From NCBI GenBank assembly GCA_945870155.1, contig CAMBSB010000031.1, positions 1-40,183 on the forward strand: 40,183 nt of DNA, written 5' to 3'. The translations under genes were made by a program, and so were the position numbers. Source of the DNA: Paludibacter jiangxiensis (GTDB lineage Bacteria > Bacteroidota > Bacteroidia > Bacteroidales > Paludibacteraceae). The notes below the pieces were generated by a model, which saw only the letters and a program-made list of their open reading frames with translations, ran no database searches and was not told where the DNA came from. Positions 1 through 40,183 of this stretch are shown in pieces. Every line of letters begins with the position of its first letter. Positions within the stretch are counted from its first letter, which is position 1.

Positions 1-1
1 A

Positions 2-643
2 GAGCAATTATGGGGTTATCGCGAGGGTGATGCAATGGGTGGTTTTGATCCTTATTCCTCAAGCAAAGGCGCAGCCGAAATTGCAATCGCATCCTGGAGG
101 CGTTCATACAAAATGCCTATTGCTAGTGTAAGAGCAGGAAATGTGATAGGTGGTGGCGACTGGGCACTCGACAGAATTATTCCCGATTGTATTCGTGCTA
201 TAGAAGTTGATAAACCAATTGAAATTAGAAATCCGCTAGCTATTCGTCCTTGGCAACATGTTCTAGAGCCACTTGGAGCATATTTATTACTTGCTGTAAA
301 ACTGAATTATGACCCTGAAAAATATGCCGAAAGTTGGAACATTGGTCCTGAACTTGATGCAGTATCCACGGTTAAAGATATCTCGATGTTGGTGACAAAA
401 CAATATGGTAAAGGTAAAGTAATAGATGTTTCTGATTTTAACCAACCACACGAAGCAAAGCTTTTGATGTTGGATATCACAAAAGTAAAATTACTATTAG
501 GTTGGTCTCCAGTTTTAAATATTGAACAAGCTATTGAGTTTACAGTAGAATGGTACAAAAAATACTCAAAAGAAAATATTTATGATCTCTGCATAGAACA
601 AATTTTAAAATTCAACAAATACTATGAAGAAATGCATTCTTAA
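2..643 (+). CDS. rfbG: CDP-glucose 4,6-dehydratase, C-terminal part (5' truncated by window)
   Basis: Short-chain dehydrogenase of nucleotide-sugar metabolism that converts CDP-glucose to CDP-4-keto-6-deoxyglucose. The open frame runs to the window edge with no stop. The residues before the first in-window ATG (position 35) read EQLWGYREGDA, which is conserved in the family, so the ATG at 35 is internal and the gene begins upstream. Visible family marks are GGFDPYSSSK, holding the catalytic YxxxK, then RAGNVIGGGDWALDRIIPD and RPWQHVLEPLGAYLLLA, which are characteristic of RfbG rather than RmlB or GalE. Its 3' end overlaps the next gene by 20 bp, which suggests one operon. The cytidylyltransferase RfbF that supplies CDP-glucose is not visible and is probably upstream. 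Confidence 0.93.
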   Translation, partial: EQLWGYREGDAMGGFDPYSSSKGAAEIAIASWRRSYKMPIASVRAGNVIGGGDWALDRIIPDCIRAIEVDKPIEIRNPLAIRPWQHVLEPLGAYLLLAVKLNYDPEKYAESWNIGPELDAVSTVKDISMLVTKQYGKGKVIDVSDFNQPHEAKLLMLDITKVKLLLGWSPVLNIEQAIEFTVEWYKKYSKENIYDLCIEQILKFNKYYEEMHS

Positions 644-1847
644 ATTATTAAACAAAATAGTAAGAAAATCAACTATTTATGTTGATAATTTGAATATTCG
701 CTTTTCTGAAAAACTTCCGGAAAAAGGTGATTTGTTTACATTTATCGATGCTTCAAGTATAGGGAAAAAACTTATGTGTATTAAACCTGAAAACCTTGAA
801 AAGGTGAGACCATATCCAATATACAAAGCCATTAAAAACATTCAATTCGATGTTGAATATCCTGCTATTTATTTAATGGAATACGAAAATGTCAGTTTCT
901 TTTCAAATTCCGATTTTATAATTTCGGGTAATGAGGTGGTTTGGGATAAAAGAAATTATCCAATGTTTTCAAAAATGTTTCCACAAGATAAGGAGCTTGT
1001 AAATTTCGATGACAATAAAGTTAAAATACTGATAGATAAAGAAACAGTTAATGTAGAAACCGCATTTTCAATGTGTGGAGTTTATGCTACAGTTTGGTCT
1101 CATTTTTTAGTTCAATATCTACCTAAATTGTATTTCTTTTTACAATATACAGAAAGAAAGGATGAACATTTAACTATAATTTTACCTGAATACTCCGACA
1201 GTCACGTAATTGAAGTTGTAGAACATTATACAAATAAATTTAAGAATACCACAATAAAAACTTTAAACAACAATCAGATTGCTACTTGTAAAAAGTTATA
1301 TTATATTGAAAGTACGTCCATGATTTCAGATCATGAAACGTATGAAACATATATTGATTTCTTTGTACCTGAGTGTGTTAGTAGTTTTTTAAAAAAGGTA
1401 TTTGCTCCAGATTTCATCAAATTAAATAATGTTTTGAAAAAGGAACAAAAAAATAAATTATATGTTGTACGTAAAAATGCGGAATATCGCAACTTACTGA
1501 ATATTGAGGAAATTGAAAATTTTTTCAAAGCAGAAGGTTTTCTTTTTGTTGAACCACATTTAATGTCAATGAAAGAAAAAATTGAACTTTTTTACAATGC
1601 AAGCGAAGTTGCAGGACCATATTCTGCTGGTTTTTCAAACATTCAGTTTTGTCGTCCAGGTACAAAAATCTGCTTATTGACCAATATTCAACGCAGTTTC
1701 GAAACATATCTTTCTTATTTTGTTGATTTAAATGAAGTTACTTTTGTTGCAGTAACCGGAACTGATATTGAGAATGATAGTCAATCATCATACACTATTC
1801 CGCTTAACAAAGTCAAACAAGCATACAACTCAATTTTTACTAAATAA
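624..1847 (+). CDS. Glycosyltransferase family 61 (DUF563-type) protein
   Basis: Probable glycosyltransferase of capsule or O-antigen assembly, 407 aa. The C-terminal half carries GT61-like signatures: an aromatic/His motif near residues 155-170 (VWSHFLVQYLPKLYFF), and near residue 335 GPYSAGFSNIQFCRPGTKI, matching the family pattern G-P-x-G-A-G-x-x-N-x-x-F-x-P-G. The first ~130 residues are less conserved, and no signal peptide or membrane segment is evident. The start overlaps the end of rfbG in another frame, implying translational coupling. The sugar donor and acceptor cannot be read from the sequence. The family call is fairly secure; the exact role is inferred from the locus. Confidence 0.8.
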   Translation: MKKCILKLLNKIVRKSTIYVDNLNIRFSEKLPEKGDLFTFIDASSIGKKLMCIKPENLEKVRPYPIYKAIKNIQFDVEYPAIYLMEYENVSFFSNSDFIISGNEVVWDKRNYPMFSKMFPQDKELVNFDDNKVKILIDKETVNVETAFSMCGVYATVWSHFLVQYLPKLYFFLQYTERKDEHLTIILPEYSDSHVIEVVEHYTNKFKNTTIKTLNNNQIATCKKLYYIESTSMISDHETYETYIDFFVPECVSSFLKKVFAPDFIKLNNVLKKEQKNKLYVVRKNAEYRNLLNIEEIENFFKAEGFLFVEPHLMSMKEKIELFYNASEVAGPYSAGFSNIQFCRPGTKICLLTNIQRSFETYLSYFVDLNEVTFVAVTGTDIENDSQSSYTIPLNKVKQAYNSIFTK

Positions 1848-1860
1848 ATTTGCTAATAAA

Positions 1861-2760
1861 ATGAAGATAACATTAATTGGTTCAAATGGCTTATTGTCTG
1901 ATAGTATAGGAAAATATTGCAATACTTGTAATATTAAACTTACTGTATGGGGTCTATACAAACCATTGAATCATAAATTTACAACTTTCAAGCAAGTTGA
2001 TTTATTTGCCAATCAATATGATTATAGCTCTATAATTAGCTCAGACATTATAATTTATGCTGTTGGGGCAGGAATTCAATCAAATTTAAATGAAAATGCT
2101 GACTTAATTTACAAACTCAATATTTTTACTCCGGTTCATTTATGCAATGAATTAGAAAAAGCCGGATTTAAAGGAACATTTATAACTTTCGGATCATATT
2201 TTGAAATTGGAGAAAACACTGAAAATATTGAATTTGACGAAGTTTCTCTTTCAAATTCAATGCGAAATATTCCAAACGACTATTGTGTTTCAAAAAGAAT
2301 GTTAACACGATTTTTAAATTCAAAACAACATAAATTTAAATACATACACGCTATTTTACCTACTATTTATGGAGAGAGTGAATCAAACCACCGACTTATT
2401 CCATATACAGTAAAAGCATTAAAAAAAGGGGAAGAGTTAATGTTTACAAGTGGAAATCAGGTAAGACAATATTTATATATAAATGATGTACCTCTGATAT
2501 TATTTGAATTAGTGAATCGAAATTTATCAGGCATTTACAATATGCCTGGAAATGAAACATTTACAGTCAAGCAATTAGTCAAGACTATATTTGAATTTTA
2601 TAACAAAAGTTTTTCAGATGATATTTTTGGTTCTGTTCAAAGAGCAGATCAAGGCATGGTAAATTTGCAAATGTGTGGACAAAAGCTCCACTCTGTAATT
2701 CCAGAATTTAGATATTCAAATTTTACCGAAAATTTAAAAAAATATGATTTATGTCTTTAA
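1861..2760 (+). CDS. NAD-dependent epimerase/reductase (extended SDR)
   Basis: Extended short-chain dehydrogenase/reductase, 299 aa. The Rossmann loop is right at the N-terminus (KITLIGSNGLLSDSIGKY), followed by the catalytic YxxxK (YCVSKR, about residue 141) and a substrate-side motif RQYLYINDV. The ATG at 1861 is chosen because the glycine-rich loop follows it at once. An in-frame upstream ATG at 1768 would add 31 residues lying entirely inside the preceding gene and would break the fold's normal start. Placed after CDP-glucose 4,6-dehydratase, it probably reduces or epimerises a 4-keto-6-deoxyhexose, as CDP-abequose or CDP-paratose synthases do. The precise product is not determinable. It overlaps the next gene by 10 bp. 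Confidence 0.83.
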   Translation: MKITLIGSNGLLSDSIGKYCNTCNIKLTVWGLYKPLNHKFTTFKQVDLFANQYDYSSIISSDIIIYAVGAGIQSNLNENADLIYKLNIFTPVHLCNELEKAGFKGTFITFGSYFEIGENTENIEFDEVSLSNSMRNIPNDYCVSKRMLTRFLNSKQHKFKYIHAILPTIYGESESNHRLIPYTVKALKKGEELMFTSGNQVRQYLYINDVPLILFELVNRNLSGIYNMPGNETFTVKQLVKTIFEFYNKSFSDDIFGSVQRADQGMVNLQMCGQKLHSVIPEFRYSNFTENLKKYDLCL

Positions 2761-3158
2761 TTGAGCAGGTAAAAGTTATCCCTCGTGTTTTGTTATCGGA
2801 TGATCGTGGTTGGTTTCTAAAGGTTATGACTGGAAATGAAGAAAATCTACCAGCTTATACAGGTGAAGTTTATTTAACATGCGCTACTGCATTTCAAGTA
2901 AAAGGTGGTCATTATCATCCTATTGCGCTAGAGTGGTTTACGCTAATAAAAGGCAGTTGTGATTTGTTTTTAGAAGATATTTTTACAAAAGAAGTAAGTT
3001 TAGTTCAACTTTCTGAATCAGATCCTAAAACAATTTTTATACCCAATAACGTGGCACATTTACTCGTAAATACACAAAAAGAAGAGTTTATACTTTTGTC
3101 GTATACCGATCAATTATTCGATCCCAAGGATACAATTAATTATGAAATAAAATATTAA
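2751..3158 (+). CDS. RmlC/FdtA-like cupin sugar isomerase or epimerase
   Basis: Single-domain cupin of 135 aa. It resembles small nucleotide-sugar epimerases and ketoisomerases: DDRGWFLKV near residue 17, GGHYHPIALEWF near 53 (the cupin His pair), GSCDLFLED near 69, and IPNNVAHLLVNT near 98, followed by the SYTDQLFDPKDTINYE tail seen in both RmlC- and FdtA-type proteins. Such enzymes act on 4-keto-6-deoxy nucleotide sugars, as 3,5-epimerases or 3,4-ketoisomerases. It overlaps the SDR gene and is spaced 3 bp from a second cupin, so both probably work on the RfbG product. The choice between epimerase and ketoisomerase is open. Confidence 0.72.
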   Translation: MSLIEQVKVIPRVLLSDDRGWFLKVMTGNEENLPAYTGEVYLTCATAFQVKGGHYHPIALEWFTLIKGSCDLFLEDIFTKEVSLVQLSESDPKTIFIPNNVAHLLVNTQKEEFILLSYTDQLFDPKDTINYEIKY

Positions 3159-3161
3159 ATT

Positions 3162-3590
3162 ATGCTCGAACAAATTAATCATAACAACAAATTATTAGCA
3201 ATAATTATCAAAGCCAATTATCAGAAAGATGGTATTTCATTCTTTACTCCTGATAGCTTTTCGCAACAATTGGGTTATATGAACAGACCTGTTGATTATG
3301 AGATTCCACCTCACGTACACAATGTGGTTGAACGAAAGGTTGAACTTACTCAGGAAGTTTTATTTGTGAAAAGTGGAAAAATAAGGGTCGATTTTTATGA
3401 TGATGATAAAATATATCTTGAAAGTAGAATCATTTCTACAGGCGATGTCATTTTACTTGCCAATGGTGGTCATGGTTTTAAAATGTTAGAGCAATCGGAA
3501 ATGATTGAAGTTAAACAAGGACCATTTTGTGGTGATCAAGACAAAACCAGATTTGAACCTATTGAAGAAAAATTTATTACATTAAAATAA
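3162..3590 (+). CDS. Conserved cupin-domain protein of polysaccharide locus
   Basis: Protein of 142 aa with one cupin fold. The first cupin motif is visible around residues 46-72: PPHVHNVVERKVELTQEVLFVKSG contains H-x-H and the downstream Glu. The second is around residues 95-113 (GDVILLANGGHGF). The metal-binding His/Glu set appears intact. It differs from the preceding cupin in lacking the RmlC/FdtA tail, so it is not a duplicate. No specific reaction can be assigned. It is separated by 3 bp from the cupin upstream and 1 bp from the methyltransferase downstream, so it is clearly part of the sugar-modification operon. Confidence 0.7.
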   Translation: MLEQINHNNKLLAIIIKANYQKDGISFFTPDSFSQQLGYMNRPVDYEIPPHVHNVVERKVELTQEVLFVKSGKIRVDFYDDDKIYLESRIISTGDVILLANGGHGFKMLEQSEMIEVKQGPFCGDQDKTRFEPIEEKFITLK

Positions 3591-3591
3591 A

Positions 3592-4359
3592 ATGCCTAAT
3601 TTCAAGCAATATAGCCGGTATTATGATTTGCTTTACAAAGATAAAGATTATAAAAGCGAATCAAATTATGTTTTTGAATCGCTCAAAAAGTTTAATCCTA
3701 AGATTAACACATTACTAGAATTAGGATGTGGAAGTGGTGGTCATGCCAAATTCATATCAGAATTTGGCATTGAAATTACAGGTATTGAACGCAGTAAAGA
3801 TATGGTATTAGAAGCCAGCGTTAAAAACATACCAAATTTCAAACCAATAATAGGAGATATAACTGATTTTAATGTGGATGAAAAATTTGATGCAGTCATT
3901 TCAATATTTCATGTAATTAGTTATTTAACAGACAATAAGGGCTTAATCAATTGTTTTAATTTGGCAAATAAGCATCTTAAAACAAATGGATTGTTTTTAT
4001 TTGATTTTTGGTTTACACCAGCTGTCTTGAGTTTAAAACCGGAAACAAGAGTTAAAAGATTGGAAGATGAGACGAATTCGATATTACGTATTGCCGAATC
4101 AACTTGTCATCATGATAAAAACATTGTGGATGTAAATTTTGAAATTCATATATGCGATAAAGAAACGAATGAACTTCAAAAATTGAATGAAACCCACCCA
4201 ATGCGTCATTTCTCGTTACCCGAAATTGATTTATTGGCAAAAATGACAGGATTTGAGATAATTAATTGTGAAGAATTTCTCACAAAAAACAAACCCGATG
4301 ATAAAACATGGGGAGTATGTGTTGTATTAAAAAAAACAGAATATGATACCAGTTTGTGA
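3592..4359 (+). CDS. Class I SAM-dependent methyltransferase, possibly amino-sugar N-methyltransferase
   Basis: Rossmann-fold methyltransferase of 255 aa. Motif I is LLELGCGSGGHAKF at about residue 43, the acidic residue of motif II is in IEITGIERSKDM, and motif IV is FDAVISIFHVISYL. The N-terminal YSRYYDLLYKDKDY and the layout after motif IV recall the DesVI/TylM1 group, which N-methylates amino groups on nucleotide sugars; that comparison is from memory and not tested. Its 3' end overlaps the following DegT aminotransferase by 17 bp, which fits a route in which a transaminated sugar is then methylated. O-methylation of a sugar remains possible. Confidence 0.8.
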   Translation: MPNFKQYSRYYDLLYKDKDYKSESNYVFESLKKFNPKINTLLELGCGSGGHAKFISEFGIEITGIERSKDMVLEASVKNIPNFKPIIGDITDFNVDEKFDAVISIFHVISYLTDNKGLINCFNLANKHLKTNGLFLFDFWFTPAVLSLKPETRVKRLEDETNSILRIAESTCHHDKNIVDVNFEIHICDKETNELQKLNETHPMRHFSLPEIDLLAKMTGFEIINCEEFLTKNKPDDKTWGVCVVLKKTEYDTSL

Positions 4360-5461
4360 ACCGTTTTTGAACGGAAATGAATTAAAATATGTAACTGATG
4401 CAGTTGAGACAGGTTGGATTTCTTCGGCAGGTAAATACGTTACAGCCTTTGAACAGCAGTTTGCAGATTATTGTGGATGTAAATATGGAGTAGCTGTTTG
4501 TAATGGCACTGTGGCATTGCATCTGGCATTAACTGCCTTGGGCATTGGTAAAGGTGATGAAGTAATTATACCTACATTTACAATGATTGCCTCTGCTTTT
4601 GCGGTTTGTTATTCAGGTGCAACACCGGTTTTTGTTGATGCATACAAAGATACTTGGAATATTGATGTAACAAAAATTGAAGAAAAAATAACATCACGCA
4701 CCAAAGCAATTATGCCGGTTCATATTTTTGGATTGATGTGCGATATGGATACAATATCTAAAATTGCTAAAAAACACAATTTATTCATAGTTGAAGATGC
4801 TGCTGAAGCGCATGGTGCTGAATACAAAGGACTTAAAGCTGGTTCTTTTTCGGACATAGCATCGTTTAGCTTTTTTGCCAATAAAAATATTACAACAGGC
4901 GAAGGCGGCATGGTTGTAACCAACGATGAAGCTATCTACAACAAAGCCCGTTATTTTAAAAATCTTTGTTTCCCTATTGATGGAAACAGAAATTATACGC
5001 ACGATGATATTGGATTTAATTATCGGATGAGTAATGTTATTGCAGCCATAGGGTTAGCTCAAGTTGAAAAAGCGGATGAATATAAAGATTTACGTATTAA
5101 AAATAATGTTTTGTATCGTAAATACTTAAAAGCTGTACCCGGAATTATTTTTCAACCACTTCATGCTGATTATCTAAATGTTAGCTGGATGAATTCAATT
5201 TTGATTGACCCTGAAAAATTTGGACATACCAAAGATGAATTAATAGCATATTTAAAACAAAATGGCATAGATACCCGTCTGTTATTCAATGGTATGCACA
5301 ATCAAAAATCGCTTGTTGACTTTGGTTGCGATTGTACAGGCGAATACCCGGTTTCAGATTGGTTAACCGAAAATGGATTGTATTTACCATCGGCAAGTAA
5401 TTTAGCAGAAAAACAGATACACGAAATTTGTAAATTGATTTCTGATTTTCAAAAACTTTAA
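4343..5461 (+). CDS. DegT/DnrJ/EryC1/StrS-family PLP sugar aminotransferase
   Basis: PLP-dependent transaminase of 372 aa acting on a keto nucleotide sugar. Family marks are GWISSAGKYVTAFEQQFADYCG near the N-terminus, GDEVIIPTFTMIASAFAV, the PLP-contacting VEDAAEAHGAEY, and FSFFANKNITTGEGG with the internal-aldimine lysine at about residue 181. The uninterrupted loop before this lysine (KGLKAGSFSDIASFSFF) is the normal family form and contrasts with the second aminotransferase at 9759. It most resembles perosamine-synthase-type enzymes (4-amination), but 3-aminating relatives share all visible motifs. It overlaps the methyltransferase upstream. Confidence 0.9.
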   Translation: MIPVCEPFLNGNELKYVTDAVETGWISSAGKYVTAFEQQFADYCGCKYGVAVCNGTVALHLALTALGIGKGDEVIIPTFTMIASAFAVCYSGATPVFVDAYKDTWNIDVTKIEEKITSRTKAIMPVHIFGLMCDMDTISKIAKKHNLFIVEDAAEAHGAEYKGLKAGSFSDIASFSFFANKNITTGEGGMVVTNDEAIYNKARYFKNLCFPIDGNRNYTHDDIGFNYRMSNVIAAIGLAQVEKADEYKDLRIKNNVLYRKYLKAVPGIIFQPLHADYLNVSWMNSILIDPEKFGHTKDELIAYLKQNGIDTRLLFNGMHNQKSLVDFGCDCTGEYPVSDWLTENGLYLPSASNLAEKQIHEICKLISDFQKL

Positions 5462-5483
5462 TAGAATCAAGGCGAAAATTTAA

Positions 5484-6695
5484 ATGAATTCAAAAGCTGA
5501 TAAAATACTCATAATTCATCCCGAAGGAAACATAAAAAACAATCCAAATTTATATTATTTTACCAAAGAATTGGTAAATAATGGATTTGCTGTTACTGTT
5601 TTTTCGCATCATAAACCACAAATTTATCAGGGTGAATTATTTGATGGAGCTGAATTAGTTTTATATACTGATGATAAAAGCTACAATCTGCAAACTCGGT
5701 TAAAATTATTCAAACACAAATTTTCATTTATTATAGGTGTAGATGACGGTATAATTGATGCTGCACAAATTGCTAGAATCTTAAATCTCCCATATTCATT
5801 TCTTTCTTATGAATTATTTTTCGATTATGAGTTAGAAAAATTAAATGACCCATATTACTCCAAAATTAAAAGAAAATCTCGTATAGCATGCAAAAGTATT
5901 AATTTTGCTATAGTGCAGGATGAAATAAGAAAAGAAATCTTATCTAAAGAATATGATATTGAGCTTGATAAAATTATATTAATGCCGGTGGCAGCTAGTG
6001 GGGTTCGTAAACTAACTAGAACTAAATATTTTCATGAAAAACTATCTATTCCTCCTGAAAAAAACATTTTACTATACATGGGATGGATGGATGAGATTCT
6101 ACTTAAAAGGATTGTTGATTACACGAAATATATGCCCGAAAATTGGGTGTTGGTGGTACATAGCCGGTATAAATATCAGGGTGAAATACCTAAAGAGTTC
6201 AATAAAGATAAAATTTATTTTTCGCTCGATAGTCCAATAGAGAATATCGATGATTTAGGGATTTTGTTAAGAGCCTGTGATGCAGGGTTTTGCTCATATC
6301 AAGCATCTTTCGATTCACCTTTTACCGGCGATAATATAACATTTATTGGTATGTCATCAGGTAAAACAACTACATTTTTGCAATATGGCATACCTGTAGT
6401 TGTTGAAAACATGAATATGTGGGATCAAATTGTTGAAAAGGAAAATATAGGTTTTGTACTTAAAAATTTAAGCGATTTAAGTAAATTAGATACATTGAAA
6501 CAAGATTCCATCAAAGAAAATTGCTTTAAGTATTTTGAAGAAAAACTGGATTTAATTAATTATACTCCAGCAATTATTCGAAATTTAAAAATAAATAAAA
6601 CATTATCAAAAATCAATACCTTTGCATATTTGGAGTTTATAGGAATTGAAATTATTAAAATTATTAAACTAAAAATCATCAGTTGCATGCCTTAA
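5484..6695 (+). CDS. GT-B-fold glycosyltransferase (GT4-like)
   Basis: Cytoplasmic protein of 403 aa with a two-Rossmann-domain layout. The N-terminal domain begins KILIIHPEGNIKNNPNLYYF. The C-terminal domain has a strand-loop start at about residue 192 (NILLYMGWMDE), then a region around residues 255-300 ending MSSGKTTTFLQYGIPVVVEN, which matches the donor-binding part of GT-B enzymes where a bad-position glycosyltransferase is silenced or directed by a nucleotide-sugar contact. The canonical GT4 E-x7-E motif is not clear, so the family number is tentative. Donor and acceptor are unknown. It follows the aminotransferase by 22 bp in the same operon. Confidence 0.68.
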   Translation: MNSKADKILIIHPEGNIKNNPNLYYFTKELVNNGFAVTVFSHHKPQIYQGELFDGAELVLYTDDKSYNLQTRLKLFKHKFSFIIGVDDGIIDAAQIARILNLPYSFLSYELFFDYELEKLNDPYYSKIKRKSRIACKSINFAIVQDEIRKEILSKEYDIELDKIILMPVAASGVRKLTRTKYFHEKLSIPPEKNILLYMGWMDEILLKRIVDYTKYMPENWVLVVHSRYKYQGEIPKEFNKDKIYFSLDSPIENIDDLGILLRACDAGFCSYQASFDSPFTGDNITFIGMSSGKTTTFLQYGIPVVVENMNMWDQIVEKENIGFVLKNLSDLSKLDTLKQDSIKENCFKYFEEKLDLINYTPAIIRNLKINKTLSKINTFAYLEFIGIEIIKIIKLKIISCMP

Positions 6696-6711
6696 AAAAT
6701 CTAATTTACAA

Positions 6712-7572
6712 ATGACACTCAGCATCATCACCATTAACTACAACAACGCTAGCGGTTTACAAAAAACCATGGAAAGCGTATTGTGTCAAACTTCAAAAGA
6801 TTTTGAATATATAGTAATTGATGGAGCATCCACCGATGGAAGTGTAGAATTTATTCAAACTTTCAAACTTTCAAACTTTCAAACTCTCAGCTATTTGTCC
6901 GAACCTGACTCTGGCATATATAATGCTATGAATAAGGGAATTAAAAAAGCAAAAGGAAAATATATTCAATTCCTAAATTCAGGCGATTGGTTGGTAGATA
7001 ATTTTGTTGTGCAAAATATGTTGAATGAGCTACAATCTTTTAATACAAAAGAAAAAAATGATGATATTGATATATTTGTTGGCAAAAAGATCAGTGTTCG
7101 CGAAGATGGTAAAATCAGAAAAGAACAGAACTCACATTATGTAGGTCTCATTACATTTTACGGCTCTACACTACAACATACCTCAGCTTACATAAATCGC
7201 TCATTGTTTGACAAATACGGTTTGTATGACGAAACTTTAAAAATAGTATCGGATTGGAAATGGTATTTAATTGTTGCCGGATTAAATAAGGCAAACGTGA
7301 TATTTACCGAAATAAATGTATCTTACTTCGACACTACAGGCATAAGTAGTACCAACCTAAATCTTGAAAGTTCGGAAAGAAAAAAAGTTCTTGAAGAATT
7401 AGTCCCCGCTCCTATCCTGTCTGATTATGATAAATATTATCTTGACATCGTCAGAATTGAGAGACTTAAAAAACACCCGATTTTTTACCGTTTATTTTGG
7501 TTTATTGAACGTGTTCTTTTTAAGTTTGAAAAATGGAATATCAGATTTTTAGGCTGGAAATCAATAAAATAA
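6712..7572 (+). CDS. Family 2 glycosyltransferase (GT-A fold)
   Basis: Protein of 286 aa with a clear GT2 domain: SIITINYNNASGLQKTMESV at the N-terminus, the aspartates of VIDGASTDGS, and SEPDSGIYNAMNKGI, typical of WcaA-like transferases. The QFLNSGDW motif is the DxD-equivalent region. There are no membrane segments. Between the DGS motif and SEPD, the coding sequence contains four copies of an 8-bp unit (6853-6884), giving the residues around TFKLSNFQTL, a slightly longer segment than usual for this family. Because the unit length is not a multiple of three, gain or loss of one copy would break the frame. It transfers an unidentified sugar in glycan assembly. Confidence 0.88.
   Translation: MTLSIITINYNNASGLQKTMESVLCQTSKDFEYIVIDGASTDGSVEFIQTFKLSNFQTLSYLSEPDSGIYNAMNKGIKKAKGKYIQFLNSGDWLVDNFVVQNMLNELQSFNTKEKNDDIDIFVGKKISVREDGKIRKEQNSHYVGLITFYGSTLQHTSAYINRSLFDKYGLYDETLKIVSDWKWYLIVAGLNKANVIFTEINVSYFDTTGISSTNLNLESSERKKVLEELVPAPILSDYDKYYLDIVRIERLKKHPIFYRLFWFIERVLFKFEKWNIRFLGWKSIK
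6853..6884 (+). repeat. 8-bp short tandem repeat inside a glycosyltransferase gene
   Basis: Three exact TTTCAAAC units (6861-6884) are preceded by one imperfect ATTCAAAC unit (6853-6860). The repeat is read in frame here, at about residues 48-58 of the GT2 protein. A one-unit slip would change the frame; a three-unit change (24 bp) would not. Confidence 0.9.
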
Positions 7573-7592
7573 TAGTTTAAAATTGAATAACA

Positions 7593-7961
7593 ATGCGCTA
7601 CTTCTATATTTTTGCTACCCTGGCATTTACTATATACGGGCAACTTATTCTTAAATGGCGCATCAGTAAATTAAATTTCAATTTGCCTGATTCCGGAATT
7701 TTTGACAAGTTAGCAGCTCTAATTAAATTGATTTTTGACCCATTTATTCTTTCCGGTTTTGTAGCTGCATTTATTGCATCACTTTTTTGGATGGCAGCTA
7801 TGACAAAGTTTGAAATTACACAGGCTTATCCTTTTATGAGTTTAGCCCCTGCAATTGTCTTCTTATTGGGTGTTTGGCTACTTAACGAATCGTTTACATG
7901 GGGAAAAGTAATTGGGTTGATACTCATAATAATAGGTATAGTGGTAACAGTAAAATGGTAA
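7593..7961 (+). CDS. Small EamA/DMT-family membrane protein (ArnE/ArnF-like)
   Basis: Four-helix inner-membrane protein of 122 aa. The helices fall roughly at residues 3-20, 45-68, 72-92 and 98-119. The C-terminal part, AYPFMSLAPAIVFLLGVWLL followed by NESFTWGKVIGLILIIIGI, resembles the second half of ArnE/ArnF and EmrE-like proteins, including the Glu-containing loop before the last helix. ArnE/ArnF proteins flip undecaprenyl-phosphate-linked aminoarabinose. Directly downstream is a polyprenyl-phosphate glycosyltransferase, so a lipid-linked-sugar flippase is the favoured role. A general small drug exporter is less likely in this context. Confidence 0.75.
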   Translation: MRYFYIFATLAFTIYGQLILKWRISKLNFNLPDSGIFDKLAALIKLIFDPFILSGFVAAFIASLFWMAAMTKFEITQAYPFMSLAPAIVFLLGVWLLNESFTWGKVIGLILIIIGIVVTVKW

Positions 7962-7962
7962 A

Positions 7963-7981
7963 CCCCTTGCACCTAAAGGGG
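7963..7981. repeat. GC-rich palindrome, short copy
   Basis: CCCCTT (7963-7968) and AAGGGG (7976-7981) form a hairpin immediately after a stop codon. It shares the CCTAAAG core with copies at 10247-10353 and 34259-34280. No T tract follows, so it is a repeat relic rather than a convincing terminator. Confidence 0.55.
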
Positions 7982-8011
7982 AATAAGTAATATTACACTT
8001 GTTTGTTATAA

Positions 8012-9004
8012 ATGATAATAATGAATACTACAGAAAAAAAAATATCAAACGATGCTAATCTATTTCCACTACAGGGATTAGGAGTTCTTATTTCAATAGT
8101 TTCGCCGGTTTATAAGGCTGAAAATATTGTATCAGAACTTGTAAAGCAGGTGAAAGAAAGTGTTTCGAATATTACTGACAATTTTGAAATTATTTTGGTA
8201 AACGATGCATCGCCCGATAACTCATGGTTAAAAATAGTTGAAGAATGTACTAAAGACTCCAGAGTTAAAGGACTAGATCTTAGTCGTAATTTTGGACAAC
8301 ATTACGCCATCACAGCTGGTTTAAGTTATGCTAAAGGCGAATGGGTGGTTGTTATGGATTGTGACTTGCAAGATAGACCTGATGAAATTCTGAATTTATA
8401 TCAAAAAGCTTTAGAAGGTTACGACTCTGTATTTGCACAAAGAATAGTACGAAATGATTTATTTCATAAACGTTTGTTTTCAAATATGTTTTATGCTCTT
8501 TTCAGCTATCTAACTGATACTAAACAAGATCCAACAGTTGCAAATTTTGGAATTTACAATCGAACTGTAATAAATGCTATACTTTCAATGCAGGATCAGA
8601 TTAGATATTTTCCAACAATGGTACAATGGGTGGGATTTAAAAAGTTTTATTTACCGGTTCAGCATTCCGAACGATTCGAAGGGAAAACTACATATAATTT
8701 TAAAGGTTTAATGCGTTTGGCTATTAATAATATCATTGCTTTTTCGGATAAGCCTCTGCGTATTACAGCAAAAGTAGGATTTTCGATAGCAACTATTTCA
8801 TTTTTAGTTGGAATAATTTATACAATATTATATTTTATAGGACATATCAAAGTTATTGGTTTTACAAGTTTAATATTATCAGTTTGGTTTTTGGCAGGTA
8901 TTATAATGATGATTTTAGGTATGTTAGGAATATATATTGGAAAGGTTTTCGAAAAAGTGAAACATCGTCCTGTATTTATTATAAAACAAATGATTCATCT
9001 ATGA
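8012..9004 (+). CDS. Polyprenyl-phosphate glycosyltransferase (GT2, ArnC/GtrB/DPM1-like)
   Basis: Protein of 330 aa. It has an N-terminal GT-A domain (ISIVSPVYKAENIVSELV, then ILVNDASPDNSW, then the catalytic VVMDCDLQDRPDEI with DxD at about residue 114), followed by HSERFEGKTTYNFKGL. Two C-terminal transmembrane helices lie at about residues 250-272 and 285-310. This is the layout of enzymes that put one sugar on undecaprenyl phosphate at the cytoplasmic face. An ATG nine bases downstream (8021) is an equally possible start, removing three residues. Its stop overlaps the start of the acetyltransferase gene in an ATGA, so the two are translationally coupled. Confidence 0.9.
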   Translation: MIIMNTTEKKISNDANLFPLQGLGVLISIVSPVYKAENIVSELVKQVKESVSNITDNFEIILVNDASPDNSWLKIVEECTKDSRVKGLDLSRNFGQHYAITAGLSYAKGEWVVVMDCDLQDRPDEILNLYQKALEGYDSVFAQRIVRNDLFHKRLFSNMFYALFSYLTDTKQDPTVANFGIYNRTVINAILSMQDQIRYFPTMVQWVGFKKFYLPVQHSERFEGKTTYNFKGLMRLAINNIIAFSDKPLRITAKVGFSIATISFLVGIIYTILYFIGHIKVIGFTSLILSVWFLAGIIMMILGMLGIYIGKVFEKVKHRPVFIIKQMIHL

Positions 9005-9708
9005 ACATTAATTTTTTAAGTTGGGATTCTGAATTTTTCAAAAAAAAAATTGGTTTGATTCAATTTAATTCAGCATATAAATCGAATCTAGAAAATTTGC
9101 TAACACTTGCAAAGCTTGAAGGTTACGAATTAATTTACCTATTTGCAGAAAAAGAAGCTTTTATAGATGCCAATATCCTTAATGAATTTTATGGAAAACT
9201 TGTCGACAGAAAAATAACATTTGAAAAATCATTAACTTTAAATAACAACAACTTCAGCAATGTTGAAATTTATAATTCCACAATTTTATGTAAAGAATTA
9301 GAAGATTTAGCTTATTTAAGTGGAAAAAAATCCAGATTTTTAATAGATGGAAATTTTGCTCCAACTGATTTTTATAGAATGTATAAAACATGGATAACAA
9401 ACTCATTAAATAAAAAAATTGCCGACCATATTTTTGTGACAAAAACTAATGGAATTATCACCGGAATGGCAACTTTAAAAACTAAATCAGGAATTGGCGA
9501 AATTGGTTTAATAGCTATTTCAGAGATTGGACAAGGAAAGGGATTTGGCAAACAATTGATATATGCAATTGAAAATAAACTTATTAAGCTTAATATCGAC
9601 AAACTAGAAGTTCCCACTCAGATGGATAACAAACAAGCATGTTCATTTTATGAAAAATGTGGATTTAGCGTAAAATCAATTGTCAATATCTATCATTTTT
9701 GGTTATAA
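9001..9708 (+). CDS. GNAT acetyltransferase, WecD/RffC-like
   Basis: Protein of 235 aa. The start at 9001 overlaps the previous stop (ATGA) and places LSWDSEFFKKKIG at the N-terminus, matching the signature of dTDP-fucosamine acetyltransferase WecD. A longer in-frame reading from 8884 would lie inside the upstream gene and is rejected. The C-terminal GNAT fold shows the acetyl-CoA loop GQGKGFGKQLI and the closing CSFYEKCGF motif. With the WecE-like aminotransferase 50 bp downstream, it most simply acetylates the 4-amino group of dTDP-4-amino-4,6-dideoxyhexose (Fuc4N to Fuc4NAc). The pairing supports the function more strongly than the protein alone does. Confidence 0.82.
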   Translation: MNINFLSWDSEFFKKKIGLIQFNSAYKSNLENLLTLAKLEGYELIYLFAEKEAFIDANILNEFYGKLVDRKITFEKSLTLNNNNFSNVEIYNSTILCKELEDLAYLSGKKSRFLIDGNFAPTDFYRMYKTWITNSLNKKIADHIFVTKTNGIITGMATLKTKSGIGEIGLIAISEIGQGKGFGKQLIYAIENKLIKLNIDKLEVPTQMDNKQACSFYEKCGFSVKSIVNIYHFWL

Positions 9709-9758
9709 TGGATATTTTCAAAAAAGACTAAAAGTTTCTAATAAACAAAGAAATATAC

Positions 9759-11009
9759 ATGATTCCATTTAACAAACCATACCTCACTGGCAAAGAAACT
9801 TACTATATTGAACAAGCTGTAAAAACCGGAAAAATTTCGGGCAACGGTATGTTTACCCAGAAATGTCAGCAGTTTTTTGAGCAACATTATGGATTTAAAA
9901 AATGTTTGCTTACTACTTCGTGCACCGATGCGCTTGAGATGGCAGCCATTTTGTGCAATATAAATTCAGGCGATGAAGTAATTATTCCAAGTTATACTTT
10001 TGTATCAACTGCTTTGGCATTTGTGCGTCAAGGTGCAAAAATTGTTTTTGCCGATAGCATGTCCAATCATCCGAATATTGATGCAGAAAAGATAGAAGCA
10101 CTAATTACATCCCGTACCAAAGTTATCGTACCAGTCCATTATGCCGGCGTAGCATGCGATATGGATAAGATAATGCAGTTGGCTGATAAATACAATCTTT
10201 TAGTTGTTGAAGACGCGGCTCAGGCGGTGGATAGCTATTATACTTACCCTGCCCCCCAACCCCCTAAAGGGGGAGCATTAGCGCACTTTATAAGTAGTGG
10301 TGCTACAAAATTGTCCTCTCAACATTCCCCCTTTAGGGGGTTAGGGGGCAAGGAATCTCTCGGAAGCATCGGTCATCTTTCTGCATTTTCGTTTCACGAA
10401 ACAAAAAATATAATTTCAGGCGAAGGAGGCATGTTAGCTATTAACGACGAACGCTTTATTTATCGGGCTGAAATTATATGGGAAAAAGGTACAAATCGGG
10501 CTGAATTCTTTCGAGGTGAAGTAAATAAATATGGTTGGGTTGATATTGGTAGTTCTTTTCTGCCATCGGAAATTATTGCTGCTTTTTTGTGGGCGCAAAT
10601 CGAAAATTTAGATAATATTCAACAAAGACGAAAAAAACTTTGGGAATTATATTACGCTGGTTTAAAACCACTTGCTGACACCAATTGTTTTAGTTTGCCT
10701 AACTTCCCTGAGTATGCAACCAATAACGCACACATGTTTTATTTGATTTGTAACTCATTGAACGAAAGGACAAATCTGATAGATTATTTAAGAAAACATG
10801 ATGTATTATCTGTTTTTCATTATATAAGCCTTCATAGTAGTCCGTATTACAAAATTAATCATGATGGTCGCATTTTACAAAATTGTGATAAATTTACTGA
10901 TTGTTTAGTTAGATTACCTTTATTTTATGAATTAAAAGAGGCTGAAATTTTTGAAATAATTAAAATTATAAGCAATTTTTTCAGTTTAGATCATAAAAAA
11001 ATGGAATAA
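9759..11009 (+). CDS. wecE: dTDP-4-amino-4,6-dideoxygalactose transaminase-like, with repeat-derived insertion
   Basis: PLP-dependent 4-aminotransferase of 416 aa, about 40 residues longer than typical WecE/RffA. Strong WecE marks are IPFNKPYLTGKETYYIEQAV, TTSCTDALEMAA, PVHYAGVACDMDKIM, VVEDAAQAV, AFSFHETKNIISGEGG with the aldimine lysine at about residue 216, and EKGTNRAEFFRGEV. Between YY and KESLGSIGH about 36 extra residues, rich in Pro, Gly and Ser, are encoded by a 107-bp palindromic repeat (10247-10353). The insert keeps the frame and has no stop. It sits between the PLP-binding Asp loop and the lysine, probably as a surface loop near the active site. Whether the enzyme is still active cannot be told. 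Confidence 0.88.
   Translation: MIPFNKPYLTGKETYYIEQAVKTGKISGNGMFTQKCQQFFEQHYGFKKCLLTTSCTDALEMAAILCNINSGDEVIIPSYTFVSTALAFVRQGAKIVFADSMSNHPNIDAEKIEALITSRTKVIVPVHYAGVACDMDKIMQLADKYNLLVVEDAAQAVDSYYTYPAPQPPKGGALAHFISSGATKLSSQHSPFRGLGGKESLGSIGHLSAFSFHETKNIISGEGGMLAINDERFIYRAEIIWEKGTNRAEFFRGEVNKYGWVDIGSSFLPSEIIAAFLWAQIENLDNIQQRRKKLWELYYAGLKPLADTNCFSLPNFPEYATNNAHMFYLICNSLNERTNLIDYLRKHDVLSVFHYISLHSSPYYKINHDGRILQNCDKFTDCLVRLPLFYELKEAEIFEIIKIISNFFSLDHKKME
10247..10353. repeat. Palindromic REP-like element inserted in frame in wecE
   Basis: Two 29-bp arms, 10247-10275 and 10325-10353, are inverted copies matching at 26 of 29 positions around a 49-bp centre. Each arm is itself partly palindromic around CCCCCTAAAGGGGG. 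The GC content is far above the surrounding gene. The family's normal protein sequence resumes directly after the right arm. Related shorter copies lie at 7963 and 34259. Confidence 0.93.
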
Positions 11010-11015
11010 AAAACT

Positions 11016-12647
11016 ATGATTGAGTATTCTAACAAAAAAACTACCATAATTTTAAGAATTATTATTCTTCTAATTTTAATTTGGATATCATTTGGATATT
11101 TCCCAATTTTAAATGTTGAAGGCGACAGTGCTTTTTTTAGTGCTGGCTGCGAACGATTGTATGCAAATGGTTTTCAAATACCACCCGATTACTTTTACGA
11201 ATGGGACATGCAACCTTTAGTAGGTGTGATTTTAGTTGGTTTTAAGTATATTTTTCCTAGTTTAAGTTGCGAACTAATTTATAATATACTTACTATTATT
11301 TGTTCAATATCGTACTTTTTTGTTGCTTCACAATTTATATCAAAACTAAGTAAATTGCGATGGGAATATTGTTTTATCATACTAATCTTATTTCCAGAAT
11401 CTTATTCAATAGCTTATTATTCCAATACTACAATTTTTGCATCTTTAATTTCTTTAATTGGTTTTATACTTATTATCAAAAAACCAATAAATTTTTTCAG
11501 CATTTTTCTTTTAGGTATTGCACCATTACTACGAGTTGATATCTTGACAATTTATCCCTTTATCCTTTTACTATTCTGGTTAAATTTTTCAATTAAAAGA
11601 TCAATCATATATTCAACCATTTATACTTTTTCAACAATATCTATCTCAATTATTGGATTTTATATACTTAAAGCCAATCCTATAAGAATACTACATCTTT
11701 ATCAATCTCTTAATGACACTAATTTACTTACTTTTAATATAGTTGATTTTTTAAAAATTAACGCAAGCTTTTACACATTAGCGAGTTTAATTTTGATTGT
11801 ATTTGGACTAATGCGTTTAACTAAAATGAAAAATTATAAATTGCTTTTACTTATATTAATTCCAATAATTACCCTTTATTATATCTATGGCGATTTTACC
11901 GGAGCAGCTACTAAACATATTCAATATTTAATTCCATTTACAGGTCTGCTTGTTGCCTTTGGCATTTACGAAATTAACAATCAATCATTTAAAATAAAAA
12001 AAATACTAATAATATTTATTTCAACTATAGTAGCTTTTCAATCATTTGTTGGAATTCGATTTATTAGCAACTCAAAACCATGGATACAAAAATCTTATTC
12101 ACAACAAAATTCAAGGCCTACCTTACTAAATCTTATTCAAATTCCAATAAATCCTGCTGACTCGTTACAAGTAGTTATAGGTGCTGGACAAATTATACCA
12201 ACAGCTGATGAATTAATGCTCTTGTCTGGTAATTTTTTTACTCCATTTTATTGGAATTCAGTTAAAACATTTGAATTTAAACAAAGAAAATTAATTGAAA
12301 AGATTATCTCAAAAAACGATTCAACTTTATTTTTTCTAACTACCCAATCATCAGAATGGCTTTTTTCACAACAATTACACGGTTTAGGATATAAAATAGA
12401 AGATATAAGAAATAAAACTTGTAGTGAGAAAATTTACACTGAATACCTATTTAAAAAAGAGACTAATAAAATTATTGTAACATCTATAGATATCGATCGA
12501 AATCCTAACTCATTTAACAAAGCATTCAAAATTATAAAACAACGACCACTTTATGTATTAACAAATTGGGATTGGCAGCTGTATATGATTAATGAAAAAA
12601 TGACACAATCAGAAGCTATTTCATCAAGTATATCGGTTTGTAATTAA
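11016..12647 (+). CDS. Polytopic membrane protein, probable GT-C glycosyltransferase (ArnT/GT39-like)
   Basis: Integral inner-membrane protein of 543 aa with about ten to eleven predicted helices and a C-terminal soluble part from about residue 355. After the first helix comes a periplasmic loop with acidic EGDSAFFSAGCERLYANG followed by YEWDMQPLVG. This parallels the first loop of GT-C enzymes, where an Asp/Glu is catalytic and a W/P-containing motif precedes the next helix. Such enzymes transfer a sugar from an undecaprenyl-phosphate donor at the periplasmic face. Position downstream of the ArnC- and ArnE-like genes supports this. A Wzy-type polymerase is the main alternative. It closes the glycan operon. 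Confidence 0.62.
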   Translation: MIEYSNKKTTIILRIIILLILIWISFGYFPILNVEGDSAFFSAGCERLYANGFQIPPDYFYEWDMQPLVGVILVGFKYIFPSLSCELIYNILTIICSISYFFVASQFISKLSKLRWEYCFIILILFPESYSIAYYSNTTIFASLISLIGFILIIKKPINFFSIFLLGIAPLLRVDILTIYPFILLLFWLNFSIKRSIIYSTIYTFSTISISIIGFYILKANPIRILHLYQSLNDTNLLTFNIVDFLKINASFYTLASLILIVFGLMRLTKMKNYKLLLLILIPIITLYYIYGDFTGAATKHIQYLIPFTGLLVAFGIYEINNQSFKIKKILIIFISTIVAFQSFVGIRFISNSKPWIQKSYSQQNSRPTLLNLIQIPINPADSLQVVIGAGQIIPTADELMLLSGNFFTPFYWNSVKTFEFKQRKLIEKIISKNDSTLFFLTTQSSEWLFSQQLHGLGYKIEDIRNKTCSEKIYTEYLFKKETNKIIVTSIDIDRNPNSFNKAFKIIKQRPLYVLTNWDWQLYMINEKMTQSEAISSSISVCN

Positions 12648-12990
12648 TTTATTAATAGAATATTTAGTTATACTCAGGAAAATATGTAATAAAGAAATAT
12701 TTTACAGTAACTTTAAAGAAAAGAGCGAAATATCTTAATAATATCTTCAAATAATTATTTTAAAATTTCATTTAGAATAGAAAACTATTATTTTTGTTTT
12801 TATTTGAAGTACTTCAAAATTTGAGTACCCATTTATATTTAATAGTTTTTTTTGGTGGAAATAGAAAACAGCAAGGTACATTTTAACATTAGCAACTCAT
12901 TATTTTTGTTTTGTTAGAATGTTTATGTCTAAGTTTTTGTTATTTTTGTCAGTTGTATGTCAAAATTACAGACTTTCACAAAATTAAATT
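12648..12990. other. 343-bp intergenic region between glycan locus and sigma-54 activator operon
   Basis: Very AT-rich and without a plausible gene. It contains three TATTTTTG boxes (12789, 12901, 12941) that match the Bacteroidota -7 element TAnnTTTG, and a nested inverted repeat described separately. The 12941 box is best placed to serve the gene starting at 12991, but its nearest upstream TTTG (12910-12913) is 27 bp away, longer than usual. No terminator-like hairpin with a T tract is seen after 12647. Confidence 0.5.
12781..12849. promoter_or_regulatory. Nested inverted repeat, candidate operator
   Basis: A perfect 16-bp palindrome, TTTGAAGTACTTCAAA (12803-12818), is enclosed by a perfect 10-bp inverted repeat, AAAACTATTA (12781-12790) and TAATAGTTTT (12840-12849). 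It lies about 140-210 bp upstream of the sigma-54 activator. The symmetry suits a dimeric regulator or a DNA/RNA structure; no binder is known. Confidence 0.4.
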
Positions 12991-14277
12991 ATGCAACCAA
13001 CAGAAATTCAAGCAGTAAAGCAACGATTTGGAATAATTGGAACCTCAGAATTGCTCAACAGAGCAATAGATATTGCGGTTCAGGTAGCCCCTACGGACTT
13101 ATCTGTTTTAATAACCGGTGAAAGTGGTGTGGGCAAGGAAAATTTTCCTCAAATAATACATCATTATAGTCACCGTAAACATGGGCCATACATTGCCGTG
13201 AACTGTGGTGCCATACCTGAAGGCACTATTGACTCCGAATTATTTGGGCATGAAAAAGGTTCATTTACAGGAGCCACAGCCGATCGTAAAGGCTATTTTG
13301 AAGTTGCCGATGGCGGTACAATTTTCCTGGATGAAGTGGGCGAACTTCCTTTATCTACTCAAGTTCGACTTTTACGTGTGTTAGAAGCGGGTGAATTTAT
13401 AAAAGTAGGTTCTTCAAAAACTCAAAAAACCAATGTTCGTGTAGTTGCAGCCACCAACATGAATATGATTCAAGGAACTCGTGATGGGAGATTTCGTGAA
13501 GATTTATATTATCGTTTGAATACAGTACCTATTGCAGTACCGGCTCTGCGTGAACGGAAAGAAGATATAGTACTTTTGTTTCGTAAATTTTCGTCGGATT
13601 TTGCCGAGAAATACAGAATGCCAACCATAAAATTGAGTGAAGATGCTAAAATTTTGTTGACAAATTATTATTGGAATGGGAATGTACGTCAACTAAAAAA
13701 TATTACAGAACAAATATCGGTTATAGAGCAACAACGTGAAATTAATGCACAAATTTTACGCAATTATCTTCCAAAAGATGAAATGGAAAGATTACCTGCA
13801 CTTTTTTCAAAAAATGCAAATGAACAAAAATCTTTTAATAGCGAAAGAGAAATTTTATATCAAGTTTTGTTTGATATGAAAAAAGATATGATTGATCTTA
13901 AAAAATTAGTACACGACATAATGAATGGTCAACAAACAGCAAATCATAACGTTGACAATCATTTCCAATCATTTCTAACACACAATGATACCATTATTTC
14001 CCCCAATGTTACAAACAAAGAATTTAGCTCTGAAAATATTATTAGAGAAAATAAAACATTTAACAATGCGAATGAAAACGATGAAGATTTCCAAATAGCA
14101 GAGGAATATCAAGAAATTGAATCTACACAAGGAGCTCAAAGTTTGGAAGATATGGAAAGGCAAATGATAAAGAAAACATTGGAAAAATACAGAGGAAAAC
14201 GTAAATTTGCTGCAGATGAATTAAAAATATCAGAGCGTACATTATACCGAAAAATTAAAGAATATGGAATTGAATAA
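12991..14277 (+). CDS. Sigma-54-dependent enhancer-binding activator (AAA+, no receiver domain)
   Basis: Transcriptional activator of 428 aa that would remodel RNA polymerase-sigma-54. Walker A is GESGVGKE (about residue 44), followed by the sigma-54 contact loop GSFTGA, Walker B GGTIFLDEVGE, the sensor region RVVAATN, and DLYYRLNTVPIAVPALRERKED. A C-terminal Fis-type helix-turn-helix occupies about residues 392-428 (KKTLEKYRGKRKFAADELKI then SERTLYRKIKEYGIE). There is no N-terminal response-regulator domain, and a long polar linker of ~140 residues separates AAA+ and HTH. The loop reads GSFTGA rather than GAFTGA. Its end overlaps lptE by 14 bp, so it is co-transcribed with envelope genes and may sense their state. 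Confidence 0.92.
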   Translation: MQPTEIQAVKQRFGIIGTSELLNRAIDIAVQVAPTDLSVLITGESGVGKENFPQIIHHYSHRKHGPYIAVNCGAIPEGTIDSELFGHEKGSFTGATADRKGYFEVADGGTIFLDEVGELPLSTQVRLLRVLEAGEFIKVGSSKTQKTNVRVVAATNMNMIQGTRDGRFREDLYYRLNTVPIAVPALRERKEDIVLLFRKFSSDFAEKYRMPTIKLSEDAKILLTNYYWNGNVRQLKNITEQISVIEQQREINAQILRNYLPKDEMERLPALFSKNANEQKSFNSEREILYQVLFDMKKDMIDLKKLVHDIMNGQQTANHNVDNHFQSFLTHNDTIISPNVTNKEFSSENIIRENKTFNNANENDEDFQIAEEYQEIESTQGAQSLEDMERQMIKKTLEKYRGKRKFAADELKISERTLYRKIKEYGIE

Positions 14278-14803
14278 ATCAAGAAAAAACAATAAAAACA
14301 GTGTAATATTTACATTTCTAATATTAATTACATTAACATTCATTTCCTGTTCCATTTCATATAAATTTAATGGAGCATCAATAGATTATACAAAAACAAA
14401 GTCAATCTCAATCGTCGATTTTCCTAATACTTCAGAACTTGTATATGCTCCTTTATCACAACAATTTACTGAAAAATTAAGAGATATTTACACCAAAAGT
14501 ACAAGGCTTCAGGTTTTGAAAAAAGGAGGTGATTTACATCTTGAAGGCGAAATAAATGGTTATCAATTAACGCCAATGGCGATTGGTTTAGATGCCTATG
14601 CCTCACAAACCAAACTTACAATTTCTATCATTGTTCGATTTTCGAACAGCAAAAATCCCGAGGATGATTTTGAAAAAACTTATACAGCATATCAAACTTT
14701 TGATAGTAATTTAATGCTTAATACAGTTCAAGATGAATTGTTAAAAACTATGATTGATGAAATTACAGACAATATTTACAACGATACAGTTGCAAAGTGG
14801 TAA
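14264..14803 (+). CDS. lptE: LptE-like LPS-assembly outer-membrane lipoprotein
   Basis: Lipoprotein of 179 aa. A hydrophobic signal is followed by a lipobox ending ...TFISC, with the lipidated Cys at residue 29. Mature sequence YKFNGASIDYTKTKSISIVD, then the LSQQFTEKLRDIYTKSTRLQ helix and LEGEINGYQLTPMA strand, follows the LptE pattern of the phylum. LptE plugs the LptD barrel and helps insert lipopolysaccharide into the outer membrane. The start lies inside the 3' end of the sigma-54 activator gene, so the two are probably translationally coupled. Confidence 0.85.
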   Translation: MELNKSRKNNKNSVIFTFLILITLTFISCSISYKFNGASIDYTKTKSISIVDFPNTSELVYAPLSQQFTEKLRDIYTKSTRLQVLKKGGDLHLEGEINGYQLTPMAIGLDAYASQTKLTISIIVRFSNSKNPEDDFEKTYTAYQTFDSNLMLNTVQDELLKTMIDEITDNIYNDTVAKW

Positions 14804-14840
14804 TTATCTCTAATTAATAATTCTATACAAATGATTAATT

Positions 14841-15512
14841 ATGACTCTAAATAATTTCATCTCCTTAATTAAAAACCCTCAAATTGTAGATGAGGGCTAT
14901 ATTAATGATTTAAAAGAATTAATTGATTATTATCCTTACTTAACTCAAGCCAGAATTTTATTGTCAAAAGCATTGCTCGACTCTAAAAACGTACACGCTG
15001 ATAATTTTATTCAAAATACTAGTTTACACTGTTCAGATCGCAGGTGGTTATACTATTATCTATTTGCTGATAAAAAAATCAATACCGAAACTCTAAAAAT
15101 CGACCGAATACCTAAATACTCAGGTAATTATTTTGATATAATTACTAAAATAGAGTCTGAAGGAAATGATAGCAAACAAAGTCTGAAAGACTTGGCTGAA
15201 AGATTAAAATCAGCAAGAACGATGATGACACAGAAAAACAAAGCAGAACAAAATCAAATTACAAATAGGAATATTTCAAATGAAGAAATACCCACTTTAG
15301 CACCGGTGGAATACATTGATTTGAATGAAAATATGACAGTCCAAAAAAGTGAAATTACAGAAGAATTGGCAAAAAAAATGATTTCCGAAAAAAAATTCAG
15401 TGAAGCAATAGAAATTTTGAAGAAATTAAATTTGATTAATCCGAAAAAAAGTGTTTACTTTGCAGACCAAATTCGATTTTTAGAAAAAGTAATAGTAAAC
15501 TCAAAAAAATAA
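14841..15512 (+). CDS. TPR-like protein of the lptE-secG operon
   Basis: Soluble protein of 223 aa with no signal peptide. The N-terminal ~90 residues are helical (LKELIDYYPYLTQARILLSK looks like a degenerate TPR), the middle is polar and probably flexible, and the C-terminus holds one fairly clear TPR-type helical pair (KMISEKKFSEAIEILKKLN). It lies 37 bp after lptE and 7 bp before secG, an arrangement that recurs in Bacteroidales as I recall. No catalytic motif is visible. A scaffold or adaptor role is plausible but unproven. Confidence 0.6.
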   Translation: MTLNNFISLIKNPQIVDEGYINDLKELIDYYPYLTQARILLSKALLDSKNVHADNFIQNTSLHCSDRRWLYYYLFADKKINTETLKIDRIPKYSGNYFDIITKIESEGNDSKQSLKDLAERLKSARTMMTQKNKAEQNQITNRNISNEEIPTLAPVEYIDLNENMTVQKSEITEELAKKMISEKKFSEAIEILKKLNLINPKKSVYFADQIRFLEKVIVNSKK

Positions 15513-15519
15513 ACATATT

Positions 15520-15870
15520 ATGTACATTCTTTTCACAATTCTGATTGTTATCGCTTCAGTTTTATTAATTTTATTGGTTTTAGTTCAAAATTCAAAAGGA
15601 GGTGGATTGGCTGCCGGTTTTTCTTCTTCAAATCAGATTATGGGCGTTCGCAAAACAACTGATTTTCTTGAAAAAGCAACTTGGTTACTAGTATCAATTG
15701 TTATCGTGCTTTCAGTAGCTACAGTTGGTGTTCACAAAAAAGATGTCGCTGGTGTAGAATCTGAAATTAAAAATCAATATCAAAGTGCAAAACAAGCCGA
15801 ACCTGGTGTTGTAGCTCCTGGTTTTGGTGAAAATCCAGAAGCAGCTAAAAAAGAAGAAGCAAAAAAATAA
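15520..15870 (+). CDS. secG: Preprotein translocase subunit SecG
   Basis: Small SecYEG subunit of 116 aa that assists preprotein translocation at the inner membrane. Two transmembrane helices lie at residues 1-22 and about 52-72. The conserved loop between them is LVLVQNSKGGGLAAGFSSSN followed by QIMGVRKTTDFLEKATW, matching the SecG signature (V-Q-x-S-K-G-G-G-L-x-x-x-F). The C-terminal tail is Lys/Glu/Ala-rich and longer than in E. coli, as is usual in this phylum. It closes its operon: a strong terminator follows 21 bp downstream. Confidence 0.95.
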   Translation: MYILFTILIVIASVLLILLVLVQNSKGGGLAAGFSSSNQIMGVRKTTDFLEKATWLLVSIVIVLSVATVGVHKKDVAGVESEIKNQYQSAKQAEPGVVAPGFGENPEAAKKEEAKK

Positions 15871-15891
15871 TACAACTTATTTCAAATATTT

Positions 15892-15934
15892 AAAGCGTAT
15901 CAAAATATTATTTTTTGATACGCTTTGTTATTTT
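15892..15934 (+). terminator. Rho-independent terminator after secG
   Basis: A perfect 14-bp stem (15892-15905 with 15913-15926, starting AAAGCGTATC) with a 7-base loop, followed by a T-rich stretch. It ends the sigma-54 activator-lptE-TPR-secG unit. Confidence 0.88.
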
Positions 15935-15950
15935 AAAACGAAGCAAAATT

Positions 15951-16568
15951 ATGAATTTAATGAATTTTGTTGATTATGCAGGCACTTTCGCTTTTGCAAT
16001 AAGCGGAATACGATTGGCATCAGCTAAAAAATTCGATTGGTTTGGAGCTTATGTGATTGGCTTTGTAACAGCCATTGGCGGAGGGACATTACGTGATTTG
16101 CTTTTAAATGTAACTCCATTTTGGATGATTCAACCATCCTACCTAATTATTACCGGAATAGCGCTCATAACTGTAATTACTTTTGGAAAACACTTAATAA
16201 AACTAAACAATACATTCTTTATTTTTGATGCAATTGGTCTTGGTTTGTTTGTTGTAGTTGGTATCGAAAAAAGTTTAGAAGTTGGTTTTCCTTTTTGGGT
16301 TACAATTATTATGGGAATGATTACCGGATCAGTAGGTGGAATTCTGCGTGATATTTTGATAAATGAAGTTCCACTCATTTTCCGAAAAGATATTTATGCA
16401 TTAGCATGTGTTTTAGGCGGATTTGTCTATTATATTTGCACTAAATTACATGCTCCTATTGAATTAACTCAAATTCTATCAGCGAGTTCTGTAATTATAA
16501 TGCGCCTTTTAGCAGTAAAATATCATTTAAGTTTACCTGTTTTAAAGGGAAATGAGAATGAAAATTAA
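15951..16568 (+). CDS. TRIC/UPF0126 family membrane channel protein (YicG-like)
   Basis: Integral membrane protein of 205 aa, with two copies of a three-helix unit plus one helix, the pattern of prokaryotic TRIC cation channels. Each half has the glycine-rich GGGTLRDLL (first) and GGILRDILINEVP (second) motif, where the family carries its conserved GGxxRD. The ATG at 15951 is preferred; an in-frame TTG at 15915 would lie inside the upstream terminator. A second in-frame ATG at 15960 is possible. It probably conducts monovalent cations, with unknown physiological role. Confidence 0.85.
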   Translation: MNLMNFVDYAGTFAFAISGIRLASAKKFDWFGAYVIGFVTAIGGGTLRDLLLNVTPFWMIQPSYLIITGIALITVITFGKHLIKLNNTFFIFDAIGLGLFVVVGIEKSLEVGFPFWVTIIMGMITGSVGGILRDILINEVPLIFRKDIYALACVLGGFVYYICTKLHAPIELTQILSASSVIIMRLLAVKYHLSLPVLKGNENEN

Positions 16569-16619
16569 ATTATTCATAGTGAGTATTATTAACCTCAATA
16601 ATTCAAAAAAATAAAATAA

Positions 16620-17234
16620 ATGTTACAGATAGAAGATACAATTATTAGTCTTGATTTACTGGAGCAAAACTTTATCTGCGACTTAAATACCTGTAAAGGT
16701 GCTTGTTGTATTGAAGGTGATGAAGGAGCACCCTTAAATGCTAATGAAGTGAAAATTATTGAAGAATTATTGCCAATCATCTGGGACGATTTAAGTGATA
16801 AATCGAAAGATGTAATTAATAATCAAGGCATTACATATATTGATAGAGAAGGTGAACCAGTTATATCCATTGTGAATGGAGCTGAATGCGTTTTTACATT
16901 TACCGATGAAAAAGGAATTTGTAAATGTGCTATTGAAAAAGCATATCGAGAAGGAAAAACTGATTTTTACAAACCTATATCATGCCATTTATACCCAATT
17001 CGTTTGCAAAAATATAATGATTATACGGCAGTAAATTATCATAAATGGAATCTGTGTAAATGTGCCCGAAAATTAGGGAATAAAATGCAAATGCCAGTCT
17101 ACCAATTTCTTAAAGAACCGCTCATTCGTAAATTTGGAGCAGACTGGTTTAATCAACTTGAAATTGCAGATAATGAATTTAAAAAGAATCCCGAAATACT
17201 TCCTAGTAATAGGCATTATTCTGATTTTCAATAG
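16620..17234 (+). CDS. DUF3109 cysteine-rich protein
   Basis: Soluble protein of 204 aa with a Cys pattern suggesting a metal or Fe-S site: C-DLNTC-KGACC near residues 20-28, AECVF near 82, GICKCA near 95, SCHLYP near 118 and NLCKCA near 139. This set, with PISCHLYPIRL, is typical of DUF3109, a family widespread in Bacteroidota and distantly like YkgJ-type zinc/iron-chelating proteins. The biochemical role is not known. It follows the TRIC gene by 51 bp and may be co-transcribed with it. Confidence 0.85.
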   Translation: MLQIEDTIISLDLLEQNFICDLNTCKGACCIEGDEGAPLNANEVKIIEELLPIIWDDLSDKSKDVINNQGITYIDREGEPVISIVNGAECVFTFTDEKGICKCAIEKAYREGKTDFYKPISCHLYPIRLQKYNDYTAVNYHKWNLCKCARKLGNKMQMPVYQFLKEPLIRKFGADWFNQLEIADNEFKKNPEILPSNRHYSDFQ

Positions 17235-17287
17235 AATAACAAATTATTTCCATTCAAAAAAAATCAATTAAACTATAATTTAAATTT

Positions 17288-18532
17288 ATGGTTAAAATAG
17301 AAATTATCACTATAGGTGACGAAATACTTATAGGACAAATTGTTGATACTAATTCAGCCTGGATGGCAACAGAATTAAATAAATTTGGATTTGAAATTGC
17401 TCAAATAAGCTCAGTTCACGATAGCGCCGAACATATTATTGAGTCCTTGGATTTAGCGTTGAAACGTGCTGACATTGTTTTGTTTACTGGCGGAATAGGT
17501 CCAACCAAAGATGATATTACAAAACAAACACTTTGTAAATACTTTAACAGCAAATTAGTCTTTAACGAAGAAGTATTTAAAAACATCGAGAATTTGCTTA
17601 GAAATAGACAAAGAGCAATAAATGAGCTTACAAATTCACAAGCTTATGTGCCGGATAATTGCACTGTTATTCAAAATATGGTGGGTACAGCACCCATTAC
17701 CTGGTTCGAAAAAGATGGAAAAGTAATCGTTTCGATGCCCGGTGTGCCCAATGAGATGAAAAATGCAATGCGTACAGAAATTATACCTCGATTACATAAA
17801 AAATTCAAAACACCATCCATTATTCACAAAACTGTTATTGTTCAAGGATATCCAGAATCAGCTTTGGCACTTAAAATTGCCGATTGGGAAAATGCTTTAC
17901 CATCAGATATTCATTTGGCTTATTTGCCAAATTATGGTATTGTAAAACTGCGATTGAGTGGTAGTTCCGACAATGAATTATCCCTTGAATTTTTAATAAA
18001 TCAACAAATTGCAGGGCTAACTGAGATTTTAGGATCAGCGATAGTTGCGTTCGAAGATATAGCACTCGAAGTTTTAATTGGCAATATTTTAGAATTAAAA
18101 TCAAAAACACTTGCTACAGCCGAAAGTTGTACAGGAGGAAATATTGCCCATAAAATAACATCAGTTGCTGGAAGTTCAGCATATTTTAAAGGCTCATTAG
18201 TTGCCTATTCAAATGAAATAAAAGAAAAAGTATTACACGTTCCCACCGAAATTTTAGAAAAACATGGAGCTGTAAGCCAAGAAGTCGTGGAAATTATGGC
18301 AAAAGAAGTTCGCAAGTTAATGAATGTAGACTTTAGTATAGCCACTTCAGGAATTGCTGGACCAAGTGGAGGCACAACAGAGAAACCTGTTGGAACTATT
18401 TGGATAGCAGTGAGTTCCGAAGAAAAAACATTAAGTCAAATGTTCAAATACGGCACAAATAGAATACAGAATATTGAACGTAGCACACAAACAGCGTTTC
18501 TAATGTTGAAAGATTTAATTTACACTATATAA
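17288..18532 (+). CDS. cinA: CinA family protein (NMN deamidase / competence-damage protein)
   Basis: Full-length two-domain CinA, 414 aa. The N-terminal MoCF/COG1058 domain opens with EIITIGDEILIGQIVDTNSA and includes FTGGIGPTKDDITK; the central VSMPGVPNEMKNAM is also conserved. The C-terminal CinA/PncC domain, from about residue 255, shows TAESCTGGNIAHKITSVAGS and ATSGIAGPSGGTTEKPVGTI. The second domain hydrolyses nicotinamide mononucleotide to nicotinate mononucleotide in pyridine-nucleotide salvage; the first is linked to ADP-ribose pyrophosphatase activity in homologues. No recA is adjacent here, so there is no local sign of competence linkage. Confidence 0.95.
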   Translation: MVKIEIITIGDEILIGQIVDTNSAWMATELNKFGFEIAQISSVHDSAEHIIESLDLALKRADIVLFTGGIGPTKDDITKQTLCKYFNSKLVFNEEVFKNIENLLRNRQRAINELTNSQAYVPDNCTVIQNMVGTAPITWFEKDGKVIVSMPGVPNEMKNAMRTEIIPRLHKKFKTPSIIHKTVIVQGYPESALALKIADWENALPSDIHLAYLPNYGIVKLRLSGSSDNELSLEFLINQQIAGLTEILGSAIVAFEDIALEVLIGNILELKSKTLATAESCTGGNIAHKITSVAGSSAYFKGSLVAYSNEIKEKVLHVPTEILEKHGAVSQEVVEIMAKEVRKLMNVDFSIATSGIAGPSGGTTEKPVGTIWIAVSSEEKTLSQMFKYGTNRIQNIERSTQTAFLMLKDLIYTI

Positions 18533-18603
18533 TTAGTTATCAACACTTTAATCATATATTGTTTGAATTAAGATTTATTAGTTGAAATATTTAGATAAAA
18601 GCC

Positions 18604-18634
18604 TTTGTAGATTAAAAAAAATAGTGTAATTTTG
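18604..18634 (+). promoter_or_regulatory. Bacteroidota-type sigma promoter for rpmB operon
   Basis: TTTG at 18604-18607 (-33), a 19-bp spacer, and TAATTTTG at 18627-18634 (-7, consensus TAnnTTTG). Both boxes and the spacing fit the primary-sigma consensus of the phylum. It lies 45 bp upstream of rpmB. Confidence 0.82.
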
Positions 18635-18679
18635 CGCACTGTTTTTGAGAAAAAATGTAATTATTAAAAAGATATTGAA

Positions 18680-18919
18680 ATGTCAAAGATTTGTCAGATC
18701 ACCGGAAAAAAAGCAATGGTTGGAAACAATGTTTCTCACTCAAAAAGACGTACAAAAAGAACTTTTGATGTGAATTTGTTTACCAAGAAGTTCTACTGGG
18801 TAGAACAGGATAGTTGGATCAGCTTGAATATATCAGCTGCTGGTTTACGTACAGTAAACAAAATAGGTTTGGATGCAGCCATTAAAAAAGCTGCCGAAAA
18901 AGGGTTTTTATACGCATAA
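18680..18919 (+). CDS. rpmB: 50S ribosomal protein L28 (bL28)
   Basis: Protein of 79 aa, normal length, opening [20 protein letters not shown], the L28 signature for 23S rRNA contact, followed by a Lys/Arg-rich stretch and [17 protein letters not shown]. It is the first gene of the L28-L33-DUF4295 unit, transcribed from the promoter just upstream. The start is fixed by homology and the conserved N-terminal MSK. Confidence 0.97.
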
Positions 18920-18937
18920 TTAAGGAGAAAGTTTATC

Positions 18938-19126
18938 ATGGCTAAGAAATCGAAAGAAGCAAGAATCCAAGTAATTTTGGAATGTACTGAACATAAAGCA
19001 AGTGGTCTGCCCGGAACTTCGCGTTATATCACTATGAAGAATAGAAAAAACACACCGGCACGTATGGAGTTGAAAAAATATAACCCCATAATGAAAAAAG
19101 TAACTGTTCATAAAGAAATTAAATAA
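18938..19126 (+). CDS. rpmG: 50S ribosomal protein L33 (bL33)
   Basis: Protein of 62 aa: [19 protein letters not shown] then [20 protein letters not shown], typical L33. It keeps only one cysteine, so it is a zinc-free (C-minus) form. The region before the start includes AAGGAGAAA at 18922-18930, one of the few clear Shine-Dalgarno-like sites in the window, as may befit a ribosomal gene. The next gene starts 9 bp after its stop. Confidence 0.97.
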
Positions 19127-19135
19127 TAAAGTAAA

Positions 19136-19288
19136 ATGGCAAAGAAGGCGGTTGCATCTCTCCAAAGAGGAGAAGGACGTTCATACGCAAAGGTGATTAA
19201 AATGGTAAAATCGCCGAAAAGTGGTGCGTATGTTTTTCAGGAAGAAATTATACACAACGATAAAGTGAAAGATTATTTCACTAAATAA
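19136..19288 (+). CDS. DUF4295 small basic protein
   Basis: A 50-residue protein beginning MAKKAVASLQRGEGRSYAKV and ending VKDYFTK. It matches DUF4295, a family essentially confined to Bacteroidota and normally found right after L28 and L33. It is highly basic, has no membrane segment, and is only 9 bp from rpmG and upstream of a terminator, so it is the third gene of the ribosomal unit. Its composition and position suggest a ribosome-associated role, but no function is established. Confidence 0.9.
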   Translation: MAKKAVASLQRGEGRSYAKVIKMVKSPKSGAYVFQEEIIHNDKVKDYFTK

Positions 19289-19313
19289 TTTATATCGTTT
19301 AAAAAATAACGAG

Positions 19314-19353
19314 AAAATCCTTTCATTTAAAAAAATGAGAGGATTTTTTTTGT
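19314..19353 (+). terminator. Rho-independent terminator after rpmB-rpmG-DUF4295
   Basis: A 13-bp stem, AAAATCCTTTCAT (19314-19326) with ATGAGAGGATTTT (19335-19347), has one T-G wobble and is followed by a run of T. The tract also supplies the TTTG used as -33 of the next promoter. Confidence 0.87.
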
Positions 19354-19382
19354 TATAAACTCAAAAAAAAGACTTAATTTTG
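19349..19382 (+). promoter_or_regulatory. Promoter of ftsY
   Basis: TTTG at 19349-19352, a 22-bp spacer and TAATTTTG at 19375-19382. The -7 box is an exact repeat of that in the rpmB promoter. Downstream, three ATTGTAA-like heptamers (about 19404-19424) form a short tandem repeat in the leader. Confidence 0.65.
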
Positions 19383-19433
19383 TAAGCAAATTTTCAATAC
19401 TTCAATTGTGAATTGTAAATTGTAAATATTATC

Positions 19434-20384
19434 ATGGGGATATTTAATTTTTTTAGTAAAGAAAAAAAAGAAACACTCGATCAGGGATTATCTAAAACCA
19501 AAGAGAGCGTTTTTTCAAAAATAAATCGGGCAGTAGCCGGCAAATCGAAAGTTGACGATGAGGTACTTGATAATTTGGAAGAAGTATTAATAACTTCGGA
19601 TGTTGGCGTTGAAACAACATTACGCATCGTTGAACGAATTCAAAATCGTGTTTCAAAAGATAAATACATTAACACTAGCGAGTTAAACACCATTCTTAAA
19701 GAAGAAATTGCCAGCTTACTTTCAGAGAATAATTCCGATATTAGCATGGACTTTGACAGTCCACTACCGCATACACCTTACGTAATAATGGTTGTAGGGG
19801 TTAATGGTGTGGGTAAAACAACAACTATAGGAAAATTAGCATATCAATTTAAAAAAGCCGGTAAAAAAGTATATCTTGGAGCTGCCGATACATTCAGAGC
19901 TGCAGCGGTTGAACAATTGGTAATTTGGGGAGAACGTGTGGGAGTAACAGTTATTAAACAAAAAATGGGTTCCGACCCTGCTTCAGTAGCTTACGATACT
20001 TTGTCGTCGGCTAAAGCAAATAATGCAGATGTAGTAATAATAGATACAGCTGGTAGGCTACACAACAAAGTGAACCTGATGAACGAGCTCACAAAGATTA
20101 AAAATGTAATGCAAAAAATTGTGCCTGATTCACCACACGAAGTACTGTTGGTACTTGATGGTTCTACAGGGCAAAATGCATTTGAACAAGCCAAACAATT
20201 TACATTAGCAACTTCGGTAAATGCTTTAGCCGTTACAAAATTAGATGGAACAGCCAAAGGTGGTGTAGTGATAGGAATTTCAGATCAATTTAAAATTCCG
20301 GTAAAATACATTGGTTTGGGTGAAGGCATGGAGCATTTACAAGTATTTGACCGTAAAGAATTTGTAGAGTCATTGTTTAGTTGA
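19434..20384 (+). CDS. ftsY: Signal recognition particle receptor FtsY
   Basis: SRP-type GTPase of 316 aa that docks ribosome-nascent chain complexes to the translocon. The G motifs are clear: VVGVNGVGKTTTIGKLA (G1), DTFRAAAVEQL, VVIIDTAGRLHNKVNLMNEL (G3), and VTKLDGTAKGG (G4). The N-domain covers residues ~1-105. The acidic A-domain found in E. coli FtsY is absent; instead a short N-terminal stretch with FNFFSKEKKE could bind membrane lipid. It is read from its own promoter. The usual Bacteroidales neighbour rimO follows, but here a nuclease-like gene lies between them. Confidence 0.97.
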   Translation: MGIFNFFSKEKKETLDQGLSKTKESVFSKINRAVAGKSKVDDEVLDNLEEVLITSDVGVETTLRIVERIQNRVSKDKYINTSELNTILKEEIASLLSENNSDISMDFDSPLPHTPYVIMVVGVNGVGKTTTIGKLAYQFKKAGKKVYLGAADTFRAAAVEQLVIWGERVGVTVIKQKMGSDPASVAYDTLSSAKANNADVVIIDTAGRLHNKVNLMNELTKIKNVMQKIVPDSPHEVLLVLDGSTGQNAFEQAKQFTLATSVNALAVTKLDGTAKGGVVIGISDQFKIPVKYIGLGEGMEHLQVFDRKEFVESLFS

Positions 20385-20411
20385 AATTGCACAATTTTAA
20401 TTGAATATTAG

Positions 20412-21455
20412 TTGGAAAATACTGAAAAAATATCGTATCCAAATGTGTTTAATGACATTAAAATACTAATTGATCAAACTAAACACAATATCGCAGTAGA
20501 GGTAAATGCTACTATGAGTATGCTTTATTGGAATATTGGCAATCGCGTTAATATTGAAATTCTGAATAACCAACGTGCTGAATACGGAAAACAGATAGTT
20601 TACACACTTGCAAAACAATTAGAAACTGAATATGGATCAGGATGGAGTGAAAAACAACTTCGTCATTGCATGCGTTTTGCTGAGGTTTTTTCAGATGTTG
20701 AGATTGTCTCTACACTGTGGAGACAATTCAGCTGGTCACACATAAAGGAATTGATTTATATTGAAAATGAAATAAAACGGCAGTTTTACATCGAGATGTG
20801 CAAGATTGAAAAATGGAGTGTAAGAACATTTCGTGAACGTGTTAATTCATTATTATACGAAAGAACTGCCATTAGTAAGAAGCCTGAAGAAACGATAAAA
20901 AACGAGCTGAAAATTTTAAATAAAACTGGACAAATCACACCCGAATTAGTATTCAGAGACCCCTATTTTCTTGATTTTTTGGGTCTTAAAGATACTTATT
21001 CAGAAAAAGATTTTGAAACAGCAATTGTAGTTGAACTTCAAAAGTTTATATCAGAACTAGGAAGTGATTTTGCATTTTTAGCCCGACAAAAAAGAATTAC
21101 AATAGATAAAAGGGATTATTATATTGATTTATTATTTTACCATCGCAGACTTAAGTCATTAATCGTAATTGATTTAAAAATAGGTGAATTTGATGCGGCA
21201 TATAAAGGTGAAATGGAATTATATTTGGGATACCTGAATAAATACGAAACTGTAGAAGGTGAAAATTCTCCTATTGGATTAATTCTTTGTTCGGGCAAAA
21301 ATCCGGAACATTTAGAACTCTTACATTTGGAAAATTCAAACATTAAGGTATCAGATTATCTAACTATTCTCCCGCAAAAAGAGGTTTTATTTGAAAAACT
21401 TCACAGAGCAATAGAGATTGCAAAAAATCAGTTGGAAGAAACATCAAAAAATTAA
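20412..21455 (+). CDS. YhcG/DUF1016 family protein with PD-(D/E)xK nuclease domain
   Basis: Protein of 347 aa. Residues 1-160 form the DUF1016 N-terminal domain (VNATMSMLYWNIGNRV, GSGWSEKQLRHCMRFAEVF, and WRQFSWSHIKELI). Residues ~180-330 form the PD-(D/E)xK domain: FLARQKRITIDKRDYYIDLL supplies the first acidic residue, and LIVIDLKIGEFDAAYKGEME supplies the D-x-K pair. The start is a TTG; the first in-frame ATG (20514) would remove conserved sequence. Relatives occur in restriction-modification and defence-associated loci, but the substrate is unknown. It abuts rimO with zero spacing (stop 21453-21455, ATG 21456) and separates ftsY from rimO, so it looks like a later insertion. Confidence 0.88.
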   Translation: MENTEKISYPNVFNDIKILIDQTKHNIAVEVNATMSMLYWNIGNRVNIEILNNQRAEYGKQIVYTLAKQLETEYGSGWSEKQLRHCMRFAEVFSDVEIVSTLWRQFSWSHIKELIYIENEIKRQFYIEMCKIEKWSVRTFRERVNSLLYERTAISKKPEETIKNELKILNKTGQITPELVFRDPYFLDFLGLKDTYSEKDFETAIVVELQKFISELGSDFAFLARQKRITIDKRDYYIDLLFYHRRLKSLIVIDLKIGEFDAAYKGEMELYLGYLNKYETVEGENSPIGLILCSGKNPEHLELLHLENSNIKVSDYLTILPQKEVLFEKLHRAIEIAKNQLEETSKN

Positions 21456-22775
21456 ATGACAAAAAAAAATATAAAAGGAACTGTTGATGTAGTAACCTTG
21501 GGTTGCTCAAAAAATTTGGTTGATTCAGAGCAATTGATGCGTCAGTTTGATGCATTGGGTTACAAAGTGCGACATGATTCGGAAAATGCCGATGGCGAAA
21601 TTGTGATTATTAATACTTGTGGATTTATTGGCGATGCCAAGGAAGAAAGTATCAATACAATTTTACAATTTGCCGAACGCCGACGCGAAAACAAGATGGA
21701 AAAATTGTTTGTAATGGGCTGTTTGTCTGAGCGTTACTTAAATGATTTGCAAGCTGAAATTCCTGAAGTAGATAAATATTACGGAAAATTCAATTACAAT
21801 AATATTTTAACTGATTTAGGTCAGGAATATAGAGCTGATTTGCGTTTGGAGCGTACGTTGACAACTCCCGGGCATTATGCATATTTAAAAATTTCGGAAG
21901 GTTGCAACAGAGCCTGTTCATACTGTGCAATACCAATTATTACCGGAAAACACCGTTCACGATCAATTGAAGATATTGAAAACGAAGTAAAAAATTTAGT
22001 TGCCAAAGGAGTTAAAGAATTTCATTTAATTGCTCAGGATTTATCATCGTATGGATTAGATAAATATAAAGCTTTGAAATTGCCTGAATTGGTTGAGCGA
22101 CTTTCGGACATTCCCGGCGTTGAATGGCTCAGATTGCATTATGCTTATCCTGCTCAGTTTCCGTATGACATTTTGCGTGTAATGCGTGAACGTGAAAATG
22201 TATGTAGTTATTTGGACATAGCATTACAACATGTAAGTGATAATATGCTTAAAATCATGCGTCGACATATTACCAAAGAGCAAACATACGAATTAATTAA
22301 GCGTATTAGAGACGAGGTTCCCGGAATTCATTTACGAACAACCATGCTCGTTGGACATCCGGGAGAAACAGATCAGGATATTGAGGAATTAAAAGATTTT
22401 CTTAAATTTGCACGATTTGAACGTTTAGGTACTTTTGCATACTCTAACGAAGAAGGTACACATACTTACGAAGCTTATGATGATAATATACCCGATGACG
22501 TGAAGCAAAACAGGGTGGATGAAATTATGGCTTTACAGCAAACTATATCGGCTGAAATAAATCAAGCAAAAATAGGCAAAACGCTTAAAGTGATGATAGA
22601 CAGGATAGAAGGGGAAAATTATGTTGGGCGTACTGAGTTTGATTCACCTGAAGTTGACCCCGAAGTACTAATATCAATTAATACTGAAGGTGTCAAAATT
22701 GGAGAATTTAGCATGATTGAAATCACCGATGCTACTGATTTTGATTTGTATGGCATACCAACACGAATAAATTAA
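21456..22775 (+). CDS. rimO: Ribosomal protein S12 methylthiotransferase RimO
   Basis: Radical-SAM methylthiotransferase of 439 aa that adds a methylthio group to the conserved Asp of ribosomal protein S12. The N-terminal UPF0004 domain holds three cluster cysteines (VTLGCSKNLVDSEQL, NTCGFIGDAKEES, VMGCLSERY). The radical-SAM motif is SEGCNRACSYCAIPIITGKH, giving CxxxCxxC. The C-terminal TRAM-like region follows. MGCLSERY and GKHRSRS distinguish RimO from the tRNA-acting MiaB/MtaB. Translation presumably restarts directly from the upstream nuclease stop. Confidence 0.96.
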   Translation: MTKKNIKGTVDVVTLGCSKNLVDSEQLMRQFDALGYKVRHDSENADGEIVIINTCGFIGDAKEESINTILQFAERRRENKMEKLFVMGCLSERYLNDLQAEIPEVDKYYGKFNYNNILTDLGQEYRADLRLERTLTTPGHYAYLKISEGCNRACSYCAIPIITGKHRSRSIEDIENEVKNLVAKGVKEFHLIAQDLSSYGLDKYKALKLPELVERLSDIPGVEWLRLHYAYPAQFPYDILRVMRERENVCSYLDIALQHVSDNMLKIMRRHITKEQTYELIKRIRDEVPGIHLRTTMLVGHPGETDQDIEELKDFLKFARFERLGTFAYSNEEGTHTYEAYDDNIPDDVKQNRVDEIMALQQTISAEINQAKIGKTLKVMIDRIEGENYVGRTEFDSPEVDPEVLISINTEGVKIGEFSMIEITDATDFDLYGIPTRIN

Positions 22776-22830
22776 CTTTTAAAACACCAGAATTACAAGA
22801 ATATTAAGTTGAATTCGAAATAATTATATT

Positions 22831-23109
22831 ATGAATCACAAAGAATTAATTTCTGCAATTTCAAGCAAATTGAGTATTTCGAAAAATGAAGTCGAACAAA
22901 TGTTAGACACCACGATTTCGATTTGTACAGATCAATTAAAAGAGGGTATAACAATTGGTTTCCAGAGCTTTGGGAATTTTGAAGTTCGAAAAAAAGAAGA
23001 AAGACTATCAGTTCATCCTGCCACACAAATCCGCACATTAATTCCACCCAAATTGGTTGTGAATTTCAAACAAAGTAATGTTTTAAAAGATAAACTTAAT
23101 GAAATTTAA
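22831..23109 (+). CDS. HU-family DNA-binding protein
   Basis: Histone-like protein of 92 aa. It starts MNHKELISAISSKLSISKNE, with the dimerisation helices, followed by GITIGFQSFGNFEVRKKEER (the conserved G-F-G-x-F core) and a DNA-binding arm reaching RTLIPPKLVVNFK. The arm lacks the classical RNP tip and reads VHPATQIRTLIPPK. It lies 2 bp before a second HU-domain gene, so it may form homodimers or pair with that protein's N-terminal domain. Confidence 0.9.
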   Translation: MNHKELISAISSKLSISKNEVEQMLDTTISICTDQLKEGITIGFQSFGNFEVRKKEERLSVHPATQIRTLIPPKLVVNFKQSNVLKDKLNEI

Positions 23110-23111
23110 TC

Positions 23112-24692
23112 ATGAGTAAAGAAAAAATATCATCGCAAGAAATCATTGATCTTTTATCAGCACAAACCGATTTCACGAAGCGACAATCAGAAGATTTTCT
23201 CAAAGCTATGTTTGGTATAATTGAGGAAAGATTGATAGCAGGCGAAACTGTAAAAATTAAAAATTTGGGGACATTCAAATCACAATGGAATGAATCGCGT
23301 AAAAGTGTTAACGTACAAACCGGAGAAGAATTTGTAATACCCGGATTTCGTAAAATTTCATTTACACCTGATTCCGAACTCAAGAATTTGGTAAATGAAC
23401 CATACGCACATCTCGAAGCAGTAGTATTAGATTCAAACCATGAAGTTACAGAAGTAGATGATGAAGATACCGAAGAACTGGAACCTTTGAACATTCTCAC
23501 TGAACAAGCACTCGAAATTAAAGGTTTATTGTCTGAAATTCAAGGGATTCCATTAACAAAGGATGAATCGAAAATTGAAGCTGAAGCTACTGTAGAAATT
23601 GAAGAAAATAATACAGCAGAAATTCCGCTGGAATCAATTATTCAAATTGATCCGAGCACTGAGAATTTATTTGACAAAATACAGGAAAAAATGCATCAAA
23701 AGTCAGAAGAATTATCAAGTTTAGAGGTAGTTGAAATAACAAAAGATGAATCTGAAATTGAAAATTCTATTATAGAAATTGATGATAATATTGAACCAGA
23801 ATTAATTGTAGCTGCAAATAACGAAGAATCAAAAATTGAAGCTGAGGAAGAAATTAAAATTAACGAGGAAATTAAAATCCAGGAAAACGACCAAACTGAA
23901 ACAAAATCAAACTATACTGCACCTGAAATTTCAACTTCCTCGAATGTATATGAAGAAGAAAAAATAGAAAATCATTATACTGAAAATATTATTGAAAATA
24001 ATGATAAAGATGAAATCACAAGTATAGCTTCAGATGTTAACCGTGTTTCTGAAGCCAATAATTTGATTGATAACAGTTTAGACCCTGTAGATTACAAAAT
24101 TAAAAGAAAATCAAAATGGTGGTTGATTTTAATTATTATACTACTAGCAATTATACTTGGATTAATTGCAACATATTTCTTATCATCAGCAACCAGATGT
24201 TGGGTAAAATATGAATTGTTTTCAGATGAAAACAAAGAAAAAACAGCCAATGTCAAAAACAACATATTGAATATCTTTGGTTTAGGTGATCCTGAAATAG
24301 CACCTAAACCCGCTAAAATCGAACAAGACAGTGTTGCAATTCAGGCAGTGGCAGAAGATTCAATTAAAGTTGATTCTATACCCGTAACACAAAGTAAAGA
24401 TACAATTGTTGATGTTTTTAACAGACCAAGAGTTTATGATGAATTCATTGGGACAGAGAAATTTGGTCAAGGCAATACATTAACCAATATCTCTAAAAAA
24501 TACTATGGACACAAAGATTTTTGGGTTTATATTTACGAAGCAAATAAGGATAAAATTAAAAATCCTGATAATATAAGTGTTGGTACTTCAATCCGAATTC
24601 CAAAAATTGATCCAAGATTAATTGACTTAGGTAATCCAATTTGTTTGAAAAAAGCCAAGGAGCTTCATGATTTATACATAGAAAAGAAGTAG
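23112..24692 (+). CDS. Membrane-spanning HU-LysM protein
   Basis: Protein of 526 aa with three parts. Residues 1-100 are an HU/IHF-like domain (SSQEIIDLLSAQTDFTKRQS, VKIKNLGTFKSQWNESRK). Residues ~105-330 are an acidic, Glu/Ile-rich low-complexity linker with recurring (D/E)ESKIEAE-like units. A basic stop-transfer KRKSKWW precedes one transmembrane helix at about 337-358, and residues ~445-500 are a LysM domain (NTLTNISKKYYGHKDFWVYI...NISVGTSIRIPKI). By the positive-inside rule HU is cytoplasmic and LysM periplasmic, which would physically link DNA to peptidoglycan. Such architectures are seen in Bacteroidota but their role is not established. It is co-transcribed with the small HU gene and ends at a strong terminator. 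Confidence 0.88.
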   Translation: MSKEKISSQEIIDLLSAQTDFTKRQSEDFLKAMFGIIEERLIAGETVKIKNLGTFKSQWNESRKSVNVQTGEEFVIPGFRKISFTPDSELKNLVNEPYAHLEAVVLDSNHEVTEVDDEDTEELEPLNILTEQALEIKGLLSEIQGIPLTKDESKIEAEATVEIEENNTAEIPLESIIQIDPSTENLFDKIQEKMHQKSEELSSLEVVEITKDESEIENSIIEIDDNIEPELIVAANNEESKIEAEEEIKINEEIKIQENDQTETKSNYTAPEISTSSNVYEEEKIENHYTENIIENNDKDEITSIASDVNRVSEANNLIDNSLDPVDYKIKRKSKWWLILIIILLAIILGLIATYFLSSATRCWVKYELFSDENKEKTANVKNNILNIFGLGDPEIAPKPAKIEQDSVAIQAVAEDSIKVDSIPVTQSKDTIVDVFNRPRVYDEFIGTEKFGQGNTLTNISKKYYGHKDFWVYIYEANKDKIKNPDNISVGTSIRIPKIDPRLIDLGNPICLKKAKELHDLYIEKK

Positions 24693-24720
24693 TATGACAT
24701 TTTGGCAATAATCTTTTTTG

Positions 24721-24759
24721 AAAGTTCTGTATTTTTTTGCAAATACAGAACTTTTTTTT
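24721..24759 (+). terminator. Rho-independent terminator after HU-LysM gene
   Basis: A perfect 14-bp stem (24721-24734 with 24741-24754, starting AAAGTTCTGT) with loop TTTTGC and a following T run. It isolates the FtsY-RimO-HU unit from the MoxR/Bat operon. Confidence 0.92.
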
Positions 24760-24854
24760 GCACTCTAAATCTTAAAAACCGCTACATATTTGGTCAGAAA
24801 AGGCAGGTTTGTATTATTAATCTAAAATCAGGTTAATAGATATTAAATCAGTGT

Positions 24855-24882
24855 TTTAGCAATCCGATTTTAACTATTTTTG
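24855..24882 (+). promoter_or_regulatory. Probable promoter of the moxR-bat operon
   Basis: TATTTTTG at 24875-24882 fits the -7 element TAnnTTTG. The -33 match, TTTA at 24855-24858 with a 16-bp spacer, is imperfect. It lies 37 bp upstream of moxR and downstream of a terminator. Confidence 0.5.
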
Positions 24883-24919
24883 CTCTACAAATTAAAATTC
24901 AAAATTAACATTGTAAAAC

Positions 24920-25915
24920 ATGGATCAATCTGTTGATATTAGAGAACTTAATGAGAGAATTGAAAAACAAAGTTCGTTCGTAGATGCTTTAGTAATGGGC
25001 ATGGATAAAGTAATTATTGGCCAAAAACATTTGGTTGAATCATTAATTATCGGTTTATTGTCCGATGGACACATTTTGCTCGAAGGGGTTCCGGGACTTG
25101 CAAAAACATTAGCCATTAAAACCCTTTCGGATTTAATAAAAAGTGATTTCAGTAGAATTCAGTTCACGCCTGATTTGTTACCGGCCGATGTTATTGGTAC
25201 AATGATTTATAGCCAAAAAAAGGAAGAATTCAGCATTAAAAAAGGACCTATTTTTGCCAACCTTATTTTAGCTGACGAAATAAACCGTGCTCCGGCTAAA
25301 GTGCAAAGTGCATTATTAGAAGCTATGCAGGAACGTCAGGTTACAATTGGTGAAAATACATATAAACTGGACGAACCATTTTTGGTCTTAGCTACTCAAA
25401 ACCCTATTGAACAAGAAGGTACTTATCCTCTTCCTGAAGCTCAAGTTGACCGTTTTATGCTAAAAGTTATTATCAACTACCCTAAAAAAGAAGAGGAAAA
25501 ATTAATCATTCGCCAGAATTTATTAAAAGACAAACCGGTAGTAAAACCAATTCTTACCCCGAAAGATATAATTGCAGCTCGTGACATAGTTCGCCAGGTT
25601 TATATCGACGAAAAAATTGAACGTTACATAGTTGATATTGTTTTTGCAACTCGTTTTCCACAGGATTATGGTTTAGATTCATTGAAAGAAATGATATCGT
25701 TTGGTGCTTCACCACGTGCTTCAATCAATTTGGCTTTAGCTTCCAGGGCTTATGCTTTTATTAAACGTCGTGGATATGTGATACCAGAAGATGTTCGTGC
25801 AGTATGTTATGATGTATTACGCCATCGTATTGGTTTAAGCTATGAGGCTGAAGCCAATAATATGACTTCGGACGAAATAATTACTGAAATTCTAAATACC
25901 ATTGAAGTCCCATAA
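24920..25915 (+). CDS. MoxR-family AAA+ ATPase
   Basis: AAA+ ATPase of 331 aa. Walker A is LLEGVPGLAKTLAIKTL (about residue 55), Walker B is NLILADEINRAPAKVQSALL, and there is LATQNPIEQEGTYPLPEAQV with DRFM downstream, the MoxR signature. MoxR proteins act with VWA-domain partners in maturation or stress tolerance. It begins an operon containing DUF58, BatA and BatB, which carry the VWA domains. The protein is full length with a normal lid domain (SFGASPRASINLALASRAYA). Confidence 0.95.
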   Translation: MDQSVDIRELNERIEKQSSFVDALVMGMDKVIIGQKHLVESLIIGLLSDGHILLEGVPGLAKTLAIKTLSDLIKSDFSRIQFTPDLLPADVIGTMIYSQKKEEFSIKKGPIFANLILADEINRAPAKVQSALLEAMQERQVTIGENTYKLDEPFLVLATQNPIEQEGTYPLPEAQVDRFMLKVIINYPKKEEEKLIIRQNLLKDKPVVKPILTPKDIIAARDIVRQVYIDEKIERYIVDIVFATRFPQDYGLDSLKEMISFGASPRASINLALASRAYAFIKRRGYVIPEDVRAVCYDVLRHRIGLSYEAEANNMTSDEIITEILNTIEVP

Positions 25916-26011
25916 TTATTTACTATTCAACAATTTACAATTATTTTTATATATTGTAAATAAATTGTTTATTTCTAAAGCTTAATATTTTGAAATTGAA
26001 TAATTAAATTA

Positions 26012-26878
26012 GTGGAAACAAGCGAATTATTAAAAAAAGTACGGAAAATAGAAATTAAGACACGTGGTTTGTCTAAAAATATTTTTGCCGGCGAATACCA
26101 TTCCGCTTTCAAAGGCAGAGGTATGACCTTTGCAGAAGTACGTGAATATCAATATGGTGACGATATCAGATCCATAGATTGGAACGTAACAGCTCGTTTT
26201 GGACATCCGTATATTAAAGTGTTTGAAGAAGAACGTGAATTGACAGTAGTGTTGATGATAGATGTTTCGGGTAGTAGAAATTTTGGAACTGTAGCTCAAA
26301 TGAAACGAGATATAATAACCGAAGTAGCTGCAACTTTAGCATTTTCAACTATTCAAAACAACGATAAAATTGGCGTAATATTCTTTTCCGATAAAATTGA
26401 AAAGTTTATTCCTCCTAAAAAAGGAAAAAAACACGTTTTGCAAATCATACGCGAACTAATTGATTTTAAACCTGATAGCACACTTACTGACATAGGAGTT
26501 GCATTGAAGTATTTCACAAATGCAATTAAAAAAAGTTCTACCGCCTTTATAATATCCGATTTCATTGACAATAATTTTGACAAAGAATTAAATATTGCCA
26601 ACCGAAAACACGATATTGTTGCGTTGCAGGTTTTCGATATTCGGGAAACTGAACTACCGGATGTAGGATTAATAAAGCTCAAAGATGCTGAAACCGGAAA
26701 AAGAATTTGGATAGATTCTTCGGATAAACGCATGAGAACCAGCTACAAACATGCATGGGGCGAGAATCAATTAGCTTTGCAGAAAATTTTTACAAAATCA
26801 GGTGTCGACCATGTATCTATGAGTACATCAGATGATTATGTAAAAGCTTTGATGAAATTATTTAAAATGAGAGCTTAA
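26012..26878 (+). CDS. DUF58 domain protein (VWA-like)
   Basis: Protein of 288 aa that starts with GTG. The DUF58 signature is near residues 45-60 (VREYQYGDDIRSIDWNVTAR), preceded by GEYHSAFKGRGMTF. A VWA-like fold follows with a MIDAS-type DVSGS at about residue 85-89. It has no transmembrane helix, so it probably works as a cytoplasmic or peripheral partner of MoxR. DUF58 directly following MoxR is the standard order of these operons. Upstream spacing of 96 bp includes no terminator. Confidence 0.92.
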   Translation: METSELLKKVRKIEIKTRGLSKNIFAGEYHSAFKGRGMTFAEVREYQYGDDIRSIDWNVTARFGHPYIKVFEEERELTVVLMIDVSGSRNFGTVAQMKRDIITEVAATLAFSTIQNNDKIGVIFFSDKIEKFIPPKKGKKHVLQIIRELIDFKPDSTLTDIGVALKYFTNAIKKSSTAFIISDFIDNNFDKELNIANRKHDIVALQVFDIRETELPDVGLIKLKDAETGKRIWIDSSDKRMRTSYKHAWGENQLALQKIFTKSGVDHVSMSTSDDYVKALMKLFKMRA

Positions 26879-26938
26879 GTTGAATTTATAATATTATTGA
26901 TTAATATTAATTGTTGAGTTATTGGTAATTACAGTTTT

Positions 26939-27898
26939 ATGAGAAAAATACTTATTTATAGTTTTGTACTTGCAAGTTTCTTTTTGGTTGATTTGAGTGC
27001 ACAAAATATAACTGCCACAGCTAAAATTGATTCTACAATGATGTGGATTGGAAATCAAACCAGGTTATGGTTTGAAATTTCACAACAAAAAAATCAAAAA
27101 GTTGTTTTTCCAATATTTTCGGATACCATTGTTGGCGGTTTAGAATTAGTTGAACCTGTTAAATTAGACACAACACAATCTCCTGATGGTCAGCTAATTG
27201 TAAGTCAAAGTTATTTAGTAACTGCATTTGAAGATTCTTTGTTTTACATTCCCTCCTACCCTTTTGTTGTTGATGGTGATACAGTTTGGTCAAAATCACT
27301 TTCGTTAAAAGTGGTTCAACCTTTCCAAATTGATACTGCATCTAATAAAATTGCTGATATTAAACCTGTTTTAAATACAAAATTTTATTGGAAAGGACTA
27401 CTTAAAAACATACTTATAGGACTGATTATCATCATAGTATTATTGATAATATTTTTCATTATTCGAAAATTTGTTCAGAAAAAACCAATTTTTGAAAAGA
27501 TGAATGATGAACCGGAATTGCCACCATACCAAATAGCCATTACAAAATTAGAAAAAATAAAAAATGAGAAACTTTGGCAACAAAACCGCATCAAAGAATA
27601 TCATACTGAATTAACTGATGTATTGCGCGAATATATAGAAAGAACGTTTGAGATTCAAAGTCTGGAAATGACATCTGAAGAAATAATTCAACAACTTGTT
27701 CATCTAAAATTTGAATCAAAACAGGCGTATCAAGCTTTGCAGCAAATACTTAAGTTAGCAGATTTGGTAAAGTTTGCCAAATGGAATCCAACAATTGACG
27801 AACATGAGCTAAGTTTAAATAATTCGTTTCTATTTGTAAACGAAACAAAAATTGAAGAGCCCGAAATTGCTGAAAATGAAGAGACAGAAAAATTGTAA
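26939..27898 (+). CDS. Bat-operon membrane protein (BatD-like/DUF4381-like)
   Basis: Protein of 319 aa with a signal peptide (cleavage likely after LSA, about residue 21), a predicted periplasmic beta-rich region to ~145, a transmembrane helix at about 157-180, and a cytoplasmic tail containing PYQIAITKLEKIKNEKLWQQ and EYHTELTDVLREYIERTFEI. The tail is typical of DUF4381 and BatD C-terminal regions, which occur between DUF58 and BatA genes. It probably assembles with the VWA membrane proteins downstream. Which name applies in databases is uncertain. Confidence 0.7.
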   Translation: MRKILIYSFVLASFFLVDLSAQNITATAKIDSTMMWIGNQTRLWFEISQQKNQKVVFPIFSDTIVGGLELVEPVKLDTTQSPDGQLIVSQSYLVTAFEDSLFYIPSYPFVVDGDTVWSKSLSLKVVQPFQIDTASNKIADIKPVLNTKFYWKGLLKNILIGLIIIIVLLIIFFIIRKFVQKKPIFEKMNDEPELPPYQIAITKLEKIKNEKLWQQNRIKEYHTELTDVLREYIERTFEIQSLEMTSEEIIQQLVHLKFESKQAYQALQQILKLADLVKFAKWNPTIDEHELSLNNSFLFVNETKIEEPEIAENEETEKL

Positions 27899-27965
27899 AT
27901 AAAATTTTTATTGAAACAATATCGTCTTGCAAATAAATTACTAAATTTTCTAATCGAAAATAATA

Positions 27966-28949
27966 ATGACATTTAATAATCCTGAATATCTTTTTTTACT
28001 CCTCATGCTTATACCAATGGTGTTTTGGTATATCAAGGAAATGTATAAATCAGATGCTAGTTTGCAAATTTCGACGCACCGAAATTTAGAACTAATACCT
28101 AAAAGCAAGAAAGTAAAATTATTACATATTCCGTTCATTTTAAGAGTATTAGCCATAATTTTAATTATTGTTGCACTGGCTCGACCTCAGGCATCAAATT
28201 CATGGCGAACCGAAAACACAGAAGGTATAGACATTATGCTGACCCTTGATGTTTCAGGAACTATGTTGGCTGAAGATTTAAAACCAAACCGACTTGAAGC
28301 ATCGAAAGAAGTGGCTACCGAATTTATTCTTTCGCGCCCCAACGACAATATTGGTTTGGTCGTATTTTCGGGCGAAAGTTTCACACAATGTCCATTAACA
28401 ACCGACCATGCTGTTTTAGTTAACTTATTTAAAGCTGTTAACTATGGAATTATTGAGGATGGAACTGCAATAGGTTTAGGTTTGGCCAATGCTGTGAATA
28501 GAATTAAGGACAGCAAAGCAAAATCAAAAGTAATTATACTTTTAACAGATGGGTCGAATAACCGCGGTGATATTGCACCAATTACAGCCGCTGAAATTGC
28601 TAAAAGTTTTGGGATCAGGGTATATGCCATCGGAGTAGGTTCGTATGGTAAAGTGAATATTCCGGTACAAACTCCTATAGGTTTACAATATCAACAAATG
28701 GATTCGGAATTTGATGAAGTTTCCTTGAAAAATATAGCCGATATGACTGGTGGTAAGTACTTTAGAGCAACTAATAATAATAAGTTAAGAGCAATATATC
28801 AGGAAATTGATCAGATGGAAAAAACCAAAATTAATGTGCGAGAATTTAATAAGAAAAATGAAGAGTATTTTATTTTTGCTCTCGTTGCGTTAGTTTTATT
28901 AATTGTTGAAGTCTTATTACGAAATACAATTTTGAAAAAAATTCCTTAA
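27966..28949 (+). CDS. batA: BatA, VWA-domain aerotolerance protein
   Basis: Protein of 327 aa: two N-terminal helices (residues 8-23 and 54-71), a VWA domain from about residue 87 to 285, and a C-terminal helix (~303-322). The MIDAS reads DVSGT (residues 95-99) with Thr where Ser is usual; Thr can still ligate metal. ILLTDGSNNRGDIAPITAAE marks the later metal site. Named by its place and similarity to the Bacteroides fragilis Bat proteins, which aid oxygen tolerance. Two VWA genes follow in tandem; BatB is the other. Confidence 0.88.
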   Translation: MTFNNPEYLFLLLMLIPMVFWYIKEMYKSDASLQISTHRNLELIPKSKKVKLLHIPFILRVLAIILIIVALARPQASNSWRTENTEGIDIMLTLDVSGTMLAEDLKPNRLEASKEVATEFILSRPNDNIGLVVFSGESFTQCPLTTDHAVLVNLFKAVNYGIIEDGTAIGLGLANAVNRIKDSKAKSKVIILLTDGSNNRGDIAPITAAEIAKSFGIRVYAIGVGSYGKVNIPVQTPIGLQYQQMDSEFDEVSLKNIADMTGGKYFRATNNNKLRAIYQEIDQMEKTKINVREFNKKNEEYFIFALVALVLLIVEVLLRNTILKKIP

Positions 28950-29013
28950 CCATACATATTTCTTTAAATACCAAATTACTGTTTCATTAAAATAAAATTC
29001 AATACATATAGCA

Positions 29014-30063
29014 ATGTTTCGATTCGCTGATCCAGAATATTTATTTCTATTACTATTGATACCCATATTGATAGACATATTTGTATACACTACAATACAA
29101 AAACATCGCAAAATTAAAATGTTTGGTAATCCTGACCTTTTAGCTGAATTGATGCCTAATGTTTCGTACATTCGTCCACAAGTTAAATTCTACATGGGAA
29201 TTATCGCTATTGTAATGATAATCATTGTATTGGCTCGCCCACAGTTTGGGACAAAAATGGAAAAAGAGAAACGTCAGGGTATTGAAGTTATGATTGCCCT
29301 AGATGTTTCTAACTCAATGTTAGCACAAGATATACAACCAAACAGATTGGAAAAAGCCAAACAGGTTTTATCAAAACTAGTTGATGATATGTCAGAGGAC
29401 AAAGTAGGTATGGTAGTTTTTGCCGGCGATGCTTACACGCAATTACCTATTACAGTAGATTATGTATCAGCAAAAATGTTTTTATCTTCGCTAACACCAA
29501 AGTTGGTTCCACGTCAAGGAACTGCCATTGGCAGTGCTATTGATTTGTGTATCAAATCATTTGGCGAAAAAAGTGCTGCAAGTAGGGCAATTATTGTTAT
29601 AACCGATGGTGAAAACCACGAAGATGACGCTATAGGTGCAGCAAAAATGGCCAAAGAAAATGGCATTATAGTGAATGTTATAGGTATGGGAAAACCCGAT
29701 GGAGCACCCATTCCGCTGGACGGAACAATGAGTTTTTGGAAAGACAAAGATGGTAATGTTGTTGTGTCGAAATTGAACGAAGAAATGTGTAAAAACATCG
29801 CTAATGCAGGAGGCGGAACGTATGTAAGAGCTGACAATACCAATTTGGCCTATAAAATAATAACAAAAGAGCTTGATAAAATGGCAAAATCGGATATTAA
29901 AACTCAAGTTTTTAAAGATTACAACGAACAGTTTCAATCATTTGCATTATTTGCTTTATTACTTTTATTTATTGATGCATTTATTTTTGAGAGAATAAAT
30001 AAAAGCTTAAGCAGATTAAGAATTTTCGATTTAAAGGAAAAATTTATCAAAAAAAATAACTAA
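29014..30063 (+). CDS. batB: BatB, VWA-domain aerotolerance protein
   Basis: Protein of 349 aa, a paralogue of the gene before it. It has N-terminal helices (YLFLLLLIPILIDIFVYTTI and MGIIAIVMIIIVLARPQ), a VWA domain with the canonical MIDAS DVSNSMLAQDIQPNRLEKAK and VITDGENHEDDAIGAAKMA, and a C-terminal helix near residues 309-325. It also carries AGDAYTQLPITVDY, a BatB-type motif. The 64-bp gap from batA has no terminator. It probably forms a membrane complex with BatA. Confidence 0.9.
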   Translation: MFRFADPEYLFLLLLIPILIDIFVYTTIQKHRKIKMFGNPDLLAELMPNVSYIRPQVKFYMGIIAIVMIIIVLARPQFGTKMEKEKRQGIEVMIALDVSNSMLAQDIQPNRLEKAKQVLSKLVDDMSEDKVGMVVFAGDAYTQLPITVDYVSAKMFLSSLTPKLVPRQGTAIGSAIDLCIKSFGEKSAASRAIIVITDGENHEDDAIGAAKMAKENGIIVNVIGMGKPDGAPIPLDGTMSFWKDKDGNVVVSKLNEEMCKNIANAGGGTYVRADNTNLAYKIITKELDKMAKSDIKTQVFKDYNEQFQSFALFALLLLFIDAFIFERINKSLSRLRIFDLKEKFIKKNN

Positions 30064-30112
30064 TTGTATTTTAAATCAGTTATATATTCAAGATTATCAG
30101 TTCAATATTAAA

Positions 30113-30778
30113 ATGAAAATAATTTATATATTAATTGCATTTGTAGTTGTAAGTCTATCAGCTAATGCTCAGCAAGAAAGCTCAGATGTGCGTTCAGGCA
30201 ATGGGCTTTATCAGTCCGAGAAGTTTACAGATGCCGAAATTGAATATCGCAAAGGTTTACAAAAAAACCAGAAATCATTCGAGGCAAATTATAATTTGGG
30301 TAATGCATTGTATAAACAAGGTAAGTTTACCGACGCATTAGAACAATATAAAATAGCAGCCGCGCTAAATCCATCGGAAAAAACTAAGTTGGCTGCTACA
30401 TTACATAATACAGGAAATGCGCTATTGTCCGACAAAAAAATTGAAGAAAGTATTGCTGCATATAAATTGGCATTAAAAGCTAATCCAACTGATGATGAAA
30501 CAAGATACAACCTGGCGTTTGCACAAGCATTGTTGAAAAAACAACAAAAAGACAAGGATAAAAATAAGGATCAGAACAAAGATCAAAATAAGGATCAAAA
30601 CAAAGATCAGAACAAAGATCAAAACAAAGATCAACAACAGCAGCAACAAAAGCCTCAAATGACTAAAGAAAATGCACAACAAATTCTGGACGCATTGATG
30701 CAAGACGAAAAAAATGCATTAGAAAAAGCTAAAAAACAACAAGTTAAAAGTAAAAAGAGTGCTGAAAAAGATTGGTAA
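30113..30778 (+). CDS. batC: BatC, TPR aerotolerance protein
   Basis: Protein of 221 aa with a signal peptide (cleavage after ANA, about residue 19), three TPR-like repeats between residues ~28 and 140 (EANYNLGNALYKQGKFTDAL is the clearest), then a low-complexity tail with six NKDQ units followed by a Gln run. The charged tail is encoded by a 12-bp tandem repeat (30563-30634), so slippage would alter length but not frame. TPRs likely scaffold BatA and BatB in the periplasm. Confidence 0.88.
   Translation: MKIIYILIAFVVVSLSANAQQESSDVRSGNGLYQSEKFTDAEIEYRKGLQKNQKSFEANYNLGNALYKQGKFTDALEQYKIAAALNPSEKTKLAATLHNTGNALLSDKKIEESIAAYKLALKANPTDDETRYNLAFAQALLKKQQKDKDKNKDQNKDQNKDQNKDQNKDQNKDQQQQQQKPQMTKENAQQILDALMQDEKNALEKAKKQQVKSKKSAEKDW
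30563..30634 (+). repeat. 12-bp tandem repeat coding for NKDQ in batC
   Basis: Six near-identical 12-bp units (consensus AACAAAGATCAA with A/G at synonymous sites) encode NKDQ. All are in frame. Confidence 0.92.
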
Positions 30779-30888
30779 TATATTTCAAATTTTGAAGTTT
30801 TGTTAAAATACTTATTCCATAATGACTTTAAATTTGATAAATAATTGAAAATCAACTAGTGGAATTTTAATTTAGAAAAGGATATAGC

Positions 30889-32712
30889 ATGAAAAATAAG
30901 ATTTTATTATTTACGTTTTTAATTCTAACTTTTGCAACGGTTAAGGCAGAAGAACCTGTGCGATTTGTTGCATCGGCTCCAGCTACTGTAATTCTTGATA
31001 AACCATTCCAGTTGGTATATTCTGTAAATGCTTCCGGAAAAGATTTGCGACTTCCTGAAATAACAAATTTTGAAGTTTTGGCCGGTCCATTTGAATCGAG
31101 AAGCTCGAGTTATCAAATAATAAATGGCAAAACAACTTCTTCTATTTCAATATCATACACTTATACATTACAAGGAACTAAAACCGGAACTTTTACAGTA
31201 CCTTCGAGTAGTATAGTAGTTGATGGTCAAAAATATAATTCAAACGGCTTATCAATAAAAGTACTTCCCGCCGATGATGCATCAGCTTCTAAATCACAAA
31301 ATAACCAACAATCCAATGGATCTTCAACTCAATCCATTTCAAATGAGAATGTGTTTATACGCACCAGTGTTTCAAAAAACAATGTTTACGAACAAGAAGC
31401 AGTTTTAGTAACCTATAAGCTTTATACTTTGGTAGATGTAGTTCAGTGTGTTAACAAGAAAATGCCTGATTTTAATGGATTTATGAAGCAAGACATTGAG
31501 CAGAATCAAAATAAGCAATTCTCTTACGAAAATTTTAATGGAAAAAATTATGGAACTGTAGTACTTTATCAGGTTTTGGTATATCCTCAAAGGTCAGGAG
31601 AGATAACGATAGATAAGGCGAATTTTGAAGCAGTTATTCGCATTCAAAACAAAACACAAGCCCGTAGTATATTTGATGATTTTTTTGAGTCCTATTCAAA
31701 CGTAAATAAAAATATAGTAGCTCCAGCCGTTAAAGTGATTGTAAAAGCATTACCTGCAAATAAACCTTCAAATTTTAATGGTACAGTTGGACGATTTTCG
31801 CTAAATTCGAACATATCGAGCATACAAACAAAAGCAAATGAAGCTATTACCATTAAAGTAAACATATCAGGTAGTGGAAACATGAAGTTGATTAAAAACC
31901 CGGAAATCAAGTTCCCTGATGGTTTTGAAGTTTATGACCCTAAAGTAAATAACAATTTCAACACTACGACTTCGGGAATTTCGGGCACAAAAACAATTGA
32001 ATATATGTTTATACCTCGACATGCCGGTAATTTCGAGATTCCTTCAGCTCAATTTTCATATTTCGATATTGAAGAAAAAACATATAAAACATTGCAAACA
32101 CCTGCTTATAATTTACAAGTAACAAAAGGTGAAGGTGGTGAAAATACAGTGGTGAATAATTATACAAGCAAAGAAGATGTAAAACAATTGGGAAAAGACA
32201 TTAGGTACATTTATACTAATCCTATAGAACTACAAAAAGAGGTTTCACCTATTTTTGATACATTAATTGGGTGGTTAATGTTTATTATACCTCTAATTAT
32301 CACGAGTATACTCTTTTTATTATTCAAAAAACAAACACAGGAAAACGCAAATATTGAATTTGTAAAAAACAAAAAAGCCAACAGATTAGCTCAAAAAAGA
32401 CTAAAATTAGCACAAAAACTACTATCTGAGGGTAAAAAAGATAAATTCTACGAAGAGGTTTTGAAAGCTGTATGGACTTATTTAAGCGATAAATTAGCTA
32501 TACCTGTGGCATCGCTCAACAAGGAAAATGTGGAATTGGAATTAACGCAAAAAGGTGTTCAACCTGCTTTGATTTCTAAATTTACTGATATTCTAAACAC
32601 CTGTGAATTTGCACGTTATGCTCCAAATTCGGGTCAGCAGGAAATGGGAAATTTGTATAATGAAACCTTAGAAAGTATTAGTAATTTGGAAAGCTTTATA
32701 AAAAAAGCTTAA
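30889..32712 (+). CDS. batD: BatD, aerotolerance protein
   Basis: Protein of 607 aa, the usual BatD length. It has a signal peptide (cleavage after VKA, residue 20) and an opening VRFVASAPATVILDKPFQLV typical of the BatD/oxygen-tolerance family. Repeated beta-sandwich regions follow to about residue 455, then one transmembrane helix at about 463-482 and a cytoplasmic tail (RLAQKRLKLAQKLLSEGKKD ... LEFARYAP-like CEFARYAPNSGQ). It probably presents the periplasmic part of the Bat complex. It follows batC by 110 bp without a terminator. Confidence 0.9.
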   Translation: MKNKILLFTFLILTFATVKAEEPVRFVASAPATVILDKPFQLVYSVNASGKDLRLPEITNFEVLAGPFESRSSSYQIINGKTTSSISISYTYTLQGTKTGTFTVPSSSIVVDGQKYNSNGLSIKVLPADDASASKSQNNQQSNGSSTQSISNENVFIRTSVSKNNVYEQEAVLVTYKLYTLVDVVQCVNKKMPDFNGFMKQDIEQNQNKQFSYENFNGKNYGTVVLYQVLVYPQRSGEITIDKANFEAVIRIQNKTQARSIFDDFFESYSNVNKNIVAPAVKVIVKALPANKPSNFNGTVGRFSLNSNISSIQTKANEAITIKVNISGSGNMKLIKNPEIKFPDGFEVYDPKVNNNFNTTTSGISGTKTIEYMFIPRHAGNFEIPSAQFSYFDIEEKTYKTLQTPAYNLQVTKGEGGENTVVNNYTSKEDVKQLGKDIRYIYTNPIELQKEVSPIFDTLIGWLMFIIPLIITSILFLLFKKQTQENANIEFVKNKKANRLAQKRLKLAQKLLSEGKKDKFYEEVLKAVWTYLSDKLAIPVASLNKENVELELTQKGVQPALISKFTDILNTCEFARYAPNSGQQEMGNLYNETLESISNLESFIKKA

Positions 32713-32801
32713 AAGTCTGAAACAAGAAATAATCAGCCATATAAGAATATGTCTGATCTGTACTTTAACATAAAATAAATATTAAAAATAAACATGAACG
32801 T

Positions 32802-33554
32802 ATGAAACGTATATTGATAATTTTTTCATTTTTTTTATATTTTTCCTTATCCCTGTTTGCCAAAGGAGACTTTTTTAAACAAGCTAACGATTACTATGCC
32901 AAAGGTGATTATGAAAATGCAGCAAAAACTTATGAATTAATCATTGCTAATCAAGGAGTTGCTCCAGAATTGTATTATAATTTAGGAAATGCATATTACA
33001 AACTTGGAGAAATTAGCAAGTCAATTTTAAATTATGAACGAGCGTTACGTTTAAAACCCAATTACGATGATGCAAGAATCAATAATGAATTAGCTCAACA
33101 AAAAATTATAGACAATATAGTACAAGCGCCCCCATTTTTTATAATGAGATGGTTCGATTTACTTATAAAATTTCTGAGTTCAAACCAATGGTTTATTTTG
33201 AGCGTTGGATTGTTTTTAGCGAGTATGATTTTTGTTTTACTTTTTGTATTTGGAAATTCATTACAATTCCGAAAAATATCATTTTATTTTGCATTGATTT
33301 TATTTGCTGTATGTATGACAAGCTTGTTATTTTCAGGCATAAGAAATAAACAGTTGAAAACAGAAAAAGAAGCCATAATTATGTCAGGTATAATAACTGT
33401 AAAAAGCTCACCTGATAAAAGCGGTACGGATTTATTTCAATTACATGAAGGTACAAAAGTGAAAATAAAGAGTGAACTTGGTAAATGGTGTGAGATAAAA
33501 ATTGGAAATGGAAGTATCGGATGGGTTGAGAATCAGAACATTGAGAAGATTTAA
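32802..33554 (+). CDS. batE: BatE, TPR and SH3 membrane protein
   Basis: Protein of 250 aa: a signal peptide to about residue 20, two TPRs between ~25 and 95 (YYAKGDYENAAKTYELIIAN and YYNLGNAYYKLGEISKSILN), two transmembrane helices at about 125-148 and 155-178, and a C-terminal bacterial SH3 domain at about 190-250 (VKSSPDKSGTDLFQLHEGTK with CEIKIGNGSIGWV). This is the BatE layout and ends the Bat gene set. An 89-bp gap separates it from batD. Confidence 0.9.
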   Translation: MKRILIIFSFFLYFSLSLFAKGDFFKQANDYYAKGDYENAAKTYELIIANQGVAPELYYNLGNAYYKLGEISKSILNYERALRLKPNYDDARINNELAQQKIIDNIVQAPPFFIMRWFDLLIKFLSSNQWFILSVGLFLASMIFVLLFVFGNSLQFRKISFYFALILFAVCMTSLLFSGIRNKQLKTEKEAIIMSGIITVKSSPDKSGTDLFQLHEGTKVKIKSELGKWCEIKIGNGSIGWVENQNIEKI

Positions 33555-33614
33555 TCTTTAGCAATTAAAAACATAAAGTTCTCATTTTTAAAATAGAGAA
33601 TGCCATAAAAAAAC

Positions 33615-34253
33615 ATGATTGAAAGTTTAATAAAATTCGACACGAACTTGTTTCTGCTTATAAATGGGATGCATAATGCCTATTTTGATAATTTCATGTA
33701 CTTTTTTAGTGGTAAAAGTGTCTGGTTTCCTTTTTATCTCTCACTTATTGTGGCTCTAATTATAAACCGCAAAAAACAGTCTTTTTGGATTATACTTGCA
33801 TTAATTTTATGTATAGTTATTGCAGATCAGATTGCATCAGGGTTCTTTAAAGAATGGGTAAAGCGCCTAAGGCCTTCACACAACGAAAGTTTAAGTGACG
33901 TAATACATTTAGTGAGAAATAATAAAAGTGGATTATACGGCTTTGTTTCATCGCATGCAGCCAACACTTTTGGATTAGCATTATTATCTTCATTAATTTT
34001 CAAAAATCGATTTTATTCAATATCCGTTTTTGCTTGGGCAATAATAACTTCATACTCACGTGTTTATCTTGGAGTTCATTATCCATTTGATGTAATAGGA
34101 GGTATGTTTGTAGGTTTTTTTACTGCTATAATTCTGTTTATGTTGTTACGAAAAATTGAATTCTTTCAATTTGAAAATAAAGGTATTCCTGCTTCAATAC
34201 CCAATATAGTTTTGGGACTTAGCGTGATTGGAATTGCTGTTTATTCGTTGTAA
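33615..34253 (+). CDS. PAP2-family lipid phosphatase
   Basis: Membrane phosphatase of 212 aa with about six helices. All three motifs are present: KEWVKRLRP (K-x6-RP), SSHAANTFG (the PSGH motif with Ser in place of Pro and Ala in place of Gly's neighbour), and SRVYLGVHYPFD (SR-x5-H-x3-D). It probably dephosphorylates undecaprenyl pyrophosphate or a phosphatidyl lipid. It lies 60 bp after batE and may be co-transcribed. Its stop faces the convergent Wzi-like gene. Confidence 0.92.
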   Translation: MIESLIKFDTNLFLLINGMHNAYFDNFMYFFSGKSVWFPFYLSLIVALIINRKKQSFWIILALILCIVIADQIASGFFKEWVKRLRPSHNESLSDVIHLVRNNKSGLYGFVSSHAANTFGLALLSSLIFKNRFYSISVFAWAIITSYSRVYLGVHYPFDVIGGMFVGFFTAIILFMLLRKIEFFQFENKGIPASIPNIVLGLSVIGIAVYSL

Positions 34254-34258
34254 TTTGA

Positions 34259-34280
34259 CCTCTAACCCCCTAAAGAGGGG
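34259..34280. repeat. GC-rich palindrome in convergent intergenic region
   Basis: CCTCT (34259-34263) pairs with AGAGG (34274-34278) around AACCCCCTAA, then GG. It shares the CCCCCTAAAG core with the arms inside wecE. It sits 6 bp after a stop between two convergent genes and could end transcription, though no T tract follows. Confidence 0.6.
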
Positions 34281-34336
34281 ATTTACAAATAAATAATTAG
34301 TAAAGTGATAGATAAATGATGTATAGCATTATTTAA

Positions 34337-35755
34337 CTAATACTTAAATAGATTACCTGTTTTGCGTAAACAAATTTTTAATCCATAGCTATTCCCATAA
34401 AAATCACCTATATCTGCTCCCACTGAAATTCCGGCTTCTATATCATACAATTGCTTGAATTTTTTATTCATCTCGAATAAAAATGAATTATTCCGAAGCA
34501 TAGGATTATACGCTTGATAATAACTACCATAGTTTTTGGTGAATGATGCCAAAGCTCTGTATTTGAACGAATAAAACTCTCCTTCAATACCAAAATGATG
34601 CGCTTGAACACGAGTATTAATTATTTTCTGCTCACCATTTGTATTATAAAAAGGTGAACTCAAGAACGGAGTTCCAATTGTTCTCGAAAAAAAAGTCCAG
34701 CCAGCTTGATAAATCCCATTTGTTAAGTAAGTATCTGTTCCGCCATAAACTATACCATCTTTATCGTGATATGGACCACTCTGATCGGTCGTATTTAAGT
34801 ATTCGTACAATATACCTTTAACAATAGGGAATTTATTGTTTTTTACTGAGACTCCCCAAAGGCCATCACTTACATTCATCGATTTCCAGATAACTTTAAT
34901 TGGCCCGTCCTCATTAACATTTTGCCAATAAGTATTTATTTTAAAATCAGCAATTTGAAACTCAAGTTTCATGCTTTGTGAAATAATATGATTCCCAAGA
35001 GCATTTAATTGATCGTTTAAAGTAGCATCACTCCCACCCGATTTGCCCAAAAATATAGTTTTAAAAGCACTAAATCCTTCGGGCTGCTGACCATAAGCCG
35101 GGATAAAACCACCCCATTGAGCCACATGTTCCAAGCCATACTGAATTTTCACCGGCAAATTACCTCCCAAACGAACATACATATATTTGTGATGTAATAA
35201 GGCATTCTCGGCAAGATTATTATCAATAAAAACGCCATGAGAAATACCTCCTTTAACTTCTAGAAAACCTTTAGTAAAAGGGATGGCAGTGAAATTTTCA
35301 ATTCCGGCCCATATTTTAGGAATAGGTCTACTGTTTCGCGAAAAAAGCAAACCACCCGATGATAAAGTTGAATCTTGATTACCATAAATTTCCTCACGCA
35401 TTCCTATACTTAAACCAAAAACTAACAATCGTGATTTGACATACAATTCGTGAAAATAAAGATTGGTTTTGGCATTATCTGTTTGTAATAAAGCATCTAT
35501 CTTGAATCCATAATCAATTAAACGATTGGGATGTGAAAAATCTTTGAAAGCTCCGATTGAAAAATTTGCAGAATTTGGTTTTATTGATACAGAACCATAT
35601 TGATCGCTTTGAAACCAAAATGGTGAATATAAACCAGTTGAAGCTATCCCAGATATGGAAACCTGATAATTTACTGTGTCCTTTTGTGCTGATAGCTGAA
35701 TTGAAAAGTTGAGTAAAAATAAAACAGAAATCAGGTAGATATATGTATTTTTCAT
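34337..35755 (-). CDS. Wzi-like capsule-assembly outer-membrane protein
   Basis: Outer-membrane beta-barrel of 472 aa. It has a signal peptide (cleavage after LSA, about residue 23), many alternating amphipathic strands, and sequence such as YSPFWFQSDQYGSVS near the start and FSRNSRPIPKIWAGIENFTA in the middle, typical of the capsule-assembly Wzi family. Wzi of E. coli binds K-antigen capsule at the surface. The start overlaps the stop of the kelch gene in ATGA (35752-35755). It ends close to the convergent PAP2 gene. Confidence 0.83.
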   Translation of the reverse strand: MKNTYIYLISVLFLLNFSIQLSAQKDTVNYQVSISGIASTGLYSPFWFQSDQYGSVSIKPNSANFSIGAFKDFSHPNRLIDYGFKIDALLQTDNAKTNLYFHELYVKSRLLVFGLSIGMREEIYGNQDSTLSSGGLLFSRNSRPIPKIWAGIENFTAIPFTKGFLEVKGGISHGVFIDNNLAENALLHHKYMYVRLGGNLPVKIQYGLEHVAQWGGFIPAYGQQPEGFSAFKTIFLGKSGGSDATLNDQLNALGNHIISQSMKLEFQIADFKINTYWQNVNEDGPIKVIWKSMNVSDGLWGVSVKNNKFPIVKGILYEYLNTTDQSGPYHDKDGIVYGGTDTYLTNGIYQAGWTFFSRTIGTPFLSSPFYNTNGEQKIINTRVQAHHFGIEGEFYSFKYRALASFTKNYGSYYQAYNPMLRNNSFLFEMNKKFKQLYDIEAGISVGADIGDFYGNSYGLKICLRKTGNLFKY

Positions 35756-36735
35756 AGTTCAAAACTCCACAAATCGTTTAACACTTCTTTTTCATTCTCA
35801 CCAAATCCGATATATGCTTTTCCATTAAGTACAAATGAAACTGCATTTTCACGTTCACCATTGGGGATATTTCCTCTAAAATACCAAACATCTTTAGTTG
35901 TATCGTATTCTAAAACATCTGATTTATATCGTCCTGTAGTCATATCACCTCCAAAATGGTGTCCTGTTGCAACAAAAATTCTATTGTTAAGCGAAAATGA
36001 AACAGCATTGATACGTCCATTGTCAGGCATAGATTTTCTTTTCTCCCAACTATCTGTTTCGGGAAAATATTCCCACCAATCGTTCATATTATATGTACGG
36101 TAACCGCTTCCAAAATATATATTCTTGTCGTTTTTGCAAGCAACAGCACCTGCTCTATTTAATGCGGTACTCTTTTTTAATTTCAACCATTTATCTGTTT
36201 GAGTATCGTATTTCCACATATCATTATCAAAACCAAATCCATTGAAACCAAAACCTACATAAATCTCATCATCAATCACAAAACTGATGCATTTGTTTGT
36301 CGTTACATGAGGAAAATCAGCCTTTCTTGTCCATTGATTATCAGCAGGATTATATGCCCAAAAATCTTTTAAATTAGAATCATTAACATATACTCCTGTT
36401 AATTGATTAAAGCCTAAACCTAAATAAGCAATGTTATTAACAACAGCTGCAAATGCATTTACGCGGGCAATACCCGGGAATTCAGCTTTTTCAATCCATT
36501 TATCTAGCAAGGGATCGTACTCGTAGGTGTTTTTCTGAGCTTGTTTTTCATTATTTCGGCCTAAAGTGTAATAAGCTTTATTATTAGCTACAAACGCAAC
36601 ACCTGAACATCTTCCACCATCAGGCAAAGCACTTTTTTTAATAAATGTAATTTCAGTATAAGGTGAGTCAGCAGGGCTATTACAGGCACTTAAAATAAAC
36701 AAACAAAAAAGAAAACACGCAATTATTTTATTCAT
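35752..36735 (-). CDS. Kelch-repeat beta-propeller lipoprotein
   Basis: Secreted lipoprotein of 327 aa with lipobox LSAC (Cys at residue 18). About six kelch-type repeats follow, each with a Y.Y/W motif and a G-hydrophobic step: DKWIEKAEFPGIARVNAFAA, NQWTRKADFPHVTTN, DSWEKRKSMPDNGRINAVSF and DVWYFRGNIPNGERENAVSF are the clearest. Related propellers include galactose-oxidase-like domains and sialate mutarotases, but no catalytic residues are recognised. Its overlap with the Wzi-like gene suggests a shared role at the cell surface. Confidence 0.86.
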   Translation of the reverse strand: MNKIIACFLFCLFILSACNSPADSPYTEITFIKKSALPDGGRCSGVAFVANNKAYYTLGRNNEKQAQKNTYEYDPLLDKWIEKAEFPGIARVNAFAAVVNNIAYLGLGFNQLTGVYVNDSNLKDFWAYNPADNQWTRKADFPHVTTNKCISFVIDDEIYVGFGFNGFGFDNDMWKYDTQTDKWLKLKKSTALNRAGAVACKNDKNIYFGSGYRTYNMNDWWEYFPETDSWEKRKSMPDNGRINAVSFSLNNRIFVATGHHFGGDMTTGRYKSDVLEYDTTKDVWYFRGNIPNGERENAVSFVLNGKAYIGFGENEKEVLNDLWSFEL

Positions 36736-36785
36736 CTGATTAAATGTTTAATTGAATTAAAATGAATTTAATTAAAAATTGATTT

Positions 36786-37541
36786 TTAAATTCTAACTTC
36801 TACTTTATTTGCCTTAAGAAAAACTTTAAGTTCTTGTATATCAATTTCTTTGTAATGAAAAATACTTGCTGCTAATGCGGCATCAGCTTTTCCCTGGTCA
36901 AAAACATCAATAAAATGCTGCATTGTTCCGGCACCTCCACTTGCAATAACAGGCACATTTACAGCTTCGGAAACAGAGCGGGTAATGTCCAATGCAAATC
37001 CATCTTTGGTTCCGTCGTTATTCATAGAAGTTAGTAAAATTTCGCCTGCACCCAATGCTACAGCTTTTTTTGCCCATTCTACTGTTTTTATGTCAGTTGG
37101 AATTCTACCTCCATTCAGAAATACAAACCATTCTCCATCAATACATTTAGTATCGATAGCTAAAACTACACATTGACTACCAAACTGATTGGCTAAGTCA
37201 CGTATTAACTGAGGATTACGAACGGCAGAAGTATTCACAGAAATTTTATCGGCACCGCAAGCGAGTAATACGGACACATCCTCCACGCTCGAAATTCCAC
37301 CTCCAACTGTAAATGGTATATTTATGTGCTTGGCAATGCGTGTAACAAGTTCAGAAAGCGTTTTTCGTTTCTCATTGGTGGCAGTTATATCTAAAAAAAC
37401 CAATTCATCTGCACCCATTTTGGCATATAACGCACCTAATTCTACCGGGTCACCAACATCAGTAATATTCAGAAAATTAATGCCTTTTACTGTTTTGCCA
37501 TCTTTTATATCCAGACAAGGGATTATACGTTTTGCTAACAC
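36786..37541 (-). CDS. hisF: Imidazole glycerol phosphate synthase subunit HisF
   Basis: Full-length (251 aa) cyclase subunit of IGP synthase, a (beta/alpha)8 barrel. It starts [20 protein letters not shown] with catalytic Asp11, and contains [14 protein letters not shown] with the second catalytic Asp, [12 protein letters not shown] for phosphate binding, and [17 protein letters not shown]. It makes imidazole glycerol phosphate and AICAR together with HisH. No hisH, hisA or hisI lies within the window, although these normally flank it. A 55-bp gap separates it from mtaB on the same strand. Confidence 0.97.
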
Positions 37542-37596
37542 TGTTATTTATTTACAATTTTTTTATTTACAATTGGAATCACAAGCATTCAATATA

Positions 37597-38907
37597 TTAA
37601 GCTTTTATTAATGCGGATTTCTCCTCATTCCAATCGCCCAATGTTATAGTTTCCAACACATTGACTAATTTTTTGTCATATTTACACTCCACCTGAACAT
37701 AATTGCTTGTAAATCCAACCATTTTATCACCTTGTTGTCGACTTTCCCAAAGTACAGGATAAGTTTTACCCTTTTGACTTTCATAAAACTTTTTTGTTTT
37801 TTTATCCGACAGTAAATGAAGAATATCACTCCGCTTTTTCCGTTCTGCCAAAGGCGTACTCTGCTCTATATCAAGCATTTTCGTTCCTGCACGTTCGGAA
37901 TAAGTAAAAACGTGCAATTGTGAAATATCCAACGAATCAATAAATTTACACGATTCTTCGAAAAGTTCAGCCGTTTCGCCTCGAACACCAACAATTACAT
38001 CAACTCCAATAAATGCATGGGGCATTAAACTCTTTATCAATTCCACTTTTTGGGCAAACAATTCACGGTTATATTTACGTTTCATCAGCGTAAGCACCTC
38101 ATTAGTACCCGATTGTAGTGGAATATGAAAATGTGGCATAATGCGTTTACTTGATTTTACAAACTCAATTATTTCATCGGTTAATAAGTTTGGTTCTATG
38201 GAAGAAATTCTGAAACGCACATCTTTATCAATATTATCAAGTGCTTTTACTAAATCAAAAAAATTTTCATTGGTATGCACTCCAAAATCACCAATATTCA
38301 CACCTGTAAGGACAATTTCTTTTGCACCAAGATCAATTGCTTCCTTTGCCCTTTCAATTGTTTCGGCTACCGAAGCACTTCTACTTCGTCCACGAGCAAA
38401 GGGAATAGTACAATAAGTACAATAATAATCGCATCCATCCTGCACTTTCAAAAAATACCGTGTCCGATCATCACTTGAGCATGAAGGTTTGAATTCCTTG
38501 ATTTGATTAATTTTAGTGGTATGAACTTCGGTTGGTTTTTCGGTATCAATATCACGTAAAAATTCTAAAATACTAAATTTTTCGTTTGAACCCAGCACTA
38601 AATCAACTCCTGCAATTTTTGCAATTTCATCAGGTTTTAATTGTGCATAACATCCCGTAACCACCATTAATGCATTGGGATGCTGACGGTTAAGTCGGTT
38701 GATTGCTTGACGGCATTTATGATCGGCAGTATCAGTTACAGAGCATGTATTGATAACACAAACATCAGCTTGCTCTCCTGCTCTAACTTTTACAAATCCT
38801 TCTTCCGACATTTTTTTACCTATGGCTGATGTTTCAGCAAAATTTAACTTACAGCCAAGGGTGTGGAAAACTACTTTTTTATTATGAAATATATTGTTAT
38901 CAATCAT
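37597..38907 (-). CDS. mtaB: tRNA t6A37 methylthiotransferase MtaB
   Basis: Radical-SAM methylthiotransferase of 436 aa that converts t6A37 to ms2t6A in ANN-decoding tRNAs. The UPF0004 domain has HTLGCKLNFAETSAIG, NTCSVTDTADHKCRQAI and VTGCYAQLKP; the radical-SAM motif is QDGCDYYCTYCTIPFARGRS. The TLGCKLN and ARGRSRS wording is of the MtaB type rather than MiaB or RimO. The C-terminal TRAM domain ends near SALIKA. It reads from a promoter with TATCTTTG just upstream and probably carries hisF in the same message. Confidence 0.95.
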   Translation of the reverse strand: MIDNNIFHNKKVVFHTLGCKLNFAETSAIGKKMSEEGFVKVRAGEQADVCVINTCSVTDTADHKCRQAINRLNRQHPNALMVVTGCYAQLKPDEIAKIAGVDLVLGSNEKFSILEFLRDIDTEKPTEVHTTKINQIKEFKPSCSSDDRTRYFLKVQDGCDYYCTYCTIPFARGRSRSASVAETIERAKEAIDLGAKEIVLTGVNIGDFGVHTNENFFDLVKALDNIDKDVRFRISSIEPNLLTDEIIEFVKSSKRIMPHFHIPLQSGTNEVLTLMKRKYNRELFAQKVELIKSLMPHAFIGVDVIVGVRGETAELFEESCKFIDSLDISQLHVFTYSERAGTKMLDIEQSTPLAERKKRSDILHLLSDKKTKKFYESQKGKTYPVLWESRQQGDKMVGFTSNYVQVECKYDKKLVNVLETITLGDWNEEKSALIKA

Positions 38908-38932
38908 TATTGTAAATTCAATAGAAACAGCA

Positions 38933-38940
38933 CAAAGATA
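38933..38940 (-). promoter_or_regulatory. Candidate -7 box of mtaB
   Basis: On the minus strand this reads TATCTTTG, matching TAnnTTTG, 25 bp before the mtaB start. No good -33 TTTG is seen at the expected distance. Confidence 0.4.
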
Positions 38941-39009
38941 GTGTTTTTCTTTAAGAGGCTAAAATACAATTTTATGAGTGTAATTTACTAAAATAAAATA
39001 CTTTTACAT

Positions 39010-40183
39010 TCAAAAATTCTTTTTCTTACGCAATCTATTATAATCAATATAATATAATACTTTTAAAGATATGGTATTGTATTGATTTAACCATGAGTTA
39101 CTTAGGTTTTTCCAATAGTTATATTCAATTTGATTATTCTGGGTATATGCATCTTTTTTCCATGACATTACTAACTCTGATCCGGGAGCAAAATTCCATT
39201 TAAACATCATATCCACAGTAAAACTATTGAAATTAAGATCGGAATTTTCGTTAAAAGTGAGATCGCTTTTTAATCGCCCGTCAGCTTGAAGTTGAAAAAA
39301 TTCTTTGTTTTTTGCACCCGACCAATAATGCCGAGTTCGCAAACTTAAACTTGATTTATTATTTATCACGTAGGAAGTTGAAATCACATTCTGAAATGAT
39401 TTCACATCGCGTTTGGCAAAGATTATTACCGAATTATTATCGTTTTTGCTAACAAATCCTTCACCATTTATCCAACTATCACCATTTACTTCATACTCAA
39501 TTTCAAATCGTTGACCCAATCTCAGGGATGTTTCAGCAGCAAATTCGTTGTAATACTGATTTGAACTATATTGTTTAGCATATCCATAATGAAGTTCAAA
39601 ATTTAGTTTTTTTCTACTGTCAGTATCTAAATTAAAATTAACCGTAAAATAGGGTTCAACAATGAAATAACGCCCTTTTACCCTTGATTCGAAATAATCA
39701 TATTTCCTTGCATTGAAATTACCGTTTATATTAAAACCATAGTTATTTTTAAAATTTAAGTTTGTATTGAAACCGGCTATGTTTTCAGAATAAACATTGG
39801 GATTATACATTCTATTATATTGATTATAAACACTTACATTAAAATCCCGAAGAATTGAAATTTGCTCAATATGATTGTATGAAATCCAGGATTCATTTGA
39901 AGATTGATTATTCTGTCTTAAATATCCTAAATCGTTAGGATTGTATGTGTCTGAAATTAAGTTTTGTGAAATTCCATATTGAATTTTACCTTTTGTTCGT
40001 TCTATACCCAAATTGGCAGAAAAACCAGTTTCAAAAACCGAATCGCCTCTTACACTAATTGCCCCTTTTCCCTTTAAAGCATAAGTTTTTTTGTTATTAT
40101 TCAAACTAAACTCTGTAGCTATAACATTGGCTCTAAATGGATTACCAAACATAGAAACATTTGAATTAATGATACTTACAAAA
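39010..40183 (-). CDS. DUF5916-like outer-membrane protein, C-terminal part (5' beyond window)
   Basis: At least 390 residues of a beta-strand-rich protein. The frame stays open to the window edge; the in-frame ATG at 40152 is internal, since the residues before it (FVSIINSNVS) fit the same strand pattern. The visible part has many strands with aromatic ends (GKIQYGISQNLISDTYNPND, YDYFESRVKGRYFIVEPY, MMFKWNFAPGSELVMSWKKD), typical of the barrel part of DUF5916 proteins, which carry an N-terminal carbohydrate-binding-like domain. The last residues are basic and stop at FKNF-like KKKNF. The family call is a good match but rests on memory. Confidence 0.75.
   Translation of the reverse strand, partial: FVSIINSNVSMFGNPFRANVIATEFSLNNNKKTYALKGKGAISVRGDSVFETGFSANLGIERTKGKIQYGISQNLISDTYNPNDLGYLRQNNQSSNESWISYNHIEQISILRDFNVSVYNQYNRMYNPNVYSENIAGFNTNLNFKNNYGFNINGNFNARKYDYFESRVKGRYFIVEPYFTVNFNLDTDSRKKLNFELHYGYAKQYSSNQYYNEFAAETSLRLGQRFEIEYEVNGDSWINGEGFVSKNDNNSVIIFAKRDVKSFQNVISTSYVINNKSSLSLRTRHYWSGAKNKEFFQLQADGRLKSDLTFNENSDLNFNSFTVDMMFKWNFAPGSELVMSWKKDAYTQNNQIEYNYWKNLSNSWLNQYNTISLKVLYYIDYNRLRKKKNF

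Follow-up and report, generated by a model that had tools for sequence, protein, structure and literature searches.

We describe a palindromic sequence that lies in frame, and is predicted to be translated, within a WecE-like aminotransferase gene of Paludibacter jiangxiensis; the window analysed is a stretch of 40,183 nucleotides. Our favored reading, to which we give a probability of roughly 0.6, is that this insert is a mobile element, short and palindromic, translated with its host and belonging to a palindrome-bounded class in Bacteroidota whose complete form carries an in-frame DUF559 (Vsr-like) endonuclease. The preliminary description of the locus had portrayed a REP-like in-frame insertion; that characterization stands, but not as a lone event, since the occupied loop appears to be a hotspot, another genome of the genus has an orthologous-looking insert, and the source genome bears a DUF559 insert in purL.

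The palindromic insert in WecE

The gene was described at the outset as an otherwise normal wecE bearing a palindromic repeat in frame, and the arms, the open frame and the family scores confirm this. Its product exceeds the curated cut-offs of both family models (PRK11706.1, 551.6 bits against 375; TIGR02379, 500.3 bits against 434.85), each matching in two stretches, and contains the PLP lysine motif, which together place it in the WecE family; its best PDB matches are 6blg, 4piw and 4zah. Residues T162-S200 stand in place of four residues, KGRP, in frame as stated and with a net gain of 35 where about 36 had been estimated, and the lysine that we take, by homology to established knowledge of WecE, to be the PLP-binding aldimine lysine is found at position 216, as anticipated. 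A structural model, one of the checks proposed, was computed with AlphaFold2 (mean pLDDT 81.1); it sets the insert at a beta-hairpin tip between strands 160-162 and 198-200, with residues 166-195 below a pLDDT of 50, and outside the insert resembles solved WecE structures. Being at the tip of a surface hairpin, the insert is probably tolerated by the enzyme.

Features of the window that bear on the insert are collected in Table 1. The arms, originally given as 29 bp with 26 identities, are indeed inverted but measure 28 nt each, are 93% complementary and are spaced by 51 nt. With up to two mismatches their core is found three times in the window, against 0.02 expected. Folded as single-stranded RNA, positions 10243-10356 have predicted z-scores of -7.06 (+ strand) and -8.18 (- strand), equalled by none of 200 shuffles. 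The arm consensus has one open frame per orientation (LPPNPLKGE and YSPFRGLGG), and the CAA variant present at the WecE site opens a second on the left (APQPPKGG), which is the one used, and another on the right; reading through both arms is therefore no matter of course. The frame is open across both arms and the loop between them, without a stop along the whole of wecE.

Table 1. The wecE-like gene, its insert and the arm-like sites of the window
Feature	Positions	Strand	Basis or remark
wecE-like gene, 416 aa, dTDP-4-amino-4,6-dideoxygalactose transaminase, insert in frame	9759..11009	+	PRK11706.1, TIGR02379
Translated insert T162-S200, 39 residues, beta-hairpin tip	10242..10358	+	protein comparison (boundaries), AlphaFold2
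Left palindromic arm, core CCCCCTAAAGGGGGA at 10260-10274	10247..10274	+	repeat search
Interior between arms, 51 nt, translated in frame	10275..10325	+	
Right palindromic arm, core at 10326-10340 on - strand	10326..10353	-	repeat search
Codon of presumed PLP-binding lysine K216 (HETKN)	10404..10406	+	protein comparison
Single arm-like site, 2 mismatches, intergenic	34266..34280	+	only further one found in window

Another genome of the genus (G027) has an insert at the same place. Each arm shares 27 of its 28 bases between this genome and the source genome (G000), whereas the gene around it is only 79% and 72% identical; the interiors have diverged, yet can be aligned over 43 columns, and among the sequences compared the 51-nt interior is clearly related to this counterpart only. 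Judged by these alignments, the two inserts look orthologous and would be common by descent.

The WecE loop in relatives and the arm family

The preliminary description had asked whether the insert occurs throughout the WecE family, and it does not. The loop seen most often in named genomes resembles SYYKGRPLGSIGH: among 78 readable loci (80 fetched), 44 have the 7-residue form, 23 have 8-14 residues and 11 have at least 15, and only L104, L110 and L121, two of them named Paludibacter, have at least 25. A closer set of 121 WecE homologues was assembled from best matches only, in which close relatives are over-represented. When 119 of them, the query included, were aligned to the reference P0100 (the reference itself and P0071, with the longest insert, being set aside), all internal insertions of at least 5 residues fell at reference positions 159-165. 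The loops of the 120 homologues that could be parsed divide into 57 with a two-arm pattern, 53 otherwise long and 10 short, by a rough pattern that misses some two-arm forms. Such comparisons of sequence mark the loop as a hotspot for insertion among close relatives. Within the genus, 15 of 48 genomes match WecE at E <= 1e-100, and two-arm loops occur in three (G000, G027 and G071) of the 14 that are readable; elsewhere among relatives the fillings of the loop include single arms and unrelated repeats. Non-palindromic repeats, such as EQRAKSKEQR, RDAACHVST and KEFEVSSKETQ, were seen in the loops of P0017, P0076, P0077, P0081 and P0121. Most named loci have no k-mers common to loop and flanks, and the window scores 0.11 against 0.14 in the control.

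A search of the genome for the arms, also proposed earlier, returned 151 exact copies of the core and 259 with at most one mismatch, against none for a reversed control pattern; the original characterization as REP-like is upheld by this abundance and by the mostly intergenic placement of the copies in the sample examined. By hand count, the exact core is present in 25 of 36 same-genus genomes (the source genome included) and in three of 24 others. In that sample the arm element is mainly intergenic: of 101 distinct sites, 96 are either not in an open frame of at least 120 residues or only at the margin of one. The remaining five, at least 60 residues from both ends of such a frame, are the two WecE arms, two arms in purL and one site in L266, provisionally counted here. 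The palindrome thus shares with REPs and REPINs its many intergenic copies, often as inverted pairs.

Among the sites sampled from the source genome we found 42 arm pairs (at most two mismatches, at most 450 nt apart). When the WecE interior was compared with those of the 41 others, 40 scored no higher than the best of 100 shuffles each, and only L268 exceeded its own, barely (15.5 against 15.0); the idea that the WecE interior is a copy of other intergenic pairs was rejected accordingly. A near-whole-length match to the element occurs elsewhere in the genome only at C16:34539-34648 (77%), with weaker matches over most of its length at 71-74%. A RAYT was also considered as mobilizer and rejected: the fetched flanks of the six Y1_Tnp loci in this fragmented assembly contain no exact arms, and sites with three mismatches lie near Y1_Tnp only at L031 and L035.

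Nuclease-bearing inserts and their host sites

The WecE loop also accommodates a complete nuclease. The homologue P0071 has an entire DUF559 endonuclease domain in this loop, between PPSPLKGE and APPLGGRGA; its model shows a folded domain at about residues 187-300 (10-residue means of 80-92, with a single exception at 54) that loose linkers join to an intact WecE fold, and WecE structures are again the best PDB matches. Other DegT aminotransferases carry DUF559 in the matching loop (P0157, P0203, P0212, P0213, P0230 and P0234). Seven DUF559 copies were found in the source genome, four in frames of 140-152 residues and three in frame in large proteins, namely PurL (L041), with exact arm cores on both sides and the only copy found between such cores there, MetH (L043), with arms of another kind, and a methylase-like protein (L042). 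A methylase-like protein at G000:C98:1-4500 (L218) has a palindrome-coded unit (SPNPSKGGEQD ... LLPSSGGAGGG) repeated several times in frame beside DUF559. Some close homologues of both the WecE of the window and the PurL of this genome are named Paludibacter sp.

DUF559 is present in 37 of 48 genomes of the genus and in 171 of 296 drawn evenly from the phylum, and 39 of the 84 listed genus matches to PF04480 (E <= 1e-28) lie in open frames of more than 500 aa (hand count). In 40 regions we assigned 41 domains to purL (8), metH (10), leuS (6), two sites of ileS (3 and 4), valS (3), uvrA (1), methylase-like proteins (2) and other hosts (4). These labels, like those of the nuclease tree below, are presumed from sequence motifs; they were confirmed for valS, ileS, metH and uvrA on one member each and for purL by Pfam on P0244, and no NCBIfam match at E 1e-30 was obtained for L198, L205 or L218. 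One ileS gene (L184, G022:C52:15500-22500) has two in-frame DUF559 inserts at two different sites. Database searches likewise paired DUF559 with numerous host domains (one list gives the best 120 of 420 matches, the other all 109). Pfam hosts among 20 chosen proteins were SpoIID, RecG, urocanase, carbamoyl phosphate synthase, MutS, RibD, CinA, radical SAM, tryptophan dioxygenase, MazG/PRA-PH, DegT, FGAR-AT (PurL), adenine deaminase, peptidase M24, ABC, acetyl-CoA synthetase, MetRS, LeuRS, UvrA and MetH, and in several the host domain was matched as two stretches flanking DUF559.

Inverted repeats border most of these domains. After duplicate removal 83 of 106 rows were kept, and 82 (one more row was skipped) entered a test in which repeats in the 220-nt flanks exceeded all 100 dinucleotide shuffles in 68 copies, comprising 42 of 49 embedded and 26 of 33 free ones, and did not in 14. 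By a mismatched-pair control, 42 of the 83 lay above its 95th percentile; this control is strict because copies share arm families, and dinucleotide shuffles were therefore used too. One aspartate and one glutamate are conserved in all 83 domains; in this family these residues are catalytic. The nearest solved structures to the DUF559 profile are 3hrl (E 1.2e-30) and 3r3p, a 'Mobile intron protein' (E 7.1e-7), and the kinship with homing endonucleases that the latter match indicates holds for the DUF559 form, the WecE insert having no nuclease. In purL the dN/dS of the domain is 0.07-0.30 (28 pairs), which points to purifying selection on the nuclease, as would be expected of a living element. 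All eight embedded copies in purL (L193-L217) have a GC3 of 0.10-0.24, whereas that of the host gene is 0.32-0.41; the low dS of this nuclease, considered as proof of lateral spread, was dropped as confounded by that difference.

Occupancy of two host genes was traced on trees. In eight genomes a stretch of 145-149 residues takes the place of the empty purL turn F-EQADGQT-PIDL, which has 7 residues. On the purL host tree (29 rows for 45 genomes with a match; L312, with a short frame, and matches without a fetched locus were left out) 8 occupied and 21 empty rows require 8 changes, 7 of which are forced by the starred branches alone; a single occupied clade is rejected (p 2.3e-5), and the source genome is sister to the empty G010 with support 100/98. 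For leuS (43 genomes have a match, of which the 30 loci fetched were used) 6 occupied and 24 empty rows require 5 changes, and one clade is again rejected (p 2.5e-5). The scatter is close to that of shuffled labels (8 against 7.2 for purL, 5 against 5.5 for leuS), as scattered gains predict, but by itself it cannot tell gains from losses, and repeated gain could be imitated by losses in which an occupied allele recombines with an empty one. The nuclease tree, of only 114 columns and with long branches, is sorted by host site, needing 11 changes where shuffled labels need 57.4 on average; it holds at most 14 rows per label (84 of 119) and leaves out long-frame domains without a recognized host label. 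Homing predicts site-specific element lineages with scattered hosts, the pattern seen in these trees, and repeated occupancy of one site by nucleases that group by site suggests homing-like behaviour. Co-conversion was sought as well. The 60 nt upstream of the purL insert are common to occupied alleles (0 of 2000 label shuffles), and neither the downstream purL flank (993 of 2000) nor either side in leuS (1982 and 772 of 2000) gave a signal; co-conversion as a general proof of homing was dropped after the leuS result.

Short forms recur as well. Two-arm inserts lie in frame at three further places in leuS of relatives (sites B, C and D) and so resemble, with the WecE insert, the Rickettsia palindromic elements (RPE) considered below. 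In G034 leuS one short copy lies at site A and another at site D; over 107 columns the two are 91% alike, for which reason the short form itself seems to move. At the DUF559 site of leuS, L330 and L350 have only a right-arm-like stretch (LSFGEGRG) left, which looks like a scar. The NFVYR site holds a longer stretch without palindromic arms in L352, L353 and L359 (leuS of G000 and G015 and a leuS-like gene of G062) and a short turn or a palindromic insert in other relatives. The WecE insert may itself be a short, nuclease-less member of the DUF559 elements or a remnant of one. No decayed DUF559 gene was found between the WecE arms, and the sequence there does not resemble the interior of the purL DUF559 element (the comparison gave 13.0, the best shuffle 14.5), so that descent from a complete element is a presumption.

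Competing explanations, related systems and significance

We propose that the DUF559 nuclease would cut empty alleles and that repair would copy the element in, by homing; the insert, spliced from neither RNA nor protein, would be tolerated at a surface hairpin tip. Short forms such as that in WecE would arise by loss of the nuclease or by movement with help in trans, and the WecE copy, common to G000 and G027, would then have been inherited. The broader proposition, that Bacteroidota harbor a class of unspliced, translated homing elements in which palindrome-bounded DUF559 genes sit in turns of essential enzymes and spread by cutting, with short palindromic peptides as non-autonomous members or scars, strikes us as evenly balanced between true and false.

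The strongest competitor, which we think possible though unlikely, is that an ordinary REP-like dimer came to rest in a permissive loop and that DUF559 elements merely share, or picked up, common arm sequences. Other machinery could spread the arms, because nearly all those examined are extragenic (all but 5 of 101 sites) and a single DUF559 copy of this genome was found between exact cores; non-palindromic repeats, too, fill the WecE loop of relatives, and in-frame REP dimers coding 20-30 residues have been reported (PMC3733652, as far as the portion consulted goes). Against this reading stand the significant inverted arms of most DUF559 copies (68 of 82), the complete DUF559 form in the very same loop of P0071, and the lack of an exact arm in the fetched flanks of any of the six Y1_Tnp loci. 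It is improbable that the hairpin or the loop has been retained because it serves WecE or the WecE message in some way, such as expression control or partner contact: the near-identity of the arms within a more divergent gene and the very stable fold would suit such a role, but other relatives have unrelated sequences in the same loop, which is short in most named genomes read.

Splicing by an intein or intron, which would leave the protein normal, seems less probable still. Essential enzymes are occupied at recurrent sites, as they are by inteins and introns, but Pfam revealed no intein or Hint family in P0244 and 19 other DUF559 hosts, Rfam revealed no intron family in five loci (L217, L219, L184, L200 and L236), the WecE insert has only 39 residues, and the junctions read lack the Cys/Ser and His-Asn ends that mark inteins. 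The sole Rfam match in the five loci was mir-188 (L200:4406-4513, - strand; 40.3 of 72 bits, below the gathering score), probably by chance. That the insert reflects an assembly error or a decaying gene, the latter a suspicion raised in the preliminary description, is scarcely credible. The assembly is fragmented (5.79 Mb in 339 contigs), but an error is unlikely because the insert recurs in P0002, 98% identical to this WecE and encoded on another contig, and has its apparent orthologue in G027; the gene is free of stops, its family scores exceed the cut-offs, and nothing pointing to decay was found.

The translated palindrome itself has known counterparts. RPE are short palindromes in frame inside unrelated protein genes, much like the insert in WecE, and the part of the source consulted makes no mention of a nuclease-bearing form (PMC10969869). 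The Paludibacter element differs from them in phylum and sequence, in having a complete form with an endonuclease, and in the repeated occupation of the same sites in related species. Intragenic REPs and REPINs (GTAG/CGTC REPs with RAYT) are likewise palindromes in many intergenic copies, often in inverted pairs, some coding 20-30 residues (PMC3733652, in the portion consulted). Neither a GTAG nor a CGTC tag was read by eye in the arm consensus CTGCCCCCTAACCCCCTAAAGGGGGAATA, however, and it is a DUF559 gene (L041), rather than a Y1_Tnp gene, that lies beside exact arms in the flanks fetched. With inteins and group I introns bearing homing endonucleases the elements share host-site-specific endonuclease lineages, scattered occupancy and, through 3r3p, a distant kinship of the nuclease; they differ in that no splicing element was found in the DUF559 loci scanned. 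The WHO elements of yeast home without need of protein splicing, according to the part of the report consulted (PMC7282813); these replace the 3' end of FBA1, whereas the Bacteroidota element stays inside the frame, between palindromes. Vsr-like DUF559 proteins have the same nuclease domain, but Caulobacter CCNA_02930 is a separate protein, and insertion inside another gene goes unmentioned in the portion of its description consulted. In the literature searched (titles and the starts of abstracts, with most subscription journals outside its scope, so that silence is no proof of absence) we found no description of in-frame DUF559 inserts, nor of a homing-like form that bears a nuclease, is apparently unspliced and occupies many essential genes.

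Ordinarily a selfish element can occupy an essential gene only with the help of splicing. The evidence points instead to elements that remain part of the protein, bring their own endonuclease and persist because they land in turns. If true, this would explain in a new way how mobile DNA and essential genes can coexist, and would reveal variation in protein length that is hidden by annotation, as well as natural tolerance maps for WecE, PurL, MetH and aminoacyl-tRNA synthetases. For short in-frame palindromes like those of Rickettsia, moreover, the DUF559 form would be a candidate for the autonomous partner.
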